A DNA stretch of 64,000 nucleotides from NCBI RefSeq assembly GCF_025457605.1, contig NZ_JAMZFY010000001.1:310001-374000 (forward strand), given 5' to 3'. The DNA comes from Haloarcula laminariae. GTDB lineage: Archaea; Halobacteriota; Halobacteria; Halobacteriales; Haloarculaceae. Shown here piece after piece: positions 1-64,000 of the stretch. The position numbers and the translations under genes were made by a program. Below the pieces are notes generated by a model. It ran no database searches. It was not told where the DNA came from and saw only the letters and a list, made by a program, of their open reading frames with translations. The stretch's first letter is position 1. Each line of letters begins with the position of its first letter.

Positions 1-127
1 TGATATATCTCAATCGCCTCCGTTTATGCCAAGTCATGTCATACCAAACTATCGTCTGTCCCTGCGGTCCTTCCTCTATACACAAGTGGGGGTCCGTGGT
101 GGTTGGGACTCGGCCATCGCCGCGCCG

Positions 128-1327
128 TCACCCAATTGCCTCCGTCACGTTCCCAACTACCTCGCCGTGTTGGCCGCCGTCGTACTCGTTCCATCTCTGG
201 CGGCACCACTCGGCGCTAAAGAGCCCATCGAGGCGTCTGTCGGCTATCTTCTCGAACGACAGCGGTTGGCCGCTCCCAGTTCTCTCGTTGATTACCGTCC
301 AGATCGCCATCTCCCGATAAGCCTCCTCTCTGGCTATGTGGCCGTCGCTATCGGCTGATTCCTCGTTTGCGTCGTCCGACCAACTCCACGGCGCGGGGTC
401 CTTGTCGTTGGGGGACCACTTCGAATCAGGCCAGCCCGTGATTTCGGGCGTGATAGGGTCCTTACCCTTCCGATTCTTCACTGTGTTGTAGAACCGGGCT
501 TGTTTCTTCGATTCTTTCTCAAGAACCGTACACAGTAGCCGAATCGAGGGGTGAACGTCCTTCCCGTCGTGGCCGATTATGATGAGTGCCCCGCCGTACT
601 TCCGAATCTTGTAGACGAGAGTAGCGAGCTTGGTAGACGCCTCGTAGCCGTCTTTCCCGCCACTGGCTTGGCTCGAAGCCTCGTCGAAGAGGAACAGGAA
701 CGGAGTAACGTTCTCATCGAGAACATCGCTCATCTTCTCCTCGAACCGCGCTTGCAGCGCCGGCCAGCTTCCGACGTAGATACAGGCGTCTACCTGCTCG
801 GCCAGCGAGCGGATGTTAGTCAACACGCGGGCGTCCGTGTGCCCCTCCTCTCGCCGCTCCTGTAGCCAGTGGCGGGCGACGAGACACCCCGCAGAGGTCT
901 TCCCCGTGCCGGGCTCTCCAAACTCGTACAGGCGTAGATGCTGCTCTGTCGCTATCTCCCGAACCGTCTCTATGTCGTGCCAACCAGAGACGTCTACCTC
1001 GTCGTTCTGGCTACCGACGTGGGACCGCAGTGCTTGGCCGTCTCCCTCCTCGACGGCGTCGGCGAAGGCTTCACTGCTGTAGTACTCTCTGATGTCGTGA
1101 TACAGGTTCAGGTCCTCGACACTCGCCGGGGCGTCGTCCGCTAACCGCCCCTGTCGGTACTGGCGACGGTACGCCGCTCGCAGTTTCATGAGAGTTCGGC
1201 GGGCTCGGGTGTCCGTTACCTCGCCTGCCTCGTCCGACACAAACCGATTCTCCCGCCGATGTCGGCCGTCTTTCCAGTCCTTCGACTCACTGAACGCCCA
1301 TCCGTCTGAATCTTGCTCTCTGGTCAT
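128..1327 (-). CDS. Pleolipovirus VP8-like P-loop ATPase
   Basis: This is a roughly 399-residue soluble P-loop NTPase. A Walker A motif (GEPGTGKTS) lies near residues 137-145 and a hydrophobic Walker B strand ending in DEAS near 211-218, the layout of packaging or assembly-type ATPases. In pleolipoviruses an ATPase gene of this kind closes the structural gene block, where it is suspected to act in assembly or egress; its role is not proven. The ATG at 1327 is preferred over the GTG two codons upstream. It follows the preceding membrane-protein gene by 13 bases, so it should be co-transcribed with the spike operon. The N-terminal 120 residues are highly charged and have no recognised domain. 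Confidence 0.8.
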   Translation of the reverse strand: MTREQDSDGWAFSESKDWKDGRHRRENRFVSDEAGEVTDTRARRTLMKLRAAYRRQYRQGRLADDAPASVEDLNLYHDIREYYSSEAFADAVEEGDGQALRSHVGSQNDEVDVSGWHDIETVREIATEQHLRLYEFGEPGTGKTSAGCLVARHWLQERREEGHTDARVLTNIRSLAEQVDACIYVGSWPALQARFEEKMSDVLDENVTPFLFLFDEASSQASGGKDGYEASTKLATLVYKIRKYGGALIIIGHDGKDVHPSIRLLCTVLEKESKKQARFYNTVKNRKGKDPITPEITGWPDSKWSPNDKDPAPWSWSDDANEESADSDGHIAREEAYREMAIWTVINERTGSGQPLSFEKIADRRLDGLFSAEWCRQRWNEYDGGQHGEVVGNVTEAIG

Positions 1328-1340
1328 AGTCACAGAAAAT

Positions 1341-2159
1341 TTAGTCGTCGTTTGCCAGTGGTTCGGCTGGCTCCTCGACGGGCTCGGGAATCCTCTCGGC
1401 GTCTAAATCCCCGAACTGCTCGCCTAGGACAGGCTCGGGTTCCGGCTGGTCTCCGGCGGGTCCGTCTGGTAGGTCCCCGATTTCCTCCTCTATCTCCTCT
1501 ATCAAGTCGATAGGCGACGTTCCAGGGACTAGCTGAGCCTCCTCCTGCTCCTCGGCTATCCGCATGAGTGTATCATCGTGAACCTGCGTCGTGAACCGCT
1601 GTAGGGTCGCTTTCAGGGACGCATACGCTTCTCGTACCTCGTGGTGGTGTTCGTAGTACTCGTCAACCCGCGACGAGTACCGGACAGCCTCGGCGGGCGT
1701 CATATCCTCTTTCTCGACTCCGCGAACCTCCAGCTCGTCTATCTCCTCGTAGTAGTTGTACCGGACGACGACGAAATCACAGACACCGTCGTCGGGTTGC
1801 AGTGGGTTCGATCCGACCACCTGCTTTCGCTCCCACAGCTCTGGCGGGACCTTCTGGACATCGTAAATCTCCGAGTCGCCGGGGTCGGTGATACCGACAT
1901 ACACCCAGTCCGGGGAATAGAGGTATTCAGCTATCCGTTTCTGCGCGTAGAAGGTCGGCAGGGCCAGCACACCCCACAGTGTCGCAAACGTTAGCTGTCG
2001 TCCCGACGGCGTCGGGAGTTCTGGCCGGACAGCGGCCGCCCACACACCGGCCGCCAGTGCCACCACGGACAGCGGTATCTTGTACTCGGCTAGCAGGTAG
2101 ACGAGTCGGTCCTTGTTGTTCTGAAACGTCGGTACGATAGTGCCGGGGTCCATGTCCAT
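1341..2159 (-). CDS. Pleolipovirus ORF7-like membrane protein
   Basis: This 272-residue protein has two hydrophobic segments near residues 30-47 and 53-72. A mixed alpha/beta region follows, then a long acidic, proline-containing C-terminal tail rich in Glu after residue 200. It lacks a cleavable signal peptide. Its start codon overlaps the stop of the upstream gene by one base (TAATG), which points to translational coupling. Position between the accessory exported protein and the ATPase matches the ORF7 slot of pleolipovirus genomes. Function is unknown; membrane insertion with most of the chain on the cytosolic side, where it could contact the ATPase, is inference. Confidence 0.72.
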   Translation of the reverse strand: MDMDPGTIVPTFQNNKDRLVYLLAEYKIPLSVVALAAGVWAAAVRPELPTPSGRQLTFATLWGVLALPTFYAQKRIAEYLYSPDWVYVGITDPGDSEIYDVQKVPPELWERKQVVGSNPLQPDDGVCDFVVVRYNYYEEIDELEVRGVEKEDMTPAEAVRYSSRVDEYYEHHHEVREAYASLKATLQRFTTQVHDDTLMRIAEEQEEAQLVPGTSPIDLIEEIEEEIGDLPDGPAGDQPEPEPVLGEQFGDLDAERIPEPVEEPAEPLANDD

Positions 2160-2779
2160 TATTCGACTGTCTCCGGTTCATCCGGGTCGCTGTTCTTGAC
2201 GCGATACGCTGCCAGAATCCCCATCACGGTTGTTACCGACACACCGCCCGCCCACCCTGCGGCGCTGCCTGTCGGTTCCCACGGGCCGGATTCACCGCTC
2301 GACGGGAGCGACCGGCGCACGATAGTCGGCGTCCCGTTTGGAACCCCGATACCGACACCTACCACCCCCTTGAACCCGCCGACCGATACCTCGGCCGTCG
2401 ACGTGCCCGATGGGATGGTTCGCTCCGTCTGTTCCGCCTGTACGATACCGTTACCTCCCGCCGACGACACCGCCCCGAACACGTCCGAGGTCGTCACCAG
2501 CGACGGTGTATCTGCCTCCAGGGTGAGCTGTATCGTGGCTGTCCGCTGGTCGTTCCCGTCGTCCGTCGTCTCGCTCGACGTGGTAACGATCTCGGCGCTG
2601 ACGAGTCGTACCGTCGGGGAGAGTTGCGCGGCGTAGGTCGTGCCGCTCTCCGTCTCTGTCCCGTTCTCGGTCATAGTCACAGCATCGTCAGACTGTGCGG
2701 CTGTTACCCCCGTAACGCCACTCAGTCCGACGAGACCGCCGACAGCGGACAGCACGGACCGGCGCGTCGGTCCGGTCAT
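2159..2779 (-). CDS. Tat-exported, C-terminally anchored viral protein (ORF6-like)
   Basis: This 206-residue protein begins with a twin-arginine signal (TRRSVLSAVGGLVGLSG) ending near an Ala-rich cleavage region around residue 28. A beta-rich Thr/Ser ectodomain of about 130 residues follows, then one C-terminal TM segment near 173-192 and a short acidic tail. This signal-ectodomain-anchor plan resembles a second, smaller surface protein beside the spike. Its ATG overlaps the spike stop codon (ATGA), so the two are coupled. In pleolipoviruses the gene after the spike is conserved but of unproven function. Tat export implies folding before translocation, as is common in haloarchaea. Confidence 0.72.
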   Translation of the reverse strand: MTGPTRRSVLSAVGGLVGLSGVTGVTAAQSDDAVTMTENGTETESGTTYAAQLSPTVRLVSAEIVTTSSETTDDGNDQRTATIQLTLEADTPSLVTTSDVFGAVSSAGGNGIVQAEQTERTIPSGTSTAEVSVGGFKGVVGVGIGVPNGTPTIVRRSLPSSGESGPWEPTGSAAGWAGGVSVTTVMGILAAYRVKNSDPDEPETVE

Positions 2780-4476
2780 CGTCCTCCCCCGAATATCTGA
2801 CCGAGCAGCCAGATACCGACCACAGCGAGCGCGATAAGACCGATGAGAGCGCCGCGGGTCGCGGTCTCGAACCAGTCAGTCACTCCCGACGGGAGCAGGC
2901 CGTCGAGTAGACCCCCCTGGGTCTGCTGGCCGTCTCCGCCACCACCGTCTATGATTAGGTTCGCCCGTTCTTCCTCTAAGGCTTTGCGTTGAGACTTGAG
3001 ACGTTCTAGTTCGTTCTTGAATTCGGTTAGATTCGACGTGGAATAATCTTTATTTTCTGCCGACGTGACAGAGACCGATTCTCCGGTTTGGGTGTTGGTT
3101 GCTTCGGTGACGGTAAACGGCTCTTTGATTTGGACCATTTTGTCCATGCCCTCGATAGGCTCGCCGGTATCGGTATCCTCAGCACTTGCTACGGTCATAT
3201 AGACGGCTCCATTGAGATTATCGGGGTCGTATTCGTTTCCGGTCACTATTGAGAGGTCGCCTCCACTGAGGAATAGAGTGCCCTCAATTTCGGCGTTGTA
3301 CGTTGTCTCACTGTACGACGCACCCGCTCCGGTGTCGTTACCGGAGTCATATTCGCGGACTGTCAAATCGGTCTGGACAACGTGAGAGACGTTCTGTTGC
3401 CCGGTTAGGCCGATAGCTGCCAATTCTGCGTTAGCGAAGCTGTAGTATCCAGTTTCATTATAGTCGGTAGAGGCTTCTTGAGCGAGAGCGGCAGGGCCGA
3501 CAATATCGGAAGTTGATATATCTCCGGCTTGATACTCGGAGTAGAATCCATCAATCCACTGGGCTCCGTTAGCTTTTATATCATCTGCTAGAAGCATCCA
3601 GGATTCGGTTTGGTCAGCGACATCTGCCATACTAATAGCAGGCACAAATTCCTCTTTCGAAGTATTCTCATCGCTGTAAGGAGCGACTCCTCCATCATTA
3701 GATGCTCCGTCATAGCTTTCCGGGCCAACATATAGGGCCTCATGTGCAGCATTATCGTCCTCAGTTCCTTCCGACCAGGAGTGTTCGAGGAGGTAGATTT
3801 TACCGTCCTCGGGCTCGAAGGGAGCAACAATACCGTAGCGGTCTCTGCCCTCAGCTGTAAAGAGAGCCATGTCCCCACCTTGAGCTACCGTGGTATTGAC
3901 CGTGATATTGCTCCCGTCAGGAAGCCGATACGTGGCAGAGGCGAGAGACGAATAAGCATCGACGTTGTGGCCGGGACTAGTGGCGGTTCCGCCGGTTTGG
4001 TTACTCAAATAAGCCATTTGAACCATTGCGGCTTCGTGACGACGCAAATCGTTACGTATCAAGCGGGTGGTATAATTCTCGACAGAGTCATCAAAGGCTG
4101 ATTTCGCCTCTGATTTATTGGCACCATTATTTAGAGCTTCAGCAGTGGCAACCTGTGCTTTCAACCAGAGGATACCTCTAAGGTCTTGTTGGAGGTTATT
4201 TCGAGTTGTATAGTACGTTTCGCGGCTCTGTTCCATCGCTTGGGCAGATGCATAGGCATCTAACCGAGTCTGATCTTCGGCAGAGTCGTCATAAACACCA
4301 CAATCGACCTCAGGGTCAATTACGGAGTGGAATCCGCGAATCGCGTCATCAAGGCCGCAGTCCGTCGAGACAGTCTCGGCAGCCGCCGTCCCGGTCGTCC
4401 CAATCACGACAGACGACACCATGAGCAGCGCGAGACAGACACGTCCGAGCGCATGACTATGACTACGGAGACTCAT
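2776..4476 (-). CDS. Pleolipovirus VP4-like spike glycoprotein
   Basis: This 566-residue protein has an N-terminal signal peptide (about residues 1-33, ending in an AAA motif), a long ectodomain with several N-x-S/T sequons and two early Cys, and a coiled coil near 475-510. A Gly-rich hinge and a single C-terminal TM helix close to the end (ending GGGR) follow. This is the architecture of the pleolipovirus spike that binds the host and drives membrane fusion. The central part of the gene (about 3400-4350) is markedly richer in A and T than all neighbours and uses codons unlike the host, as expected for a fast-changing receptor-binding region or a recent acquisition. It overlaps the next upstream gene by 14 bases. 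Confidence 0.85.
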   Translation of the reverse strand: MSLRSHSHALGRVCLALLMVSSVVIGTTGTAAAETVSTDCGLDDAIRGFHSVIDPEVDCGVYDDSAEDQTRLDAYASAQAMEQSRETYYTTRNNLQQDLRGILWLKAQVATAEALNNGANKSEAKSAFDDSVENYTTRLIRNDLRRHEAAMVQMAYLSNQTGGTATSPGHNVDAYSSLASATYRLPDGSNITVNTTVAQGGDMALFTAEGRDRYGIVAPFEPEDGKIYLLEHSWSEGTEDDNAAHEALYVGPESYDGASNDGGVAPYSDENTSKEEFVPAISMADVADQTESWMLLADDIKANGAQWIDGFYSEYQAGDISTSDIVGPAALAQEASTDYNETGYYSFANAELAAIGLTGQQNVSHVVQTDLTVREYDSGNDTGAGASYSETTYNAEIEGTLFLSGGDLSIVTGNEYDPDNLNGAVYMTVASAEDTDTGEPIEGMDKMVQIKEPFTVTEATNTQTGESVSVTSAENKDYSTSNLTEFKNELERLKSQRKALEEERANLIIDGGGGDGQQTQGGLLDGLLPSGVTDWFETATRGALIGLIALAVVGIWLLGQIFGGGR

Positions 4477-4696
4477 CTTGTACCCCCTCTATATCTCCGT
4501 TCCCGACCCACGCCTCGGATTCCTTCTTTCGCGTATGCACCGAGTGGACGACGTAGGCGAGCCCGAGAGATGGAAGGAGACTCACCCATTCACCCGGAGC
4601 GAGCGCCCACAGCGCCGCAACGGACGAGACACTGATTTGGGCCGTCAGTACCTCGAAGGGCTTAATTGTGGCTTCGAGGCTGTCGAGTCGGAACAT
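4463..4696 (-). CDS. Small viral membrane protein
   Basis: This 77-residue protein has a charged amphipathic N-terminus and two short hydrophobic segments (about residues 22-33 and 38-52), then a basic and acidic cytosolic tail. It sits between the VP3-like and spike genes and overlaps the spike start, so it belongs to the structural operon. Small integral proteins at this place in pleolipoviruses are minor virion components or unknown. No conserved motif was recognised. Confidence 0.65.
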   Translation of the reverse strand: MFRLDSLEATIKPFEVLTAQISVSSVAALWALAPGEWVSLLPSLGLAYVVHSVHTRKKESEAWVGNGDIEGVQDESP

Positions 4697-4698
4697 GG

Positions 4699-4905
4699 CT
4701 AGCCCTCCATGATCTGTTCGTCGACGAGCTGGTACAGCCCGAGGAGTCCCGACACACCGATCACGACGTACACGAGCCCCGCCGTGCCCGCATCGAGCGC
4801 GAGGGTATCCGTCAGGAGGTTGGTGTCGGTTAGTTCGACCAGTCCCCAGTTCATCGCCGCGATTCCGTTAACTGTCCACGTACCGATGTTGAGAGCGTCT
4901 TTCAT
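4699..4905 (-). CDS. DUF378-like two-TM viral membrane protein
   Basis: This 68-residue protein has two TM helices separated by a short loop. It carries the pattern ending the first helix in AMNWGLVEL and the second beginning LVYVVIGVSGLLGLYQL, closely resembling the small DUF378 family (an asparagine-tryptophan-glycine turn, then a Tyr-containing Gly-rich helix). It lies two bases from the next gene and shares the operon with the spike. DUF378 proteins are of unknown function. Use of such a protein as a virion or assembly membrane factor is inference from position only. Confidence 0.68.
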   Translation of the reverse strand: MKDALNIGTWTVNGIAAMNWGLVELTDTNLLTDTLALDAGTAGLVYVVIGVSGLLGLYQLVDEQIMEG

Positions 4906-4929
4906 TGTTGTAGTCTTGAAGCGATTTGT

Positions 4930-5322
4930 TCAGCCTGTGAAACTCAGGGAGTAGTAGCCGCCAGCCTGTACGATGAGAGCCACGAACGCCGGGAAATCGC
5001 CCGAGAGGAACTCGGAGAGAACCGGCACGAACGGCGGGACGAGGATGAGCGCGACCGTCGCCGCGACTATCCATATCTCCACTTGTTCGAGGCTACTCCG
5101 GTCCTGCCGGTTGGTGTAGTAGGCGTACCCGAGAACCCCGAGAGAAATCACCGTCGCTATGGTGATTGTCGTCGTTTGCCCGTCGCCAGAGAACGACATC
5201 ACCGAGCTGGCGAAGTCGATACCGAACCACTTCGAATCGATTAGCCCGAGCGAGATCATACTCGCCGCAACGAAGATGGGCGAGAGGGCCGCGTCGGGTA
5301 TGTCAAATCTGCCTGTTGCCAT
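4930..5322 (-). CDS. Pleolipovirus VP3-like four-TM internal membrane protein
   Basis: This 130-residue protein has four predicted TM helices (about residues 13-28, 50-66, 80-100 and 110-127) and almost no extramembrane sequence. In pleolipoviruses the gene upstream of the spike encodes the major internal membrane protein (VP3) of about this size and topology, embedded in the virion envelope. It is the first gene of the minus-strand structural operon. The upstream divergent region (5323-5551) should hold its promoter, with an A/T-rich stretch near 5372-5384. Confidence 0.78.
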   Translation of the reverse strand: MATGRFDIPDAALSPIFVAASMISLGLIDSKWFGIDFASSVMSFSGDGQTTTITIATVISLGVLGYAYYTNRQDRSSLEQVEIWIVAATVALILVPPFVPVLSEFLSGDFPAFVALIVQAGGYYSLSFTG

Positions 5323-5371
5323 TGTTTCACCGGCCCGAGAAGGCCGATACGCACACTGGCGAAACGAGACA

Positions 5372-5384
5372 TAAGAATATCTCA
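5372..5384 (-). promoter_or_regulatory. Probable TATA region of the viral structural operon
   Basis: Read on the minus strand, an A/T-rich stretch (GATATTCTTATGT) lies about 50 bases upstream of the VP3-like ATG. It is the only TATA-like element between the divergent VP3-like and integrase genes on that strand. A GC-rich inverted repeat (CGGCC/GGCCG) follows between it and the gene. Assignment is by composition and spacing only. Confidence 0.4.
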
Positions 5385-5551
5385 GAGTGTTCAGTGAAAG
5401 TAATACAGATTATTTCTGTGACTATGACCGGCCGACTGGCTTTCCGCTTCTGGCTGTAGACCCGGAAAATCTACCCCCGAACGACCCCGAATCACCCCCG
5501 CCCGACCCCAAAGATTCTAGGTTATCCTTCCGCCAAGCAGACATACCGGAA

Positions 5552-6139
5552 ATGAACTTAGAAGAATACGAGAATCAGGACGGCATGAAGGTGTGGCTGT
5601 CCGAGAGCGAGGTCGAGCAGCTCATCGAGCAGTTCGACGATACCGAGAAGCGGATAGCGATACAGCTAGCCGCCCGATGTGGCCTGCGGTCGGCCGAGGT
5701 CCTGAACGTCGCACCGGCCCACGTCGCCGACACGGACGCCGGCACGATGCTCAGGGTGTGGGAGTCGGCCAAGACCGACAAGTACCGAGAGACGCCCGTG
5801 CCGCCGAATCTGGCTACCACTATCCGAACCGTCGGGGACATCCGCGACGAGCCCGCCGACGCCCCCGCCGTCGACGCGACGACCCGAACCCTGCGGAACT
5901 GGATAGCCGACACCACGGACGAGCTGGAGTCTGTGACAAATGACCCCGGCTGGAGCTACGTCGGGATGCACGACCTACGGCGTACCTGGGCGACCTCGCT
6001 CCGGTCTGCCGACGTGGACGCTATGGTCGTTTGCGACTGGGGCGGGTGGGACGATCTCGATACGTTCTTAGACCACTACAGGGGGACCCACAGCCCCGAA
6101 GCGCAGCGGAGGGAGCGGGAGAAAGTGGACTGGCTCTAA
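5552..6139 (+). CDS. int: SNJ2-type tyrosine integrase
   Basis: This tyrosine recombinase performs site-specific integration or excision. From the ATG at 5552 it is 195 residues; the frame is open back to 5387, but the extra residues are Pro/Asp-rich and unlike the family. Active-site signatures: first Arg in AARCGLRSAEV, second box HDLRRTWAT, a conserved CDWGGWDDL segment, and the nucleophile Tyr in DHYRGT near the end, followed by the terminal EREKVDWL. This short form with a minimal N-terminal part matches the SNJ2 integrase family of haloarchaeal temperate pleolipoviruses. Its stop overlaps the stop of the convergent lipoprotein gene. Confidence 0.82.
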   Translation: MNLEEYENQDGMKVWLSESEVEQLIEQFDDTEKRIAIQLAARCGLRSAEVLNVAPAHVADTDAGTMLRVWESAKTDKYRETPVPPNLATTIRTVGDIRDEPADAPAVDATTRTLRNWIADTTDELESVTNDPGWSYVGMHDLRRTWATSLRSADVDAMVVCDWGGWDDLDTFLDHYRGTHSPEAQRREREKVDWL

Positions 6140-6729
6140 ACTCGCTCTTCGACCTCAGACGGCGAGAGAACGTCTTGACTTTCGGTGTCGGCCGTTTCGA
6201 TGAAGCTTTGAGCACTCGCAAATGTTTCATCGGCGCTTTGTTGCTGTCCGTTTCCTGCTAATCTACCCGCTTCAAGCAGCTCGGCCCCTGCATTCGCCAA
6301 TGCAGAGGCTTCGGCTTCTCCAGCTCGGGCCGCAACAGCCACCTCAGTGAATTCTTCTTGTTCCGCTGTCTCAGCCACTTCAGCGAAATCTTCAGAGACC
6401 CCATTGGCAAGGCTCTCGTAATTATCGTAACCTTGGCTGCTCTCAAGGAGCATTACAACCTGCCCGTATGAGCCGTTCTCGTATGAATCAACTGCGGTCG
6501 AAATCGTGTCCCTGATTACCCCCCTATTTTGATGGGCAAACCTGTAGTTCGTAGTTATGGACGTTCTTGCCTCGATATTCTCCGGTGGCGGGGTTATTTC
6601 ACTATCTGGTTCGGGACTTTGCTGTCCATCACCTTCCGGTTCGCTATCTTCCGAGCCGTTGGACGAACAGCCCGCGAAGGCTAGAAGCCCCGTCGCCGTC
6701 GCTGTTTTGAGGAGGGCACGCCGGTTCAT
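6136..6729 (-). CDS. Provirus-encoded Tat lipoprotein
   Basis: This 197-residue protein has a twin-arginine signal (MNRRALLKTATATG) and lipobox LAFAGC, so it should be lipid-anchored at Cys21 outside the cell. A Ser/Glu/Pro-rich linker to about residue 52 precedes an Ala/Glu-rich, probably all-helical domain with repeated acidic helices. Its stop codon overlaps the stop of the convergent integrase. It is not part of the usual virion gene block, so it may be a lysogenic-conversion gene (for example surface modification or superinfection exclusion); that is inference. No enzyme motif was seen. Confidence 0.72.
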   Translation of the reverse strand: MNRRALLKTATATGLLAFAGCSSNGSEDSEPEGDGQQSPEPDSEITPPPENIEARTSITTNYRFAHQNRGVIRDTISTAVDSYENGSYGQVVMLLESSQGYDNYESLANGVSEDFAEVAETAEQEEFTEVAVAARAGEAEASALANAGAELLEAGRLAGNGQQQSADETFASAQSFIETADTESQDVLSPSEVEERV

Positions 6730-6834
6730 GATTCTGTCTCGACTGTCTTAGCGGTTGCATAGTATTCTCCACTTAGATACCAGCCACATTCACGTATTGG
6801 CACAACGTTCACATCTCATTAAATCATCTTGAAT

Positions 6835-7098
6835 TTACCCCTTCAGAACCCTCTCCACGGTAGGCGTCGGCTGGTGACTGGCGTCCAGCTCGCCGTCGAG
6901 ATACCGCCGACCCTCAGACGTTATTTCGTACATGTCGCCGTGTAGCGCTGCGACTAGCTCGGCGTGCTGGAGGAACAGTAACCGCTCCTCGACGTGGCCT
7001 TTCGACACCTGCTCGAAGGCGTCGGTAGCGATGAGCGACGGTGTCGACCAGTGTTCCCCGTCGAGATATTCGAGGATACGGTCATCTTCGCGCTTCAT
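6835..7098 (-). CDS. PhiH1-repressor-like winged-helix protein
   Basis: This 87-residue winged-helix DNA-binding protein begins with a DDRILEYLDGEHW helix. It ends with the wing signature MYEITSEGRRYLDGELDA that typifies haloarchaeal PhiH1-repressor-like proteins. It lies 27 bases downstream of a related winged-helix gene on the same strand, forming a two-gene regulator pair. A role in controlling lysogeny or viral promoters is likely from family and position. No ligand-binding domain is present. Confidence 0.74.
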   Translation of the reverse strand: MKREDDRILEYLDGEHWSTPSLIATDAFEQVSKGHVEERLLFLQHAELVAALHGDMYEITSEGRRYLDGELDASHQPTPTVERVLKG

Positions 7099-7125
7099 CC
7101 AGTGGGCAGTTTGTCGTATGGTCCA

Positions 7126-7428
7126 TCACCCCGCGTTCCCTGGTTCGGTTGTCCCTGCTGGCCCGTTTCCGTTGTTGGTGTCCGGCACTTCGTCGGGCTC
7201 GTCCTCGTAGGTACTTATCTCGCCGTCGAGATACTGCTCTCCTCGATTCGTGATGATATACACACCGTTGCCAAGATGCTGTAGAAGGTGGTGGTCCCGA
7301 AGTTTCCCGAGTCGGCGGGAAATCTGTGTCCGAGAGATTTTGAAATAGCCGCTATCCTCAAGCTCTTTTGGCGAAACCGAATCCCGTTCCCGAGCAAGTT
7401 CTAGAATCCGGTCATCCCATATGGTCAT
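7126..7428 (-). CDS. PhiH1-repressor-like winged-helix transcription regulator
   Basis: From the ATG at 7428 this is a 100-residue protein with the full PhiH1-repressor signature. It has the MTIWDDRILE start, a PKEL helix, ISRTQISRRLGKL as the recognition helix region, LLQHLGNGVYIIT as the wing, and GEQYLDGE closing the domain. An acidic, Asn/Gly-rich tail follows. The upstream longer frame (to 7458) adds unconserved residues. It is divergent from the plus-strand regulator and integrase operon at 7779, so it probably controls that intergenic region and acts as the lysogeny switch; this is inference. Confidence 0.78.
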   Translation of the reverse strand: MTIWDDRILELARERDSVSPKELEDSGYFKISRTQISRRLGKLRDHHLLQHLGNGVYIITNRGEQYLDGEISTYEDEPDEVPDTNNGNGPAGTTEPGNAG

Positions 7429-7778
7429 CCACGCACCCGAACGTCTCATTATCCTCATTTCTGTAACAGTGATACCTCAAGGCCTCGGATATGGCATAAT
7501 AGATCCGATAACAGCGTAGATAGTATGTCCACAACATTAATGTAATGGTCGCACTATAGGTATCATAGGAGCTGCCCACTTGGTACGTAACTGAAGGCTA
7601 CGAGAAAGCGAAGCCTCTGGCGTCGTACCGAGTCCAGGGCCGTGGTGCAACACGGCCCTGAAAGGGTGGTTCCGTACCCGAAGATGAACGGAACCAACGC
7701 ACCGGGCCGTATGCCGGCCCGGACTGGACAGTTCGAATCGCGCGGTCAAAAGAGTGCGGTGATTGGGGGCGAGAGTCC
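7429..7778. other. 350-base divergent intergenic region
   Basis: No gene is supported here. The region separates the minus-strand repressor pair from the plus-strand regulator/integrase operon. It contains an A/T-rich left part (about 7460-7560) suitable for promoters and a strongly structured right part listed separately (7631-7725). It is the natural place for operators and perhaps a viral replication origin. Confidence 0.5.
7631..7725. ncRNA. Candidate structured RNA or origin: three stacked perfect stem-loops
   Basis: Three consecutive perfect hairpins are present. The first is CAGGGCCGTG/CACGGCCCTG (7635-7644/7651-7660), the second GGTTCCGT/ACGGAACC (7668-7675/7688-7695) and the third CCGGGCC/GGCCCGG (7702-7708/7716-7722). 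AGTCC at 7631 can pair with GGACT at 7721 to close a multibranch junction, in competition with the ends of the flanking hairpins. All pairs are Watson-Crick, so the strand cannot be told. A structured RNA, an origin of replication or tandem operators are all possible. No known RNA family was recognised. Confidence 0.45.
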
Positions 7779-8078
7779 ATGAGCGCCGACGTGGACTTTG
7801 ACGACGCTTCCCTGGTGAAGTCGAGTACGGTGCGGGAGGCTGTCGTCGACGACCTCGCCGACGGACCGGCTACCCCGTCCGACATCGCCGACGCCTGCAC
7901 TCACGACATCTCGCACGTCTCCCGAGCCCTTCGGGAGATGCGAGACGCCGACATCGTGGAGCTTCTCGTCTCCGAGGAGCGCAAGAAGGGACGTATCTAC
8001 GGCCTCACCGACGCTGGCGAGGCCGTCGTTTCGTTCCTCGACGAACGCGGGCAGAGTCGGGAGGGAGACGATGAGTAG
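7779..8078 (+). CDS. Winged-helix regulator of the integrase operon
   Basis: This 99-residue protein has an ArsR/MarR-like winged-helix fold. Helix AVVDDLADG is followed by TPSDIADACTHDISHVSRALREM as the helix-turn-helix, ELLVSEERKKGRIYGLT as the wing and a final helix. There is no Cys cluster for metal sensing. It starts the plus-strand operon and overlaps the next gene by eight bases. Regulation of the recombinase operon or of viral replication is inferred from position. Confidence 0.75.
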   Translation: MSADVDFDDASLVKSSTVREAVVDDLADGPATPSDIADACTHDISHVSRALREMRDADIVELLVSEERKKGRIYGLTDAGEAVVSFLDERGQSREGDDE

Positions 8079-8778
8079 AGCAGCGACTCCTTCCGCCGGT
8101 TCGGAGTCGGCCCGTCTCCCGGCCGGCTTCGAGCCCGACCACCACGACCCGGACAAGTTCGTCGTGCGGTGTCCCGACTGTAGCGACCGGGATGTCTACG
8201 ACGAGCGCCCCGGAACCGGAGTCCAACGCTGTATCCACTGCGGCCGTCTACGCGGCGTCACGCCCGTCAGTCGGGACGAATCCGGCGAGCATGACAATGA
8301 CCACGACGACTGGATAGACGAGGCCCGGAACGCCGAGGAGCCCGTCGAGAACGACGGCGAAGACGCTAGGCGATGCCCCACCTGTTCCGGGTTCGTCGCA
8401 GACGACGCCCGCCAGTGCCCGAAGTGTGAACAGCAGCTCATCGCCACCGACGGTGGTCGGCCCGGCCCCGACCCGGAGAACCTGACCGACGCTGACAAGC
8501 CGGCCGTTATCGACGTGGACGGGGATGGAGACGTGTACGTCGCCTCGGCGAAGGTCCGAGAGAACGGCTGGCTCTGGCTCAAGCAGTGGGACGGGCGGAC
8601 GTTCAAACTCCCCCCGCACCGGATACGGGCCATTCAGCGTATCCGGACGGAGCGACACGGCGAACCGGACAAGATGGGGATGAAACCCCAGCGCGTCGCT
8701 GACGAGGAGTGGCGAGAGCGGGCGCGGGAGATGACTGCCGACACCGAGGCTACCGAGGCCGTGGTCGCGGATGACTGA
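8071..8778 (+). CDS. Double zinc-ribbon provirus protein
   Basis: This 235-residue protein has two zinc ribbons. One is near residues 33-60 (CPDCSDRDVYD and CIHCGR) and the other near 104-125 (CPTCSGFVADD and CPKCEQQL). An acidic linker and a C-terminal beta-rich basic domain (after about residue 150, with GWLWLKQWDGRTFKLP) follow. It overlaps its neighbours on both sides in the integrase operon. Genes of this kind accompany recombinases in SNJ2-like elements and may help integration or replication. Nucleic-acid binding is likely from the ribbons, but no activity is assigned. Confidence 0.68.
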   Translation: MSRAATPSAGSESARLPAGFEPDHHDPDKFVVRCPDCSDRDVYDERPGTGVQRCIHCGRLRGVTPVSRDESGEHDNDHDDWIDEARNAEEPVENDGEDARRCPTCSGFVADDARQCPKCEQQLIATDGGRPGPDPENLTDADKPAVIDVDGDGDVYVASAKVRENGWLWLKQWDGRTFKLPPHRIRAIQRIRTERHGEPDKMGMKPQRVADEEWRERAREMTADTEATEAVVADD

Positions 8779-8887
8779 GCACGAGGGCGTCCTGCGGTGT
8801 GAGCACTGCGGGCAGACCTTCCTGGTGTCCGATGGCGACCTCATCACCATCGACCACTTCCAGAACTGCGAGGGCTTGGAGGTATGA
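8771..8887 (+). CDS. 38-residue zinc-finger microprotein
   Basis: This tiny gene has ATG at 8771 inside the end of the preceding gene and a stop at 8885-8887 overlapping the next start (ATGA). The 38-residue product has CEHCGQTF near residues 10-17 and an HFQNC motif near 29-33, a CxxC...HxxxC zinc finger. The double overlap with both neighbours supports real translation. It is probably a DNA- or protein-binding cofactor of the adjacent recombinase, perhaps a directionality factor; that role is inference. Confidence 0.68.
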   Translation: MTEHEGVLRCEHCGQTFLVSDGDLITIDHFQNCEGLEV

Positions 8888-9894
8888 CTGACGACCTCGA
8901 CCCGCTGACGCCGGAGGAGGGTGTCGAGCGGTTCCTGACCCACCGGGAGCCGTCCGTTCGGAAGTCCACCCTCCAGAACGCGAAGACCCGGCTACAGTAC
9001 TTCCTCGACTGGTGCGACGAGCGCGATATCGAGAACCTGAACACGCTCTCGGGCCGGGATATCTCGGATTTCGTGGCGTGGCGACGGGGCGATATCGCCC
9101 CCATCACGCTCCAGAAACAGCTATCGACTATCAGACAGGCGCTCCGCTGGTGGGCCGACATCGAGGCCGTCGACGAGGGACTGAGCGAGAAGGTCCACGC
9201 GCCCGAGCTGCCCGACGGAGCGGAGAGCAAGGACGTGCATCTCGACCCCGGCCGGGCGACTGCGGCCCTGGAGTACTACGGTCGGCATCGGTACGCCAGC
9301 CGGGAACACGCGCTTATCGCGCTCATGTGGCGTACCGGGATGCGCCGGGGCGCGATTTGGTCGCTCGATGTCGACGATCTGGAACCCGACGCCCACGCGG
9401 TACGCTTGGAACACCGTATTGAGGAGGGGACGAAGCTCAAGAACGGCGAGGCCGGCGAGCGGTGGGTCTATCTCGGCCCGAAGTGGTTCCAGATTCTCGA
9501 CGACTACGTCGACAACCCGGACCGCGTCCAGGGCACGGACGAGTACGGCCGAGAGCCGCTGTTTACCAAGGACGACGGCGGCCGTCCTGCCCCGCAGACC
9601 ATCTACAAGTGGGTGATGCGGGCGCTGCATCCGTGCAGCTACGCGAGTTGTCCGCACGACCGGACACCGGAGACGTGTGACGCTCGCGGCCGGATGGCGA
9701 ACGTCGCGGCGTGCCCGTCGTCGCGGTCGCCCCACGCCGTCCGACGAGGGGCTATCACCCACCACCTGACGGAGGACACCCCACCGGAGACGGTGAGCGA
9801 GCGGATGGACGTATCGCTCGATGTGCTGTACCAGCACTACGACGCTCGAACCGAACGCGAGAAGATGGACGTGCGAACCGACCACCTGCCATAA
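8884..9894 (+). CDS. XerC/D-type tyrosine recombinase (provirus integrase)
   Basis: This is a full-length 336-residue integrase. A SAM-like core-binding domain (about residues 10-90, with TLQNAKTRLQYFLDWC) precedes a catalytic domain. The catalytic Arg is in WRTGMRRGAIW, the second box in SPHAVRRGAITHH and the nucleophile Tyr in LYQHYDART. Two Cys-containing segments near 255-275 (HPCSYASCPHD) may form the zinc-binding insertion seen in some haloarchaeal integrases. It is the last gene of its operon and lies at the right end of the element, the usual place for an integrase beside an att site. Whether it or the SNJ2-type enzyme drives integration is unknown. Confidence 0.85.
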   Translation: MTDDLDPLTPEEGVERFLTHREPSVRKSTLQNAKTRLQYFLDWCDERDIENLNTLSGRDISDFVAWRRGDIAPITLQKQLSTIRQALRWWADIEAVDEGLSEKVHAPELPDGAESKDVHLDPGRATAALEYYGRHRYASREHALIALMWRTGMRRGAIWSLDVDDLEPDAHAVRLEHRIEEGTKLKNGEAGERWVYLGPKWFQILDDYVDNPDRVQGTDEYGREPLFTKDDGGRPAPQTIYKWVMRALHPCSYASCPHDRTPETCDARGRMANVAACPSSRSPHAVRRGAITHHLTEDTPPETVSERMDVSLDVLYQHYDARTEREKMDVRTDHLP

Positions 9895-10001
9895 CCGATG
9901 TTCAGAAACACCCAAAACCGCATGACTGCACTGCTGAAAACCTGCCCGGCGAGTCCATATCCGGTTTATCGCGGTTCTCAGACGTTCCAACGAGTCACAC
10001 C

Positions 10002-10275
10002 CTGACGATTCGTCATCCTATGGGCGGCCGTGTCGGCAAACAGACCGCCGAGTATCTCGTGGACCAGAGTCACGACGTACCGTTAACCGAGTAATATGCG
10101 TAGCACGTCGAGGCGCTGTCCGACGCGTACATCGGCCCCGTCATCTACGGCAAGACGACCCATTCGGTGATTCTCAAACAGGCCGACCTGGTCGAGGCCG
10201 GCGTCGAAGGAGCTGGACTGGTCGGGGCGCTCGAAGCGGTTGGACACTCGCCCGCGACGCGGTCCCGGCGCTGAC
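10002..10275 (+). pseudogene. Decayed TrkA-N (RCK) domain fragment
   Basis: One reading frame shows GGRVGKQTAEYLVDQSHDV (a TrkA-type Rossmann start), then two in-frame stops within LTE*YA*HVEALSDAYIG. It continues through VIYGKTTHSVILKQADLVEAG and ends after scrambled sequence. The spacing matches an intact RCK/TrkA-N domain in which the usual acidic residue after beta-2 is followed by ERDPERCEALSDEYIA. So nonsense changes, not a frameshift, inactivated it. Such domains bind NAD(H) and gate K+ uptake systems. The fragment begins about 110 bases after the provirus integrase, near the probable element boundary. No transport subunit is present. Confidence 0.7.
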
Positions 10276-10322
10276 GGGACCCGTGTGGGAATTTCGGCCG
10301 TCCCACGAGAAACCTGTCGCTG

Positions 10323-10460
10323 CTAGCGGCGGTCGGCTTCGGGGTTGTTCTTCCGGCGGTAGGTCCCGACCATCTTCCAGAGCGCGTCGTCGATTTGGTC
10401 ACCGTTTGCTTCCGCTTCGAGCTGTCGGTACAGGTTTTCGGGGACTTCGATTCGAGGCAT
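10323..10460 (-). CDS. 45-residue LYRQL/LW microprotein
   Basis: This short gene has ATG at 10458-10460 and stop TAG at 10323-10325. The product starts MPRIEVPENLYRQLEAEA, contains DDALWKMV and ends in a basic tail. It resembles the antitoxin-like small ribbon-helix-helix proteins of haloarchaea: a beta strand, then two helices. A second protein of the same pattern is at 47192-47311 in this window (MPGIEVSERLYQQLQ...DELWRLV), which supports both being real genes. Function is unknown; DNA binding as a dimer is inference. Confidence 0.6.
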   Translation of the reverse strand: MPRIEVPENLYRQLEAEANGDQIDDALWKMVGTYRRKNNPEADRR

Positions 10461-10586
10461 CACCAGTGTCTACCGACCGGATGTACATAAAATCTCTCTG
10501 ACACGGAATCGAGTAAATGCTTTCAATCGGGCGGATAGCGCGCTCGTACGGTGGTTCGGCGCCGCGGCCTCGGCGGCTGTCACCGC

Positions 10587-10874
10587 TCAGTGGGCGTTGG
10601 GGCGCTCCCGCGAGGGACGCTGTGGCGTGCCGCTCGACATGTCGGCGATACACTCCCGACAGAACTGGTAGCCTGGCTCGTTTCTCGTACCGCAGTTGGC
10701 GCAGGTGACGAGCTCCGTCCCCTCGTCGCTGGTGGCTGGCTGCGTCGCCCCGGGGTCGGACTGTGCGGCTCCGCTCGCCGGCTCGCCCTGGCGGCGATAG
10801 GCGTACAGCATGGTCAGGATGTGGATGCCGACCAGCAGGGCGATGGCACCGTACAGCCAGTCACTCCCGAGCAT
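10587..10874 (-). CDS. Membrane-anchored zinc-ribbon protein (DUF7577-like)
   Basis: From the ATG at 10874 this is a 95-residue protein. One N-terminal TM helix (about residues 6-25) is followed by a Pro/Ala/Ser linker and a C-terminal zinc ribbon with CANCGTRNEPGYQFCRECI. The longer frame back to 10946 lacks a sensible start. Small TM-plus-zinc-ribbon proteins are common in haloarchaea and of unknown role. It stands alone between the microprotein gene and the divergent DUF6735-like gene. Confidence 0.72.
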   Translation of the reverse strand: MLGSDWLYGAIALLVGIHILTMLYAYRRQGEPASGAAQSDPGATQPATSDEGTELVTCANCGTRNEPGYQFCRECIADMSSGTPQRPSRERPNAH

Positions 10875-11003
10875 ACGTGATAGTACGGTGACGCGACACT
10901 TGAGGGTTGTGCATAGTTGACATGGGCGGCCGGTACCGGCCGCCACTGTCCCGCTCGCCCCGACGGCGAGCGTTCAAGTACGGTGCCGGGACCATCCCGG
11001 CCT

Positions 11004-11438
11004 ATGGGCCAGCGCGCGCTCGTGGTCGTCCCGCGGTCGGACGGCCGCTACGACTGCCGACACGCCCACTGGGGCGTGACCGTCGACCCGCTTGCCCAGT
11101 CCACCCCGCTCGCCAGCGACCTATCGGCGACGGCCGTCCTCGACGAAATCGACGCCGGCTACGACCGGCTGGTCGTCCTCGGGGTGACCCCGCGCTGGTA
11201 CTGCGTCTGCTGGCTCGACCCGACGCTGTCCGACCACGACGACGTCGCCCTGGCCCGGACGGACGACCCCGACGAGTTGCGCGACCGCTGGACCGAGGCC
11301 AAGAGCCGCGCTGTCGACGCCGTGGCCGACGGCGCCGCCCCCGACGCCGCGCGGGCGATGCTCCTGCTCGGACTGGCGCGCCGGGCCGACGCCCTCTACC
11401 GTCCCGGCGACGCGTCATTTTTACGCGACGACGGCTAA
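11004..11438 (+). CDS. DUF6735-like conserved haloarchaeal protein
   Basis: This 144-residue soluble acidic protein starts MGQRALVVVPRSDGRYDCR and contains HAHWGVTVDPLA, like the haloarchaeal DUF6735 family (an N-terminal ALV-y-R-DGRY motif with a Ser/Ala-HWG turn). It also has a conserved Trp/Cys strand near residues 57-68. It ends nine bases before nucS and is probably co-transcribed with it. Function is unknown. The family name is my recognition of the N-terminal pattern and is only moderately sure. Confidence 0.62.
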   Translation: MGQRALVVVPRSDGRYDCRHAHWGVTVDPLAQSTPLASDLSATAVLDEIDAGYDRLVVLGVTPRWYCVCWLDPTLSDHDDVALARTDDPDELRDRWTEAKSRAVDAVADGAAPDAARAMLLLGLARRADALYRPGDASFLRDDG

Positions 11439-11446
11439 CCACAGCC

Positions 11447-12175
11447 GTGACTGCCGATAGCGCCGTCGAGACACTCTCGTACCCGGAGGCCGACACCGCC
11501 CGCGACCTGGTCGCCCGCGCCATCGACCGGGGCGCGATGGTGACGCTCTTTGGCCGGTGTACCGTCGAGTACGACGGCCGCGCGGCGAGTTCGCTCGGGC
11601 CGGGGGACCGCCACGTGACGCTGAAACCGGACGGGGCGGCGCTGGTCCACACCGACGAGGGCCAGCAGCCGGTCAACTGGCAGCCCCCCGGCTGTGAGCA
11701 CTCCGTCGCCGTCAGCGACGGCGCCCTCGAACTCCACTCCGAGCGGTCGAACCCGGCGGAGACGCTCGACGTCGCCTTCGAGACCGTGGCCCACGCCGCC
11801 GCCTTCGACGTCAGCGACCCCGAGGAGCTGGCCGTCTCCGGGACCGAAGCCGACCTCAAAGAGCGCATCCTCGAGGACCCGTCCCTCGTCGAACCCGGCT
11901 TCACGCCGCTGGCGACCGAGCGGGCGACCCCCGCCGGCGCCGTCGACATCTACGGCGAGGACGACGCCGGTCGGACCGTCGTCGTCGAGCTGAAGCGGCG
12001 CCGCGTCGGGCCGGACGCGGTCGGACAGCTCGGCCGATACGTCGACGCCCTGGAGCGGGACCTCCACGCGGGGACCGAGGTCCGGGGCATCCTGGTCGCC
12101 CCGTCAGTGACCGACCGGGCGCGCCAGCTGCTCGCGAAGCGGGGCCTGGAGTTCGTCTCGCTCGAACCGACCTAG
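11447..12175 (+). CDS. nucS: Endonuclease NucS/EndoMS
   Basis: This 242-residue endonuclease, starting with GTG at 11447, has an N-terminal beta-sandwich dimerisation domain (about 1-115) and a C-terminal RecB-like nuclease domain. Catalytic residues are visible: Asp in GAVDIYG, Glu and Lys in VELKRRR, and the Gln/Tyr motif VGQLGRYVDAL. NucS/EndoMS cuts both strands at mismatches and is the core of the non-canonical mismatch repair pathway in archaea and actinobacteria; it also cleaves branched DNA. It lies 297 bases from the end of a convergent mutS gene, with a HalOD1 gene between. Confidence 0.92.
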   Translation: MTADSAVETLSYPEADTARDLVARAIDRGAMVTLFGRCTVEYDGRAASSLGPGDRHVTLKPDGAALVHTDEGQQPVNWQPPGCEHSVAVSDGALELHSERSNPAETLDVAFETVAHAAAFDVSDPEELAVSGTEADLKERILEDPSLVEPGFTPLATERATPAGAVDIYGEDDAGRTVVVELKRRRVGPDAVGQLGRYVDALERDLHAGTEVRGILVAPSVTDRARQLLAKRGLEFVSLEPT

Positions 12176-12432
12176 TACACCTCGACTGCCTCGCCGGACA
12201 CCACGACCCGGTGGCCGGCGTAGCTGAAGGTCACGTGCGTCGCGCCGTCGGACTCGTCGACCACCGTTTCCAGGGCGTCGGGGTCGACCACGTTGCCGAG
12301 CGGGGCGAGCGACTGGGGACTTTCGTTCTTGGCGGCCGCGACGGCTCGAACGACGGCGAGCGTCCGTGCGTCCGATTCCCTCGTCCGTCGGACGAGCGGG
12401 GCCTCGTCAGTTCTACCACCACTACAGTTCAT
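12172..12432 (-). CDS. HalOD1 output-domain protein
   Basis: This 86-residue protein is built of a single HalOD1 domain: an N-terminal helix with LAVVRAVAAAKN, a middle PLGNVVDPDALETVV segment and a C-terminal strand pair HVTFSYAGHRVVVS. HalOD1 is an alpha/beta output module found in haloarchaeal signalling proteins and as stand-alone small proteins; its molecular role is not established. Its stop overlaps the stop of the convergent nucS. Confidence 0.8.
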   Translation of the reverse strand: MNCSGGRTDEAPLVRRTRESDARTLAVVRAVAAAKNESPQSLAPLGNVVDPDALETVVDESDGATHVTFSYAGHRVVVSGEAVEVY

Positions 12433-12472
12433 GTGCTTATCATTTTCATTTTATCATAAAAGTCGTGTTCCC

Positions 12473-15166
12473 TTACTGGTTACCTAGCCTCCGCTCGGCA
12501 TGGGTTACAAGGTCGGACAGCGTGTTGAGCGCTTCGAGCGGTGTCATCGTCGCCACGTCCACGTCCCGCAGCAGGGCGGCGAGTTCGGGGTCGTCGCCCA
12601 GCGCCGCACCGGCAGCCTCGCCCCGCTCAGATGTCTGTCCCGCTCGGGAGCCCGTCTCGGCCGGCGGGGCCTCGTCGTCCGCCAGCCGCTCGCGCGCGCT
12701 CTCGACGACGGGCTCGGGCACCCCGGCCATCGCCGCCACCTCGACGCCGTAGGAGGCGGCGGCCGGCCCGTCGGCCAGCTCGTGGTCGAAGACGACCGCC
12801 CCGCCTTCACGACTGGTCCCGAAGTGGCGGTTGGCCACGCCCGACAGCTCGTCGGCCGCCGCGGTGAGGTCGTGGTGATGGGTCGCAAAGAGGGTGTAGG
12901 CGCCCACCTCGTCGTGGAGGTAGTCGGTGACCGCGCGGGCGATAGCCAGCCCGTCGGCCGTCGAGGTCCCCCGCCCGACCTCGTCAAGCAGGACCAGCGA
13001 GTCGGCCGTCGCCTCCGTCAGGATGGTCGATAGCTCCGTCATCTCTATCATGAACGTCGAGCGGCCGCCGGCGATGTCGTCGCTGGCGCCCACGCGGGTG
13101 AAGACACGGTCGAGCACGGGCAGGTCGGCCGACGACGCCGGGACGAACGAGCCGGTCTGAGCGAGGACACAACAGAGCGCGACCTGGCGCATGTAGGTGG
13201 ACTTCCCGCTCATGTTCGGCCCGGTGAGGACGACGAAGCGGGGCCGTGCCGTCCCGTCACCGTCCGCCGCCTCGCCTCCCAGATGGGTGTCGTTGGGGAC
13301 GAACGACTCCTCGGTGCGCTCGACGACGGGGTGGCGGCCGGCCTCGATGTCGATGCCGTCGGCGCCGACGGCCGGGCGGCAGTACCCCCGTGTCGCGGCC
13401 ACCTCGCCGAAGGCGACGAGGGTGTCGAGCCGTGCGAGTTTGTCGGCGAGCGCCTGGACGCGCTCGGCCTCCTCGGCGACCTGGTCGCGCACCCGGCAGA
13501 ACAGCTCGTACTCCAGGTCGTCGGCCGCCGCCTCCGCCCGCAGTATCTCCTCCTCGCGCTCTTTCAGCTCGGGCGTGTAGTAGCGCTCGCTGTTTTTCAG
13601 CGTCTGGCGGCGCTGGTAGTCCTCGGGCACCGAATCGAGGTTGGCGTTTGTCACCTCGATGTAGTAGCCATGCACCGCCGTGTGGCCGACCTTCAGCGAG
13701 TCGATACCGGTGCACTCGCGCTCGCTCGCTTCGAGGTCGTCTATCCACTGCTTGCCCGACTGCTCCGTCGAGCGCAGTTCGTCCAGGTCGTCGTCGTACC
13801 CCGCCCGAATCACGCCGCCCTCGGTTATCTGCTGGGGCGGGTCGGGCCGGATGGCCGCCTCGATTTCCTCGCGGGTCTCGGTCAGCGGGTCGAGCGTCGC
13901 CTCCAGGTCAGCGAGCAGCCGCGATTCCGACCCGGCCAGCGCCTCGCGGACCTCGGGTACCACCGACAGCGTCGAGGCCAGCGAGCGCAGATCCCGCGCG
14001 TTCGCCCGGCCGCGGGACACCCGCGAGATGAGCCGCTCAATGTCGTACACCTGCGAGAGCAACTCGGACAGCCGCTCGCGGGTCCCCGGGCTGCGCTTCA
14101 GTTCGCCGACGGCCTCGTGTCGCGCCTCGATTCGGTCTTCGTCCAGCAGCGGCCGGCGCAGCCAGTCCGTGAGCTTGCGCCGGCCCAGCGCACAGGCCGT
14201 CTCGTCGAGCGTGTCCACGAGTGTCAGGTTCCCGTGACCGCGAACCGAGCGCCGGTCGAACAGCTCCAGGCTCTCGACGGCGACCGCGTCAAGCAGCATG
14301 TACTCGCGGGGGTCGTACCGCGTGAGGTGGTTCAGGTAATCCAGGGTGCCCTCCGGGTCGACGTCGGGGTCGACCGGCTCGCCGTCGGGACCGACCGCCC
14401 CCGACTTCCCGCGGGTGTACTCGGCGTAGGCGAGCAACGCGCCACAGGCCCGCCGCTCGGCGTCGCCCGCCAGCAGCCGCTCGGGCGGGCCGAAATACCG
14501 CTCGATGCGCGTCTCGGCGCGCTCGGTGTCGAAGGCGTCGGCGTCGTACTCGGTGACGAGACAGCCACCGCCGAAGACCGCCTCCCGGTCAACGTCGACG
14601 TCGGGCCCGACGATGGCTTCGGCCGGGCCGAACCGGCGCAGTTCGTCGGCCACGGCCGTCTCGGCGTCCACGCTGGTCGCGTAACACGCGCCCGTCGAGA
14701 TGTCGACCAGCGCGAGGCCGTACGCCTCGCCGGCGGCCAGGGCCGCGACGTAGTTGCTGTCGGCCCCGTCCAGCAGCTCCGCCTCCGTCAGCGTCCCCGG
14801 CGTCACGACCCGCGTGACGGCCCGCTCGACGACGCCGCTTACCTCCTCGGGGTCCTCGACCTGGTCGGCGATGGCGACCCGATAGCCCGCGTCCAGCAGC
14901 GTCTCGATGTACGATTCGGCGTTGTCGATGGGGATGCCCGCCATCGCGTACTCGCCGGTCGAGTCCGTCCGCTGGGTCAGCGTTATCTCACACAGCCGGG
15001 CGACCCGCTCTGCGGCCGCACAGAAGGCCTCGTAGAAGTCCCCCACCTGAAAGAGGACGAGCGCCTCGTCGTAGCGCTCGCACAGCTCGAAGTACTGAGC
15101 CATCATCGGCGTCAGCTCGTCGTCCAGCTCGGCCATCTTCGCCGGTGGCCCGAGCGCCGCGTCCAT
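12473..15166 (-). CDS. mutS: DNA mismatch repair protein MutS (first copy)
   Basis: This 897-residue MutS1-type protein is read from ATG 15166; a GTG twelve codons upstream is less likely. The mismatch-recognition motif Phe-x-Glu is in VGDFYEAF near residue 45. Connector and core domains follow, then the ABC ATPase domain with Walker [10 protein letters not shown], the [10 protein letters not shown] signature region and Walker [15 protein letters not shown] linker and C-terminal helix-turn-helix dimerisation region end the protein. MutS recognises mismatches and normally recruits MutL; no mutL is in the window. A second, divergent mutS lies at 31780. Confidence 0.94.
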
Positions 15167-15241
15167 ACCCGACCTCGGGGGGTCGGTCGCATTATACCCC
15201 ACGGTCGTGGCTCATACCGGTGGCTGTAACAAACCGAAGGA

Positions 15242-15264
15242 ATTCGCCACCCCGGGTGGTGAAT
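15242..15264 (-). terminator. Hairpin after the DUF5305 gene
   Basis: Arms ATTCGCCACC and GGTGGTGAAT (one G/T wobble position) with a three-base loop lie between the DUF5305 stop and the mutS start, both on the minus strand. Position fits a transcript end. There is no clean T-tract, so this is a weak terminator call; it could also be an operator for mutS. Confidence 0.4.
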
Positions 15265-15291
15265 CTCTTTACGAACGTGCGGCCACCAGTA

Positions 15292-16401
15292 TCAGTCGTC
15301 CCCTGTCTCTGAGCTGTCTCCGGTGCGGGTCCGGCTCGTTCCCCTCGGCGGGTCGTAGCGGTACCACCGGTCTCCAGCTAACACGAGGTATATGTCCCGC
15401 GTAGTGTCTTCGATGACCCGGTTTTCCGTGTCGATAGCGATGTCCACCAGCCCCTCGAGCGAGTGGACGTCGACCGTCGACGGGGCCTCGCTCGGCTCGG
15501 GGACCCTCCCGGTCGTTATCCAGTCGTCGAACTCCTCCCTGTCCGCCCGATAGGCCACCAACTCGCGCTCGTGGTCGTCGATACTGAGTTGTCCCCGCCG
15601 CCGTGCGACGACGAGCCCGACCGCGCCGCCGCCACAAAGCAGGGCCAGCAACGGCACACCGACGGTTCTCGGCCACCCGTACTCGGCTGTGGCCGTCACT
15701 CGCTCGCTCCGGTTGTCCGACTCGGTAACCGGTCCGGGATCGTCGACGCGGTAGACGCTGCCGTCCGGCTGAATCCCCAGCCGATAGCTTCGGGTCACGT
15801 CGACCGGCCGCCCGTTTCGTGTCCCCGACAGCTCCGTCCTGGCCACGACGACCGTCTGTAGCTCCCCGGGCGTCCCACCGAACTCCGCGTCGATTCGCTC
15901 CGCCTCCCCCGTAGCGGCACTGACGTTGACGGAGAACGGCACCGCTGTTTCCTCTCCCGGGGCCAGCGAAGCAGTGCGGTTGCCGAGGCTCCGCTCGACC
16001 GCCCAGTACACGTTCCCGTTGCCGTTCTCGGCCGACTCGACCGACCGCAACAGCAGCGAGACGGTCGTCTCGGCGCTGACGTTTCCTCCCCCGCTGGCGG
16101 TGTAGCCGTAGCTAAACGACCCGTTCAGCTCCGGAGTTATCGACCGGAAATACGTCGTACGGTTCCGTAGTACCGCCCCTTCCGGCAACGCTGTGGTCCC
16201 GTTTACCACGGTTGCCTGATGGCTGAACTGGCCGGTCGACTGCCACTCGCTGCGCTCGCGGGTCTCCGTCACCGTTCCCGGGTCCGCGTGGGTCACGTAG
16301 GTCAGATACCCACCCGACACCGCAAGCACCACGAGTATCCCCACGGCGAGAGCGTAGTTGTCCCCTATCGCTATCTGTAGTCGTCGAGTCCGCCCGTTCA
16401 T
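15292..16401 (-). CDS. DUF5305 membrane protein
   Basis: This 369-residue protein is read from ATG 16401. It has an N-terminal TM segment (about 16-36) and a long beta-rich extracellular domain (about 40-250) with many Thr/Ser and N-x-S/T sequons. A second TM helix near 264-282 and a cytosolic acidic tail follow. The layout and strand pattern match DUF5305, a haloarchaeal family usually found next to SipW-like signal peptidases. It lies 26 bases downstream of the signal peptidase gene on the same strand, so they form an operon. It may be a chaperone, anchor or assembly factor for exported SipW substrates; this is inference from neighbourhood. Confidence 0.78.
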   Translation of the reverse strand: MNGRTRRLQIAIGDNYALAVGILVVLAVSGGYLTYVTHADPGTVTETRERSEWQSTGQFSHQATVVNGTTALPEGAVLRNRTTYFRSITPELNGSFSYGYTASGGGNVSAETTVSLLLRSVESAENGNGNVYWAVERSLGNRTASLAPGEETAVPFSVNVSAATGEAERIDAEFGGTPGELQTVVVARTELSGTRNGRPVDVTRSYRLGIQPDGSVYRVDDPGPVTESDNRSERVTATAEYGWPRTVGVPLLALLCGGGAVGLVVARRRGQLSIDDHERELVAYRADREEFDDWITTGRVPEPSEAPSTVDVHSLEGLVDIAIDTENRVIEDTTRDIYLVLAGDRWYRYDPPRGTSRTRTGDSSETGDD

Positions 16402-16427
16402 ACTCTTGTCACCATTGTGTGTCCTCG

Positions 16428-17573
16428 TTATCTGAGCCACGTCCGCAGACGGTCGAACCGGGACGGTCCATCGCGGGTCCGTGTGCGGACCCGCCCGGAG
16501 TTCCCCACTGCTACGCCCACTGCATAAAACGAGCCCCCCAGCAGCGCGTCGATGACGACGACGGGGAGCCACGGGTGAATCAGATACAGTGACCGGATGG
16601 TCGACTGCGGGAGGACCAGCAGATAGCGGTGCTCGACGACGTGGTGCTGGTAGTACCCCGTCTCCGGTGGGGCAGACAGCGTCAACGTCCCGTTGACCGA
16701 CGAGCGGGGCCCGACCGCCGCCTCGCGCGGCTCGACATCGACCCCGTCGCTGACCGGCTCGACGTACCGAACGACCGGGACGAACCCGCCGTTGGCGGTC
16801 GTGTACGGTACCGACTCGTTGGTCCCCTGCTCGATGACGCGCGGACCCGGCGAGTCGGTCTCGGCGCTGACGATGTCGAAGGTCTGTGGCCCCGCGGGGA
16901 CCGTCATCGCGGCCGTCGCGGATAGGACGATAGCCGCGCTGAAGACTACGACGACCAGGTGGAGTGATACCCCCGTATCCCGCTCGGTCTCCCGCGTGCG
17001 CCCGCGCTCGTCGTCCAGATACAGGTCGAGGAGGTAGCCGGCCACGGAGAGCGAGAGCAGGAGGTACGCGACACCTTGGGTACCAAGCAGCGAGCGCGTG
17101 CCAAAGAGCCCGGCCAACTGGCGCTGGACCGACCCGAACGCGTCCTGGGACGCGGTGACGGCGGCACCGACACCCGGAATCGTCACCACCGCCCCACCGG
17201 GTTGCCAGGCGACAGCGACGACCTGTGCCTCACTGACCGGCGGCTCGCCGCCGTCCTGGTCGGTGAAGGGGTTTGCGTCGCCTCTCGTCACGTACCCTCG
17301 TTCGGTCTCCTCGACGACACGGTGGGTCGTGAGCCCGCCGCCCTGTATCTCCTCGGACCGGAAGACGACGACGTCGCCCTCCTCTACGGGGCCGGCGATC
17401 TCCGCCGGAATCGCGACGAACCCCTCGCCGGTCTCGATGGTCGGCTCCATACTTCCCGAGGTGACAAACCCGAGAAGCACCGGCTGGCCGAGTACCTGCC
17501 CCAGCACCATCGAGACGAGGAAAACGACTAGCGCTGCCTCCCCCAGTAGGGTCCCCACCCTGCGCAGTCCCAT
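16428..17573 (-). CDS. SipW-like signal peptidase I
   Basis: This 381-residue S26B signal peptidase has an N-terminal TM helix and the catalytic Ser box FVTSGSMEPTIETGEG (about residues 37-52). EGDVVVF and the His box GGGLTTHRVVE, which replaces the bacterial Lys, come next, followed by RGDANPFTD. This is the ER/archaeal Ser-His type. Unusually, a second part of about 200 residues with three further TM helices and a Ser/Thr-rich beta domain follows. It cleaves signals of exported proteins; neighbouring DUF1102 genes are the likely substrates. The ATG at 17573 is preferred to the GTG one codon upstream. A TATA-like TTATATG lies at 17599-17605. Confidence 0.88.
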   Translation of the reverse strand: MGLRRVGTLLGEAALVVFLVSMVLGQVLGQPVLLGFVTSGSMEPTIETGEGFVAIPAEIAGPVEEGDVVVFRSEEIQGGGLTTHRVVEETERGYVTRGDANPFTDQDGGEPPVSEAQVVAVAWQPGGAVVTIPGVGAAVTASQDAFGSVQRQLAGLFGTRSLLGTQGVAYLLLSLSVAGYLLDLYLDDERGRTRETERDTGVSLHLVVVVFSAAIVLSATAAMTVPAGPQTFDIVSAETDSPGPRVIEQGTNESVPYTTANGGFVPVVRYVEPVSDGVDVEPREAAVGPRSSVNGTLTLSAPPETGYYQHHVVEHRYLLVLPQSTIRSLYLIHPWLPVVVIDALLGGSFYAVGVAVGNSGRVRTRTRDGPSRFDRLRTWLR

Positions 17574-17644
17574 CACTGTAGCCTCATTTTCCCTGACATA
17601 TAACCGTTTGTGTGGAGGAACTCCCTACTTGCCGGTTCGAGTGG

Positions 17645-18565
17645 CTATGGCGGACCGAGCCACTCAGACTCTACGACGACCAGCACGTACGACGCGATGA
17701 ACCCGAGCGCGTAGCCAAGCAAGTGGGTATACAGATTCAGGACCCGACCGCCGACCACGGGATCGACCGGGAACGTCGCCAGCGGGAGCATCAGAAAGAG
17801 GCCAAGCCCCACGACGGCAAGCTCGAAGTGGCCCGCGCGGTCGGCGGCCGTCCGCAGCCGCTCACGCCAGTCCCCCCGCTCGCCGGTCGCTGACAGCGCG
17901 TACAGCGCCAGCACGAGCGCGAGCGCGGCCAGCAGTCCGACCAGCGTCGCCGTGATGACGTGGCCGACCGCGACGGTCCGGCCCCGATACGGGACGGTCA
18001 CGCCGTAGGTCGCCACTGCCCCGAGCGTCAGCAGCGTTATCAGCGTCAGCCCGACGAAAAAGAGCAGCGGCGCGGTCGTCCGCCGGCGCCCGATATCGAA
18101 CTGACGCTCGGCGTGGGTCGCCAGCGCCAGGGGCAGATAGCCATACAGGGCGAGCAACACGCCCGAGAACCCGGCGCTGCCGCCGGTGCGGACGATAGCC
18201 AGGTTCAGATACGACAACAGGGGCGGGCAGGCGACCAGTAGCGAGACGAACGCCACGCGAAACCGCCGGCGCTCCCCGTTGGCCACACTCAGCAGGTAGG
18301 CGACGGGGACCACGAGCGCGTACCCCGCCAGATTCACCGCCAGGTGTCCCGGACCGACGTGGACGAACGCTGAGACCGTCGCCGTGTAGAGCGTCGGGTC
18401 CGCGTACTCGAAGACGAGCGACCGGCGGACCGACAGCGGCAGCATCGCGGCCGCCAGCAACGCGGCCGGGACCGCGAGCACGAGCAGCAGGTCCGCCGCC
18501 GTCGCCGGCGTGCGAAGCGACTCGAACGGGCCCTCCGTCGCGTCCGTTCCCCCGACGCGGTCCAT
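17645..18565 (-). CDS. Rhomboid-family intramembrane serine protease
   Basis: This 306-residue polytopic membrane protein has six to seven TM helices. Rhomboid signatures are present: HVGPGHLAVNLAGYA (the HxxxxHxxxN motif of TM2), the catalytic Ser in GFSGVLLAL (GxSG of TM4) and the His in THLLGYALGF (TM6). Rhomboids cut TM segments of substrate proteins within the membrane. It lies between the signal peptidase and a secreted, C-terminally anchored protein on the same strand, so it may process surface proteins of this locus; that link is inference. Confidence 0.85.
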   Translation of the reverse strand: MDRVGGTDATEGPFESLRTPATAADLLLVLAVPAALLAAAMLPLSVRRSLVFEYADPTLYTATVSAFVHVGPGHLAVNLAGYALVVPVAYLLSVANGERRRFRVAFVSLLVACPPLLSYLNLAIVRTGGSAGFSGVLLALYGYLPLALATHAERQFDIGRRRTTAPLLFFVGLTLITLLTLGAVATYGVTVPYRGRTVAVGHVITATLVGLLAALALVLALYALSATGERGDWRERLRTAADRAGHFELAVVGLGLFLMLPLATFPVDPVVGGRVLNLYTHLLGYALGFIASYVLVVVESEWLGPP

Positions 18566-18610
18566 TCCTACGGTATCGACGGGCGCCCGCCGGTTTCATA
18601 GTTCCGGCAG

Positions 18611-19402
18611 TTACGCGAACAACCGGTAGCCGACGAGCGCCGAGAGCAACACGGCGAGCCCGCCGCCGATACCGAGCAGCGACCCGAGGCCGAGGCCGCC
18701 GAGCTCGACCGGTCCGCCGTCCGCGTCGCCGCCCGCCGTGTCCGGCGGCGACGATTCAGTCGGCGACTCGGTCGACGGCTCCGACGGCGTCGGGGGCGGC
18801 GTTTCGGCCTCGTCGGGCGTCGGTGGCGTCCCCACTGGGGTCCGGACCGTCTCGATCTCCTCGGTCGGGGTGGGTGTCGAGGTCGGCGGAACGTAGCCGT
18901 CGTCGTCATCGTCCTCGGCCACTTCGGCGTTCACGCTGAAGGTCTCGGCCTGCTCGACGTCGTGCTCCCCGCGGGTGTCAACTAGTAGCCCGACGGTGAC
19001 GGTCTCGCTCGGCCCGAGGGTGACGCTGTTTGCCTCCCCTTCGAGCGAGTCACTGCTGTCGTCGCCGCGGTAGAAGCGCACGTCCTCGGCGTCGTCGGTC
19101 AACCAGACTATCGCTTCCTGGTCGCCGGTGTAGGTCATCGTGAAGACGCGGGGTATCGGGGTGGCGGCGTTCGAGCTGATGCCCTCGCCTTCCGTGGCTG
19201 GATTCGCGCCCGTCAGGAGTAGTTCGAGTTCATCGTCCTCACCGAGAACTGCGTAGTTTCCGTTCGGGCCGTCGGCGGGCCGGAGCTCGATGTCCCCGCT
19301 CACGTCGTCGGTGCCCGTCAGGTCAAAGGGCGCCGCACCGGTCGGGACGAGCACCGCGGCTGTGGCGAGGACGGCGACGAGGAGGAGCCCTTTGCGGGAC
19401 AT
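18611..19402 (-). CDS. Secreted, C-terminally anchored DUF1102-like protein
   Basis: This 263-residue protein has a signal peptide (about 1-24) and a beta-sandwich-like domain (about 30-165). A long Thr/Pro/Glu/Ser-rich low-complexity stalk (about 170-230) and a C-terminal TM helix follow. The folded part (with VTLGPSETVTVGLLVDTRG) resembles the DUF1102/TasA-like exported proteins encoded just upstream. The stalk-anchor plan suits a cell-surface tether for a fibre. A perfect inverted repeat of the GTTTGAA motif lies 52-70 bases before its start. Confidence 0.66.
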   Translation of the reverse strand: MSRKGLLLVAVLATAAVLVPTGAAPFDLTGTDDVSGDIELRPADGPNGNYAVLGEDDELELLLTGANPATEGEGISSNAATPIPRVFTMTYTGDQEAIVWLTDDAEDVRFYRGDDSSDSLEGEANSVTLGPSETVTVGLLVDTRGEHDVEQAETFSVNAEVAEDDDDDGYVPPTSTPTPTEEIETVRTPVGTPPTPDEAETPPPTPSEPSTESPTESSPPDTAGGDADGGPVELGGLGLGSLLGIGGGLAVLLSALVGYRLFA

Positions 19403-19453
19403 ACAAACCGAATCTGACCCTACATATTCATGCCACGCAATTAGTATTTGAGT

Positions 19454-19472
19454 GTTTGAATCCGGTTCAAAC
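19454..19472. promoter_or_regulatory. Perfect inverted repeat GTTTGAA-N5-TTCAAAC
   Basis: GTTTGAA (19454-19460) and TTCAAAC (19466-19472) form a perfect palindrome 52 bases upstream of the ATG at 19402 on the minus strand, just upstream of where its TATA should be. The same half site occurs at 21025, 21090 and 21186. Likely an operator or activator site shared by the exported-protein genes. Confidence 0.55.
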
Positions 19473-19575
19473 GGTATTGTAACAGTCTCTCTCTCGGAAA
19501 ATCCCGGCGCGGGGTCAAGACCGCCGGGGTGAGTGGTCTGTGGGGTCAGGACAGACTGGCTAGGGGTTCAGGTGT

Positions 19576-19633
19576 CGCCCTCTCGGGCGAAGCCCACCGG
19601 CGGAATCGAACCGCCGAGATGCCGGCGTGGGCT
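19576..19633 (-). ncRNA. Candidate structured RNA with tRNA T-arm-like minihelix
   Basis: On the minus strand AGCCCAC (19633-19627) pairs with GTGGGCT (19597-19591). Inside lies GGCGG-TTCGATT-CCGCC (19615-19599), a canonical T-arm with 5-base-pair stem and 7-base loop. Eleven bases replace the D and anticodon arms. A second hairpin (CGCCC/GGGCG, 19576-19589) follows. This looks like an acceptor/T-arm minihelix and not a functional tRNA. It may be a tRNA relic (an old integration site) or a small RNA. Confidence 0.35.
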
Positions 19634-19635
19634 GA

Positions 19636-19654
19636 GAGCGTGAATTTTCAGCTC
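19636..19654 (-). terminator. Hairpin just after the DUF1102 gene
   Basis: Six bases beyond the stop of the gene ending at 19660, GAGC-G-TGAA and TTCA-GCTC form an eight-base-pair stem with one bulge and a two-base gap. Place and shape fit a terminator or 3'-end processing structure. Confidence 0.4.
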
Positions 19655-19659
19655 CCGTA

Positions 19660-20223
19660 CTAGCTTCCAGTCACGATAGCATTGATCACGAGCGAAATGT
19701 CGTACTCATCTTCCCGTACTGGGACATCTTGGGTGTCTATTTCCAACCCACAATTCAGCTGTTCCCCGACTTCAATAGCTTCGGATGGACTATCTTCAGT
19801 GAGGAGATCTCCGGTATCAACGTCATATATCGTGACTTCCGGCAATCCGCTTGTTGTCTCTTGCGTGCTGTACACCTCGACCGGCTGCGTCCCTTGGTTG
19901 GTGATTGAGAACAACCCACTCTCATCGTGAGCAGCGTCGTCTCCGAACTGATAGACCGAATCCGTTCCGAGACCTTCCGGGTCTGTTCCACCGTAGTCAT
20001 CATCGTCAGGACCCGGAATATCGAATCCAACCGTGTTGCCGTCTTCATATGACCGCCGGCCCTCTCCTCGTTCTTCTAGTTTGAGGAACGCTTCGTCATC
20101 GGCGGCGACCGAAACTGAGACCGACCGGCCAGCGCTAACGCTCGTGAACGCACCCGTGCCTATGGCAAACACACTGCCCGAGGCCAGACTTCCAAAGCCG
20201 GCAATCAGGGTGCGTCGATTCAT
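19660..20223 (-). CDS. DUF1102/TasA-like exported protein A
   Basis: This 187-residue protein starts MNRRTLIAGFGSL with a Gly/Ala/Ser-rich signal ending in GTGAFTSVSA. The mature chain then opens with SVSVSVAADDEAFLKL. This is the camelysin/TasA-like layout: a signal with Gly-Ala-Phe-Thr-Ser, then a beta strand and an acidic turn, cleaved in bacteria by SipW-type peptidases. The rest is an acidic beta-sandwich with no Cys pair. It is one of two tandem paralogues (the next gene starts six bases upstream). A SipW-like peptidase is 2 kb away. It probably is exported and may polymerise; polymerisation is inference. Confidence 0.75.
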   Translation of the reverse strand: MNRRTLIAGFGSLASGSVFAIGTGAFTSVSAGRSVSVSVAADDEAFLKLEERGEGRRSYEDGNTVGFDIPGPDDDDYGGTDPEGLGTDSVYQFGDDAAHDESGLFSITNQGTQPVEVYSTQETTSGLPEVTIYDVDTGDLLTEDSPSEAIEVGEQLNCGLEIDTQDVPVREDEYDISLVINAIVTGS

Positions 20224-20228
20224 TGAGA

Positions 20229-20906
20229 TTACCCCTGATTAATTGAGGAGAAGTCTTCGTAATCGGCGACAGCGTTGATGGTTATTGGGGTGCTGATAGA
20301 GGCGGTATCGTCCGTTCCGCCGTTGATGTACAGACCAAAGGCGAAGCTCTCACCGGGCTCAAGGATGTAACTCTGGTAATTGTAACCCTTCAGATCGTCT
20401 TCGGGGAAATTGCCGTTGACCTGATTACCTCGGCCGCTCAGACTGATTTCATCACTAATCTGGGCTGCATTATTCGGTTCCCCAGTCCCGTAATTGCTAT
20501 CCGTTTCCTCCGGGGTCGTGGGACGATCAGACGCTTGCGGGTCGACGAAGAGATCCCCATCACTCACGCTGTTCGCGTACACGAAGACATTCTGCGTCCC
20601 CTGATTTTCGACATCGAAGAGATCGAGTATTCGGGTAATCCCGTCTTGATTGACACCGCTGGCGTCTTCATTGTAATTATTGGAACTGCTCAACTGAATA
20701 TTGACCTGACCGCCACCCGTTTGCACGTAGTCGGAATTTTCTCCACCTTCACTGGTATTCAACGCCAAGAACGCGTTGGCGTCACTAGCCGTGTTAACTG
20801 ACACTGTCCGGTTCGCGCTCACACTCGTGAACGCGCCGGTACCCATTGCAGCGGCCGAGCCGGCCGCGAGCGATCCTGCGCCGATGAGGAACTTGCGTCG
20901 GTTCAT
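20229..20906 (-). CDS. DUF1102/TasA-like exported protein B
   Basis: This 225-residue paralogue of the downstream neighbour starts MNRRKFLIGAGSL. Its signal ends in GTGAFTSVSA, exactly as in protein A, and is followed by RTVSVNTASDANAFLAL. The mature part is Asn/Ser/Gly-rich with beta-strand periodicity and ends in ITINAVADY. It is the first gene of a two-gene transcript. A GTTTGAACGG motif lies about 120 bases upstream. Tandem major and minor subunits beside a SipW-like peptidase is the gene plan of TasA/AbpA-type fibre loci. Assignment is by pattern. Confidence 0.75.
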   Translation of the reverse strand: MNRRKFLIGAGSLAAGSAAAMGTGAFTSVSANRTVSVNTASDANAFLALNTSEGGENSDYVQTGGGQVNIQLSSSNNYNEDASGVNQDGITRILDLFDVENQGTQNVFVYANSVSDGDLFVDPQASDRPTTPEETDSNYGTGEPNNAAQISDEISLSGRGNQVNGNFPEDDLKGYNYQSYILEPGESFAFGLYINGGTDDTASISTPITINAVADYEDFSSINQG

Positions 20907-21263
20907 AGTTGTCTCAGCGCACGCCTTTCCACCCCCACTTCCATCCGGGTGGATCGGACGCGCTACCAGAGGCCAGACACCCTACCCGCATTGTAGTATT
21001 CTCTTTGATACATCTGAATAGTACGTTTGAACGGCAGTATGCGGTCTCTGCGTTTCCCACTGCTGGCGGGCCCAGCCGGTATAGCGTCCTTTGAACGGGC
21101 ACTCGATAGCCACTGCGTGGTCTACCATGGTGATGAAATACGGGCAGAAGGGACGGTCTACGCCCCAAAAATACCGTTCTACGACGTTCAAACGGCCTTT
21201 GGCGGGTGTTCACAGTCCGAGATACAAAGCACAATACTACCTACATGAACGGTTGTAAGACTG
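20907..21263. promoter_or_regulatory. Divergent regulatory region with three GTTTGAAC-type sites
   Basis: No gene is supported between the divergent starts at 20906 (minus) and 21264 (plus). It contains GTTTGAACGG (21025-21034), CTTTGAACGG (21089-21098) and GTTCAAACGG (21186-21195). All carry the octamer also found as a palindrome at 19454-19472. A/T-rich TATA candidates lie near 20995-21020. The region probably controls the exported-protein operon and the small plus-strand gene. Confidence 0.5.
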
Positions 21264-21413
21264 ATGTCCAGCCACGACTCCCCCGGCACGACTCCGATCG
21301 AAAAGCATCTCGAGACCGCCCTCGAAATGGCGGACGACGACAAGGCGAAGTACCACCTCCGTGAGGCGTATCAAAAATGCGTCACGCTGAGCGAGCTATC
21401 GGACCACTCGTAA
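21264..21413 (+). CDS. Small conserved-looking acidic protein
   Basis: This 49-residue ORF, with ATG at 21264 and TAA at 21411-21413, encodes a soluble helical protein. It has the segment IEKHLETALEMADDDKAKY and a second helix ending CVTLSEL. Codon use (strong third-position G/C) matches the host, which supports it. It lies 69 bases after a GTTCAAACGG motif and ahead of the DUF7344 regulator. The function is not recognised. Confidence 0.6.
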   Translation: MSSHDSPGTTPIEKHLETALEMADDDKAKYHLREAYQKCVTLSELSDHS

Positions 21414-21505
21414 CGGAACTCCGACCAGACATATCAACATCACTGCCGGCATTTTTCAACTCCCACTGCTCTCAAATTCCATCTCCGGACTGCCCCACGA
21501 AAAAA

Positions 21506-21511
21506 TTTATA
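21506..21511 (+). promoter_or_regulatory. TATA box of the DUF7344 gene
   Basis: TTTATA preceded by an A-run (BRE-like position) lies 58 bases upstream of the ATG at 21569. This predicts transcription starting near 21535 and a short leader. It is the best match to a haloarchaeal core promoter in this gap. Confidence 0.55.
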
Positions 21512-21568
21512 CCATCTCTCACATTACATGTCAAGTGACCGGAGTTGGGATCCGGGGTGGGATACGGT

Positions 21569-22177
21569 ATGAGCAAAGCCATATCGGGGACGGGGGAGAC
21601 CCCAGAGTCGGCCGGAGTACAGAGTGGTCAGGACAGAAGCGAGCTCTCGCGTGACGACGCGTTCGAGATGCTGAGCAACCGCCGGCGGCGGTTCATCCTG
21701 CACTACCTGCAGGACGAGGACGCGGCCGCGACGCTCTCGGATCTCGCCGAGCAGGTCGCCGCCTGGGAAAACGAGACGGACATCGCGAGCATCTCCGCCA
21801 GCGAGCGAAAGACTGTCTACACGTCCCTCCAGCAGTTTCACCTGCCCAAGATGGACGAGACGGGCATCGTCGAGTTCGACCAGCGGGCCGGCGAGGTTCA
21901 CATTACCGACGCCGCTCAGGACCTCGACATCTATCTGGAGGTCGTCGATGAGTACGACATCCCGTGGAGCTTCTACTACATCGGCTTTAGCGCCATCGGA
22001 ACGATTCTCGTGACGCTGTCGTGGCTCGATATCGGGCCCTTCGCCGCGATACCGTACATCGGATGGACGGTGTTCCTGCTCGCGGCGCTGCTGGTTTCCT
22101 CGATGTCTCACTACGTCCTCACGCGCCGGAACCGACTGGGAACAGGCGAATCCCCGCCGGAGGTGAGCGATGCGTAG
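21569..22177 (+). CDS. DUF7344 winged-helix regulator with two TM helices
   Basis: This 202-residue protein has an N-terminal DUF7344-type winged helix (about residues 30-120). It begins AFEMLSNRRRRFILHYLQ, continues with TLSDLAEQVAAWE and KTVYTSLQQFHLPKMDETGIV, and has wing GEVHITDAA. Two TM helices (about 140-158 and 164-183) and a basic tail follow. DUF7344 is a haloarchaeal DNA-binding domain; here it is tethered to the membrane, so it may sense the envelope. It overlaps the following exported-protein gene by eight bases and is the best candidate regulator of this locus. Confidence 0.8.
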   Translation: MSKAISGTGETPESAGVQSGQDRSELSRDDAFEMLSNRRRRFILHYLQDEDAAATLSDLAEQVAAWENETDIASISASERKTVYTSLQQFHLPKMDETGIVEFDQRAGEVHITDAAQDLDIYLEVVDEYDIPWSFYYIGFSAIGTILVTLSWLDIGPFAAIPYIGWTVFLLAALLVSSMSHYVLTRRNRLGTGESPPEVSDA

Positions 22178-22637
22178 CGGTGCCTTCCTCCTGTGTGCGC
22201 TCGTGGTCACCGTCGGCATCGCCGTCGGTAGCGGCGGGTTCACGTCAGCACAGGCCGACCGGGGTGTGACTGTCGAGGTCGTCGGCGACGGAGACGCCTA
22301 CATGGCGCTCGATTACCCCAACGAGACGGTCGAGCGCGACGGCGTTGTCAACGAGACAATGTCGCTCCAGTTCGTCACTGTCACGAACCAGTTCCCCGAG
22401 AACGTCACGCTCACTGTCAACTACACCGTCCAAGGGGAGCCGGGCCTCTCGACCAGCGACGACAACGAGACGACGCTCAACGTCGGCGAGTCGACCGACG
22501 TGTCCGCCCCGGTGACGTGTCCCTCCGCGGGCGACTACGACGTCTCGGTTGAGTTCGGTGCCACGGCCGATGGGCCCGGAATCTACGCCGAGACGAGTGA
22601 CGACCGGACCGTCGAGTACGAGGTCAGCTGCGAGTAA
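22170..22637 (+). CDS. Secreted DUF1102-like protein
   Basis: This 155-residue protein has an N-terminal signal (about 1-27, ending SGGFTSAQADRG, the same Gly-Phe-Thr-Ser pattern as the other exported proteins). It then has a beta-rich domain with five N-x-S/T sequons and two Cys (in APVTCPSAGDY and the terminal SCE) that could form a disulfide. Overlap with the DUF7344 gene shows co-transcription. It is probably a minor subunit or surface partner in the same system; role inferred. Confidence 0.7.
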   Translation: MRSGAFLLCALVVTVGIAVGSGGFTSAQADRGVTVEVVGDGDAYMALDYPNETVERDGVVNETMSLQFVTVTNQFPENVTLTVNYTVQGEPGLSTSDDNETTLNVGESTDVSAPVTCPSAGDYDVSVEFGATADGPGIYAETSDDRTVEYEVSCE

Positions 22638-22690
22638 CCGCCGGTCCTGACCGGCCAGGGGGTTTTGACGCTCAACCGCGTAGGCCGTAT

Positions 22691-23014
22691 ATGACGACCG
22701 AGACCACGGTATCTATCGACTCCCGCGAGCAACTTGACGCCCTGCTCGTCGACCACGAGCGGGTGCTGGTGATGGTCCGGACCGCCGGCTGTACCATCTG
22801 CAAGTCGATGGCGCCGATTCTGGACGGCGTCGCCCGGTCGACCGACGCAACCGTCGTCGAGTTCAACCCCCGCGAGGACCTCGACGCGGTCGCCGATTTC
22901 GCCGTCCGCAGCGTCCCCACCTTCCTGCTGTTCGTCGACGGCAACCTGGTCGACCGGCGGGCGGACGGCTTCGTCCCGACCGACGACCTCGCCGCGTTCG
23001 CCGACGGCGCGTAG
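22691..23014 (+). CDS. Thioredoxin-family protein
   Basis: This 107-residue single-domain thioredoxin fold has the active-site CTIC in RTAGCTICKSM and the cis-Pro strand SVPTFLLFVDG. There is no signal peptide, so it is cytosolic. The active-site pair TI is not the classic GP, so redox potential and partners may differ from housekeeping thioredoxin. It lies alone between the surface locus and a membrane protein gene. Confidence 0.85.
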   Translation: MTTETTVSIDSREQLDALLVDHERVLVMVRTAGCTICKSMAPILDGVARSTDATVVEFNPREDLDAVADFAVRSVPTFLLFVDGNLVDRRADGFVPTDDLAAFADGA

Positions 23015-23078
23015 TCCGTGCGCCAAACCCACACGGCTAGACAAACCTTTTCATCGAGTTCTCTGTAGGTGACAAGTG

Positions 23079-23849
23079 ATGTCCCTCCAAATCGGTCAGG
23101 CCCTCCGTTCGGGCCTCGATTCCCTCCTCAGTCGCACCGGTGCGATACTGCTTGCCGCGTACATCGCCCTGATGGCCGGATTGCTGCCGCTCAGCAACAC
23201 CATGGTCGTCCGTCTCTACGAACAGGCCGGGCTCACCGAGGCCGGCGAGGCGATACCGCTGGTCCTCGACGTCCCGCTGTCGGTCGCCGCCGGGGGTTAC
23301 CTCCTCGGGTCACTCGCCGGCGCGTACCTCTCTGTCGTCGCCACCCGGACGTTCGTCACCGGCGACGGCGGCCAGTTCCCGTCCGGCGCGTTCACCCGGA
23401 ACGTCCCTCTCGCCCTGGTGAACGTCATCGTCGGCGGGCTCGTCTACAGCCTGCTCATCGGTCTGGGGACGATTGCGCTGGTCGTCCCCGGCATCATCGC
23501 CTACGTCGCCTTCCTGTTCATGCTGCCCTACATCGCCGTCGAGGACCGGAACTTCGTCGCCGCGCTCCGGGCGAGCTACCGCCTCAGCAAGGGGAACTGG
23601 ATTATGCTGTTCGTCCTCGTCGTCATCGCCGTCTCCGCCGCCGGCTTGCTCGGCGGCGTCGGTGGACTCGTTTCGAGCCTGCTCCTCCCGCCGGTCGTCG
23701 GCCAATTGGTCATCGCGGTCGTCACCGCTCCCGGCTCGTTGTTCTCGCTGGCCGTCATCGCCGCCGCGTTCGAACAGCTGCGTGACGCCGAACGCGACGG
23801 GCCAGTCGGTTCGGCCCCGACCGGCGAAACGCCCTCGACGCCCGCTTAG
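23079..23849 (+). CDS. DUF7847-like multi-pass membrane protein
   Basis: This 256-residue protein is read from ATG 23079 (a GTG one codon upstream is possible). It has about six hydrophobic segments and the repeated pattern of glycine-rich helices seen in haloarchaeal DUF7847 proteins. A central LVVPGIIAYVAFLFMLPYI segment is followed by the amphipathic AALRASYRLSKGNW. Its function is unknown. Its stop codon overlaps that of the convergent, broken universal stress protein gene. Confidence 0.7.
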   Translation: MSLQIGQALRSGLDSLLSRTGAILLAAYIALMAGLLPLSNTMVVRLYEQAGLTEAGEAIPLVLDVPLSVAAGGYLLGSLAGAYLSVVATRTFVTGDGGQFPSGAFTRNVPLALVNVIVGGLVYSLLIGLGTIALVVPGIIAYVAFLFMLPYIAVEDRNFVAALRASYRLSKGNWIMLFVLVVIAVSAAGLLGGVGGLVSSLLLPPVVGQLVIAVVTAPGSLFSLAVIAAAFEQLRDAERDGPVGSAPTGETPSTPA

Positions 23850-24120
23850 TCCGCTGTCAGCCGGACGGTGACGATTGGCACCGGCGACCGGCGGACGACC
23901 TTCTCCGCGATGCTGCCCATGAGGTAGTGGTCCAGCCCGGTCCGACCGTGGGTCCCCATCACGACCATGTCCATCCCCTCGCCGACGTAGTCGAGGATGG
24001 GTGTCTTGGGGACGACCCTGTCTCGGCGGGCACCGCGTCGGCCAGCCCCGCGACCGTCGTCTCGACGGCGTGGTCGCCACGGTCGGACAGTCGATACGCA
24101 CTCACTTCGACACGTGGAGC
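23846..24120 (-). pseudogene. Universal stress protein remnant
   Basis: The C-terminal third of a UspA domain is intact in one frame: DMVVMGTHGRTGLDHYLMG, carrying the Gly-x2-Gly-x9-Gly-Ser ATP-binding motif, then SIAEKVVRRSPVPIVTVRL and stop. Upstream, the matching sequence (LSDRGDHAVETTVAGLADAV) lies in another frame, and the N-terminal nucleotide-binding strand is absent up to the neighbouring gene at 24183. So the gene has a frameshift and a 5' deletion. It should give no working protein. Confidence 0.72.
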
Positions 24121-24182
24121 CGCCGCTACGTGGAGATGCGCGTCGACGCACGAACCGGCCGTCGAGGCCGGTAGAACCCGTT

Positions 24183-24818
24183 TCAGACGCCGTCGACCAG
24201 CCGTTCGAGCTGTGCCGGCGGCACCGCCCCGCGGGCGGCGTGGCCGTCGTAGGCGAACGTCGGAACGCCGGTGACGCCCTGTTGCTGGGCCCGCTGGAAC
24301 TGCTCGTGGACCGCCTGGCGGTGCGTCTCGTCGGCGAGTAGCTCACCGACGCGCTCGGAGTCGATGCCGACCGAGTCGGCGATGTCGGCCAGCACGTCGG
24401 CGTCCCCGATGTCGCGCCCGTCCCGCCAGAGCGCGTCGAGCACCGCCTCGTCGAAGGCCAGCCACGTCTCGTAGTCCTCGCTCTGTTTGAGCGCGTAGGA
24501 GACGATTTGCGCGGGCAGCGAGTCGATGTCCGTCGCCATGTCGAGGTCCATCTCCACGTCGTACTTCGCCTGCAGCCGGCGCACGCCCTCCTTGGCCTCC
24601 TCGAAGTACTCCTCGTCTTTCCCGGTGTCGACGCTGTGGTCGATGGTGCCGTCCGCGCGGCGCTGTCCGCTCCGGAGGTCGAACGGGCGCCAGTCTATCT
24701 CCAGTGGCTCCTCGCGCGTCTCCTGATACTGCTCTAGCGACGCCCGGCCGAGATAGCAGAACGGGCAGACGTAGTCCGAGTACACGGTTATCCGCTGGTT
24801 CGCTTGTTGTTCACTCAT
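24183..24818 (-). CDS. DsbA/FrnE-family thiol oxidoreductase
   Basis: This 211-residue protein is read from ATG 24818. It has a thioredoxin fold with helical insertion and active-site CPFC in SDYVCPFCYLGRASL near residues 15-28. A helical domain follows (DEAVLDALWRDGRDIGD), then cis-Pro GVTGVPTFAYDG. No signal peptide is seen, so it acts in the cytosol, as with FrnE/2-hydroxychromene-isomerase-like DsbA proteins. It catalyses disulfide exchange on unknown partners. Confidence 0.86.
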   Translation of the reverse strand: MSEQQANQRITVYSDYVCPFCYLGRASLEQYQETREEPLEIDWRPFDLRSGQRRADGTIDHSVDTGKDEEYFEEAKEGVRRLQAKYDVEMDLDMATDIDSLPAQIVSYALKQSEDYETWLAFDEAVLDALWRDGRDIGDADVLADIADSVGIDSERVGELLADETHRQAVHEQFQRAQQQGVTGVPTFAYDGHAARGAVPPAQLERLVDGV

Positions 24819-24893
24819 GGTTCCACTGTACCCGCCCGACCGGCAAGAACGGGCGTCGGTCGTGCGCGTGCAATGCACAGCCGCTCCGGCCCG

Positions 24894-25613
24894 TCACGCG
24901 TCCCGCAGGTGGCCGGCGACGGCGTCGAGGTGGGCCAGTCCGACGACCGCCACCACTTCGTCTGTCCCGCCGAGCGCCGCCAGCCGGTCGGCCATGTACC
25001 GCTCGCGGGCCGCCCGGCGGACGGCGGCCGCGGGCGGCGCGGCGAAGGTCCGCAGCATCGACCGGGCGGTGTCGGCCCGCCGACGCTCCTCCTCGGCCTG
25101 TCGCGCCGGGTCGTCCGTCCGGCCGGTGTCGTACGTGGTCGGCGGGTCGACGGCGAGCTGTACCGACGTCAGCGCCATCACGGCGGCCGCCGCCCGCCGT
25201 TTGACGGCCCGTGCCGTGACCGACCGGAGCCCTGCGGCCACCTTGCGGACGGTGTCTGCGCTGGCCCGCTCCGCGTACAGTTCGGCGGCGAGATAGCGCA
25301 GAAAGCCCGCCGAGGGGCCGTCGATACCCACGACGCGGTCGGTGTCGGCGGCCTGGACGGCGGCGCTCATCTCCCCGCCCAGCGTCGGTGGCGTCCGTTC
25401 GTCCGCCGCCTGGCGGACGGCGAGCGGCACCGCGAGCGGGGGCAGTTCGAGCGCGACCGCGTCGGGGTCGACCCCCTCGACCACGCTCCGGACTCGATAG
25501 ACGCTCGCGGGATGGTCGTGGAGGACGCCGACGAGGACGACGCCGCCGACGCGTTCGATGTGTGCCTCGCCGAGCCGCGGGTCGGCCGCCGTCCGCTCGG
25601 ACCGGGAGTTCAC
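24894..25613 (-). CDS. TraB/PrgY-like protein
   Basis: This 239-residue protein, with GTG start at 25613, has the N-terminal TraB motif VVLVGVLHDHPASVYRV (Gly-x-x-His in the family) and DPDAVALELPPLA (Pro-Asp-x-Val-x-x-Glu-Leu). C-terminally it has ERYMADRLAAL and VVAVVGLAHLDAVAGHL (Val-Gly-x-x-His). It has a shorter middle than typical haloarchaeal TraB proteins and lacks their C-terminal TM region. The family has a metalloprotease-like Tiki/TraB fold; archaeal substrates are unknown. Confidence 0.72.
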   Translation of the reverse strand: MNSRSERTAADPRLGEAHIERVGGVVLVGVLHDHPASVYRVRSVVEGVDPDAVALELPPLAVPLAVRQAADERTPPTLGGEMSAAVQAADTDRVVGIDGPSAGFLRYLAAELYAERASADTVRKVAAGLRSVTARAVKRRAAAAVMALTSVQLAVDPPTTYDTGRTDDPARQAEEERRRADTARSMLRTFAAPPAAAVRRAARERYMADRLAALGGTDEVVAVVGLAHLDAVAGHLRDA

Positions 25614-25737
25614 TGTTACCCGACACAGGGGGGAAGGGACGGATTACCCTTTCGGATAGTATTGCTTACCCAACAATACAGCGCCGCCGGTGCGTGCCGC
25701 ACCGCGATACGTCGGCCTTACCGACGTGTTGGTGTCC

Positions 25738-25748
25738 GTATAAGTTTA
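25738..25748 (+). promoter_or_regulatory. TATA box of the ferritin-like gene
   Basis: GTATAAGTTTA ends 24 bases before the ATG at 25772, the spacing of a leaderless haloarchaeal promoter. An inverted repeat GTATTG/CAATAC (25659-25664/25674-25679) about 60 bases further up may be an operator. Confidence 0.6.
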
Positions 25749-25771
25749 CGTGCGAGACGGCAAGCGCGTGT

Positions 25772-26227
25772 ATGGCGAACGACCGCGTCATCGAACTGCT
25801 GCGGAAGGCGTACAGCGACGAGATAGAGACCGTGATGAACTACCAGACGAACGCCATCGTCCTCGACGGCGTCCGCGCCGAGGAGATAAAAGAGAGCCTC
25901 CAGACCGACATCCAGGAGGAACTGGGCCACGCCGAGCTGCTGGGCCAGCGGCTGAAACAACTGGGCGCCCAGCCGCCGGGGTCGGCGGAGTTCGTCGCCC
26001 GGCAGGACTCGCTACAGCCCCCGGAGGAGTCGACCGACGTCATCTCGGTCATCGAGGGCGTCCTCGACGCCGAGGAGGACGCCATCGGGACCTATCGGGA
26101 CCTCATCGACGCGGCCGAGGACAACGACGACCCCGTCACAGAGGACATCGCCGTGACCATCCTCTCCGACGAGGAGGCCCACCGGACGGAGTTCCAGGGC
26201 TTCCGCAAGGAGTACCGCAGCGACTAG
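25772..26227 (+). CDS. Ferritin-like four-helix protein
   Basis: This 151-residue ferritin-like protein has helix 1 with SDEIETVMNYQ and helix 2 with DIQEELGHAELLGQRLKQLG (Glu-x-x-His). Helix 3 has VLDAEEDAIGTYRDLIDAAE and helix 4 ILSDEEAHRTEFQGF (Glu-x-x-His). These give the di-iron ligand pattern of rubrerythrin/bacterioferritin-type proteins. It probably oxidises or stores iron, or protects against peroxide. It is a monocistronic unit with its own leaderless promoter. Confidence 0.82.
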   Translation: MANDRVIELLRKAYSDEIETVMNYQTNAIVLDGVRAEEIKESLQTDIQEELGHAELLGQRLKQLGAQPPGSAEFVARQDSLQPPEESTDVISVIEGVLDAEEDAIGTYRDLIDAAEDNDDPVTEDIAVTILSDEEAHRTEFQGFRKEYRSD

Positions 26228-26298
26228 CGTGAGTAAGCCCGGCCTGGACCCGATTGCCGCAGCATAACAATAGCGCCGTCGGCCCGAGAGCCACTGCG

Positions 26299-26544
26299 AT
26301 GGCACAAACCCAACTCACCGAAGCGGACGAGGGGAAGAAGGTAGTTAACCACGACGGGGACGAGATAGGCGTCATCTCGGGCTTTCGGGGCGGACAGGCC
26401 TACGTCGACCCGGATTCCGGCATGACGGACAAGATAATGTCCTCGCTGGGGTGGAACGAGGTCGACGACGACGACTACGCGCTCAACCCCGACCAGGTCG
26501 CCGAAGTAACTGACGACGAGGTCCGCCTCACATCCGAGCTGTAA
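26299..26544 (+). CDS. PRC-barrel-like small protein
   Basis: This 81-residue acidic protein starts with LTEADEGKKVVNHDGDEIGV, a PRC-barrel beta-barrel opening. A second strand set AYVDPDSGMTDKIMSSLGW and the ending YALNPDQVAEV follow. PRC-barrel proteins bind RNA or protein partners; in haloarchaea many small members have no known function. It stands alone, convergent with thiD. Confidence 0.78.
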   Translation: MAQTQLTEADEGKKVVNHDGDEIGVISGFRGGQAYVDPDSGMTDKIMSSLGWNEVDDDDYALNPDQVAEVTDDEVRLTSEL

Positions 26545-26562
26545 CGTAACGGCCGGTCGGAC

Positions 26563-27900
26563 TTATTCGACCGCCGCCAGTATCGTCTCGACCCGCTCTG
26601 TCACCGTCGCCGCGCCGTCGGCGAGCACCAGCACCCGCCCCTCGACGCCGACCGCGCCGGGGTCGACGACGGCGACCGGCGAGCCGTCGACGCCCGCCAG
26701 CGCCGCCTCGACCCGCGCTTCGGGCGCGGCGTCCGGCTCGCGCTCGCCGGCGGCCACCGACGCGACGGGGCCGTCGAGCCCGTCCAGTGCGGCCTCGTCG
26801 TCGGGCAGCCGGCAGGTGACCGCGAACCGGCGGGCGGGGTCGCGCTCCCGCACTGCCAACAGGCTCCGGGCCAGCTCCGGCTCCGCGCCGAATCGGACGC
26901 CGTGGTTCGGCCGCGGGCCGGCCATCGTCAGCGTGATGCGCCCGTCGACTGCGGCGACCTCGTCGGGCCGCTCGGCGTGGGGGGTCGCGCCCGCGACGGC
27001 CATCCCCGACTGGGGGACCAGCGGGGCCAGTTTGTTCCCGGTCAGGGCCGCGACGACGCTCTCTACGGCCTCGCTCGTCGGCTCGCGGGTGGCGTCGTCC
27101 CGGAGCTCGACCGCGTGGTGGACCGCGCCGGGCCCCTCGCCCACGTCGAGGTTGTACCGCACTGCCCGCGAGAGGAGGTCGATGCCGCCGGCGACCGCCG
27201 TCTGCAGCCCGTCGCCGTGGGCCAGCCGGGTCGCGACGGCCGCCGAGAGCGTACAGCCCGAGCCGTGGGTCGCGTCGGTGTCGACCCGGTCGTGGCGGAG
27301 TTCGGTCGCCGCCCCGTCGGTCACCAGCACGTCCACCACCTCGTCGCCGGGGACGTGGCCTCCTTTGACGAGGGCGGCGTCGGCGCCCATCTCGACGAGG
27401 TCCCGCCCCGCCGCGGCCGCGCTGTCGGGGTCCGTTATCTCCCGCCCGGTCAGGACCTCGGCCTCGTCGGCGTTGGGCGTGACGAGCGCCGACTCAGCGA
27501 CCAGCGCCTCGTAGGCGTCCTCGGCCTCGGCGGCCAGGAGCCGGTCGCCCGACGCCGCGACCATCACCGGGTCGACGACCAGATTCGGGAGGTCGGCCGC
27601 CCGCTCGGCCACCAGGTCGATGACCTCGCCCGTCGCGAGCATCCCGGTCTTGACGGCGGCCACGCCGAAGTCGTCAAGCACGGCGTCCATCTGGGCCGCG
27701 ATGTCGTCGGTCGGCAGGAGATGGCTCCCCTGGACGCCCGTGGTGTTCTGTGCGGTGACGCTCGTGACGGCGCTGGTGCCGAAGGCCCCGCCGGCCTCGA
27801 TGGTCTTCAGGTCGGCCTGGATACCGGCCCCGCCGCCCGAGTCGCTCCCCGCGATGGTGAGGACGACCGGCGGCGTCACCGGTGACTCCGTCCGTTGCAT
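26563..27900 (-). CDS. thiD: HMP/HMP-P kinase fused to thiamine-phosphate synthase (ThiD-ThiN)
   Basis: This 445-residue bifunctional thiamine enzyme has a ThiD ribokinase-fold domain (about 1-270) with [19 protein letters not shown] at the start, [12 protein letters not shown] in the middle and the anion-hole [16 protein letters not shown] ThiN domain (about 280-445) follows, with [21 protein letters not shown] and RPNHGVRFG. It phosphorylates hydroxymethylpyrimidine and joins HMP-PP to thiazole phosphate to give thiamine phosphate. The start is ATG 27900. No TPP riboswitch was seen in the 175 bases upstream. Confidence 0.92.
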
Positions 27901-28039
27901 AAGCGGGGGCTCGCCCGGCGGCCCCAAAGGGATGCCGACTCCCGCGTCCCGCCGCTGGAGCCGGCTTCGCCCGCAGACACCGGCGACACCCGACCCGTCC
28001 TAGTATGCTAATAATACTACATACGACACCCGGACAAGG

Positions 28040-28048
28040 CTTATATGG
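28040..28048 (+). promoter_or_regulatory. TATA box of a small gene
   Basis: CTTATATGG ends 28 bases before the ATG at 28076, fitting a leaderless transcript. Confidence 0.55.
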
Positions 28049-28075
28049 TAGAACTCCCCATGCAACACCTACACA

Positions 28076-28240
28076 ATGGCATCGGCCCCAAGCAACACGC
28101 AGCAAGCAGACGAGCAGTACGGCGCTTTCACGACCGGCGACGGCGATGTCGTCGTCTACGACACGGACAACCCCGAGGCGTGGCTCCAGTCCGACTACGC
28201 CGTCGAGGTAGGGCCCGCATCAGAGCGGACAAGCGCCTAG
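28076..28240 (+). CDS. DUF7331-like 54-residue protein
   Basis: This short gene has its own TATA at leaderless spacing. The product is acidic and has DGDVVVYDTDNPEAWLQSDY, matching the haloarchaeal DUF7331 pattern (two short strands, then a Trp-containing NP-x-AW segment). Function is unknown. Host-like codon use and the promoter support the call. Confidence 0.72.
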   Translation: MASAPSNTQQADEQYGAFTTGDGDVVVYDTDNPEAWLQSDYAVEVGPASERTSA

Positions 28241-28339
28241 TTCTTCCCCCGCTCGCCGCCGCGATTCGAACTGACAGAGGCGTCACTCGCGTCCGAGCCG
28301 GCGCGGGGCTGACGGCCCGCCCGGACGCGCGGTCGCGCC

Positions 28340-29359
28340 CTACTCCAGCTTTCCGAGATACTCCTCGAAGGTCCCCCAGAAGGGGTCCACGCCGGGGTGA
28401 GCCGTGGGCTCGCCGTCGACGACCAGCCCGGAGCCCTCGACGACATCCCCCGCGTCGGCCGCCGGAATCCCCTCCGATTCGAGCGCGGCGAGGACGTCGT
28501 CGACGCCCTCGGGCTCGACCGCCGCGAGCAGCGTCCCCTCGCTGATGGATATCCACGGGTCGATGTCGAAGAACTCACAGGCCGCCCGGACACCGGGCTG
28601 GACCGGTACCCGGTCGGTCTCCAGTTCGATACCGACGCCGGCCGCCCGCGCCATCTCGTAGAGCCCGCCGTAGATACCGCACTCGGTCGCGTCGTGCATC
28701 GCCGTCACCGGTCCCGCGGCGGCCGCCGTCAGGGCGTCCCTGACGGGGCTCATGTCGTAGAAGCGGTCGGTCGCGTCGGCGACGGTCGCGGCGTCCAGCT
28801 GTTCGGCCATGAGCGACTCGAACTGGATAGACAGCAGCCCCGTCGCCTCGATAGCCGGCCCCTTCGTGACGACGATGCGGTCACCGACGCTCGCGCCGTC
28901 GGGGCGAACGAGGTCGTCGAACTCGCCCACGGAGACCGCCGTCGCGCCGCCGACCATCGGGTAGTTACAGCCGGCGTACCGCCCGGTGTGGCCGGTGACG
29001 ACCGACACGCCCAGCTCGCGGGCCTCCTCGTCGAAGGTCTCCCACACCGTCCGGAACTCCTCGTTCGTTATCTCCGGGGGGAGGTTGAAGTCGACGGACA
29101 GATGCGTCGGCGGGAGGCCGGAGACGGCCACGTCGCTCATCAGGATGTGGAAGGCGAACCAGGCGGCCCGCTCGAACCCCAGCGACGGCATCAGGAAGAC
29201 CGGGTCGCTGGCCATCGCGACGGCCCGCTCGCCGATGTCGATAACGCCGAAGTCGACGCCGTGCTGTGGGCCGAGCGTCACGTCGTCGCGGTTCGCCCCC
29301 AGGCTCGGGTAGATGTACTCGTCGAAGAAGTCGCGGTCGACCTTGCCGAGTTCGGGCAT
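28340..29359 (-). CDS. AIR synthase/HypE-like protein
   Basis: This 339-residue protein is read from ATG 29359; the frame is open upstream to 29413 without a family-like sequence. It has the PurM/HypE two-domain fold: an N-terminal beta domain with DFGVIDIGERAVAMASDPV and the helix FHILMSDVAVSGLPPTH, then TGHTGRYAGCNYPMVGGAT. The C-terminal domain has VTAMHDATECGIYGGLYEM and ISISEGTLLAAV. Archaeal AIR-synthase-related proteins of this type use ATP on unknown substrates. No other hydrogenase maturation gene is nearby, so a HypE function is unlikely. Confidence 0.82.
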   Translation of the reverse strand: MPELGKVDRDFFDEYIYPSLGANRDDVTLGPQHGVDFGVIDIGERAVAMASDPVFLMPSLGFERAAWFAFHILMSDVAVSGLPPTHLSVDFNLPPEITNEEFRTVWETFDEEARELGVSVVTGHTGRYAGCNYPMVGGATAVSVGEFDDLVRPDGASVGDRIVVTKGPAIEATGLLSIQFESLMAEQLDAATVADATDRFYDMSPVRDALTAAAAGPVTAMHDATECGIYGGLYEMARAAGVGIELETDRVPVQPGVRAACEFFDIDPWISISEGTLLAAVEPEGVDDVLAALESEGIPAADAGDVVEGSGLVVDGEPTAHPGVDPFWGTFEEYLGKLE

Positions 29360-29469
29360 ACTCGGTGGTATTCTTCCGTGGTACAAAGCCGTGACTATGG
29401 CGCCCGCTCGCACCAGAAATTACTACAAGCTAACACTTTTTCCGTGTCCACGCGCTAGCGTGTACGCAG

Positions 29470-29568
29470 ATGCCAACCCACGACTTCCCGGAGCGAGACG
29501 ACGAGGAAGAGCGTGCGCCCGCCCCCGAGCGCATCATCGACCGAATCATCAACGGCCGTCTGGCGTAG
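29470..29568 (+). CDS. Possible 32-residue acidic microprotein
   Basis: ATG at 29470, stop at 29566-29568. The product MPTHDFPERDDEEERAPAPE continues into a short helix, IIDRIINGRLA. The A/T-rich stretch TTTTTC at about 29437-29442 could be part of a core promoter. Codon bias fits, but length gives little proof; no family recognised. Confidence 0.4.
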   Translation: MPTHDFPERDDEEERAPAPERIIDRIINGRLA

Positions 29569-29592
29569 TGAGGTCCCGACGGCTCTCGCTTT

Positions 29593-31656
29593 TTATCGCC
29601 GTCGCGCCAGCAGCGCCAGCACGGCCGCCAGCGCGGCGACTGGAGCGGTAAAGCCCGGTCCGCTCCCCCCGCTCGTTCCCGCCGGTCCATCGGTCGGTGT
29701 GGTGACGGTCACTGTCACCGGGGTCGCCGACCCCGCGCCGACCCGCCGCTCCCCGGCCGTCGGCAGCTCGATATCGGCCGACAGCTCGGTCGTCGCCCCC
29801 GGCGCCAGGGCGACCGCCCGCTCGGCGACCGGCTCGCCGTCCCGCGTGAACGTGACGGTGCCGTTCGCGGGGACCGCCGCGTCGTTTCGCACCGTCGCCG
29901 TGACCCGGACGCTCTCGCCCGCCCGCACCCGTTCGCTGTCCACGCGCACGCCGCTGACCGTCGGCTCGGCCGGCTCCTCGACGACGACCGTGGTTGTCTC
30001 CCCGCCCACGCCCAGCGTGTACTCGCCGGGCCGGTCGAACGTGTGCGAGAGCGGGACCGTCCGTTCGCCCCCCGCGTCCAACTGGCCCGACGCCGACGCG
30101 ACGGCGCGCCCGTCGACGGTCAGCGTGGCGTTGTACGCGCCCGCCTCGCCGCCGGTGTTCTCGACGACCGCGTCGACCGTCAGCCGCTCGCCGGTCGCCA
30201 GCCGGACCGGCGTCGACAGGGTGTCGTTCCGGTAGGGACCGCTCGCCCGGTAGCCGTCCGCCCCCGACGGGAGCCCGTAGCGCATCTGTGCCGGCACCGT
30301 TCCGAACAGCCGCGAGTGGGTCCGCTGGTTCCACATCGAGAGCGGCTCGCTGGTCTCGGATAGCTCGGCGGCCGTCGCCCGGGGCTCGGCCCCGCCCGCG
30401 GCCTCGACGGCCTCGAGGAACGCCGTCTGTGTCACCGGTTGCTGACCCTCGTTCAGTTCGCGCATCACCCGCTGGAGCGTCGCGGACTGGTTCGTCCCCT
30501 CCCGCAGCGCCAGGTCGAGCCGTCCCGCCGCCAGCGCGCCCTTGACGTAGTTGGCGTTGGCCGCCCACGTCGACGGCGACGAGAGCACCACGTCGTCGTA
30601 GGTCGAGCGCTCGCCGCGGGCGAGTTCGCGCTCGAACGCCTCGAAGTCGATACGCCCCTGTTCGAGCGTCAGCCCGGCGGCGTAGTACTGGGCGGTCGCC
30701 TCGGTGAGCCACCGCGTCTCGCTCGTCGTCCGGAACGCCTGCCGCGTGTGGACGTACTCGTGGAGCCAGACGTTGGCCGGCTCGCCCAGCCGCTCGAAGT
30801 CCCGAACCCAGAACTCGGCGTCGCCCGTGGCCAGCCCCCGCACCCCCCACTCGACCCGGTCGGTCGGCGCCGCGAACCCGACGACCGTCTCGTCGCGGTT
30901 GCCGACCTGCAGGGACCGCGAGGCGTTGGTCAGGGAGTCCAGGATGGACTCGGGGGACTCGCTCAGCTCCGCCGCCTCTGGGACGACCAGCCGGAACGTC
31001 TGTCCGTTCTGTGTCCGCTCGACGGTCCGAACGTCGCCGAGGAACACGATGCGGTCGCCCGTCGCCCCGGGCCCGTCCGTTCGCGCCCGGCGGTCCACGC
31101 CCGGCTGGGACCCGGAGTAACTGTACCGGCTGGACGTCCGGAACTGCCGGATAAGCGCCCACTCGCCGGTGTCGGCAAAGAGGTACTGGCCGCCGGCCGC
31201 CTCGGGCCCGGTCTTGCTGGTCGTCTCGTTGGGATTGTATCGGAGCGTGATACTCGGTCGCGCCGTCGACTCGTCCCAGTCGTAGGTCGTGTCGTTGACC
31301 CGGTCGAACCCGTCGGTGTCGGTGACGGTCCCGTCGTCGACGAGGAACGTCCGCAGCGACCCGACCCGGTCGGGGAGCTCGTAGGTAATCGTCACCCGCA
31401 CCGACCCCGGCCGGTCGGGCGTCAGCGCGTAGCTGCCGGTCCGGACGATGTCGCCGTCGACCCCCGTCGCGTTGGCCGCCGCAAGCGAGCCACCCGTCGT
31501 CGGCGCGGCCGATTCGGACAGGGCTGTCTGCCCGGCCGGCTCGGCGGCCGACGCGGTCGAGACGGCCGCCCCGCCGGCGACGGCGCTCCCGGCCATCGAT
31601 ACGACGAGAAGCAGTGTCCACGCTCCGGCGACCCACCCGCGCTCGGTCCTGCGCAT
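29593..31656 (-). CDS. Secreted M1/M61-like peptidase with CARDB domain and PGF-CTERM anchor
   Basis: This 687-residue protein is read from ATG 31656. A signal peptide (about 1-33) and a long beta-rich N-terminal region precede a gluzincin peptidase core. The zinc site is NVWLHEYVHTRQAF (HExxH) with the third ligand in WLTEATAQYYA. Helical domain, CARDB-like adhesion repeats (about 490-640), a Thr/Gly/Ser linker and the sorting signal GPGFTAPVAALAAVLALLAR (PGF-CTERM) follow. Archaeosortase should cleave that signal and attach the protein to the membrane lipid. It probably is a cell-surface aminopeptidase. Divergent from the second mutS. Confidence 0.82.
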   Translation of the reverse strand: MRRTERGWVAGAWTLLLVVSMAGSAVAGGAAVSTASAAEPAGQTALSESAAPTTGGSLAAANATGVDGDIVRTGSYALTPDRPGSVRVTITYELPDRVGSLRTFLVDDGTVTDTDGFDRVNDTTYDWDESTARPSITLRYNPNETTSKTGPEAAGGQYLFADTGEWALIRQFRTSSRYSYSGSQPGVDRRARTDGPGATGDRIVFLGDVRTVERTQNGQTFRLVVPEAAELSESPESILDSLTNASRSLQVGNRDETVVGFAAPTDRVEWGVRGLATGDAEFWVRDFERLGEPANVWLHEYVHTRQAFRTTSETRWLTEATAQYYAAGLTLEQGRIDFEAFERELARGERSTYDDVVLSSPSTWAANANYVKGALAAGRLDLALREGTNQSATLQRVMRELNEGQQPVTQTAFLEAVEAAGGAEPRATAAELSETSEPLSMWNQRTHSRLFGTVPAQMRYGLPSGADGYRASGPYRNDTLSTPVRLATGERLTVDAVVENTGGEAGAYNATLTVDGRAVASASGQLDAGGERTVPLSHTFDRPGEYTLGVGGETTTVVVEEPAEPTVSGVRVDSERVRAGESVRVTATVRNDAAVPANGTVTFTRDGEPVAERAVALAPGATTELSADIELPTAGERRVGAGSATPVTVTVTTPTDGPAGTSGGSGPGFTAPVAALAAVLALLARRR

Positions 31657-31779
31657 TACGCACGGCTTACCGGTCGCGCGTAATATACCTGATTGCCGAG
31701 ATCCGCTGGCGACAGCCGTCCGGTCTGCGCCCGTCCGGCACCCGCAATCCTTACGCCGGGCAGACTCACACGGACGGGT

Positions 31780-34470
31780 ATGACAGAGGCGACGGGCATC
31801 GTCGGTGAGTTCCTCTCGCTCAAGGAGGAGACCGACGCCGATATTCTCGCGATGCAGTGTGGTGATTTCTACGAGTTCTTCGCCGACGACGCCGAGCTGG
31901 TGGCCGACGAGCTGGACCTGAAGGTGAGCCAGAAGTCCTCCCACGGCTCGAAGTACCCGATGGCCGGCGTCCCCGTGGACGACCTGACTCCCTACGTCTC
32001 CGCGCTGGTCGAGCGGGGCTACCGCGTCGCGGTGGCCGACCAGCACGAGACGGCCGACGGCCACGCCCGGGAGATAACGCGCGTGGTGACGCCGGGCACC
32101 CACCTGGCGACCGGCGACGACAGCGCCCAGCACCTCGCGGCGGTGGTCCGCCACGACGGCGGCCGGGGCGCCGACGGGGACACCTACGGGCTCGCGGTCG
32201 CCGACGTGACGACGGGCCGCTTTCAGGTCACCCAGCTCGACGACGCCGACGCGGGCGCGGCCCTGACCGAGCTGTACACGTTCTCGCCGGCGGAGGTGTT
32301 GCCGGGCCCCGACCTGCGAAACGACGACGGCTTCCTGGCGGCCTTAGACGAGCGCTCCGAGGCCGCCGTCTCCCTGCACGCCACGGAGTCGTTCGAGCCG
32401 GGCCGGGCGCGCCACCGGGTGCGCGAGCAGTTCGGCGCCGAGACGCTCGCCAGTGTGGGCATCGACGGCTCGGACGCGGCCATCGCGGCCGCGGGCGCCG
32501 TCCTCTCGTACGTCGAGGAGACCGGCGTCGGGACGCTGGCCGCGGTGACTCGCCTGCGGGCCTACGGCGCCCGCGACCACGTCTCGCTGGACGCGACCAC
32601 GCAGCGCAACCTCGAACTCACGGAGACGATGCAGGGCGACTCGGCGGGGTCGCTGTTCGACACGGTGGACCACACCGTCACCGCCGCCGGGGGGCGGTTG
32701 CTGAAACGGTGGCTCCAGCGCCCCCGGCGCGAGCGGGGCGAGCTCGTCCGCCGGCAAGCCGCCGTCGCGGCGCTGACCCGGGAAGCGATGGCCCGCGAGG
32801 CCATCCGGGAGACGCTCGCCGACGGCTACGACCTCGAACGGCTCGCGGCCCGGGCGACCTCGGGCAGCGCCGACGCCCGGGACCTCCGGGCGATAGAGGA
32901 CACGCTCGGCCTGCTCGCCGAGGTGGCCGACGCCGTCGCCGAGACCGAGCGCCTGGCCGACTCGCCCCTCTCGGACGTGCTCGCGGGCCCCGACCGCGCG
33001 GCCGCCGCCGACCTCGCCGCCGAGCTCGACGCCGCCCTGGTCGCGGAGCCGCCCGGAACCGTCACGCAGGGCGGGCTCTTCGTCCGGGGGTACGACGACG
33101 ACCTCGACGCGCTCATCGAGGAACACGAGGCGGCCCTGGAGTGGCTTGAGACCCTGCCCGACCGCGAGAAGGAACGGACCGGCATCACCCACCTCTCGGT
33201 CGACCGCAACAAGACGGACGGCTACTACATCCAGGTCGGCAAGAGCGAGACGGACCAGGTCCCCGACGCCTACGAGGAGATAAAGACGCTCAAGAACTCC
33301 AAGCGCTACACCATCCCCGAGCTCGACGAGCGCGAGCGGGACGTGCTTCGCCTGGAGGAACGGCGCCACGAGATGGAGGCGGAGCTGTTCGAGCAGTTAC
33401 GCGGGCGGGTCGCCGACCGCGCGGCGCTGTTGCAGGACGTGGGCCGGGCGCTGGCCGAGGTCGACACGCTGGCGTCGCTCGCGGTCCACGCCGTCGAGAA
33501 CGACTGGACGCGGCCCGAGCTGACCGACGACGGGCGCCTCGACATCGAGGCCGGCCGCCACCCCGTCGTCGAGCAGACCACCGAGTTCGTCCCGAACGAC
33601 CTCGACATGCGGCCCGGCGAGCGGGACTTCCTCGTCGTCACCGGGCCGAACATGAGCGGGAAGTCCACCTACATGCGCCAGGCCGCGCTCGTCACGCTGC
33701 TCGCCCAGACCGGAAGTTTCGTCCCCGCGCGAGCGGCGACGGTCGGGCTGGTCGACGGCATCTACACCCGCGTGGGCGCGCTGGACGAACTCGCCCAGGG
33801 CCGGTCGACGTTCATGGTCGAGATGCAGGAGCTCTCGAACATCCTGCATTCGGCGACCGAGGACTCCCTGATAATTCTGGACGAGGTCGGCCGGGGCACC
33901 GCGACGTTCGACGGTATCTCCATCGCCTGGGCGGCCACGGAGTACATCGCGACCACCGTCCGGGCGAAGACGCTCTTTGCGACACACTACCACGAGCTCA
34001 CCTCCCTGGGCGAGTCGCTCCCGACCGTCCAGAACGTCCACGTCGCGGCCGACGAGACCGACGGCGACGTGACGTTCATGCGCACCGTCAGGGACGGGCC
34101 GACGAACCGCTCCTACGGCGTCCACGTCGCCGACCTGGCGGGCGTCCCCGAGCCGGTCGTCGACCGCTCCCGGGAGGTGCTCGACCGGCTGCGGAAGGAC
34201 AAGGCCATCGAGGTCAGGGGCGGCGAGAGCGACGACGGGGGCACGACCCAGGCCGTCTTCGACCTCTCCTCGGGGCAGTTCGATGAAGGCGCCCGACAAG
34301 TCGACGGGAGCTCCGACGCGGCGACTACGGACGAGACCGTTACCGAGACAATCGATGCGGAGACCGAAGCCGTCCTCGAAGAGCTACGGGACATCGACGT
34401 TAACGAGACGCCCCCTGTCGAGTTGCTGTCGAAAGTCCAGCAGTGGCAGACCGAACTTAACGAAGAGTGA
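31780..34470 (+). CDS. mutS: DNA mismatch repair protein MutS (second copy)
   Basis: This 896-residue MutS1-type protein is read from ATG 31780. The mismatch-binding motif CGDFYEFF is near residue 30, closer to the N-terminus than in the first copy. The ATPase domain has [29 protein letters not shown] and [15 protein letters not shown]-terminal region rich in Glu/Asp/Thr follows, then a final helix pair ending PPVELLSKVQQWQTEL. It differs clearly from the mutS at 12473, so the two are old paralogues (MutS1a/b-like) and not a recent duplication. Confidence 0.93.
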   Translation: MTEATGIVGEFLSLKEETDADILAMQCGDFYEFFADDAELVADELDLKVSQKSSHGSKYPMAGVPVDDLTPYVSALVERGYRVAVADQHETADGHAREITRVVTPGTHLATGDDSAQHLAAVVRHDGGRGADGDTYGLAVADVTTGRFQVTQLDDADAGAALTELYTFSPAEVLPGPDLRNDDGFLAALDERSEAAVSLHATESFEPGRARHRVREQFGAETLASVGIDGSDAAIAAAGAVLSYVEETGVGTLAAVTRLRAYGARDHVSLDATTQRNLELTETMQGDSAGSLFDTVDHTVTAAGGRLLKRWLQRPRRERGELVRRQAAVAALTREAMAREAIRETLADGYDLERLAARATSGSADARDLRAIEDTLGLLAEVADAVAETERLADSPLSDVLAGPDRAAAADLAAELDAALVAEPPGTVTQGGLFVRGYDDDLDALIEEHEAALEWLETLPDREKERTGITHLSVDRNKTDGYYIQVGKSETDQVPDAYEEIKTLKNSKRYTIPELDERERDVLRLEERRHEMEAELFEQLRGRVADRAALLQDVGRALAEVDTLASLAVHAVENDWTRPELTDDGRLDIEAGRHPVVEQTTEFVPNDLDMRPGERDFLVVTGPNMSGKSTYMRQAALVTLLAQTGSFVPARAATVGLVDGIYTRVGALDELAQGRSTFMVEMQELSNILHSATEDSLIILDEVGRGTATFDGISIAWAATEYIATTVRAKTLFATHYHELTSLGESLPTVQNVHVAADETDGDVTFMRTVRDGPTNRSYGVHVADLAGVPEPVVDRSREVLDRLRKDKAIEVRGGESDDGGTTQAVFDLSSGQFDEGARQVDGSSDAATTDETVTETIDAETEAVLEELRDIDVNETPPVELLSKVQQWQTELNEE

Positions 34471-34826
34471 GGTGTCCGTACCGTCTCTACTCCGCCAGTA
34501 TCGCTCAATTCTTCCACGATTCGGTGACCGCTTTCACATTGAGCTGTCTCTCATTCCGTGATACGACGAACTCCCCGAACGCACCCCATTGAATTTTCTC
34601 CCGTGCCGGCGTGAGTGGATTGTACTATATCGAGGCCATCGGTGAGACGCAGGTCGAACGGGTCAGCGCTGACTGTTGTAATTCTGTTTATGTGAGTTCA
34701 GCGACCCTAATGTCACAATTTTTAATGCACATGTCTCCTATCGTGAGTATATATGGTAATTAGTTGCAAGCGTAGCCGTTCCGGCGAAGAGCGAGCCAAT
34801 CGACTCCCGCGAGGAGCGCTGACGCG
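34471..34826. other. 356-base intergenic region
   Basis: No gene is supported. It holds the promoter of the orphan sugar-binding protein gene, including an element shared with the second copy (34716-34734). The rest is moderately A/T-rich and unremarkable. Confidence 0.5.
34716..34734 (+). promoter_or_regulatory. Conserved promoter element of the sugar-binding protein genes
   Basis: The 19 bases CAATTTTTAATGCACATGT also occur at 60010-60028 ahead of the paralogous gene, while flanking sequence differs. Here the element ends 92 bases before the ATG, there 92 as well. TTTTTAAT may be the TATA box and the rest a binding site; conservation after divergence implies function. Confidence 0.65.
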
Positions 34827-36095
34827 ATGACGGGTGACGACGACTCGGGCGTCTCCCGCCGTCGCGTCCTCCAGGGTGCTGGCGTCGCCGCGGTCGCCGG
34901 ACTGGCCGGCTGCGGGGGCGGTGATTCGGAGGCCAACAGCATCGAACTGCTCCACGCGTGGTCCGACGGTGACGGCAACGCGGCCATCGGGGCACTCATC
35001 GAGGGGTTCCAGGAGGCCCACCCCGACATCGAGTTCGCCGAGGAGCCGGTCAACGGCGCCGCTCGTTCGAACCTCGACCAGGTTATCCAGAACCGCCTCC
35101 AGTCCAACGACCCCCCGAGCACGTTCCAGACCTGGCCGGGCCGGACCCTGGAGAAGTTCGGCGACGCCTACGAGGACATCGAGGGCGACGTCTGGAACGA
35201 CGACCTGAAGAACAACTATCTGTCCGGACCCAAGGAACAGGCCCAGCTCGACGGCACCTACGTCACGGTGCCGATTAACATCCACCGCATCAACAACCTG
35301 TTCTACAATCAAGCAATCGTAGACGAGGCCGGCGTCGACCCCGAGTCGTTCTCCGGGCCCAGCGACCTGGTCGACGCCTGTGCCACCATCGACCAGGAAA
35401 CAGACGCCGTCCCATTCGCACACCAGACCAGCGGCGTGTGGTCGACGACCCAGCTCTGGGAGACCAACCTGCTGGCCGAGGGCGGCTTCGAGGGGTACGA
35501 GGCGTTCATCAACGGTAACGGCAACCGCTCTGACGTCACGGCCGCCCTCGAAACCATCGTCGAACTCACGGAGTACTACCCCGGGGACGCCTCCGCCATC
35601 AGCTTCACGGAGGCCAACACGATGGTGATGGAAGGCAACGCTGCGTTCATAACCCAGGGTGACTGGGTCGGCGGCGCCTACAGCAACAACGACGAGTTCA
35701 ACTACGGCGAGCAGTGGGGGCAGGTCACCTACCCCGGGACGGAGGGGAGCTACCACCTGAACATGGACTCGTTCCCGTACATGGCGAACAACCCATCGCC
35801 GGAGGCGACCAAGACCTTCCTCAGCTACTGCGGAACCGCGGAGGCACAGATACTGTTCAACGAGAAGAAGGGGTCGATTCCGCCGCGAAGCGACGCCGAC
35901 GTCTCCAGTCTCAACCAGTTCCAGCAGGACCAGTACGAGGACTTCACCAACGCCGACAACCAGCCCCCGTCCATCGAACACGGGCTGGGCGTCACTCCCG
36001 GTGTCAAGACGAACATCAGCGACGCGTTCAGCGGCTTCCTCGAGAACTACGACGTCGACGCGACCGCCGACGCGCTCCTCGACGCGTTCAACTAA
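34827..36095 (+). CDS. Orphan CUT1 sugar ABC transporter binding lipoprotein
   Basis: This 422-residue extracellular solute-binding protein (family 1) has a Tat signal with SRRRVLQGAG and lipobox LAGC, so it is lipid-anchored at about Cys30. The mature protein opens with IELLHAWSDGDGNAAIGALI and has the glucose-type SBP pattern (HAWS-GDG, FQEAHPDIEF, GEQWGQVTYPGTEGSY). It is very similar along its whole length to the protein at 60121. No working permease or ATPase follows: only a broken permease fragment starts five bases after the stop. It may still feed the intact transporter at 60-64 kb. Sugar identity is not determinable here. Confidence 0.88.
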   Translation: MTGDDDSGVSRRRVLQGAGVAAVAGLAGCGGGDSEANSIELLHAWSDGDGNAAIGALIEGFQEAHPDIEFAEEPVNGAARSNLDQVIQNRLQSNDPPSTFQTWPGRTLEKFGDAYEDIEGDVWNDDLKNNYLSGPKEQAQLDGTYVTVPINIHRINNLFYNQAIVDEAGVDPESFSGPSDLVDACATIDQETDAVPFAHQTSGVWSTTQLWETNLLAEGGFEGYEAFINGNGNRSDVTAALETIVELTEYYPGDASAISFTEANTMVMEGNAAFITQGDWVGGAYSNNDEFNYGEQWGQVTYPGTEGSYHLNMDSFPYMANNPSPEATKTFLSYCGTAEAQILFNEKKGSIPPRSDADVSSLNQFQQDQYEDFTNADNQPPSIEHGLGVTPGVKTNISDAFSGFLENYDVDATADALLDAFN

Positions 36096-36099
36096 CCCG

Positions 36100-36232
36100 T
36101 CCGCCAGCGCTGCTGATAGGGGTGTCCGCATACGGCGCCATCCCTGGACGCCCTCCTGTCGTAGACTGATTACCCGGGGCTGGGCGCGCTCGATTTCAAC
36201 TCCCTCGCCCTCGAAAACTGGACGGGACTGTC
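36100..36232 (+). pseudogene. Decayed sugar permease fragment
   Basis: PPALLIGVSAYGAI matches PPALLIGVFVYGAI of the intact permease at 61405. After a one-base frameshift comes DALLS, a stop, then TDYPGLGALDFNSLALENW, matching the intact TDFTGLGSPDYSSLDFENY. The first 60 residues and everything after this part are missing. This shows that the orphan binding protein was once followed by a permease gene as in the 60 kb operon. Confidence 0.82.
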
Positions 36233-36306
36233 AGCCGTCACTGGCCGGATATCTACGGCGGCTCCTGTCGCGAAACGGCGGTTACCGCACAGGCCTCCGA
36301 CCGGCA

Positions 36307-36801
36307 CTAGTCGTCGGCCGCCGAGACCGTCTTCTGGGCGGGGCCGTCGCCGGTGACCGCGTCCGTCGCGGTGTTGACAACGTAGTAGCCGGCGAGGCTG
36401 GCCGCTGCGGGGAGCGAGAGCGACTCCGTGGCGGCCGCGTCGTCCCCCGGACGGACGCCGGGGTGGCGGGTGACGCTGATGCCCTTGGAGAGCAACTCCT
36501 CGTGGGAGAGCGAGGTGAGGCGGCGCTCCCGGCACGCCGCCGTCAGGATGCCGGACTCGGGCAGGGTGGTCGTGACGACGTAGCCGTGGAAGACCTGGTC
36601 GTCCGTGATAACCGCTCTGACCGCGACCTCGTGTGTCCCCGTCTCGCCGACGGCGGTGAGCACTAGCTCCGGCATCGAGGGGAACTGGTGGGTCACGTCG
36701 GGCAGGGTCGGATACGTGATATCGAGATTCCACTCGGCCGGGATGTGTCCGATTACGTCGAGGAGGGTACGCTCGTTGGTAGTTGGTGTGTTGTCTGTCA
36801 T
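36307..36801 (-). CDS. Hypothetical haloarchaeal protein
   Basis: This 164-residue protein is soluble and beta-rich in its first 110 residues (with LDITYPTLPDVTHQFPSMPE and HEVAVRAVITDDQVFHGYVV). A short Ala-rich C-terminal helix follows. There is no signal peptide and no motif I recognise. It is divergent from the ribbon-helix-helix regulator at 36918, sharing a 116-base intergenic region, so the two may be co-regulated. Confidence 0.62.
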   Translation of the reverse strand: MTDNTPTTNERTLLDVIGHIPAEWNLDITYPTLPDVTHQFPSMPELVLTAVGETGTHEVAVRAVITDDQVFHGYVVTTTLPESGILTAACRERRLTSLSHEELLSKGISVTRHPGVRPGDDAAATESLSLPAAASLAGYYVVNTATDAVTGDGPAQKTVSAADD

Positions 36802-36885
36802 AGGTACGCTGCGGCCTGCGGCGCTGTACTACCCACCGAGCGAGCGGCGAACCTAAGGATTTCGAAGTCGGGACCGCCTCGCACA

Positions 36886-36894
36886 TACTATAAG
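36886..36894 (+). promoter_or_regulatory. TATA box of the RHH regulator
   Basis: TACTATAAG ends 23 bases before the ATG at 36918, typical for a leaderless haloarchaeal gene. Confidence 0.62.
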
Positions 36895-36917
36895 TCCGCC
36901 CGGCCGTGAGGGGTAGT

Positions 36918-37460
36918 ATGCCCGGCGACCGTGTCACTGTCTCCCTCGATGACGACGCAAAGAGCGCGCTCGAGGACCTGGCCGAACAGACCGACGACAG
37001 CCGAAGCGAGATGATTCGGGAGGCGATTACGTTCTACGCGGCGAACTTCGACTCCGCGCAGACGAGCGACAGTGACCGGCTGCACACCTACTACGAGATG
37101 CTCTCGACCGGCGAACACGTGCTCCTGGACGTGGACCTGCTGCACGTGTTCCTGAGCCTGGTGGACGACCCCGACGACCGGGACGAGGCGTTCCTCGGGA
37201 TGATAGACCAGGTCGCCGAGTACCACGCCCAGGAGTACGCAGAGCGGTTCGACTCGCTGGAGGAGGTCCTCGACTGGCTCTCGCTGTGCGGGTTCCTGAC
37301 CGTCCGGAGGGCCGAGGCGGGGCGGTACCACGTCGTCTTCCCGTCCGAATCACTGCGGTGGTTCATGGTCCGGTTCATCCGTGGGAGCGTCACCGACCTG
37401 CCGTTCGACGTCACGGTCGAAGAGAGCGTCTCGAAGGTACTGTTTACCGAATCGAGCTGA
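36918..37460 (+). CDS. Ribbon-helix-helix transcription regulator
   Basis: This 180-residue protein has an N-terminal CopG-type ribbon-helix-helix (about residues 1-45: DRVTVSLDDDAKSALEDLAE then SRSEMIREAITFYAANF). A C-terminal alpha/beta domain with several Leu/Val helices follows. The C-terminal domain is not one I recognise, but resembles haloarchaeal RHH proteins that sense a small ligand. The ATG at 36918 fits the leaderless promoter. It lies just upstream of the NRAMP-like/hydantoinase operon and may regulate it; inference. Confidence 0.78.
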   Translation: MPGDRVTVSLDDDAKSALEDLAEQTDDSRSEMIREAITFYAANFDSAQTSDSDRLHTYYEMLSTGEHVLLDVDLLHVFLSLVDDPDDRDEAFLGMIDQVAEYHAQEYAERFDSLEEVLDWLSLCGFLTVRRAEAGRYHVVFPSESLRWFMVRFIRGSVTDLPFDVTVEESVSKVLFTESS

Positions 37461-37595
37461 CCTTTCTACTCTCTGACGCGCATCTGTGTCGAAAGTACAT
37501 GGGGCCCTCATACGTCTGATGTTCTTGATGCACACACCTCTCAACAACCTTCTTGTAGGAATCCTCTCTCCCTGTTACTGAATACCAACTAGACA

Positions 37596-38804
37596 ATGTC
37601 TCTCATACAACGACTCAAAACTATCGGTCCGGGCGCCATGGTCGCGGCGGCGTTCATCGGCCCCGGCACGGTTACGACGGCGAGTGTCACCGGTGCGGAG
37701 TTCGGCTACGCGCTTCTCTGGACGATCGTGTTCTCGATTGTCGCGACTATCGTCCTGCAGGAGATGAGCGCGCGACTCGGCCTCGTCTCGGGCGAGGGCC
37801 TGGGCGAGGCGCTGCGCGAACGCTTCGACAACCAGATCGTCGAGTACGTGAGTATCTTCCTGGTCGTGGGTGCCATCGGCGTCGGCACCGCGGCCTACGA
37901 GGCCGGCAACATCCTCGGCGGGGCCGCCGGTCTCGCGACCATCACCGGCATCAGCTCGACCGTCTGGGGCGTCATCATCGGGCTCGTCGCGGGCGTGTTG
38001 CTCTACACCGGTCGGTACAAGCTTATCGAGGGGGCGCTCGTCGGTCTCGTGGCCGTGATGGCGCTTTCCTTCGTCGCGTCGGCGGCCCTCATCGGGCCGG
38101 ACTTCGGCGCGATAGCGATGGGCTTCGTCCCGGGCGTTCCGTCCGGGTCGCTGTATCTCATCACGGGGCTCATCGGGACGACGATCGTCGGCTACAACCT
38201 GTTCCTGCACGCCAGTAACGTCCAGGAGCGGTGGGACGGGCCGTCGGACCTCGGCCACTCCCGGACCGACACTGTCCTCTCCATCATCGTCGGCGGGGTG
38301 ATCACTCTCACGATCATGATCACCGCGGCCGCCGCCTTCGAGCCCGGCACGCAGATCAGTGACGTCGGGCAGATGGCCGAACAGCTCCGGCCGCTCGCGG
38401 GCCCCTACGCTGAGCTGTTCTTCAGCATCGGGCTGTTCGCCGCCGGGTTCACCAGCGCGACGACGGCGCCGCTCGCTGGCGCGTGGGCTACCACGGGCGC
38501 GCTGGGCTGGGACTCGGACATGCAGAGCACGCGGTTCCGGGCCGTCTGGGGGACGATCCTGGGCGTCGGTGTGCTCTCCGTCCTCCTCGGCGGGAGCCCC
38601 GTCGAGATCATCGTGTTCGCCCAGGTCGTCAACGGGATACTGCTCCCAATCGTCGCCATCTTCCTGATCTACGCGATGAACCAGGACGACCTCCTCGGCG
38701 AGTACACGAACGGGCCGGTCGCGAACACTCTCGGGGCGATCGTGACGCTCATCGTCGTCTGGCTCGGCATCCGAACGCTCCTGAGCGTCGCCGGGGTGCT
38801 ATGA
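37596..38804 (+). CDS. NRAMP-fold transporter lacking metal ligands
   Basis: This 402-residue protein of about eleven TM helices has the NRAMP fold. The canonical TM1 metal motif DPGN is replaced by GPGT (FIGPGTVTTASVTGAEFGY). The TM6 Met-Pro-His is replaced by Val-Gly-Tyr (GTTIVGYNLFLHASNVQE), so the divalent-metal ligands are gone while the surrounding family pattern is kept. It shares an ATGA overlap with hyuA and so is the transporter of a hydantoinase/oxoprolinase operon. Bacillus YcsG, an NRAMP relative next to oxoprolinase genes, is a precedent. The likely substrate is a cyclic amide or organic acid, not Mn2+; this is inference. Confidence 0.85.
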   Translation: MSLIQRLKTIGPGAMVAAAFIGPGTVTTASVTGAEFGYALLWTIVFSIVATIVLQEMSARLGLVSGEGLGEALRERFDNQIVEYVSIFLVVGAIGVGTAAYEAGNILGGAAGLATITGISSTVWGVIIGLVAGVLLYTGRYKLIEGALVGLVAVMALSFVASAALIGPDFGAIAMGFVPGVPSGSLYLITGLIGTTIVGYNLFLHASNVQERWDGPSDLGHSRTDTVLSIIVGGVITLTIMITAAAAFEPGTQISDVGQMAEQLRPLAGPYAELFFSIGLFAAGFTSATTAPLAGAWATTGALGWDSDMQSTRFRAVWGTILGVGVLSVLLGGSPVEIIVFAQVVNGILLPIVAIFLIYAMNQDDLLGEYTNGPVANTLGAIVTLIVVWLGIRTLLSVAGVL

Positions 38805-40807
38805 TGGACGGCAGGAGAATCGGCGTCGACGTCGGCGGGACGTTCACCGACGTGTGTCTCTCGCTGGACGGCGAGCTCGTGACCGCGAAGGTCCCGAGCA
38901 CTGACGACCAGAGCGAGGGCGTGATGGCCGGCATCGAGAAGGCCTGCGAGTCGGCCGGCATCGACCCCGAGACGCTGACCGAGTTCTCCCACGCGATGAC
39001 GGTGTCAGTCAACGCGCTCCTGGAGGAAGACGGCGCGAAGACGGCGCTCGTCGCGACGGAGGGCTTCGGGGACGTCCTGGAGATCGGCCGGCAGGACCGG
39101 CCGTCGCTGTACGACCTCGACGCGGAGAAGCCGACGCCGCTCGTCCCCAGACGCCGCCGGTTCGAGGTCGACGAACGGACGACGACCGACGGGGTCGAAC
39201 GCCCCGTCGACGACGCCGAGGTCGAGGCGGTCGCCGAACGGATTCGCGAGGCGGACGTCGAGGCCGTCGCCGTCTCGCTGCTGCACGCGTACGCACACCC
39301 GGAGAACGAGGCCCGCGTCGCGGAGATACTTCGGTCGGAGCTCGATGTCCCCGTGTCGGCCTCACACGAGGTCCTCGCCGAGTTCCGCGAGTACGAGCGG
39401 ACGTCGACGACCGCCGTCGACGCGTACGTCCGGCCGGCGATAGACCGGTACGTGAGCCACCTGACCGAGCGCGCCCGGGACCGCGGCGTCCCACAGCCCC
39501 GCATCATGCAGGCCAACGGCGGGATTACCGACGCCGAGACGGTCCGGCAAAACGCCGTCTCGACCGTCCTCTCGGGCCCCGCCGCCGGGGTCGTGGGCGC
39601 GAGCGCGATGGCGGCCGACGACGGCAGCGACCTCTCGGGGCTCGTCACGTTCGACATGGGCGGGACCTCCAGCGACGTGAGCCTCGTCCGGGACGGGGAG
39701 GCCGAGCGGACGACGACGGGCGTCATCAACGACCGCCCGATAAAGACGCCGATGGTCGACATCGAGACCGTCGGCGCCGGCGGGGGCTCCATCGCCTGGG
39801 TCGACGCCGGCGGTGCGCTCCGAATCGGGCCGCGTTCGGCCGGCGCCGAACCGGGTCCCGCCTGCTACGGCAAGGGCGGGACGGAGCCGACGGTCACGGA
39901 CGCGAACCTCGTCCTGGGATACATCGGGGGGAGCACGAGTCTCGGCGGCGAGATGTCGCTGGACGAGGCGGCCGCCCACGACGCGCTGGCCGACCTGGCC
40001 GACGAGGCCGGGATGGACGGACCGCTGGCGGCCGCCCGCGGGGTCTACCGGGTCGCGAACGCGAACATGACCCGCGCGATTCGGTCGGTGACCGTCGAGC
40101 GGGGGTACGACCCCCGGAAGTTCGGTCTCGTCGCCTTCGGCGGCGCCGGGCCGATGCACGCCATCTCCATCGCTGACGGCCTCGACATCGACCGGGTGAT
40201 AATCCCGCGTGCCTCGGGCGTCCTCTCGGCGTACGGGCTGCTCGCGGCCGACGAGAAGCGCGACGCGGTCCGGACGTTCCAGCGACCGGTCGCCGACGTC
40301 GACCCCGACGCGGTCGACGCCGTCTACGAGGAACTGAGCGCGGAACTGCTCGCCGAGGTCAGCGACCGGGAGCGCGCGACCGTGACGTGTTCGGCCGACC
40401 TCAGATACGCCGGGCAGAGCTTCGAACTGACCGTGGACGTCGACCGCCCCTTCGACGCCGAGGACGCGAGGGCGCGGTTCGGCGACGCACACGAGTCCGC
40501 GTACGGCTACCGGGCGGACGAGCCGGTCGAACTGGTCAACTGCCGCGTGACGACGACGGTCCCCCGGAGCGAGCCGTCGCTCGAATACACCGGCGGCGGG
40601 GACGCGCGGAAGGGGACCCGCGACGCGACGTTCGCCGACGGCACCCACGAGACGCCGGTCTACGGGCGCGAGCGACTGGCGCCCGGCGACGCGGTCGACG
40701 GACCGGCAATCGTCGAGGGCGACGAGAGCACCATCGTCGTCCCGCCGGCGTGGGAGGTACAGGTACGCGACGACGGCGCACTGCTGGCACAGAAGGGGGA
40801 CACATGA
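38801..40807 (+). CDS. hyuA: Hydantoinase/oxoprolinase subunit A
   Basis: This 668-residue ATP-dependent hydantoinase/5-oxoprolinase A subunit has the actin-like ATPase motifs IGVDVGGTFTDVCLS (about residues 6-20) and VTFDMGGTSSDVSLV. GAGGGSIAWVDAGG and YGLLAADEKRD follow, with a C-terminal beta domain. It phosphorylates and opens a cyclic amide with subunit B. The first of two adjacent ATGs overlaps the transporter stop (ATGATG), and its own stop overlaps hyuB. All four genes thus form one coupled operon. Substrate (hydantoin, N-methylhydantoin or 5-oxoproline) cannot be told from sequence. Confidence 0.92.
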   Translation: MMDGRRIGVDVGGTFTDVCLSLDGELVTAKVPSTDDQSEGVMAGIEKACESAGIDPETLTEFSHAMTVSVNALLEEDGAKTALVATEGFGDVLEIGRQDRPSLYDLDAEKPTPLVPRRRRFEVDERTTTDGVERPVDDAEVEAVAERIREADVEAVAVSLLHAYAHPENEARVAEILRSELDVPVSASHEVLAEFREYERTSTTAVDAYVRPAIDRYVSHLTERARDRGVPQPRIMQANGGITDAETVRQNAVSTVLSGPAAGVVGASAMAADDGSDLSGLVTFDMGGTSSDVSLVRDGEAERTTTGVINDRPIKTPMVDIETVGAGGGSIAWVDAGGALRIGPRSAGAEPGPACYGKGGTEPTVTDANLVLGYIGGSTSLGGEMSLDEAAAHDALADLADEAGMDGPLAAARGVYRVANANMTRAIRSVTVERGYDPRKFGLVAFGGAGPMHAISIADGLDIDRVIIPRASGVLSAYGLLAADEKRDAVRTFQRPVADVDPDAVDAVYEELSAELLAEVSDRERATVTCSADLRYAGQSFELTVDVDRPFDAEDARARFGDAHESAYGYRADEPVELVNCRVTTTVPRSEPSLEYTGGGDARKGTRDATFADGTHETPVYGRERLAPGDAVDGPAIVEGDESTIVVPPAWEVQVRDDGALLAQKGDT

Positions 40808-42447
40808 GCGACGACCACAGACAGGACGACGGACCCGATAGCGACGCCCCGGACACGGATATCGACCCCGTGACCCTGGAGATACTCCGAAACCAGCTGG
40901 AGAGCGTCGCCACGGAGATGGGCCACGTGCTCATCCGCGGCGCGTACTCCCCGAACATCAAGGAGCGACAGGACTGCTCGACTGCGCTGTTTGACGCGTC
41001 GGGCCGGATGGTCGCGCAGGCGGAACACATCCCGGTCCACCTCGGCGCGATGCCCGACGCGGTCGAGATAGTCCTCGAAAAGGACCCCCAGCCGGGCGAC
41101 GTCTTCATCGTCAACGACCCCTTCGCCGGCGGGACGCACCTCCCCGATATCACGCTGGTTTCGACCATCGCGCCCCGGGACGAGGTAATCGGCTTCGCGG
41201 TCTCGCGGGCACACCACGCCGACGTCGGCGGCAGCGCGCCCGGGAGTATGCCGCCGGGCGCCCGGGAGATATACGAGGAGGGGCTTCGCCTGCCGGCGGT
41301 CCGGCTCGTCGACGGCGGCGAGCCCAACGCGGCGGTCCACGACCTCATCCGCGCCAACGTCCGGACGCCGGACGAGCGGGCGGCGGACCTGCGGGCCCAG
41401 CGCGCCGCCAACGACCGGGCGGAGGAACGCATCGGCGAGCTCCTGGACGAACACGGGGAGACGCTGCTCGACGCGTTCGACGCCGTCATCGAGTACTCCC
41501 GCGACCGCGTCGAGGCCGAACTCGCCGAGCTTCCCGACGGCACGTACCGAGCGCGTGACGTGCTCGAAGGGGACGGCGTGACCGACGAGGACATCCCGAT
41601 ACAGGCCGCCGTTACCGTCGACGGAACGTCGATAGACGTCGACTTCGCCGGGACGGCCGACCAGGTGGACGGCAACCTCAACGCGCCGCTGTCGGTGGCA
41701 AAGAGCGCGGTCTACTTCGTCGTTCGCGCCATCACCGACCCCGAGATACCGCCGAACCACGGCTGCTACGAGCCGGTCTCGGTGTCTGCGCCGGACGGCT
41801 CCGTCCTCAACCCGAACCCGCCCGCGGCGGTCGTCGGCGGCAACGTCGAGACGAGCCAGCGGGTCACGGACGTCACGCTGGCGGCGCTGGCGACGGCGGT
41901 TCCGAACAAGGTCCCCGCCGGCGGCCAGGGGACGATGAACAACCTCATCATCGGCGACCGGAGCGGGGACTTCACCTACTACGAGACGATAGGCGGCGGC
42001 TTTGGCGCCCGCCCGGACAAGGACGGGATGGACGGCGTCCAGGTCGGAATGACGAACACGCTCAACACGCCTGTCGAGGCGATGGAGACCGAGTACCCGC
42101 TCCGCGTCGAGCGGTACGCGCTCCGGCCGGGAAGCGGCGGTGACGGTCGGTACCGGGGCGGCCTCGGCCTCGAACGGACCGTGACCGTCGAGACCGATGC
42201 CACCGTCTCGCTGCTGACCGAGCGCCGGCGGACCGCCCCCGCCGGCGTCGACGGCGGTGACGACGGCGCGACCGGGGAGAACCTCGTCGACGGTGAGGCG
42301 GTCCCCGCGAAGGCGTCGCTCGACGTCGAGGCGGGCACGACCGTCTCGATTCTGACGCCGGGCGGCGGCGGGCACGGCGACCCGGCCGACCGTGACCCGA
42401 ACGCGCGGGAACGCGACCGCCGCGACGGGAAGGTGGACAGTCGATGA
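40804..42447 (+). CDS. hyuB: Hydantoinase/oxoprolinase subunit B
   Basis: This 547-residue HyuB protein has [20 protein letters not shown] at the start. The family signatures [28 protein letters not shown] and [20 protein letters not shown] are present, as are GQGTMNN and the terminal PGGGGHGDP. It partners HyuA to hydrolyse the activated ring. It has no insertion or missing block compared with the family. ATGA overlaps join it to both neighbours. Confidence 0.92.
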
Positions 42448-43160
42448 CCCGCGTCGGCGCCGTCGTCCCCTCCTCGAACACCACCGCCGAACCGGAGTTC
42501 CGTAGCGCGCTCCCCGAGTCGGCCACCGTGCACGCGGCGCGGATGCCGCTCGAAGACGTGACGGCCTCGGCGCTCGACGCGATGGCCGACGACGCCGACC
42601 GGGCGGCCTCGCTGCTCTCGGACGCGTCGGTCGACGGCGTCGTCTACGCCTGCACCACCGGCAGTCTGCTGCACGGCTCCGGCTTCGACGCACAGTTAGA
42701 GTCCCGGCTGTCCGAGGCTGCCGACGCCCCCGCGGTCGCGACCGCGCTCTCGGTCGTCCGCGCGCTGGACGCGCTGGACGCGGACCGGGTCGCCGTCGCG
42801 ACCCCGTACGCGGGGGAGCTGAACGAACTGGAACGGGAGTACCTGACGGAGAACGGCTTCGAGGTCGTCTCGCTGGACGGGCACGGCATCGTCGAGAACA
42901 CGGCTATCGGCGAACTGCGCACGTCGGACGCGAAACGCCAGGGCCGGGCCGTCCTCTCCGAGGCGCCGGACGCCGACGCGCTGTTTCTCTCGTGTACGAA
43001 CTACCGGTCGGTGCCGGCGCTGGCCCCGCTTGAGGCGGAGTTCGACGTCCCCGTCGTTTCGAGCAACGCGGCGGCCGTCTGGGACCTGTGTAGCCGGCTC
43101 GGCGTGTCGCCGGACCTGGATATCCGACTGGCGGACAGGGAACCGGTAGACGGCGCCTGA
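42444..43160 (+). CDS. Asp/Glu/hydantoin racemase-superfamily enzyme (maleate isomerase-like)
   Basis: This 238-residue protein has the two-Cys active site of the racemase/maleate isomerase/arylmalonate decarboxylase superfamily: VVYACTTGSLLHG and LFLSCTNYRSVPA. Family opening [18 protein letters not shown] is also present. The start VPSSNTTAEPE is most like maleate cis-trans isomerases. In this operon it could instead racemise the hydantoin or amino acid (a hydantoin racemase role), which would let the hydrolase use both isomers. ATGA overlap with hyuB. Confidence 0.85.
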   Translation: MTRVGAVVPSSNTTAEPEFRSALPESATVHAARMPLEDVTASALDAMADDADRAASLLSDASVDGVVYACTTGSLLHGSGFDAQLESRLSEAADAPAVATALSVVRALDALDADRVAVATPYAGELNELEREYLTENGFEVVSLDGHGIVENTAIGELRTSDAKRQGRAVLSEAPDADALFLSCTNYRSVPALAPLEAEFDVPVVSSNAAAVWDLCSRLGVSPDLDIRLADREPVDGA

Positions 43161-43194
43161 GCGACTGTCGTACGCTCAGCGCTGTCCGACGCCG

Positions 43195-43509
43195 CTACAC
43201 GACCGCTCGCAGGGAGAGCACGACCGCCAGGCCGCTGAGTAGCGCGAGCAGGACGTTCTCGGTCCGCACCATCACGACCAGGACGACGGCAGACGCGCCC
43301 CACTCCACGGGGCCCGCGTCCAGTAACTCGGGGCCGAGAATCGAGACGATGATGGCGCCGGGCAACACGTCGAGGCCGGCTTCGACCCGGTCCGAGACCG
43401 TGACGCGGTTGAGGACCCACAGGCCGCCCGCCTTCGTGACGTACGTCGCGACGCTCATGCCGACGATGACCGCCACGACGGTCGGGCTGAGCTGGAGGCT
43501 AGCTGTCAA
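43195..43509 (-). CDS. azlD: AzlD-like branched-chain amino acid exporter subunit
   Basis: This 104-residue protein with four TM helices starts at a TTG codon at 43509, giving TASLQLSPTVVAVIVGMSVA and then the AzlD signature ATYVTKAGGLWVL. The next Met is too far in to keep TM1. It overlaps the end of azlC by 11 bases. AzlCD exports branched-chain amino acids in bacteria. It is convergent with the hydantoinase operon, perhaps handling amino acids released there; inference. Confidence 0.82.
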   Translation of the reverse strand: MTASLQLSPTVVAVIVGMSVATYVTKAGGLWVLNRVTVSDRVEAGLDVLPGAIIVSILGPELLDAGPVEWGASAVVLVVMVRTENVLLALLSGLAVVLSLRAVV

Positions 43510-44227
43510 AGCGAACCACCTCCACGAGACAGCCGGCGAGGCCGCCGAGCAGGATATGCCAGCGGCCGGGGAGCAACTCCGCGCCGAGTGCGGCGACCGC
43601 GAAGGCGGTCACCCACGGGCCCAGATCCGACTTCCCGTCCCAGAGGCCGACGGAGATAGCGACGAACACGGCCGTGAGCACGAAGTCGAGCCCGTAGGTC
43701 GCCGGATCGCTGACGACGCTCCCGGCGACCGCGCCGACGACCGTCGAGAGGACCCAGAACACCCACATGGCGAGCCCGCTCCCGAGGAGATACGCGCCCT
43801 GGCGGCTCCCGGACCGCAACTTCCCCATCGTCAGCGCCCAGTTCTCGTCCGCGGTGAAGAAGACGCTCCCGTAGGCCTTCGCCGGCGAGAGCTGGCTGAA
43901 CCAGGGGCGCAGCGCCGCCCCCATCAGGGCGTAGCGGAGGTTGACGATGAACGTCGTCCCGATGACCGCGAGGACGGGAACCGGCGTGTCCCACAGCTCG
44001 ATGGTGATGACCTGCGCCGCCCCGGCCAGAACCGTCGCGCTCATCAGCGCCGCCTCGGCGACACTCAGCCCGGCCTGCCGGGCGAGCACACCGAAGACGA
44101 CGCCGTAGCCGGCGACCCCGAGCGCGATTGGGGTCCCCTCGGTGAACCCATTCCGGACGCCGGACAGCGAGAACTCGACGGCCGGTTCCGCCCCGTCGCC
44201 CGACTCCTGCTGTGTGCTGTCACTCAT
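43499..44227 (-). CDS. azlC: AzlC-like branched-chain amino acid exporter subunit
   Basis: This 242-residue protein with about seven TM helices has the AzlC patterns GFTEGTPIALGVAGYGVVFG and LAGAAQVITIELWDTPVPV. FIVNLRYALMGAALRPW and FFTADENWALTMG also match. It forms the transporter with AzlD encoded just downstream. Confidence 0.87.
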   Translation of the reverse strand: MSDSTQQESGDGAEPAVEFSLSGVRNGFTEGTPIALGVAGYGVVFGVLARQAGLSVAEAALMSATVLAGAAQVITIELWDTPVPVLAVIGTTFIVNLRYALMGAALRPWFSQLSPAKAYGSVFFTADENWALTMGKLRSGSRQGAYLLGSGLAMWVFWVLSTVVGAVAGSVVSDPATYGLDFVLTAVFVAISVGLWDGKSDLGPWVTAFAVAALGAELLPGRWHILLGGLAGCLVEVVRFDS

Positions 44228-44783
44228 TTTCGTGTCCCATCGCTCGGATTGCGATGTTCACCGCACCAGACGCTTATCAGTTCTTTTTGCGGGCTGTCGG
44301 CTCGGTCCCCCACTCGGCATCGGCAGTCTGTCTCCGCGTGCGGAGCTCCGAGAAATATTCAATATAACTGCATAAAATCACATCTGATATATCGGGCTAT
44401 CGGGCACAAATGCGCTGTCCGCTGTCGGTTGCCGCGAATATGGACACACTGGCGTGAGTAAAGGGTCGAAACCGTCAAAGTGAGCCTTTTCAGAGTCGGG
44501 CCGACTATCTCACTCGCCTATGGCGTCGGCCCGCCTCGCCTCATACATCCTTCGAATTAGAGAGGCGTAACCGCTAGAAAATGCGGAATAGAGCGGCATA
44601 TATCGTCGAAAACGGTTACCGGAGTACACGCCGGGCAACCCGCTCACATCCCACCGAAGGCAGGTAATGAATATATAGGATATTCGGGAAATAGATGAGG
44701 TATTGGAATTCTGAATTATAGTCGACAGCCCCATCCGCCGCGCTCGCCGCCAGCCCCGGCTCACCGGGAGACGCCGGCGCGGC
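44228..44783. other. 556-base A/T-rich intergenic region
   Basis: No convincing gene. There is one frame on the minus strand (44510-44764) with poor composition. A perfect inverted repeat GGGCCGAC/GTCGGCCC lies at 44498-44505 and 44525-44532 with a 19-base loop. The A/T-rich part at about 44345-44390 may hold the azlC promoter. Two convergent or divergent transcripts meet nothing else here. Confidence 0.45.
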
Positions 44784-47063
44784 TCACTCCCGGACGGATT
44801 CGAGGATGAGGTGTTGCTCGACGCGCTTCGCCTCGCGCTGGGCGTCGTGTGCGGCGTCGACGTTGACGCTTATCGAGCTGATGCCGGCGTCGACGAGTTC
44901 CTGTATCATCTTCGGGTTCGAGGCGGCCTGCCCGCAGATGCTCGTCGCGACGTCGTGGTCCCGGCAGGTGGCTATCGTCTCGCGCATCAGGCGGACGACG
45001 GCGGGGTGGAGCTCGTCGTAGCGGTCGGCGACGGTGCCGTTGTTGCGGTCGACGGCGAGCGTGTACTGCGTGAGGTCGTTCGTCCCGAAGGAGACGAAGT
45101 CGACGCCGGCCTCACAGATGTCCTCGGCACACAGCGCGCTGGCGGGTGTCTCGACCATCGCGCCCCAGTCGCGCTTGTCGGGGTCGATGCCGACGGCCTC
45201 CATCTGCTCGCGGGCCCGACGGACGTCCTCGCCGTCGTTGACCAGCGGGAACATCAGCTCGACGTTGTCGTAGCCCATCTCGTAGAGCTTCTGGAACGCC
45301 CGCAGCTGCAGCCGGAAGGTCTCGGGCTCGTCGAGCGAGCGCCGGATACCGCGGTAGCCCAGCATCGGGTTGTGTTCGGCCGGCTCGTCCTCGCCGCCCT
45401 CCAGCTTGCGGAACTCGTCGGTCGGGGCGTCGAGGGTCCGGATGCGGACCGGGCGGGGGTAGAACGCTTCGGCGACGGTCCGCATCCCGTCGACCAGCGA
45501 GCTGACGAAGGCGTCCTCGCCGTGGTTGGCCACGTAGTGGGCCGGCGTCTCGTTCGTGGACAGCACCATGTGTTCCATCCGGAGCAGCCCGACGCCGTCC
45601 GCGCCCGTGCTGGCGGCCCGCTCTGCCGCCTCGGGAATCGAGACGTTCACCTTGACGTCCGTCGCGGTCATCGGCTTCGCGGCCGGGCCGCTCGGTCCCG
45701 CCGCGGACTGCTGGCTCTCGGCGTCGCCGTCGCTCGCGGGGGCCTGCTGGCCGTCGGCCACGATGCCCCGGTCGCCGTCGACGCTGACGAGCTGGTCGTC
45801 TGTGAGCGTCGACGTCCCCGTCTCGGCGCCGACGACCGCGGGCACGCCGAGCTCGCGGGAGACGATTGCGGCGTGACTGGTCATCCCGCCCTCGTCGGTG
45901 ACGAGCGCCCCGGCGCGTTTCATCGCGGGCACCATGTCCGGCGTCGTCATCTCCGTGACGATGATGTCGCCCTGGTTCACCTTGTCGAGCTGGTCGAGGG
46001 TGCCGACGACCCGCACCGTCCCGGTTGCGGTCCCCGGACTCGCGCCGAGTCCGTCCACGAGGACGGAGTCGTCTTGCCCGTCGGGAGTGCCCGCCGTCTT
46101 GGTCCCCTCGTCGCCCGCCTCCGCGTCGATAGTCGTAATCGGCCGGGACTGCAGGAGGTAGATGCTGCCGTTGCTGATGGCCCACTCGACGTCCTGTGGC
46201 TCACCGTAGTGTTCCTCGACGAGCTCGCCGATTTCGCTCAGGTCGTGTAGCTCGTCGTCGGAGAGGACGCGCTCGTCCCGCTTTGCCTCGGGGACCTCCG
46301 TCTCGACGGTCTCGCCGGTCTCGGGGTCCCTGACGTGCATCACCTTCTTCGTCGAGACCGTCACCGACTCGACGGCGTCGGTCTCCCGGTCGTAGGTGTA
46401 GTGGTCGGGCGAGACGGAGCCGGAGACGACGGCCTCGCCGAGCCCCCAGGCGGCCTCGACGGTGAGCTGTCGCTCGCCGGTCGAGGGGTGGCTGGTAAAG
46501 AGGACGCCCGATTTGTCGGCGTCGACCATCCGCTGGACGACGACCGCGATGTCCACCTCGGCGTGGTCGAACCCCTGCTCCTCGCGGTAGTAGAGCGCCC
46601 GCTGGGTGAAAAGCGACGCCCAGCAGCGCTTGATTCGGTCGAGCAGCTCCTCGCGGGTGATGTTGAGATACGTGTCCTGCTGGCCGGCGAAGCTCGCGTC
46701 CGGGAGGTCCTCGGCGGTGGCCGAGGAGCGAACGGCGACGACCGAGTCCTCGCCCAGGTCGTCGAAGGCCGAGAGCACGTCGGACCGGATCTCGTCGGGC
46801 CACGGGGCGTCGAGAATAAGCTTCCGGGCCTGCTGTTCGGCCTCGGCCAGCGCGCGGGAATCCTCCACGTCGATGTCTATCGCCTCGAACAGCTCCTCGG
46901 CGATCTCCGTCTCCGTGATAAAGCGCCGATAGGCGCCCGCCGTGACGGTGAACCCGTCCGGAATCGGCAGGCCGTGTTCGGTCAGCTCGCCCAGGGATGC
47001 CGCCTTCCCGCCGACGGTATCGATGTCACTGGCACCTACTGCGGTCAGCCAAGCTACTGACAT
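44784..47063 (-). CDS. ppsA: Phosphoenolpyruvate synthase
   Basis: This 759-residue enzyme makes PEP from pyruvate, ATP and water. The N-terminal ATP-grasp domain begins GASDIDTVGGKAASLGEL and has VRSSATAEDLPDASFAGQQD. The phosphohistidine domain has the catalytic His in GGMTSHAAIVSRELGVPAVV. The C-terminal PEP/pyruvate TIM barrel has GLLRMEHMVL and the Cys in SICGQAASNPKMIQEL. It is needed for gluconeogenesis from lactate or pyruvate, fitting the lactate genes at 51-59 kb. Monocistronic. Confidence 0.94.
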   Translation of the reverse strand: MSVAWLTAVGASDIDTVGGKAASLGELTEHGLPIPDGFTVTAGAYRRFITETEIAEELFEAIDIDVEDSRALAEAEQQARKLILDAPWPDEIRSDVLSAFDDLGEDSVVAVRSSATAEDLPDASFAGQQDTYLNITREELLDRIKRCWASLFTQRALYYREEQGFDHAEVDIAVVVQRMVDADKSGVLFTSHPSTGERQLTVEAAWGLGEAVVSGSVSPDHYTYDRETDAVESVTVSTKKVMHVRDPETGETVETEVPEAKRDERVLSDDELHDLSEIGELVEEHYGEPQDVEWAISNGSIYLLQSRPITTIDAEAGDEGTKTAGTPDGQDDSVLVDGLGASPGTATGTVRVVGTLDQLDKVNQGDIIVTEMTTPDMVPAMKRAGALVTDEGGMTSHAAIVSRELGVPAVVGAETGTSTLTDDQLVSVDGDRGIVADGQQAPASDGDAESQQSAAGPSGPAAKPMTATDVKVNVSIPEAAERAASTGADGVGLLRMEHMVLSTNETPAHYVANHGEDAFVSSLVDGMRTVAEAFYPRPVRIRTLDAPTDEFRKLEGGEDEPAEHNPMLGYRGIRRSLDEPETFRLQLRAFQKLYEMGYDNVELMFPLVNDGEDVRRAREQMEAVGIDPDKRDWGAMVETPASALCAEDICEAGVDFVSFGTNDLTQYTLAVDRNNGTVADRYDELHPAVVRLMRETIATCRDHDVATSICGQAASNPKMIQELVDAGISSISVNVDAAHDAQREAKRVEQHLILESVRE

Positions 47064-47191
47064 TGGGTTACTGAAGTATATATCAATACATAAATCATCA
47101 TGAAGCGGCCGAACGGGACGGGTACTGGGAGAAATTAACTCGATTACGAGTCCGCGTACACTTTTGCCATTCCGGCTGCATCGTACACGTA

Positions 47192-47311
47192 ATGCCTGGA
47201 ATCGAGGTATCAGAACGGTTGTACCAGCAGCTCCAGACGACCGATGGACTCGACGACGTCGAGGACGAACTCTGGCGGCTCGTGTACGAAACCCGACGCG
47301 GCATCGAGTAA
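47192..47311 (+). CDS. 39-residue LYQQL/LW microprotein
   Basis: This short gene has ATG at 47192 and TAA at 47309-47311. The product MPGIEVSERLYQQLQTTDG is followed by DDVEDELWRLVYETRRGIE. It is the same pattern as the 45-residue protein at 10323-10460 (MP-x-IEV-x-E-x-LY-x-QL, then D-x-LW-x-x-V and a basic end). Two copies of one pattern in unrelated contexts argue for a real small family, probably DNA-binding ribbon-helix-helix-like. Unknown function. Confidence 0.6.
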   Translation: MPGIEVSERLYQQLQTTDGLDDVEDELWRLVYETRRGIE

Positions 47312-47459
47312 TCGAGGAGCGCAGTCGGAACCGGCGCGACAGCGGTAGCCGCGTCGCCGTGGGCCGGCGCGGCTACCGAGTGTGTGGAAACGGGCGAGCA
47401 GCGGCAGGCGGCACCGCGGCTTCGTTTTCCGTGCCGTGTACCGAGGACTACGAGCCGTC

Positions 47460-48368
47460 TCAGGCGATGTCCTCGACCATGATGTCGGCCATCCGGTCCC
47501 AGTACCGGGGCGTGTGACCGACGTTGTGTGGCGTCACCAGGCAGTTGTCGAGGTTCCAGAGCGGGTGGCCGTCCGGCAGCGGTTCCGGGTCGGTCACGTC
47601 GAGGGCCGCCGCACGGAGTTCGTTCGTCTTCAGGGCCTGGACCAGCGCGTCCGTCTCGACGACCTCGCCGCGTGCGATGTTGACGAGGACGCTTTCCGGC
47701 GAGAGCAGGTCGAGCGTCGCCTCGTCGACCAACCGCTCGGTCTTCTCGGTGAGCGGGCAAGCCAGAATCAGGTAGTCCGTCCGGGGCATGATTTCGGGGA
47801 CGTCCCCGAACCCGACGACCTCGTCGGCGTTGCCGCCCTTCGAGGGCGTGTTCCGGACGCCGATGGTGTCGACGCCGAACGGCTCCAGCCGGTCGAGTAT
47901 CGCGCCGCCGATGGAGCCCATGCCCACGACGGTCACCGTCGACCCGTACAGCTCCCCGGTCCGGTAGTGGTTCCACGTGCCCGCGTCGCTCTGTCGCCAG
48001 CCCCGGTCGAGGTTACGAGCAAAGGAGAGGACGTACGCGAGGACCTGTTCCGCGGCGTTGGGGCCGTGGACGCCGGACGCGTTCGAGATGGCCACGTCGT
48101 TGGCGGCGAGCGCGTCGAGCGGGAGATGGTCGGTCCCGGCGAACGTACAGACGAACCGTTCGAGGTTCGTCGCGCGCTCCACGTCGTCGGCGTCTATCTC
48201 GAACCCGGTGACTATCCTGGCCCGGGGGAGCAGTTCCTCGTACTCCGAGGGGGTCGCGGCGAGTTCGACCTGCATCTCCGGCAACCGCTCCCGAAGCACG
48301 TCCCGGTAGTTCCGCGTCGACATCCCGTGAATCGTCTGGTCGAGGACTAACACGTCGACTTCTGACAT
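47460..48368 (-). CDS. D-isomer-specific 2-hydroxyacid dehydrogenase
   Basis: This 302-residue NAD(P)-dependent dehydrogenase has the Rossmann motif VVGMGSIGGAILDRL. Catalytic residues are visible: Arg in NIARGEVVETDAL, Glu in DVTDPEPLPDGHPLW and His in VTPHNVGHTP. It ends at MADIMVEDIA, slightly short of the usual C-terminal helix, so the last 10-15 residues are missing or never present. Substrate (glyoxylate, hydroxypyruvate, lactate-like acids) cannot be set from sequence. Divergent from the regulator at 48480. Confidence 0.87.
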   Translation of the reverse strand: MSEVDVLVLDQTIHGMSTRNYRDVLRERLPEMQVELAATPSEYEELLPRARIVTGFEIDADDVERATNLERFVCTFAGTDHLPLDALAANDVAISNASGVHGPNAAEQVLAYVLSFARNLDRGWRQSDAGTWNHYRTGELYGSTVTVVGMGSIGGAILDRLEPFGVDTIGVRNTPSKGGNADEVVGFGDVPEIMPRTDYLILACPLTEKTERLVDEATLDLLSPESVLVNIARGEVVETDALVQALKTNELRAAALDVTDPEPLPDGHPLWNLDNCLVTPHNVGHTPRYWDRMADIMVEDIA

Positions 48369-48442
48369 CGGTTGCACCTCTCGGGAGACGGCGAAAAAGA
48401 TTGTGCAATACGCGTCTCCCGCCCCGTGCGACAACGTTCATG

Positions 48443-48455
48443 ATTAAAAGATATT
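48443..48455 (+). promoter_or_regulatory. TATA box of the winged-helix regulator
   Basis: ATTAAAAGATATT ends 25 bases before the ATG at 48480, fitting a leaderless transcript. Confidence 0.55.
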
Positions 48456-48479
48456 ACACACGAGTGAAAAGCAGGGTGT

Positions 48480-49052
48480 ATGACCGATTCCACACCAGAC
48501 TCGGGTGACCCCTCGGCGGCCCCGCAGGAGGCGCAGTTCTCGGTGGAGGCCGTCTTAACCGTCTTCCGTGATCGGTCTGACGCCGCTCGTCCCCTGACTG
48601 CGAACGACGTGATGGACGAGCTGGGGTGTTCGCGGCGGACGGCACACAACAAACTGAACGCGCTCGTCGAACGCGAGGTCCTCGAGACCCGCAAGGTCGG
48701 CGCGCGGAGTCGGGTGTGGTGGCTCCCGATTCCGAACTCGGGGACCGCGGCCGCCGAGCGGGCGCCGGTCGCCGAGCCGACCGTCGACACGGAGGTCGCC
48801 AACGCGGAACTCCCCGGTTCGGGGGAGCTGCTGAAGCAGCGCCGCGAGGCGCTGCAGGCGGCCTACGACTACGTGAGCGAACACCCGAACGCGACGAAGT
48901 CCGAGTTCCTCACCGAGGTGTTCCCCGACTATCCGGCGGGGTGTAAGACGGCCGACGAGTGGTGGAAGATAATCGAGCCGGCGCTTACCGACCTGCCCAC
49001 CGTGGACGTAGAGACCGACCGCGGCCACGTCTGGCGCTTCGTCAAAGGGTGA
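48480..49052 (+). CDS. Helix-turn-helix transcription regulator
   Basis: This 190-residue protein has an N-terminal winged helix (about 22-80, with LTANDVMDELGCSRRTAHNK as the recognition part and wing VGARSRVWWLP). A Pro/Glu/Ala linker and a second helical domain (about 115-190, with EHPNATKSEFLTEVFPDY and KTADEWWKII) resembling a second DNA-binding fold follow. It lies directly upstream of the NRAMP-like transporter gene at 49147 and near the lactate genes, which it may control; inference. Confidence 0.78.
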   Translation: MTDSTPDSGDPSAAPQEAQFSVEAVLTVFRDRSDAARPLTANDVMDELGCSRRTAHNKLNALVEREVLETRKVGARSRVWWLPIPNSGTAAAERAPVAEPTVDTEVANAELPGSGELLKQRREALQAAYDYVSEHPNATKSEFLTEVFPDYPAGCKTADEWWKIIEPALTDLPTVDVETDRGHVWRFVKG

Positions 49053-49146
49053 CCGACGTATATGATAGCAACTGCTACGACGACACCGTCCGCGTTCGCT
49101 CGCGCTGTGACCGCGACACGGACACACGACTGTGAGAGACCGACAG

Positions 49147-50874
49147 ATGGGTGACAGAGACAGACCACGCGACGGCGCTGACGACGTCTACGCGTCGCCG
49201 GAGGATATGGACTACCCCACCGCGTCGTACACGCCGGTCGCGTACGACAACCTCGACGCGGCCCCCGAGAGCGAGTCCCAGCCCGAACGCGGGACCGGCG
49301 GTTCGTTCGGACTGCTCGACCTCCCCAAAGTGCCGAAGCTGAAGTACATCGTCGGGCCGAGCGCCATCATGCTCGGCGCCTCGCTGGGCAGCGGCGAGAC
49401 GCTGTTCTGGCCGACGCTGGTCGCCCGCTACGGGTGGGCGCTGTTCGGGCTCTTCCTGCTCGCCGCGGCCGTCCACTTCGTCGTGAACACCGAGATACAG
49501 CGCTGGACGCTCGCGACCGGCGAGAGCGTCTTCCGCGGCACCGAGCGGCTCCACCCGGCCGTCCCGCTCGCGCTGCTCGCCGGCGGGTTCGTCAGCCTCG
49601 GCTGGCCCGGGTGGGCGGCGAGCGCCGCCAAAATCGGGGCCGCCGGACTCTCGCTGGGCACCTACGAGCTCCTCGGGACCCAGCTCGCCGGCTGGCGACT
49701 GCTCGGCATCGTCCTCATGGTGTTCACCTGGCTCACCTACCAGCTGACGCCGCTGATGTACAACGTCGTCGAGCGCCTCCAGCTCCTGCTCGTCTCGCTC
49801 TCTATCTTCTTCGCCGTGGTGCTGTTTGCCCTCGTGGGCTCGGTGGAGGCGCTGGCGTCGATACCCGCGAACGTCTCGCTGAGCGGCAATCAACTGCCAC
49901 TCGAGAGCATCGCCGTCCTGCTCGGCGCGCTGGCCTACGCCGGGGCCGGCGGCTATCTGAACCTCTCACAGAGCCTCTGGATACGCGAGAAGGGGTACGG
50001 GATGGGCCGCTATCAGGGCCGTATCAAGAACCCCTTTGCCGGCGACGAACCCGAGACGGTCCACCGCGACGGGTTCACGTTCGTGCCCGAGCGGGTCAAC
50101 CTCGACCGGTGGCGCGGCTGGTGGCGCGTCACACAGCTCGAACACCTGCTCACCTTCCTCGTCGGCCTCGTCGTCGTGACGGGCGTTCTCACCTCCATCG
50201 CGTTCACCTACGCGTCGGGGTCCGCCGAGACGGCCGTCGACATGTGGCTCGTCGAAATCGTCCCCGCCGTGGGGCCACTCGCCAGCAGCGTCATCTACAT
50301 CCTGCTGTTTCTCGCGCTGTTTACCACCGAGTACGCCATCGTGGAGTCGTTCGTCCGCAACAGCTCCGACGTGATATACGAGCTGTACGGCCGCGAGGCC
50401 GGCTGGAGCCTCCCGCGGCTGTTCTGGACGCTGCTGACCGTGTTCTGTCTCTGGGGCATCGTCATCCTCCTCTCGCCGCTGGCCGCCCAGGACCCCTTCG
50501 GGCTCCTCGTTGTGGGCGCCGCGATGTCGGGGCTGATGATGTGGCCCTACATCCTCGCCATCCAGCTCGTCAACACGGTGCGGCTCCCCGAACACACGAT
50601 GCCCGGCTGGGGACGGGTCGTCTCGATGTGGTTCGCGGCCGGCTTCTTCGGCTACTTCAGCGTCCTGCTCGTCGGCACCTTCCTGTCGGCCCGCGCCGGA
50701 CTCGACGCCTTCGCCGTCGACCCGTTCGTCGCCGGGAGCGCCGCCGGGGGGTACGCCCTGTGGCTGGGGTACGCCGCCGTCCAGGTCGCCGTCATGTACT
50801 ACGTCGCGAGGGCCAAACGGGCCGCGACCGGAACCGTGGCCGACGCCGACCGCGCGAAGGGCTGGTTCCCGTGA
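49147..50874 (+). CDS. Second NRAMP-like transporter lacking metal ligands
   Basis: This 575-residue protein has a 70-residue acidic N-terminal extension and about eleven TM helices. TM1 region GPSAIMLGASLGSGETLFWP keeps the family frame but has Gly-Ser-Gly-Glu where NRAMPs have DPGN. The TM6 region AYAGAGGYLNLSQSLWIRE lacks Met-Pro-His. A hydrophilic insertion (GYGMGRYQGRIKNPF and on) follows TM7. It is only distantly related to the 37596 protein. ATG at 49147 is used. The GTGA overlap with the next gene shows a two-gene operon. Confidence 0.76.
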   Translation: MGDRDRPRDGADDVYASPEDMDYPTASYTPVAYDNLDAAPESESQPERGTGGSFGLLDLPKVPKLKYIVGPSAIMLGASLGSGETLFWPTLVARYGWALFGLFLLAAAVHFVVNTEIQRWTLATGESVFRGTERLHPAVPLALLAGGFVSLGWPGWAASAAKIGAAGLSLGTYELLGTQLAGWRLLGIVLMVFTWLTYQLTPLMYNVVERLQLLLVSLSIFFAVVLFALVGSVEALASIPANVSLSGNQLPLESIAVLLGALAYAGAGGYLNLSQSLWIREKGYGMGRYQGRIKNPFAGDEPETVHRDGFTFVPERVNLDRWRGWWRVTQLEHLLTFLVGLVVVTGVLTSIAFTYASGSAETAVDMWLVEIVPAVGPLASSVIYILLFLALFTTEYAIVESFVRNSSDVIYELYGREAGWSLPRLFWTLLTVFCLWGIVILLSPLAAQDPFGLLVVGAAMSGLMMWPYILAIQLVNTVRLPEHTMPGWGRVVSMWFAAGFFGYFSVLLVGTFLSARAGLDAFAVDPFVAGSAAGGYALWLGYAAVQVAVMYYVARAKRAATGTVADADRAKGWFP

Positions 50875-51335
50875 CGGACGTTCGGATACACCTCCACTTC
50901 ACGATGGCCGCGGCCGTGCCGCTCAGGCTGCTCGACGTGGTGTTCCGTCCCGACCACCTGCTGTTCGTCGAGTACGACTACCCGACGCCGCTCGACCTCG
51001 CGACGGGGGCGCCGGCGCGGGAGGCGGACGCCTTCGCCGCGCTGCTCCGGACCGAAGGGCTCACGGCGGCGCTCGATGCGGCGGACGCCGTGACGGGACT
51101 CCCCTACGACGACGTGGACGCGGTTCAGGTCTACGACGGCGGCCGCTTCGGCCGGGAGGCGGTCGTCGTCGACCCGGTCGGCGACTCGACCCGCGTCGTC
51201 CGCGTCCACGGGGACATCGACCTGGACGGCTTCACAGCGGCACTGCGGGACGTTGTCGACGGTTACGACGTAACCGTCTCCCGGCGGACGGGGCTGGCGC
51301 TCGGGGGCTGGCTCAGGCGCCTGGCTCCCCGCTGA
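50871..51335 (+). CDS. Hypothetical protein co-transcribed with the NRAMP-like transporter
   Basis: This 154-residue soluble protein, with GTG start overlapping the upstream stop (GTGA), has a mixed alpha/beta pattern with Asp-rich loops (VEYDYPTPLDLATG, GLPYDDVDAVQVYDGG). It has no known motif. Its 3' end overlaps the convergent LutB-like gene by 23 bases. The strict coupling suggests that it works with the transporter, for example as a cytosolic partner; inference. Confidence 0.65.
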   Translation: MTDVRIHLHFTMAAAVPLRLLDVVFRPDHLLFVEYDYPTPLDLATGAPAREADAFAALLRTEGLTAALDAADAVTGLPYDDVDAVQVYDGGRFGREAVVVDPVGDSTRVVRVHGDIDLDGFTAALRDVVDGYDVTVSRRTGLALGGWLRRLAPR

Positions 51336-53538
51336 CCCGCTCGGTGCGGACGACCGGCGTGAGCAGTTCGACCGGGTGCTTCGGGGACCGGCCCAGCAGG
51401 TCGTCAAGCTGTTCCTCGCAGGAGGTCCCGCTGGCGACGACCGTCCGTTCGTCGGTGTCGGCCGTGGTGAACTGCGCTTCCAGCTCTTCCCCCACGGCCA
51501 TGCTCACGTCGTAGTACTCCTGCTTGTAGCCGAAGCTCCCGGCCATCCCACAGCACTCCACGTCGGAGGTGACGACGTCGAACCCGAGTTCTTCCAGCAC
51601 GGCCTCGGTGTACCGCTCAACGCCCAGCGTGCGCTGCTGGCAGTGGCTGTGGTAGGCGATTTCCTCGCCCGCCCCGTCGCGGAGCGCGTCGGCGTCCGCG
51701 CCGTTCTCCAGACAGCCGTAGACGTACTCCAGTATCTCGTAGCTGTTCGCCCGCAGCCGCTCGTAGCGCTTTTCGTCCAGCAACTTCTCGTACTCGCGCT
51801 GGAAGAGGGCGTGGTCGCTCGGTTCGATGACGACCACGTCGCGGCCGGCGTCGACGTGTGCGAGGAGGTCGTCGGCGACCGACTCGGCGTGGTCTCGGGC
51901 CGTCGCGACCATCCCCTGGGACAGCGGGGCGCGACCGCTCGCGGACACGTCCGCGAGACGGACCGCGACGCCGAGCGCTTCGAGCGCCCGGACGGCCGCC
52001 TTCCCCCGCTCGACTTGGACGTGGTTCGTGTATAGGTCCGGGAAGAGGACCACCTCACGCTCCGGGTCGGGGACGGGCGGCCGGTCGGCCATCCACGCCC
52101 GCAGCGTCTCGCGCCGGAACGCCGGGAGCGCGCGCCGGCGGTCGACCCCCGCCACGCGCTCTAGCACCCGCCGCGAGACGGGGTTGTCGGCCAGCCAGTT
52201 CGAGACGGGCGCCGTGGCGCTCCCCAGCCGCGCCAGCGTGGCGAAGTTCCCGAACAGCCGCTTCTGGAGCGAGACGCCGCCGGGCTCCTCGTCGGGCGTG
52301 AGCCCCTCCACGAGCCAGTCGAGGTCGGTCTCCCCGTCGCGGTTCACCCGGTCGCGGACGGCGGTGTTTATCCAGGGGATGTCGATGCCGACGGGACAGG
52401 CGTTCACGCAGCGCGAACAGCCCGTACAGAGGTCGTTGAACTCGCCGGCGGTGTCGAGCCCCTCGACGCCGGCCTCCCAGCCGGTCGCGATGCCGCCGGA
52501 GTAGGTCTCGCCGCCGAAGGCGTGGCCGCCGACCTGCTGGAAGTTCGCACAGGAGTTCGAACACGCCGAACACCGGATACAGTACAGCGTCTCCCGCAGG
52601 TCCTCGTCGTCGCGCATCGCCATCCGGCCGTTGTCTATCAACACGAGATGGAACTCCCGGTCGTCGGCCGGCCCGAGTTCGTCCGCCTCGAAGTCCAGTG
52701 TCGGCGAGTCGACGGGCGGGGTCAAAAGCGAGACGTAGGAGGTGATGTCCTGGCCGGTGCCCGAGCGGCCGATGAGCTCGACGAACGGGTGGAGGTCCTC
52801 GACCGTGGGGACTACTTTCTCGACGCCGGCGACGGCGACGTGAGTGTCCGTCGCGGTGACGGTCTTGCGGGCGTTGCCCTCGCTGGTCACGAGCGCCATC
52901 GTCCCCGAGTCGGCGGCGACGAAGTTCGCGCCGGTCACGCCGACATCGGCCGCCGTTATCTTCTCGGCCAGCTTCCGCCGGGCGAACATGGTGAGGTCCT
53001 CGGCGGTCTCTAAGGGTTCGTCCGGGTCGAACCGCTCGGTGAACAGCTCGGCGATGGCCTCCCGCGACTTGTGTATCGCCGGCGCGACGATGTGTGAGGG
53101 GGCCTCGTCGGCGACCTGGAGCACCCACTCGCCCAGGTCGGTCTCGACGACGTCGACGTCGTCCTCGGAGAGGGCCTCGTTGAGCTCCATCTCCTCGGAG
53201 GTCATCGACTTGCTCTTGACGACGCGCTCGCCGTCGGCCTCGCTGACGACGTTCCGGACGTAGTCGTTCGCGTCGGCCGCGTCGTCGGCGACGTAGAGGG
53301 TCCCGCCGTTTTCCTCGACGGTCTCCCGAAGCTGGGACAGCAGCGAGGGGAGACGCTCGATGGCGTCCTCTTTGATGGCGCGTGCTTCGTCTTTCAGCGC
53401 CTCGTAGTCCTCGAGTTTCGCGACCGACTCGTAGCGCCCGTCGTTGAACCCCTGGGTGTTCGTCGAGACGGCGTCGCCTTCGGTTTCGAGGATGTGGCGG
53501 ATGTGTGCCGCCTTCGTCTCGCGACTGCTCGCCGTCAC
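51313..53538 (-). CDS. LutB-LutA fusion: LUD Fe-S oxidoreductase
   Basis: This 741-residue protein, with GTG start at 53538, has an N-terminal LUD domain (about 60-300). Two 4Fe-4S clusters follow (CIRCSACSNSC near 318-328 and CTGCSRCVNACPVG near 371-384). A LutA-like part with heterodisulfide-reductase CCG domain has SHCQQRTLG and VECCGMAGSFGYK. In Bacillus LutA, LutB and LutC are separate and oxidise L-lactate to pyruvate. Here A and B are one chain, B first. It overlaps lutC by four bases (GTGA). Unlike the neighbouring D-lactate dehydrogenase, its last CCG domain is intact. Confidence 0.86.
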   Translation of the reverse strand: MTASSRETKAAHIRHILETEGDAVSTNTQGFNDGRYESVAKLEDYEALKDEARAIKEDAIERLPSLLSQLRETVEENGGTLYVADDAADANDYVRNVVSEADGERVVKSKSMTSEEMELNEALSEDDVDVVETDLGEWVLQVADEAPSHIVAPAIHKSREAIAELFTERFDPDEPLETAEDLTMFARRKLAEKITAADVGVTGANFVAADSGTMALVTSEGNARKTVTATDTHVAVAGVEKVVPTVEDLHPFVELIGRSGTGQDITSYVSLLTPPVDSPTLDFEADELGPADDREFHLVLIDNGRMAMRDDEDLRETLYCIRCSACSNSCANFQQVGGHAFGGETYSGGIATGWEAGVEGLDTAGEFNDLCTGCSRCVNACPVGIDIPWINTAVRDRVNRDGETDLDWLVEGLTPDEEPGGVSLQKRLFGNFATLARLGSATAPVSNWLADNPVSRRVLERVAGVDRRRALPAFRRETLRAWMADRPPVPDPEREVVLFPDLYTNHVQVERGKAAVRALEALGVAVRLADVSASGRAPLSQGMVATARDHAESVADDLLAHVDAGRDVVVIEPSDHALFQREYEKLLDEKRYERLRANSYEILEYVYGCLENGADADALRDGAGEEIAYHSHCQQRTLGVERYTEAVLEELGFDVVTSDVECCGMAGSFGYKQEYYDVSMAVGEELEAQFTTADTDERTVVASGTSCEEQLDDLLGRSPKHPVELLTPVVRTERVSGEPGA

Positions 53539-54050
53539 GGGTCGACCACCACCACGTGGACCGTCTTCGGGCCGTGTGCGCCCTTGACCAGCGCCCCCAT
53601 GTCGGCGGTCGCGCTGGGCCCCGTCGCGATGACGCCGCTGAATCCCGACTGGCGGGACCGCTCACCGATTTCCGCCAACCCGTCGTCCATCCCCGGGACG
53701 ATGTCGTCGGCCTCGAGGACGGCGACGTGCTGGTCGGCGAACAGGCTGACGGGCTCGACACCCGACTCGGTGGTCGGGACGACGACGCTCCCGTAGTCGC
53801 TGATGCCCAGCGTCGCCGGGGTGACGCCGGTCGCGGCCGCTTCGAGGTCCGACGGCGAAAACTCCGTCTGGACCGCGTCGGGGAAGTCGTAGCTCGCGTC
53901 GTCGGGCTCGACGCCGACGGCCGGGGACGACGCGATGCGTTCTATCGTCGCCGCCACCTCGTCGGGAGGGACGACGGTCGACTCGACGTCGAAGTCCCGA
54001 AGCCGGTCCCGAAACCGCTCGCGTACCGATTCAGTGCTGGTCTGTGACAT
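53535..54050 (-). CDS. lutC: LutC-like LUD-domain protein
   Basis: From ATG 54050 this is a 171-residue LUD-domain protein with GISDYGSVVVPTTE and VSLFADQHVAVLEADDIVPG. The end GVIATGPSATADMGALVKGA is followed by HGPKTVHVVVV, as in LutC of the lactate utilisation complex. The reading frame is open upstream all the way into the D-lactate dehydrogenase gene, because that gene lost its stop frame. A spacer with an A/T-rich stretch near 54100-54120 suggests that LutC has its own start and promoter. It overlaps the LutB-LutA fusion. Confidence 0.82.
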   Translation of the reverse strand: MSQTSTESVRERFRDRLRDFDVESTVVPPDEVAATIERIASSPAVGVEPDDASYDFPDAVQTEFSPSDLEAAATGVTPATLGISDYGSVVVPTTESGVEPVSLFADQHVAVLEADDIVPGMDDGLAEIGERSRQSGFSGVIATGPSATADMGALVKGAHGPKTVHVVVVDP

Positions 54051-54159
54051 GTACTCTCGCTCCGTTCGGTCGGCAAGTAGCCGTTGGTTGTTTGTCGGTA
54101 AACATATCGATTTCTCACTCGTTCGATGGTCCGGTGGCGACGCCAAAACAGGGAGGGAG

Positions 54160-56924
54160 CTACGGCCGGGACCGCGCCGTCGCGAGCGCGTCGGCCAGCG
54201 CCTCGACGGGATGTCCCGGTCTAAGTCGAACGCGTCGAGATACTCACACAGGCCGTACGTGTGTGTCGCGACGGCCGTCGTCCGCTCGTCGCTGCCCAGC
54301 AGGTCGAGGTAGTCCGACTGGAGCATCACCGCGTCGGAGGGCTCGACGACGACCACGTCGCGGCCGGCGTCGACGTACGGTTCGAGCGCGTCGACCACGC
54401 CCTCGGCGGTCGACCGGGCGTCGTCCAGCAGCCCCTTGGAGTAGGCCGGACGGCCGCTGTCGGTGTGCCCGGAGAGCAGGGTGACGTGGACGCCCGCCGC
54501 TTCGAGCACCTCGACGGCCGCCTTCCCGACTTCGGGGTGGACGTGGTTCGTGTACGCGTCCGCGAACAGGACGGCGCTCCGGGTCGCCTCGTCGGTCGAT
54601 AGCCGCCGCTCGCGGGCGTCGAACCAGTCGGCGAACGTCTCCGAGCGCAGCGTCGGCGGGTGCCGCTCGCGGGCGATGCCGACGGTCTTCTCAAGGAGCG
54701 CCCCGCTCCCGGGGAGCGACCCGAGCAGGTTCGCGACCGGGGCGACGCGGCTCCCCAGCGCGAACAGCGTGTCGACGTTCGCGAACAGCTTGTCCCGCAG
54801 GCTCGCGCCGTGTTCCTGGTGGTGGGCGTGTGTGACCTCCGCTTTCAGCTTCGCCATGTCGACGCCGCTGGGACAGTCACGCTTGCACCCCTTACAGCCG
54901 ATACAGAGGTCGAGTATCTCCTCGACGAACTGCTCGTCCGTGGGGTCGTCCGGGAGGTCGCCGCTCATGGCCTGCCGGAGCATGTTCGCCCGGCCCCGCG
55001 TGGCGGTCAGCTCCTCGTCGGCGGCCCGGTAGGTCGGACACATCACGCTCCCGGTGGTCTCCTGGGGGCCGCGACAGCCGCCACAGCCGTGACAGAGTTC
55101 GACCATCCCCTCCATGCCGTTCTCGTTGTCCCACTCCAGGGTCGGCGCCAGCCCGGCGTCGACGTCGTACTCCGGGTCGAAGCGCAGCTGGGTGGCCATA
55201 TCCACGGTGCGGGCCCGCGGGGGCGCCGTGCCGGCCTCGACGGCCGCGTCGTCGACGCCGACGACCTGTCCCGGGTTCAACAGCCACTCGGGGTCGAACG
55301 CGGTCTTGAGTTCCCGGAACACGTCCCACACGTCGGTTCCGTACAGCTTCTCGTTCCAGCACGTCCGGGCGCGGCCGTCGCCGTGTTCGCCCGACACCGA
55401 CCCGCCGTACTCGACGACGAGGTCGGTCACGTCGTCGGCGATGGAGACCATCGTCTCCACGCCTTCGACGGTCTTCGTGTTCACCAGCGGGCGGATGTGC
55501 AGGACGCCCGGGCCCGCGTGCGCGTAGAACGACGCGAACGTGTCGTGGGCCTCCAGCACCTCCTGGAAGTCGGCGACGTACTCGGGGAGGTTCTCCGGCG
55601 GCACGCCAGTGTCCTCGATGAACGCGACGTGTTTGGCGTCGCTCGTCCGCGAGAGCAGGATGGGGAGCCCCGACTTCCGGAGCTTCCAGAACTTCTCGCG
55701 CTCGGCCTCGTCGTGGGCCTCCAGCCCCTCGGCGGCCCGAACCGGCTCGTCAGTCACCGAGGCCGTCCCGTCGAGCCGGTCGGCCAGCAGCCGGTCGACA
55801 AGCTCCCGGCCCTCGCTGTCGTCCTCGGCGTAGAACTCGACGAGCAGCGTCGCCCGCGTGCCGTCGGGGAGGATGGCCGCCACGTCCTCGAACTCGGCGG
55901 TGTCCCGAGCGAGGTCTATCATCACGTCGTCGAGGATTTCGACGGCCGCGGGGTCGTGTTCGAGTATCGGCGCCACGTCGGCCATCGCGTCTATGAGGTC
56001 CCCGTACGTGAGCAGGGCCATCGCCTTCGTCTCGGGGACGGGTTCCAGCGAGACGGTCGCTTCCGTGACTATCGCCAGGGTCCCCTCGCTGCCGGCCAGC
56101 AGCCGCGCGAGGTTCACGGTGCCGGCCTCCCCGAACTCGCCGTCGGCCTCGGCGACGAGCCGGTCGAGGTTGTACCCCGAGACGTTGCGCTTCAGGTCGG
56201 GGTAGGCCGCCGCTATCTCGTCGCCGTGGTCGTCGAGCACGTCGACGACGGCGGCGTATATCCGGCTCTCCAGGTCGTCGTCCCCGGCGCGCTCGCGCAG
56301 CTCCGCGACCGATAGCTCGCCGAACTCGGTGACGGTGCCGTCCGAGAGGACGACCTCGCAGGACTCGACGTAGTGGTCGGTCTTGCCGTACTGCAGCGAG
56401 TGGGCGCCGGTGGAGTTGTTGCCGATAGCGCCCCCGAGCGCGGACTTATCGCCCCACGCGGGGTCGGGGGCGAACTTCAGCCCGTGGTCGGCGAGGTCGG
56501 CGTTGAGGTCGCCCAGCGTCGTCCCGACCTGCGCCCGGGCGGTGCGGCCGCCGGGGTCGACGGTTCGCACGTCGTCCATGTACCGGGTGAAATCGAGCAC
56601 GACGGCCTCGTTGACCGTCTGGCCGGCGAGACTCGTCCCCCCGCCCCGCGGCAGGACCGGCACGTCGACGGACGCACAGGTCTCGACGACGGCCGCCACG
56701 TCGGCGGTCGAGGCCGGGAAGACGACGCCGACCGGCGGCACCTCGTAGATGCTGGCGTCGGTCGCGTACGACTGCCGGGAGTACTCGTCGAACCGGACGT
56801 CGCCGTCCACGCGGGCGCTGAGGCTCTCGACCAGCGCGGGCCGGTTCACCTCGCCGCCCGTGTGCTCGTATCCCGTCCGCGGCTCGGCGGCGGGGGCCGA
56901 GCGGGTCGGTTCGGGTCCCGCCAT
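54160..56924 (-). pseudogene. FAD/Fe-S D-lactate dehydrogenase with internal 3' deletion
   Basis: This DLD-like protein has an FAD PCMH domain (LPRGGGTSLAGQTVNEAV, near residue 95), an oxidase C-terminal domain and two Fe-S clusters (CHGCGGC and CIGCKGCKRDCPSGVDM). It also has the first part of the CCG domain through YGLCEYLDAFDLDRDI. At about 54207 the sequence jumps: the expected about 100 residues with the CCGMAGSFG motif are gone. The usual end VEALADALATARSRP continues in a shifted frame to its stop at 54160. The original frame reads on without stop into lutC, giving an 1129-residue open frame. The enzyme may be impaired, though the FAD part is complete. Confidence 0.72.
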
Positions 56925-56931
56925 CGCCCGC

Positions 56932-58656
56932 CTAGAACACCCCCGGCGCCAGGACGTAGACGAACAGAAGCGTCAGGATGCCCGTCGTCACCGCGTAGTA
57001 CGTCAGCGGTATCAGCTCCAGGCGGATGACCCGACCCTCCTCGCCGACGAGGCCGACGACGGCCAGCGCGGCGACGACGTTGTGGATAGCCACGAGGTTC
57101 CCGATGGCGCCGCCGACGGCCTGGGCCCCGACGACGATGGTCCGGGAGACGCCGAGCTCGGTCGCGATGTTGTACTGGAAGGTGCCAAAGAGGATGTCGC
57201 TGACGGTGTTCGAGCCGGCGAGGAACGCCCCGAAGGCGCCGACGGCCGCCGCGAAGAACGGATAGACGCCGCCCGCGGTGTCGGCCGTGGTCTCAGAGAG
57301 GACGACGAGCATGCTGTCGATGCCGGCGCTCTGGCCGGACTGAATCATTATCTGGACGGTCGCGACGGCGAAGACGAGCGCGATGACCGCCGGCGTCACC
57401 TTCTCGACGGACTCTAGCCACGCGGCCTTTATCTCCGCGCCGTCCATCCGGTGCAGCGGGATGGTGAGCAGGTGGACGAACACGAAGATAGCCCCCGGAA
57501 GGTACAACAGCGCGAAGTCGTTGGACATCCCCGTTCCGAGGATATCCGCCCACTCGAGGACGAGCGTCGAGGTGAGGAAGCTCGTCAGCGGGTCGACGAC
57601 GCGGGTCACCACGAGCAGCCCGGCCAGAACGACGTACGGCGTCCAGGCGCGGACCAGGGACATCTTCTGGTCACCGGCGGTCACCTGTCCGCCGTCGGCC
57701 GCGACGGCCGTCCCCCGGTTGGTCGACTCGCCCGGTTTGATGTCGCCGATCCAGTGGTCGGGCCAATCGGACTTGGGCGCGAAGTCCCACTCCTCGTCGG
57801 GGTGGAAGTAGCCGGCACGCAGCGCGGTCACCGTGATAGCCATCCCGACCATCGCGCCGAACAGGCCGGGGAACGTCGGTCCGAGGAAGTACGCGGTCAG
57901 CCAGTAGGGAACGGCGAACGACAGCCACGCGAACAGCGTGAGCGGCAGCACTTCGAGCGCGGGCTTGATAGAGCGCTCCTCGCCGAAGAACCGCGTCATC
58001 ATCGCGACGCTGATGAACGGAAGCACCATCCCGACGATGACGTGATGAGTGGCCGCCCACAGGCCGATTTCGGCGACCCACCCTTCGACGGACAGCCCCT
58101 GAGCGGCGACGGCCGCGGAGATGGACTCCGAGGAGCCGAAGATGTCCTGCAGCCCGATTATCAGCGGCGTCCCGACCGCGCCGAACGTGATCGCCATCAG
58201 GTTCCCCGTCAGCGCGACCACGACGGCGGCGAGCGGCGGGAATCCGAGCCCGACGAGCAGCGGTCCGACGATGGCCGCGGGCGTCCCGAAGCCGGCCGCC
58301 GACTCGATGAACGACCCCATCAGGAACACCAGTAGGACGACCTGGACGCGCCGGTCGTCGCTAATGGACGTGAAGCCGGCGTTGATGGCGTCGAAGGCGC
58401 CCGTCTGCTTGAGCGTGTACAGGAGCAGTATCGCCCCGAACACGATCCAGAGGATGTTGACCGCGGTGATTGCGCCGTTCAGCGACGCGGCGGCGATCCA
58501 CCGAGGGGTCATGTCCCAGCCGACGTAGCCGACTACCCCTGCGACCACCCACGCGATGGGCATGGAGCGAGTCGCGGACCAGTACCGGCCGATCATCAGG
58601 AACGAGATGACCGCGAGGGGTAACACCCCCATGATGATCTGTGCCGCTGTGGCCAT
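56932..58656 (-). CDS. lctP: L-lactate permease
   Basis: This 574-residue transporter of about twelve to fourteen TM helices belongs to the LctP family. [20 protein letters not shown] and [19 protein letters not shown] are the family signatures, with [14 protein letters not shown] and [17 protein letters not shown] near the end. It is read from ATG 58656; longer starts give unrelated sequence. It imports lactate with H+ or Na+ and lies first in the minus-strand lactate operon, eight bases before the D-lactate dehydrogenase gene. Confidence 0.93.
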
Positions 58657-58749
58657 CACGGACACCCCCTGTCTGTTGTCCCCGCTGTGGTTCCCGCCCG
58701 ATGCAACTCTGTGAATGCCGTGGCGACTGGCATAGCCGACACACTCTAT

Positions 58750-58768
58750 CATGCATTATTTATAACTG
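58750..58768 (-). promoter_or_regulatory. TATA box of the lactate operon
   Basis: On the minus strand AGTTATAAATAATGCATG gives a strong TATA core. The start of transcription should be near 58730, leaving a leader of about 75 bases before lctP. Quasi-palindrome ATACATACGTGTGTAT (58951-58966) lies 180 bases further upstream. Confidence 0.6.
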
Positions 58769-60009
58769 ACTACCGTTCAGCGGCTGCAGTCGACGGTACC
58801 GACCGGTACATACGAGTTTACCGGCCGATATCGGGCATCTCGTCTCCCCCACGGTGCGTAACTCGCGGCGTGGTGCCCGCTCGGCTCTCCCGCCCTCGTG
58901 AAGGGGGTTCACTCGTGTGTACACTCCAAAAACCGCCAGACGACTTCTGATACATACGTGTGTATTCGCCGTGGCGGCGGTATCCGCCCGAAACCAGACA
59001 GTGTTGCCTGCTATCGGGTAGCTGTCAATTCGCGGCGCGGTCAGTACCGCCTCCCGGTACCGGCCACACCATAACAACGATACTGTTGTTATTTTCTGCG
59101 GCACCCTCGTCTCGCAGCTCCGGTTACTCCCGATACTGACGCCGCCCTGCCGAGGGGTGCCAGGCACTCCCGACGGTCGCTCGGTCGCGTCGGCCGTGTC
59201 GCGATACGAGGCCCGTCAGCCGCTCCTCTCGGGCTGTCGGTCGAACCTGGAACAGCTGATATATCGTTCTGGAATGTATGTCTCTTATCCTGTAGGTCTG
59301 CCTCCGTCTTTTCGGTCTTATACTACGTCACTCACCCCCGTTCGCTCCGGTCGTGTCCGGATTTACCGCTGTAACCGCTCGATACTGGCTGTTTACGTGC
59401 TCCATCGCTGTTTGACCGGCGGCCGACTCGTCGCCGTGGCTTCGTCACAGCGAAGCACAGCTGTGTAGCCGTTTTCGTCGGTATATGGAACAGAGATTCG
59501 ACGTTGGCTTCGGCTAGGCGGGTTGCAGAGAGTACGTACCTTTTCGACGATAGGTCTACATAAACTCAGTATCTCTATCATGAACAGGCGATGGCCCGGT
59601 ACTCGTCAGAGTCGCTTCCGCTTCGCTCACTCGGACGCTGTGACGGCGGGGCCCGGTTTCGGCGCCGGTGTGATTGAATTACAACGCCGTGCGCCGACAT
59701 CGCTGTGGCCTGCTGGACGGATAGCGACGCAGGCGCCGCTATACCGTCAATACGCTGATTTCGACCGCCGATCGTTTTGTCGACCGCCGACTCACGGCCA
59801 CCCTCTCTGAGAAAAATATACTAAAATTACAACTGCTATTCGGTCGGAGTGAGCAAGTATGGCCGCAATTCTCCCGAACTCTCACTATTAAACACAGTTA
59901 ATTAGAGTTATTCTGGGCCGTAATTATAAAATAGTCGATGATATTCGGGACGAATACGCGAATCTTCCACTGGAGCCCCGTTTCTAGGCGTTTAGAAATT
60001 CTACTATCC
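58769..60009. other. 1.2-kb non-coding region between divergent transport operons
   Basis: No frame here has host-like codon use or a recognised product. Notable sites: quasi-palindrome 58951-58966; perfect palindrome ATAACAAC-N6-GTTGTTAT at 59071-59092; ATTCG-N3-CGAAT at 59943-59955; TTTCTA-N6-TAGAAA at 59981-59998 next to the sugar operon promoter. The A/T-rich segment 59810-60000 fits promoters. The length is unusual for this genome, so a deleted gene or a regulatory RNA is possible, but nothing supports either directly. Confidence 0.5.
59071..59092. promoter_or_regulatory. Perfect palindrome ATAACAAC-N6-GTTGTTAT
   Basis: Two eight-base arms around a six-base spacer, 22 bases in all, stand in the non-coding region upstream of the lactate operon. 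Size and symmetry fit a dimeric regulator site. It is about 300 bases above the lctP TATA box, which is far for direct control. Confidence 0.45.
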
Positions 60010-60028
60010 CAATTTTTAATGCACATGT
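60010..60028 (+). promoter_or_regulatory. Conserved promoter element of the sugar ABC operon
   Basis: The 19 bases CAATTTTTAATGCACATGT are identical to 34716-34734 ahead of the orphan paralogue. They end 92 bases before the ATG at 60121. A TTTCTA/TAGAAA palindrome lies just upstream (59981-59998) only in this copy. Confidence 0.65.
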
Positions 60029-60120
60029 TGGCTAAGGTGTGTATGTATGCTCACTGATTGCAGCCGTTCGCACGGGCGACAGGCCATGCACACGACAGCG
60101 GACACACGGGGGCTGACACG

Positions 60121-61386
60121 ATGACGGACGAAGAGGGCGTCTCCCGCCGTCGCGTCCTCCAGGGCGCCGGCGTCGCCGCGGTCGCCGGACTGGCCGGCTG
60201 TGGCGGTGGCGACGGCTCCGATTCGAACAGCATCGAACTGCTCCACGCGTGGTCCGACGGTGACGGCAACGCGGCTATCGGGGCACTCATCGAGGGGTTC
60301 CAGGAGGCCCACCCCGACATCGAGTTCGCCGAGGAGCCGGTCAACGGCGCCGCCCGCTCGAACCTCGACCAGGTCGTCCAGAACCGCCTCCAGTCCAACG
60401 ACCCCCCGAGCACGTTCCAGACGTGGCCGGGCAAGACTCTGGAGAAGTTCGGCGACGCCTACGAGGACATCGAGGGCGACGTCTGGGACCAGGACATGAA
60501 GGACAACTACCTGGAGGGCCCACAGGCACAGGCCCAGATGGACGGGACCTTCGTCACGGTCCCGCTGAACATCCACCGCATCAACAACCTGTTCTACAAC
60601 GCGAACGTGCTGGAATCGGCCGGTGTCGACCCCAGCAACATGTCCAGCCCGAGCGACGTCGTCAACGCCTGCGAGCAGGTGGAACAGAACACCGACGCCG
60701 TCCCCTTCGCCCAGCAGACGAGCGGCACCTGGTCGACGACCCAGCTCTGGGAGACCATCCTGCTCGCCGAGGGCGGCATCGACGGCTACGAGGCGTTCAT
60801 CAACGGCAACGGCAACCGCTCCGAGGTCAAGGCCGCGCTCGACTCCGTCGTCGAACTGGAGGAGTACTACCCGAGCGACGCCTCCTCGCTCAGCTTCACG
60901 GAGGCCAACACGATGGTGATGGAAGGCAACGCCGCGTTCATCCACCAGGGCGACTGGGCCGCCGGCGCCTACAGCGGCAACGACGAGTTCAACTACGGCG
61001 AGCAGTGGGGGCAGGTCACCTACCCCGGGACGGAGGGGAGCTACCTCCTGAACATGGACTCGTTCCCCTTCCTCGCAAACAACCCCTCGCCGGAGGCGAC
61101 CAAGACCTTCCTCAGCTACTGTGGCAGCAGCGAGGGACAGGTCCTGTTCAACGCCGAGAAGGGGTCGATTCCGCCCCGGAGCGACGCCGACGTCTCCAGT
61201 CTCAACCAGTTCCAGCAGGACCAGTACGATGACTTCAACAACGCCGACAACCAGCCCCCGTCCATCGAACACGGGCTGGCCGTCGCCCCGGGCGTGAAGA
61301 CGAACATCAGCGACGCGTTCAGCAGCTTCCTTGAGACGTCCGACGCCTCGGCCACCGCCGACGCGCTCATCGACGCGTTCAACTGA
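60121..61386 (+). CDS. CUT1 sugar ABC transporter binding lipoprotein
   Basis: This 421-residue family 1 solute-binding protein has a Tat signal with SRRRVLQGAG and lipobox LAGC. The mature chain starts near GGGDGSDSNS and has IELLHAWSDGDGNAAIGALI, the glucose-type pattern. The ATG at 60121 is chosen because it precedes the Tat signal at the same distance as in the paralogue. It is first in an operon with two permeases and an ATPase. It differs from the orphan copy mainly in residues around 130-175 and 310-325, which may shape the sugar pocket. Confidence 0.9.
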   Translation: MTDEEGVSRRRVLQGAGVAAVAGLAGCGGGDGSDSNSIELLHAWSDGDGNAAIGALIEGFQEAHPDIEFAEEPVNGAARSNLDQVVQNRLQSNDPPSTFQTWPGKTLEKFGDAYEDIEGDVWDQDMKDNYLEGPQAQAQMDGTFVTVPLNIHRINNLFYNANVLESAGVDPSNMSSPSDVVNACEQVEQNTDAVPFAQQTSGTWSTTQLWETILLAEGGIDGYEAFINGNGNRSEVKAALDSVVELEEYYPSDASSLSFTEANTMVMEGNAAFIHQGDWAAGAYSGNDEFNYGEQWGQVTYPGTEGSYLLNMDSFPFLANNPSPEATKTFLSYCGSSEGQVLFNAEKGSIPPRSDADVSSLNQFQQDQYDDFNNADNQPPSIEHGLAVAPGVKTNISDAFSSFLETSDASATADALIDAFN

Positions 61387-61404
61387 CCCGCCACTCCCCA
61401 ATTT

Positions 61405-62439
61405 ATGCGCAATCCACTTACGATACTTCGACACCGCCTGGTCGGCGGCCGGAACGCTCGCACGGAAGGGGGTGAGCCAAGCGACGCAGACCTGCGTCCC
61501 GACGGGGGCGAGGTCAGCGCCGACGAGGGCGAGTCGTTCTTCCAGCGGGACTCGGTGCGTTCGGCCCCGTTCTGGCTCCCCCCGGCGCTGCTCATCGGCG
61601 TGTTCGTCTACGGCGCCATCGGCTGGAACGTCCTCCTGTCGCTGACCGACTTCACCGGACTCGGGTCGCCCGACTACAGCTCGCTCGACTTCGAGAACTA
61701 CGTCGTCGCCTTCCAGGGCGGGACGCCGTCGTGGTCGGACCTGACTGTCGACCCGATATGGAACTCGCTCGGAAACACGGTCCTGCTCATCGTCGGGTTC
61801 ACCGCGGTGTGTCTGGCGCTCGGGCTCTTGCTCGCCATCCTGGTCGACCAGGAGATACGCTTCGAGAACACCTTCCGGACGATATACCTGCTGCCGATGA
61901 GCCTCTCGTTCGTCGTGACGGCGAAGTTCTGGCTGTACATGTACAACCCACAGACGGGGCTCATCAACATCGCGCTCGGCGCCGTCGGCATCGGGCCGGT
62001 AGAGATCGTCCAGAACCCCGACCTGAAACTGGCCGCCGTCGCCTTCGCGCTGGTGTGGCAGTTCAGCGGCTACGCGATGGTCGTCTATCTGGCGGGGCTG
62101 CGCGCCATCCCCGACAGCCACTTCGAGGCCGCCCGCGTCGACGGGGCCTCGACGGTGCGGATGTACTGGCGGGTCATCATCCCCCAGCTCCGCACCGCGA
62201 CCGTCAGCGCGCTCGTCGTGTTGACGGTGTTCGCGCTGAAGGCCTTCGACTTCCTCTACTCGATGTACGGCTACCAGCCCGGCCCCTCGGCGGACATCCT
62301 GGCGACGCGGATGGTCCGTGAGGCCTACAGCAACGGGAACTGGGCGTACGGCTCGGCTATCGCCGTCGTCCTCTTCCTGATGGCGCTGGCCATCGTCTCG
62401 CCGTACATCTACTCCCAGTACAAGCGAGGTGCGCTATGA
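61405..62439 (+). CDS. Sugar ABC transporter permease (MalF-like)
   Basis: This 344-residue permease has a hydrophilic N-terminal region of about 50 residues and six TM helices. The EAA loop FEAARVDGASTVRMYWRVII contacts the ATPase. It belongs to the CUT1 family and pairs with the second permease, with which it overlaps by four bases (ATGA). A decayed copy of this gene lies at 36100-36232. Confidence 0.9.
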   Translation: MRNPLTILRHRLVGGRNARTEGGEPSDADLRPDGGEVSADEGESFFQRDSVRSAPFWLPPALLIGVFVYGAIGWNVLLSLTDFTGLGSPDYSSLDFENYVVAFQGGTPSWSDLTVDPIWNSLGNTVLLIVGFTAVCLALGLLLAILVDQEIRFENTFRTIYLLPMSLSFVVTAKFWLYMYNPQTGLINIALGAVGIGPVEIVQNPDLKLAAVAFALVWQFSGYAMVVYLAGLRAIPDSHFEAARVDGASTVRMYWRVIIPQLRTATVSALVVLTVFALKAFDFLYSMYGYQPGPSADILATRMVREAYSNGNWAYGSAIAVVLFLMALAIVSPYIYSQYKRGAL

Positions 62440-63362
62440 GCTTCGGCACCTCGACCGATGAGGAGTCAGAGATAGACACCGGCTACCCGCTTCGCCGTAT
62501 CGCCCTGTATATCACGCTCGTGGCGATGGCGGTGTTCTACCTCATCCCCATCGAGACCGGGGTCGTGACCTCCTTCACGAACCCGGCGTCGTACACGGGA
62601 CAGTACCCCTACCTCCCGCCGCTGGAGCCGCTCCTCTCCGGGACCGGGGAGTTCTCGCTACAGTCCTGGACCAGCGCGTTCGACCTGCTCGGTCAGGGTC
62701 TGGTCAACAGCGTCATCCTCGTCGTCCCGGCGACCATCCTCTCGGGGCTGCTCGGGAGCATGGCGGCCTACGGGCTGACGACGGTGAGCTGGCGCGGCCA
62801 GATCGCCGTCTACATCACCTTCGTCGCGGGCATCTTCATCCCCTACCAGGCGGTGCTGGTGCCCCTGACGCAGTTCTGGTACAACGTCGTCCCGCTACGG
62901 ACGGCGTTCCAGCCTGTCACCGTGTTGCCGTTCGTCCAGGGCTACCACTGGAAACTGGTCGCGCTCATCGTCACGCACACGGCCTACGGGCTCCCCATCT
63001 GTACGCTGCTGTTCCGCGCGCACTACAAGAAACTCTCCGACGAGATGATAGAGGCCGCCCGGCTGGACGGGGCCTCCATCTACCGCATCTACCGGCGCAT
63101 CATCCTCCCGCTGTCGGTGCCGATGTTCGCGGTGGTGTTCATCTACCAGTTCACGCAGATATGGAACGACCTCCTCTTTGCGCTGACTATCGTCCAGTTC
63201 GGCGACGCCTCCGTCGTCACGCAGGACCTGGTCGGACTCGGCGTCTCGCAGTCGGGGACGAACTTCCCGCTCCGGATGGCCGGAGCCCTCGTCGCCGCGC
63301 TCCCGACGCTGCTGGTCTACGTCCTGTTCGGCGAGAAGTTCGCCAAGGGGGTCGCAGCGTGA
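62436..63362 (+). CDS. Sugar ABC transporter permease (MalG-like)
   Basis: This 308-residue permease with six TM helices has EAA loop IEAARLDGASIYRIYRRIIL and the typical end VLFGEKFAKGVAA. It pairs with the MalF-like subunit. ATGA overlap with the upstream permease gene; 86 bases separate it from the ATPase gene. Confidence 0.9.
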   Translation: MSFGTSTDEESEIDTGYPLRRIALYITLVAMAVFYLIPIETGVVTSFTNPASYTGQYPYLPPLEPLLSGTGEFSLQSWTSAFDLLGQGLVNSVILVVPATILSGLLGSMAAYGLTTVSWRGQIAVYITFVAGIFIPYQAVLVPLTQFWYNVVPLRTAFQPVTVLPFVQGYHWKLVALIVTHTAYGLPICTLLFRAHYKKLSDEMIEAARLDGASIYRIYRRIILPLSVPMFAVVFIYQFTQIWNDLLFALTIVQFGDASVVTQDLVGLGVSQSGTNFPLRMAGALVAALPTLLVYVLFGEKFAKGVAA

Positions 63363-63448
63363 CTGTCCGCCGTTCGCACGCGACCGAGACCGTCGGACGG
63401 TCACGACGCCACAGCCACCGGTCTGAACCAACCACATAGCACACAACA

Positions 63449-64000
63449 ATGGCAGAACTAACACTCGACAACGTAACGAAGGTCTTCACCGAGGACGACG
63501 GTAACGAGATCGTCGCGGTCGACGACGTGAGCATCGACATCGAAGACGGGGAGTTCCTCGTGCTGGTCGGCCCGTCGGGCTGTGGAAAGTCCACGACGCT
63601 GCGGATGATCGCCGGCCTCGAAACGATTACCTCGGGCGAGATATCGCTCGGCGGCCGACGGATGAACGAGAAACCGCCCGCTGAGCGGGACATCGCGATG
63701 GTGTTCCAGTCCTACGCGCTGTACCCCCACATGACAGTGCGGGAGAACATGAGCTTCGGGCTGGAGGAGTCGACCGACATGGCCGACGACGAGATATCGG
63801 CGACCGTCGGGGACACGGCCGACATGATGGGTATCGGCGACCTGCTGGACCGAAAGCCCGCCGACCTCTCGGGCGGCCAGCAACAGCGCGTCGCGCTGGG
63901 GCGGGCCATCGTCCGGGACCCCGAAGCGTTCCTCATGGACGAACCGCTCAGTAACTTGGACGCGAAGCTCCGGGCGACCATGCGGACCGAGCTCCAGCGC
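63449..64000 (+). CDS. Sugar ABC transporter ATPase (MalK/UgpC-like), truncated by window end
   Basis: The first 184 codons of a CUT1 ATPase are present from ATG 63449. They include Walker [20 protein letters not shown]-loop [17 protein letters not shown] and signature [19 protein letters not shown]. Walker [16 protein letters not shown] follows. The C-terminal OB/TOBE regulatory domain lies beyond the window. It energises the two upstream permeases and may also serve the orphan binding protein at 34.8 kb. Confidence 0.92.

Follow-up and report, generated by a model that had tools for sequence, protein, structure and literature searches.

A conserved haloarchaeal gene cluster predicted to encode a Tafi-type surface fibre, with a neighbouring rhomboid-type protease and a tRNA-like RNA element

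The gene cluster analyzed here is best explained, as a whole, as encoding a Tafi-type (Tat-fimbria) surface fibre, a reading to which we assign a probability of roughly 0.85 and which is known here from genes and models. The cluster occupies positions 15292–22637 of a window of 64,000 nt, i.e. the whole stretch of DNA analyzed (Haloarcula laminariae, GCF_025457605.1, NZ_JAMZFY010000001.1, 310,001–374,000, forward strand). The original prediction had grouped a SipW-like peptidase, a DUF5305 protein, a rhomboid protease, four exported proteins, and a DUF7344 protein, and models and motifs bore this out for all eight genes, each at the place and on the strand given; a 41-nt structured RNA element lying among them was absent from that prediction. 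The features are as follows.

15292–16407, minus strand: DUF5305 membrane protein (PF17231, E 5e-50; present in 95 of 100 SipW loci)
16428–17576, minus strand: extended SipW-type signal peptidase (TIGR02228 above cut-off; family in 236 of 292 genomes)
17645–18565, minus strand: rhomboid-type intramembrane protease (GFSG, with G132, S134, and G135, plus H281)
18611–19402, minus strand: TafF-like anchored subunit (NF052523 below cut-off; subunit-family profile match; C-terminal motif)
19592–19632, minus strand: t-element-like RNA (model R1, 61.5 bits; covariation; homologues before 5S rRNA)
19660–20223, minus strand: second Tafi-type subunit (NF052522 below cut-off; 9P0A, E 4e-7)
20229–20906, minus strand: first Tafi-type subunit, probable major pilin (9P0A, E 5.8e-14 as a single sequence; predicted fold)
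21545–22177, plus strand: DUF7344 winged-helix-like protein (PF24035, E 6e-32; in 84 of 100 loci)
22170–22637, plus strand: TafC-like minor subunit (NF052521 below cut-off; subunit-family profile match)

The layout is thus one long operon and a divergent DUF7344-TafC pair, in which the 22170 gene overlaps its neighbour by 8 bp. Among 100 SipW loci, several of which were fetched twice from two collections, DUF5305 occurred in 95, subunit genes in 91–93, DUF7344 in 84, and rhomboid in 56, and this arrangement of SipW with partner genes is far from chance. Gene order was kept in at least a dozen named genera and locus comparison showed the neighbourhood to be conserved throughout Halobacteria, so that the conservation the original prediction had proposed to check extends beyond this genome.

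Three of the four exported proteins have signals ending in G-A/G-F-T-S, in agreement with the Gly-Phe-Thr-Ser type end first noticed in three. Tat signals are present in the 20229 product (MNRRKFL...GTGAFTSVSA) and the 19660 product (MNRRTL...GTGAFTSVSA), the 22170 product has a Sec-type signal ending in GGFTSAQADRG, and neither it nor the 18611 product has an obvious Tat signal. The Tat (RR) motif recurs in 135/145 E-type relatives, of which 102 match the signal-end pattern G-x-F-[TSDE]. The 20229 product matched the Tafi pilus subunit 9P0A even more closely with profile A2 (E 4.7e-30) than as a single sequence, and its predicted model, of moderate confidence (pLDDT 73, pTM 0.71), found the same solved structure as its best fold match (VIA Z 8.8 over 127 residues), with weak Foldseek E-values (5.6e-3). 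Next-best and weaker were the AbpA bundling pilus of Pyrobaculum (7UEG; 123 residues at rmsd 3.6 with Z 7.0, values also seen for common arrangements) and the Sulfolobus thread (7PNB; Z 6.8), both of another lineage and gene context and with no sequence similarity found. TasA was absent from the fold matches, an absence that proves nothing. The 19660 product is better conserved between genera, with cross-genus phmmer matches down to 2e-84, and profile matches to the subunit family reached 99.6% for the 18611 product and 99.2% for the 22170 product, the latter partly driven by the signal region. The suggestion of a TasA/AbpA-like fibre is supported for the general kind of system; Peptidase_M73 and TasA models found no match at E up to 1 among the four exported proteins. 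The family label DUF1102 was also dropped: its sole match was a sub-threshold one to the 18611 product (E 0.03), and no mention of it was found in the literature searched.

Novelty is not supported for the core system: a 2025 paper is cited as describing haloarchaeal Tat-fimbriae (Galeva et al., iScience 28:111793, via PMC12687288), NCBIfam holds TafA, TafC, TafE, and TafF models, and the Tafi pilus of Natrinema sp. J7-2 is in the PDB (9P0A). For the combination of rhomboid and stalked anchor, as for the RNA element between the genes, no earlier description is apparent in the sources consulted. The window shares with the Haloarcula taf genes and the Natrinema system homologous subunits that are exported by Tat and have GAFTS/GAFSS signal ends, and SipW, DUF5305, DUF7344, and TafC- and TafF-like genes beside the subunits, a component set that matches true taf loci from within the genus (L104 and L106: SipW, TafC, DUF7344, TafA, TafE, TafF, and DUF5305). 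It differs in gene order, in the rhomboid placed between F and SipW, in the single C-terminal transmembrane helix (TM) of F, and in the t-element. Membership of the Haloarcula Taf equivalogs (NCBIfam TafA, TafC, TafE, or TafF) was rejected, as all scores fell under the curated cut-offs: the best, for TafE, was 65.2 of 155 bits and the remaining Taf models were lower, with E 1.6e-11 for TafE on the 19660 product, 2e-14 for TafF on the 18611 product, and 6e-10 for TafC on the 22170 product. Because of these scores we treat the cluster as a paralogous variant; judged by sequence it is a divergent paralogue of taf loci and not the same genes, and one related genome (G055) has both window-type and true taf loci.

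The peptidase scored over the cut-off of TIGR02228 (59.7 bits) and under that of the SipW model NF046067 (E 5e-11), and combines an archaeal Ser-His-Asp peptidase, whose residues (SGSM, THR, GDAN) are invariant in the alignment, with additional TM helices and an Ig-like domain that is exported. Its membrane extension had been called unusual, but homologues occur in 236 of 292 sampled Halobacteria genomes, covering 67 of 77 genera, nearly all the listed matches span the full ~380 aa, and the extension is retained in 18/18 aligned relatives; the extended form is the norm. In a structure model with mean pLDDT 46.8, of which only the C-terminal domain merits mention, that domain took a PapD/MSP-like Ig fold at low confidence, with Z 6.5–8.8, the level of common Ig arrangements. 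The DUF5305 protein, with an N-terminal TM, an exported beta-rich domain, a second TM, and a cytoplasmic tail, probably partners SipW in assembly or anchoring. The DUF7344 protein, which likely starts at the in-frame ATG at 21569 and has two C-terminal hydrophobic segments, is a candidate membrane-tethered regulator.

The 18611 product consists of a subunit domain, a Thr/Pro/Ser-rich stalk, a VELGG motif, and a C-terminal TM, and the adjacent rhomboid-like protein is a candidate for its processor. The Pfam match of the latter was weak (E 0.0024), and its GxSG motif was kept in 52/52 relatives and its TM6 histidine (H281) in 51/52. Across loci, the presence of an E-P-x-G-F-like motif ahead of the membrane helix usually coincides with a catalytically intact rhomboid next to it. 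GlyGly-CTERM/rhombosortase systems likewise pair a rhomboid-family protease with a C-terminal motif, TM, and basic tail, whereas the window has an E-[PL]-x-G-F-like motif, a single candidate substrate, encoded in the operon itself, instead of many, and a rhomboid far below the rhombosortase cut-off (TIGR03902, 17.9 of 84 bits, E 0.0023).

The RNA element begins 27 nt after gene 19660 and has an acceptor-type stem (GCCCAC/GTGGGC), a GG-containing bulge, and a T-arm with a TTCGATT loop. ARAGORN found no tRNA in the window and the best Rfam match to the element was far below its gathering threshold. A near-exact pattern found near-identical elements in 98 of 292 genomes and none in the reversed control; the raw model R1 count (140 of 292) includes 5S t-elements and was not used as a prevalence of fibre elements. 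When loci were chosen only by presence of the element, 39 of the 40 upstream genes that could be checked encoded Tat-exported SipW-type fibre subunits, either Tafi or camelysin/TasA-like (L117, where the upstream DNA reads N, was left out). The structural model is shared with the Haloferax t-element, a tRNase Z substrate of tRNA-like structure upstream of 5S rRNA (PMC4326828, PMC3296008), whereas the window element lies between fibre-subunit genes. Across haloarchaea, the element behind fibre-subunit genes probably cuts the shared mRNA into separate pieces. It seems fairly likely, more specifically, that such t-elements punctuate SipW-dependent operons of both subunit types, a tRNase Z cut just after each giving separate subunit mRNAs with a new 5′ end some 20 nt upstream of the following start codon. 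In the window the distance from the element to the next gene start is about 190 nt, compared with the usual ~20 nt. Only about 13 of the Tafi loci searched have a t-element, and the Tafi system therefore does not depend on it. No description of a t-element beside pilin genes was found in a literature search that covered few subscription papers, Hoelzle et al. (2012) on Haloferax t-elements being outside it.

An alternative explanation for the cluster could be a TasA/camelysin-type biofilm matrix fibre, with Peptidase_M73/TasA-family subunits forming matrix bundles. The SipW-type peptidase and x-F-T-S signal ends are common to TasA systems, a dedicated peptidase and a Phe just past the cleavage site being shared with Bacillus TasA/TapA/SipW, and haloarchaeal TasA/camelysin-like arrays bear the same RNA element; those arrays match the Peptidase_M73/TasA models, however, whereas the window subunits do not, the window adds Tat signals, DUF5305, DUF7344, and a rhomboid, and among solved structures the Tafi pilus comes closest, which leaves this explanation improbable. 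Slightly less probable again is a set of adhesion proteins, secreted or anchored in the membrane, that SipW and a rhomboid would mature and that would form no polymer. This would be consistent with the absence of observed filaments in H. laminariae and with two of four exported proteins lacking an obvious Tat signal, one of them membrane anchored, but would not account for homology to a polymerising pilin or for the repeated subunit genes in most loci.

Within the preferred Tafi-type fibre, the rhomboid could be a general protease merely sharing the operon and the E-P-x-G motif could be inherited without function. We regard this as possible though on the doubtful side: 8/50 rhomboid homologues lie away from SipW and an E-P-x-G-F-like motif persists in TafF of G084, a genome with no detectable rhomboid, but 46 of 55 F proteins with a C-terminal TM directly precede a rhomboid gene, 11/12 F-like proteins from rhomboid-less loci lack the motif, and the single locus (L155) that has the motif but no rhomboid beside it belongs to a genome (G023) with a rhomboid elsewhere. 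Similarly, the 41-nt element could be a DNA feature with no functional RNA, either an integration site derived from a tRNA or a spot at which tandem subunit genes recombine. Genera differ hardly at all in its core, and integrases commonly target the 3′ ends of tRNAs (PMC8707807 gives an example from a halovirus). Such a DNA feature is unlikely given an orientation that never opposes the coding direction of the adjoining subunit genes (0/54), 12 pairs with compensatory changes, such changes in both stems (54 cells vs 15 in shuffles), the negative ARAGORN result, and a single model that fits both fibre elements and those found 2–3 nt ahead of 5S rRNA at 10 of the 12 sites checked.

If the Tafi-type reading is correct, the Tat pathway would export the two main subunits, the dedicated extended SipW would cleave before A/G-F-T-S and free an N-terminal strand, and the freed subunits would polymerise head to tail via donor-strand complementation, as in related archaeal fibres. 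The TafF-like protein, with its subunit domain, stalk, and membrane helix, may cap or anchor the fibre base, and the neighbouring rhomboid may cut it at or near E-[PL]-x-G for release or re-anchoring. DUF5305 and the Ig-like domain of SipW may aid subunit hand-over at the membrane, while the divergent DUF7344-TafC operon would sense and tune assembly. In the mRNA, tRNase Z, perhaps with RNase P, would cut the t-element after 19660 and split the message of the highly needed subunit from that of the anchor and enzymes. Sequence and models show the parts and their homology, the conserved order of the genes, the Tat and SipW-type signals, and the structured RNA together with its genomic association, whereas export, cleavage, and all later steps of this scheme are inferred from them.

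As a conserved set, the cluster shows which parts a newly recognised kind of archaeal fibre needs, and it suggests testable roles for DUF5305, DUF7344, the SipW extension, and the rhomboid, families so far unnamed. Punctuation of protein-coding operons by tRNA-like structures is known from mitochondria. If the RNA element works as proposed, such punctuation would be a widespread archaeal means of tuning fibre-subunit supply, and would explain how pilin and assembly protein can be supplied in very unequal amounts from a single polycistronic transcript.

The genes behind the original prediction, a putative TasA/AbpA-like fibre system at 15292-22637, are present and were confirmed to lie in two divergent sets, with matches to PF17231, TIGR02228 (above cut-off) and PF24035; an RNA element lies among them. 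In order of transcription within each set, they are:

20229-20906, minus strand, first subunit
19660-20223, minus strand, second subunit, 5 bp after gene 20229
19592-19632, minus strand, t-element-like RNA, GCCCACGCCGGCATCTCGGCGGTTCGATTCCGCCGGTGGGC, beginning 27 nt past the 19660 stop codon, in a gap of about 257 bp (minus strand) that is third in order
18611-19402, minus strand, stalked protein, after the gap
17645-18565, minus strand, rhomboid
16428-17576, minus strand, SipW (TIGR02228)
15292-16407, minus strand, DUF5305 protein (PF17231), last of its set
21545-22177, plus strand, DUF7344 protein (PF24035)
22170-22637, plus strand, exported protein 22170, its gene overlapping the DUF7344 gene by 8 bp

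In family searches the four exported proteins matched NCBIfam TafE, TafA, TafC and TafF, all below cut-off; these names belong to the haloarchaeal Tat-fimbriae, or "tafi" (Galeva et al. 2025, iScience 28:111793, as cited in PMC12687288). Among solved chains, only 9P0A matched the subunit family strongly by profile (E 4.7e-30); its title is "Structure of Natrinema sp. J7-2 Tafi pilus", and it was also matched by the single sequences of 20229 (5.8e-14) and 19660 (4e-7). An AlphaFold2 model of mature 20229 (pLDDT 73) aligned best with the same structure (Z 8.8 over 127 residues), ahead of AbpA 7UEG (Z 7.0), the Sulfolobus thread 7PNB (Z 6.8) and FimA; only 9P0A exceeded the common range of Z. The fibre interpretation is essentially right, while the system itself, proposed as new, is of a known kind with a solved pilus.

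The arrangement extends well beyond this genome, as a check of gene neighbourhoods showed SipW, DUF5305 and subunit genes together. Homologues of the extended SipW occurred in 236 of 292 sampled Halobacteria genomes (67 of 77 genera), and DUF5305 in 92 of 116. Among 100 SipW loci, consisting of 80 named and 20 from other searches, which partly overlap, DUF5305 was found in 95, F-like proteins in 93, E-like in 91, C-like in 89, DUF7344 in 84 and rhomboid in 56, most commonly ordered as C-DUF7344 (divergent), then E-E-F-rhomboid-SipW-DUF5305. A Tat motif was present in 135 of 145 E-type proteins, and the signal-end pattern G-x-F-[TSDE] fitted 102. TafA, and likewise TafF, scored above cut-off in 12 of 32 same-genus genomes; the window genome has neither above cut-off, and the window genes are its only Taf-like genes. 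True taf loci share SipW, TafC, DUF7344, TafA, TafE, TafF and DUF5305 with the window locus, whose closest named relative is in Haloarcula rara SHR3 (L124), and the two types, a true taf locus (L104) and a window-type SipW locus (L105), coexist in genome G055; they are of the same kind but of different lineage. Because rhomboid genes or fragments also adjoin true taf loci of the genus (G051:C69:8-577, G106:C1:2700754-2701017, G055:C1:225980-226756, G083:C1:598924-599697), the rhomboid appears to be ancestral and decaying in some Haloarcula.

The F profile matched the E profile across the mature domain (hhalign 99.6%), so 18611 consists of a subunit domain, a stalk and a helix at the C terminus. 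A C-terminal transmembrane segment is present in 55 F-like proteins, 46 of which sit immediately before a rhomboid, and 42 of 50 strong rhomboid matches, picked since a SipW coordinate was listed for the same genome, lay within 5 kb of SipW. Just before the helix, 43 of the 54 F-like proteins encoded at rhomboid loci had a motif of the E-[PL]-x-[GAI] type, versus 1 of 12 from rhomboid-free loci (Fisher p 6e-6, uncorrected for relatedness). The 11 misses include several near variants (VAEIGGF, SLGGF, EEAGGF) and others lacking the C-terminal helix, and the genome of the single motif-bearing locus without an adjoining rhomboid has one elsewhere (G023:C1:80146). Counting against strict pairing, TafF of genome G084 bears EPNGF, yet no rhomboid was detectable there. 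An open frame at 29593-31998 (minus strand, start assigned mechanically) ends in GPGFTAPVAALAAVLALLARRR, resembling an ordinary PGF-CTERM archaeosortase signal, whereas the 18611 tail is of the E-[PL]-x-G type. The rhomboid-anchor pairing, of moderate strength, is part of what appears new here.

Past its catalytic part, SipW continues into further transmembrane helices and, at residues about 225-340, an exported domain that is kept in 18 of 18 aligned relatives. The full-length model is poor (pLDDT 46.8), but the exported domain scores better (about 65-83) and matches MSP/PapD-like Ig folds (Z 6.5-8.8 among those listed), including the pilus chaperones Caf1M and FimC; a chaperone built into SipW would be no more than an attractive guess.

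In the 41-nt element after gene 19660, two 6-bp helices could form: an acceptor-type stem and a T-arm capped by the tRNA-like loop TTCGATT. A bulge containing GG would take the place of the D-loop. ARAGORN found no tRNA in the window, an Rfam search of the element gave nothing near threshold, and its core occurs once in the genome. A search for GGCGGTTCGANTCCGCCGGTGGG that tolerated a single mismatch found it in 98 of 292 genomes (39 of 77 genera); read backwards, the pattern was in none of the genomes listed. Among 54 elements in loci retrieved for the element alone, 37 upstream genes fitted the Tat plus SipW-type subunit pattern and two more did by inspection (L231, L286); 13 were cut by the locus edge, one lay in masked sequence (L235 and L117 being one place) and one was something else (L274), so that 39 of 40 checkable genes were of fibre-subunit type, and none of the 54 elements had such a gene in opposite orientation. 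These genes encode Tafi-type subunits or camelysin/TasA-like proteins (PF12389, TIGR04088), and the next Tat-signal start codon mostly lies 8-36 nt past the element. A second short GC hairpin, possibly a terminator or processing aid, often begins no more than 6 nt past the element (40 of 63 versus 16.5 expected in shuffles), as in the window, L109, L118, L227 and L230. In G142, G161, G063, G097 and G240, and at loci L234, L247, L256, L265 and L280, genes for Tat-exported camelysin/TasA-like proteins stand in tandem arrays. Some of these proteins have stretches that look von Willebrand A-like, and several arrays have t-elements 1-2 kb apart; in G161 they occur with no Tafi-type SipW match.

The 27 founding sequences of the structure model, all found by the fibre-type pattern, show changes on both sides at two pairs. 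Across 93 model matches, in an alignment fitted to the model and including 5S elements, 8 of 12 pairs changed on both sides (54 cells versus 15.3 in shuffles), and each slid control dropped to 2 or fewer. The model also detected elements 2-3 nt before 5S rRNA at 10 of 12 checked places. In Haloferax, tRNase Z cuts at a t-element before 5S rRNA to make its 5′ end (PMC4326828, PMC3296008). Because the model finds elements at that same position, the fibre element would most simply be a t-element, and its cleavage would be the expected outcome. Since it is present in only about 13 of those Tafi loci that were searched, the element is an optional addition to the Tafi system. Its association with fibre-subunit genes, read from sequence, would be new and is strong as an association, with cleavage as the proposed mechanism.
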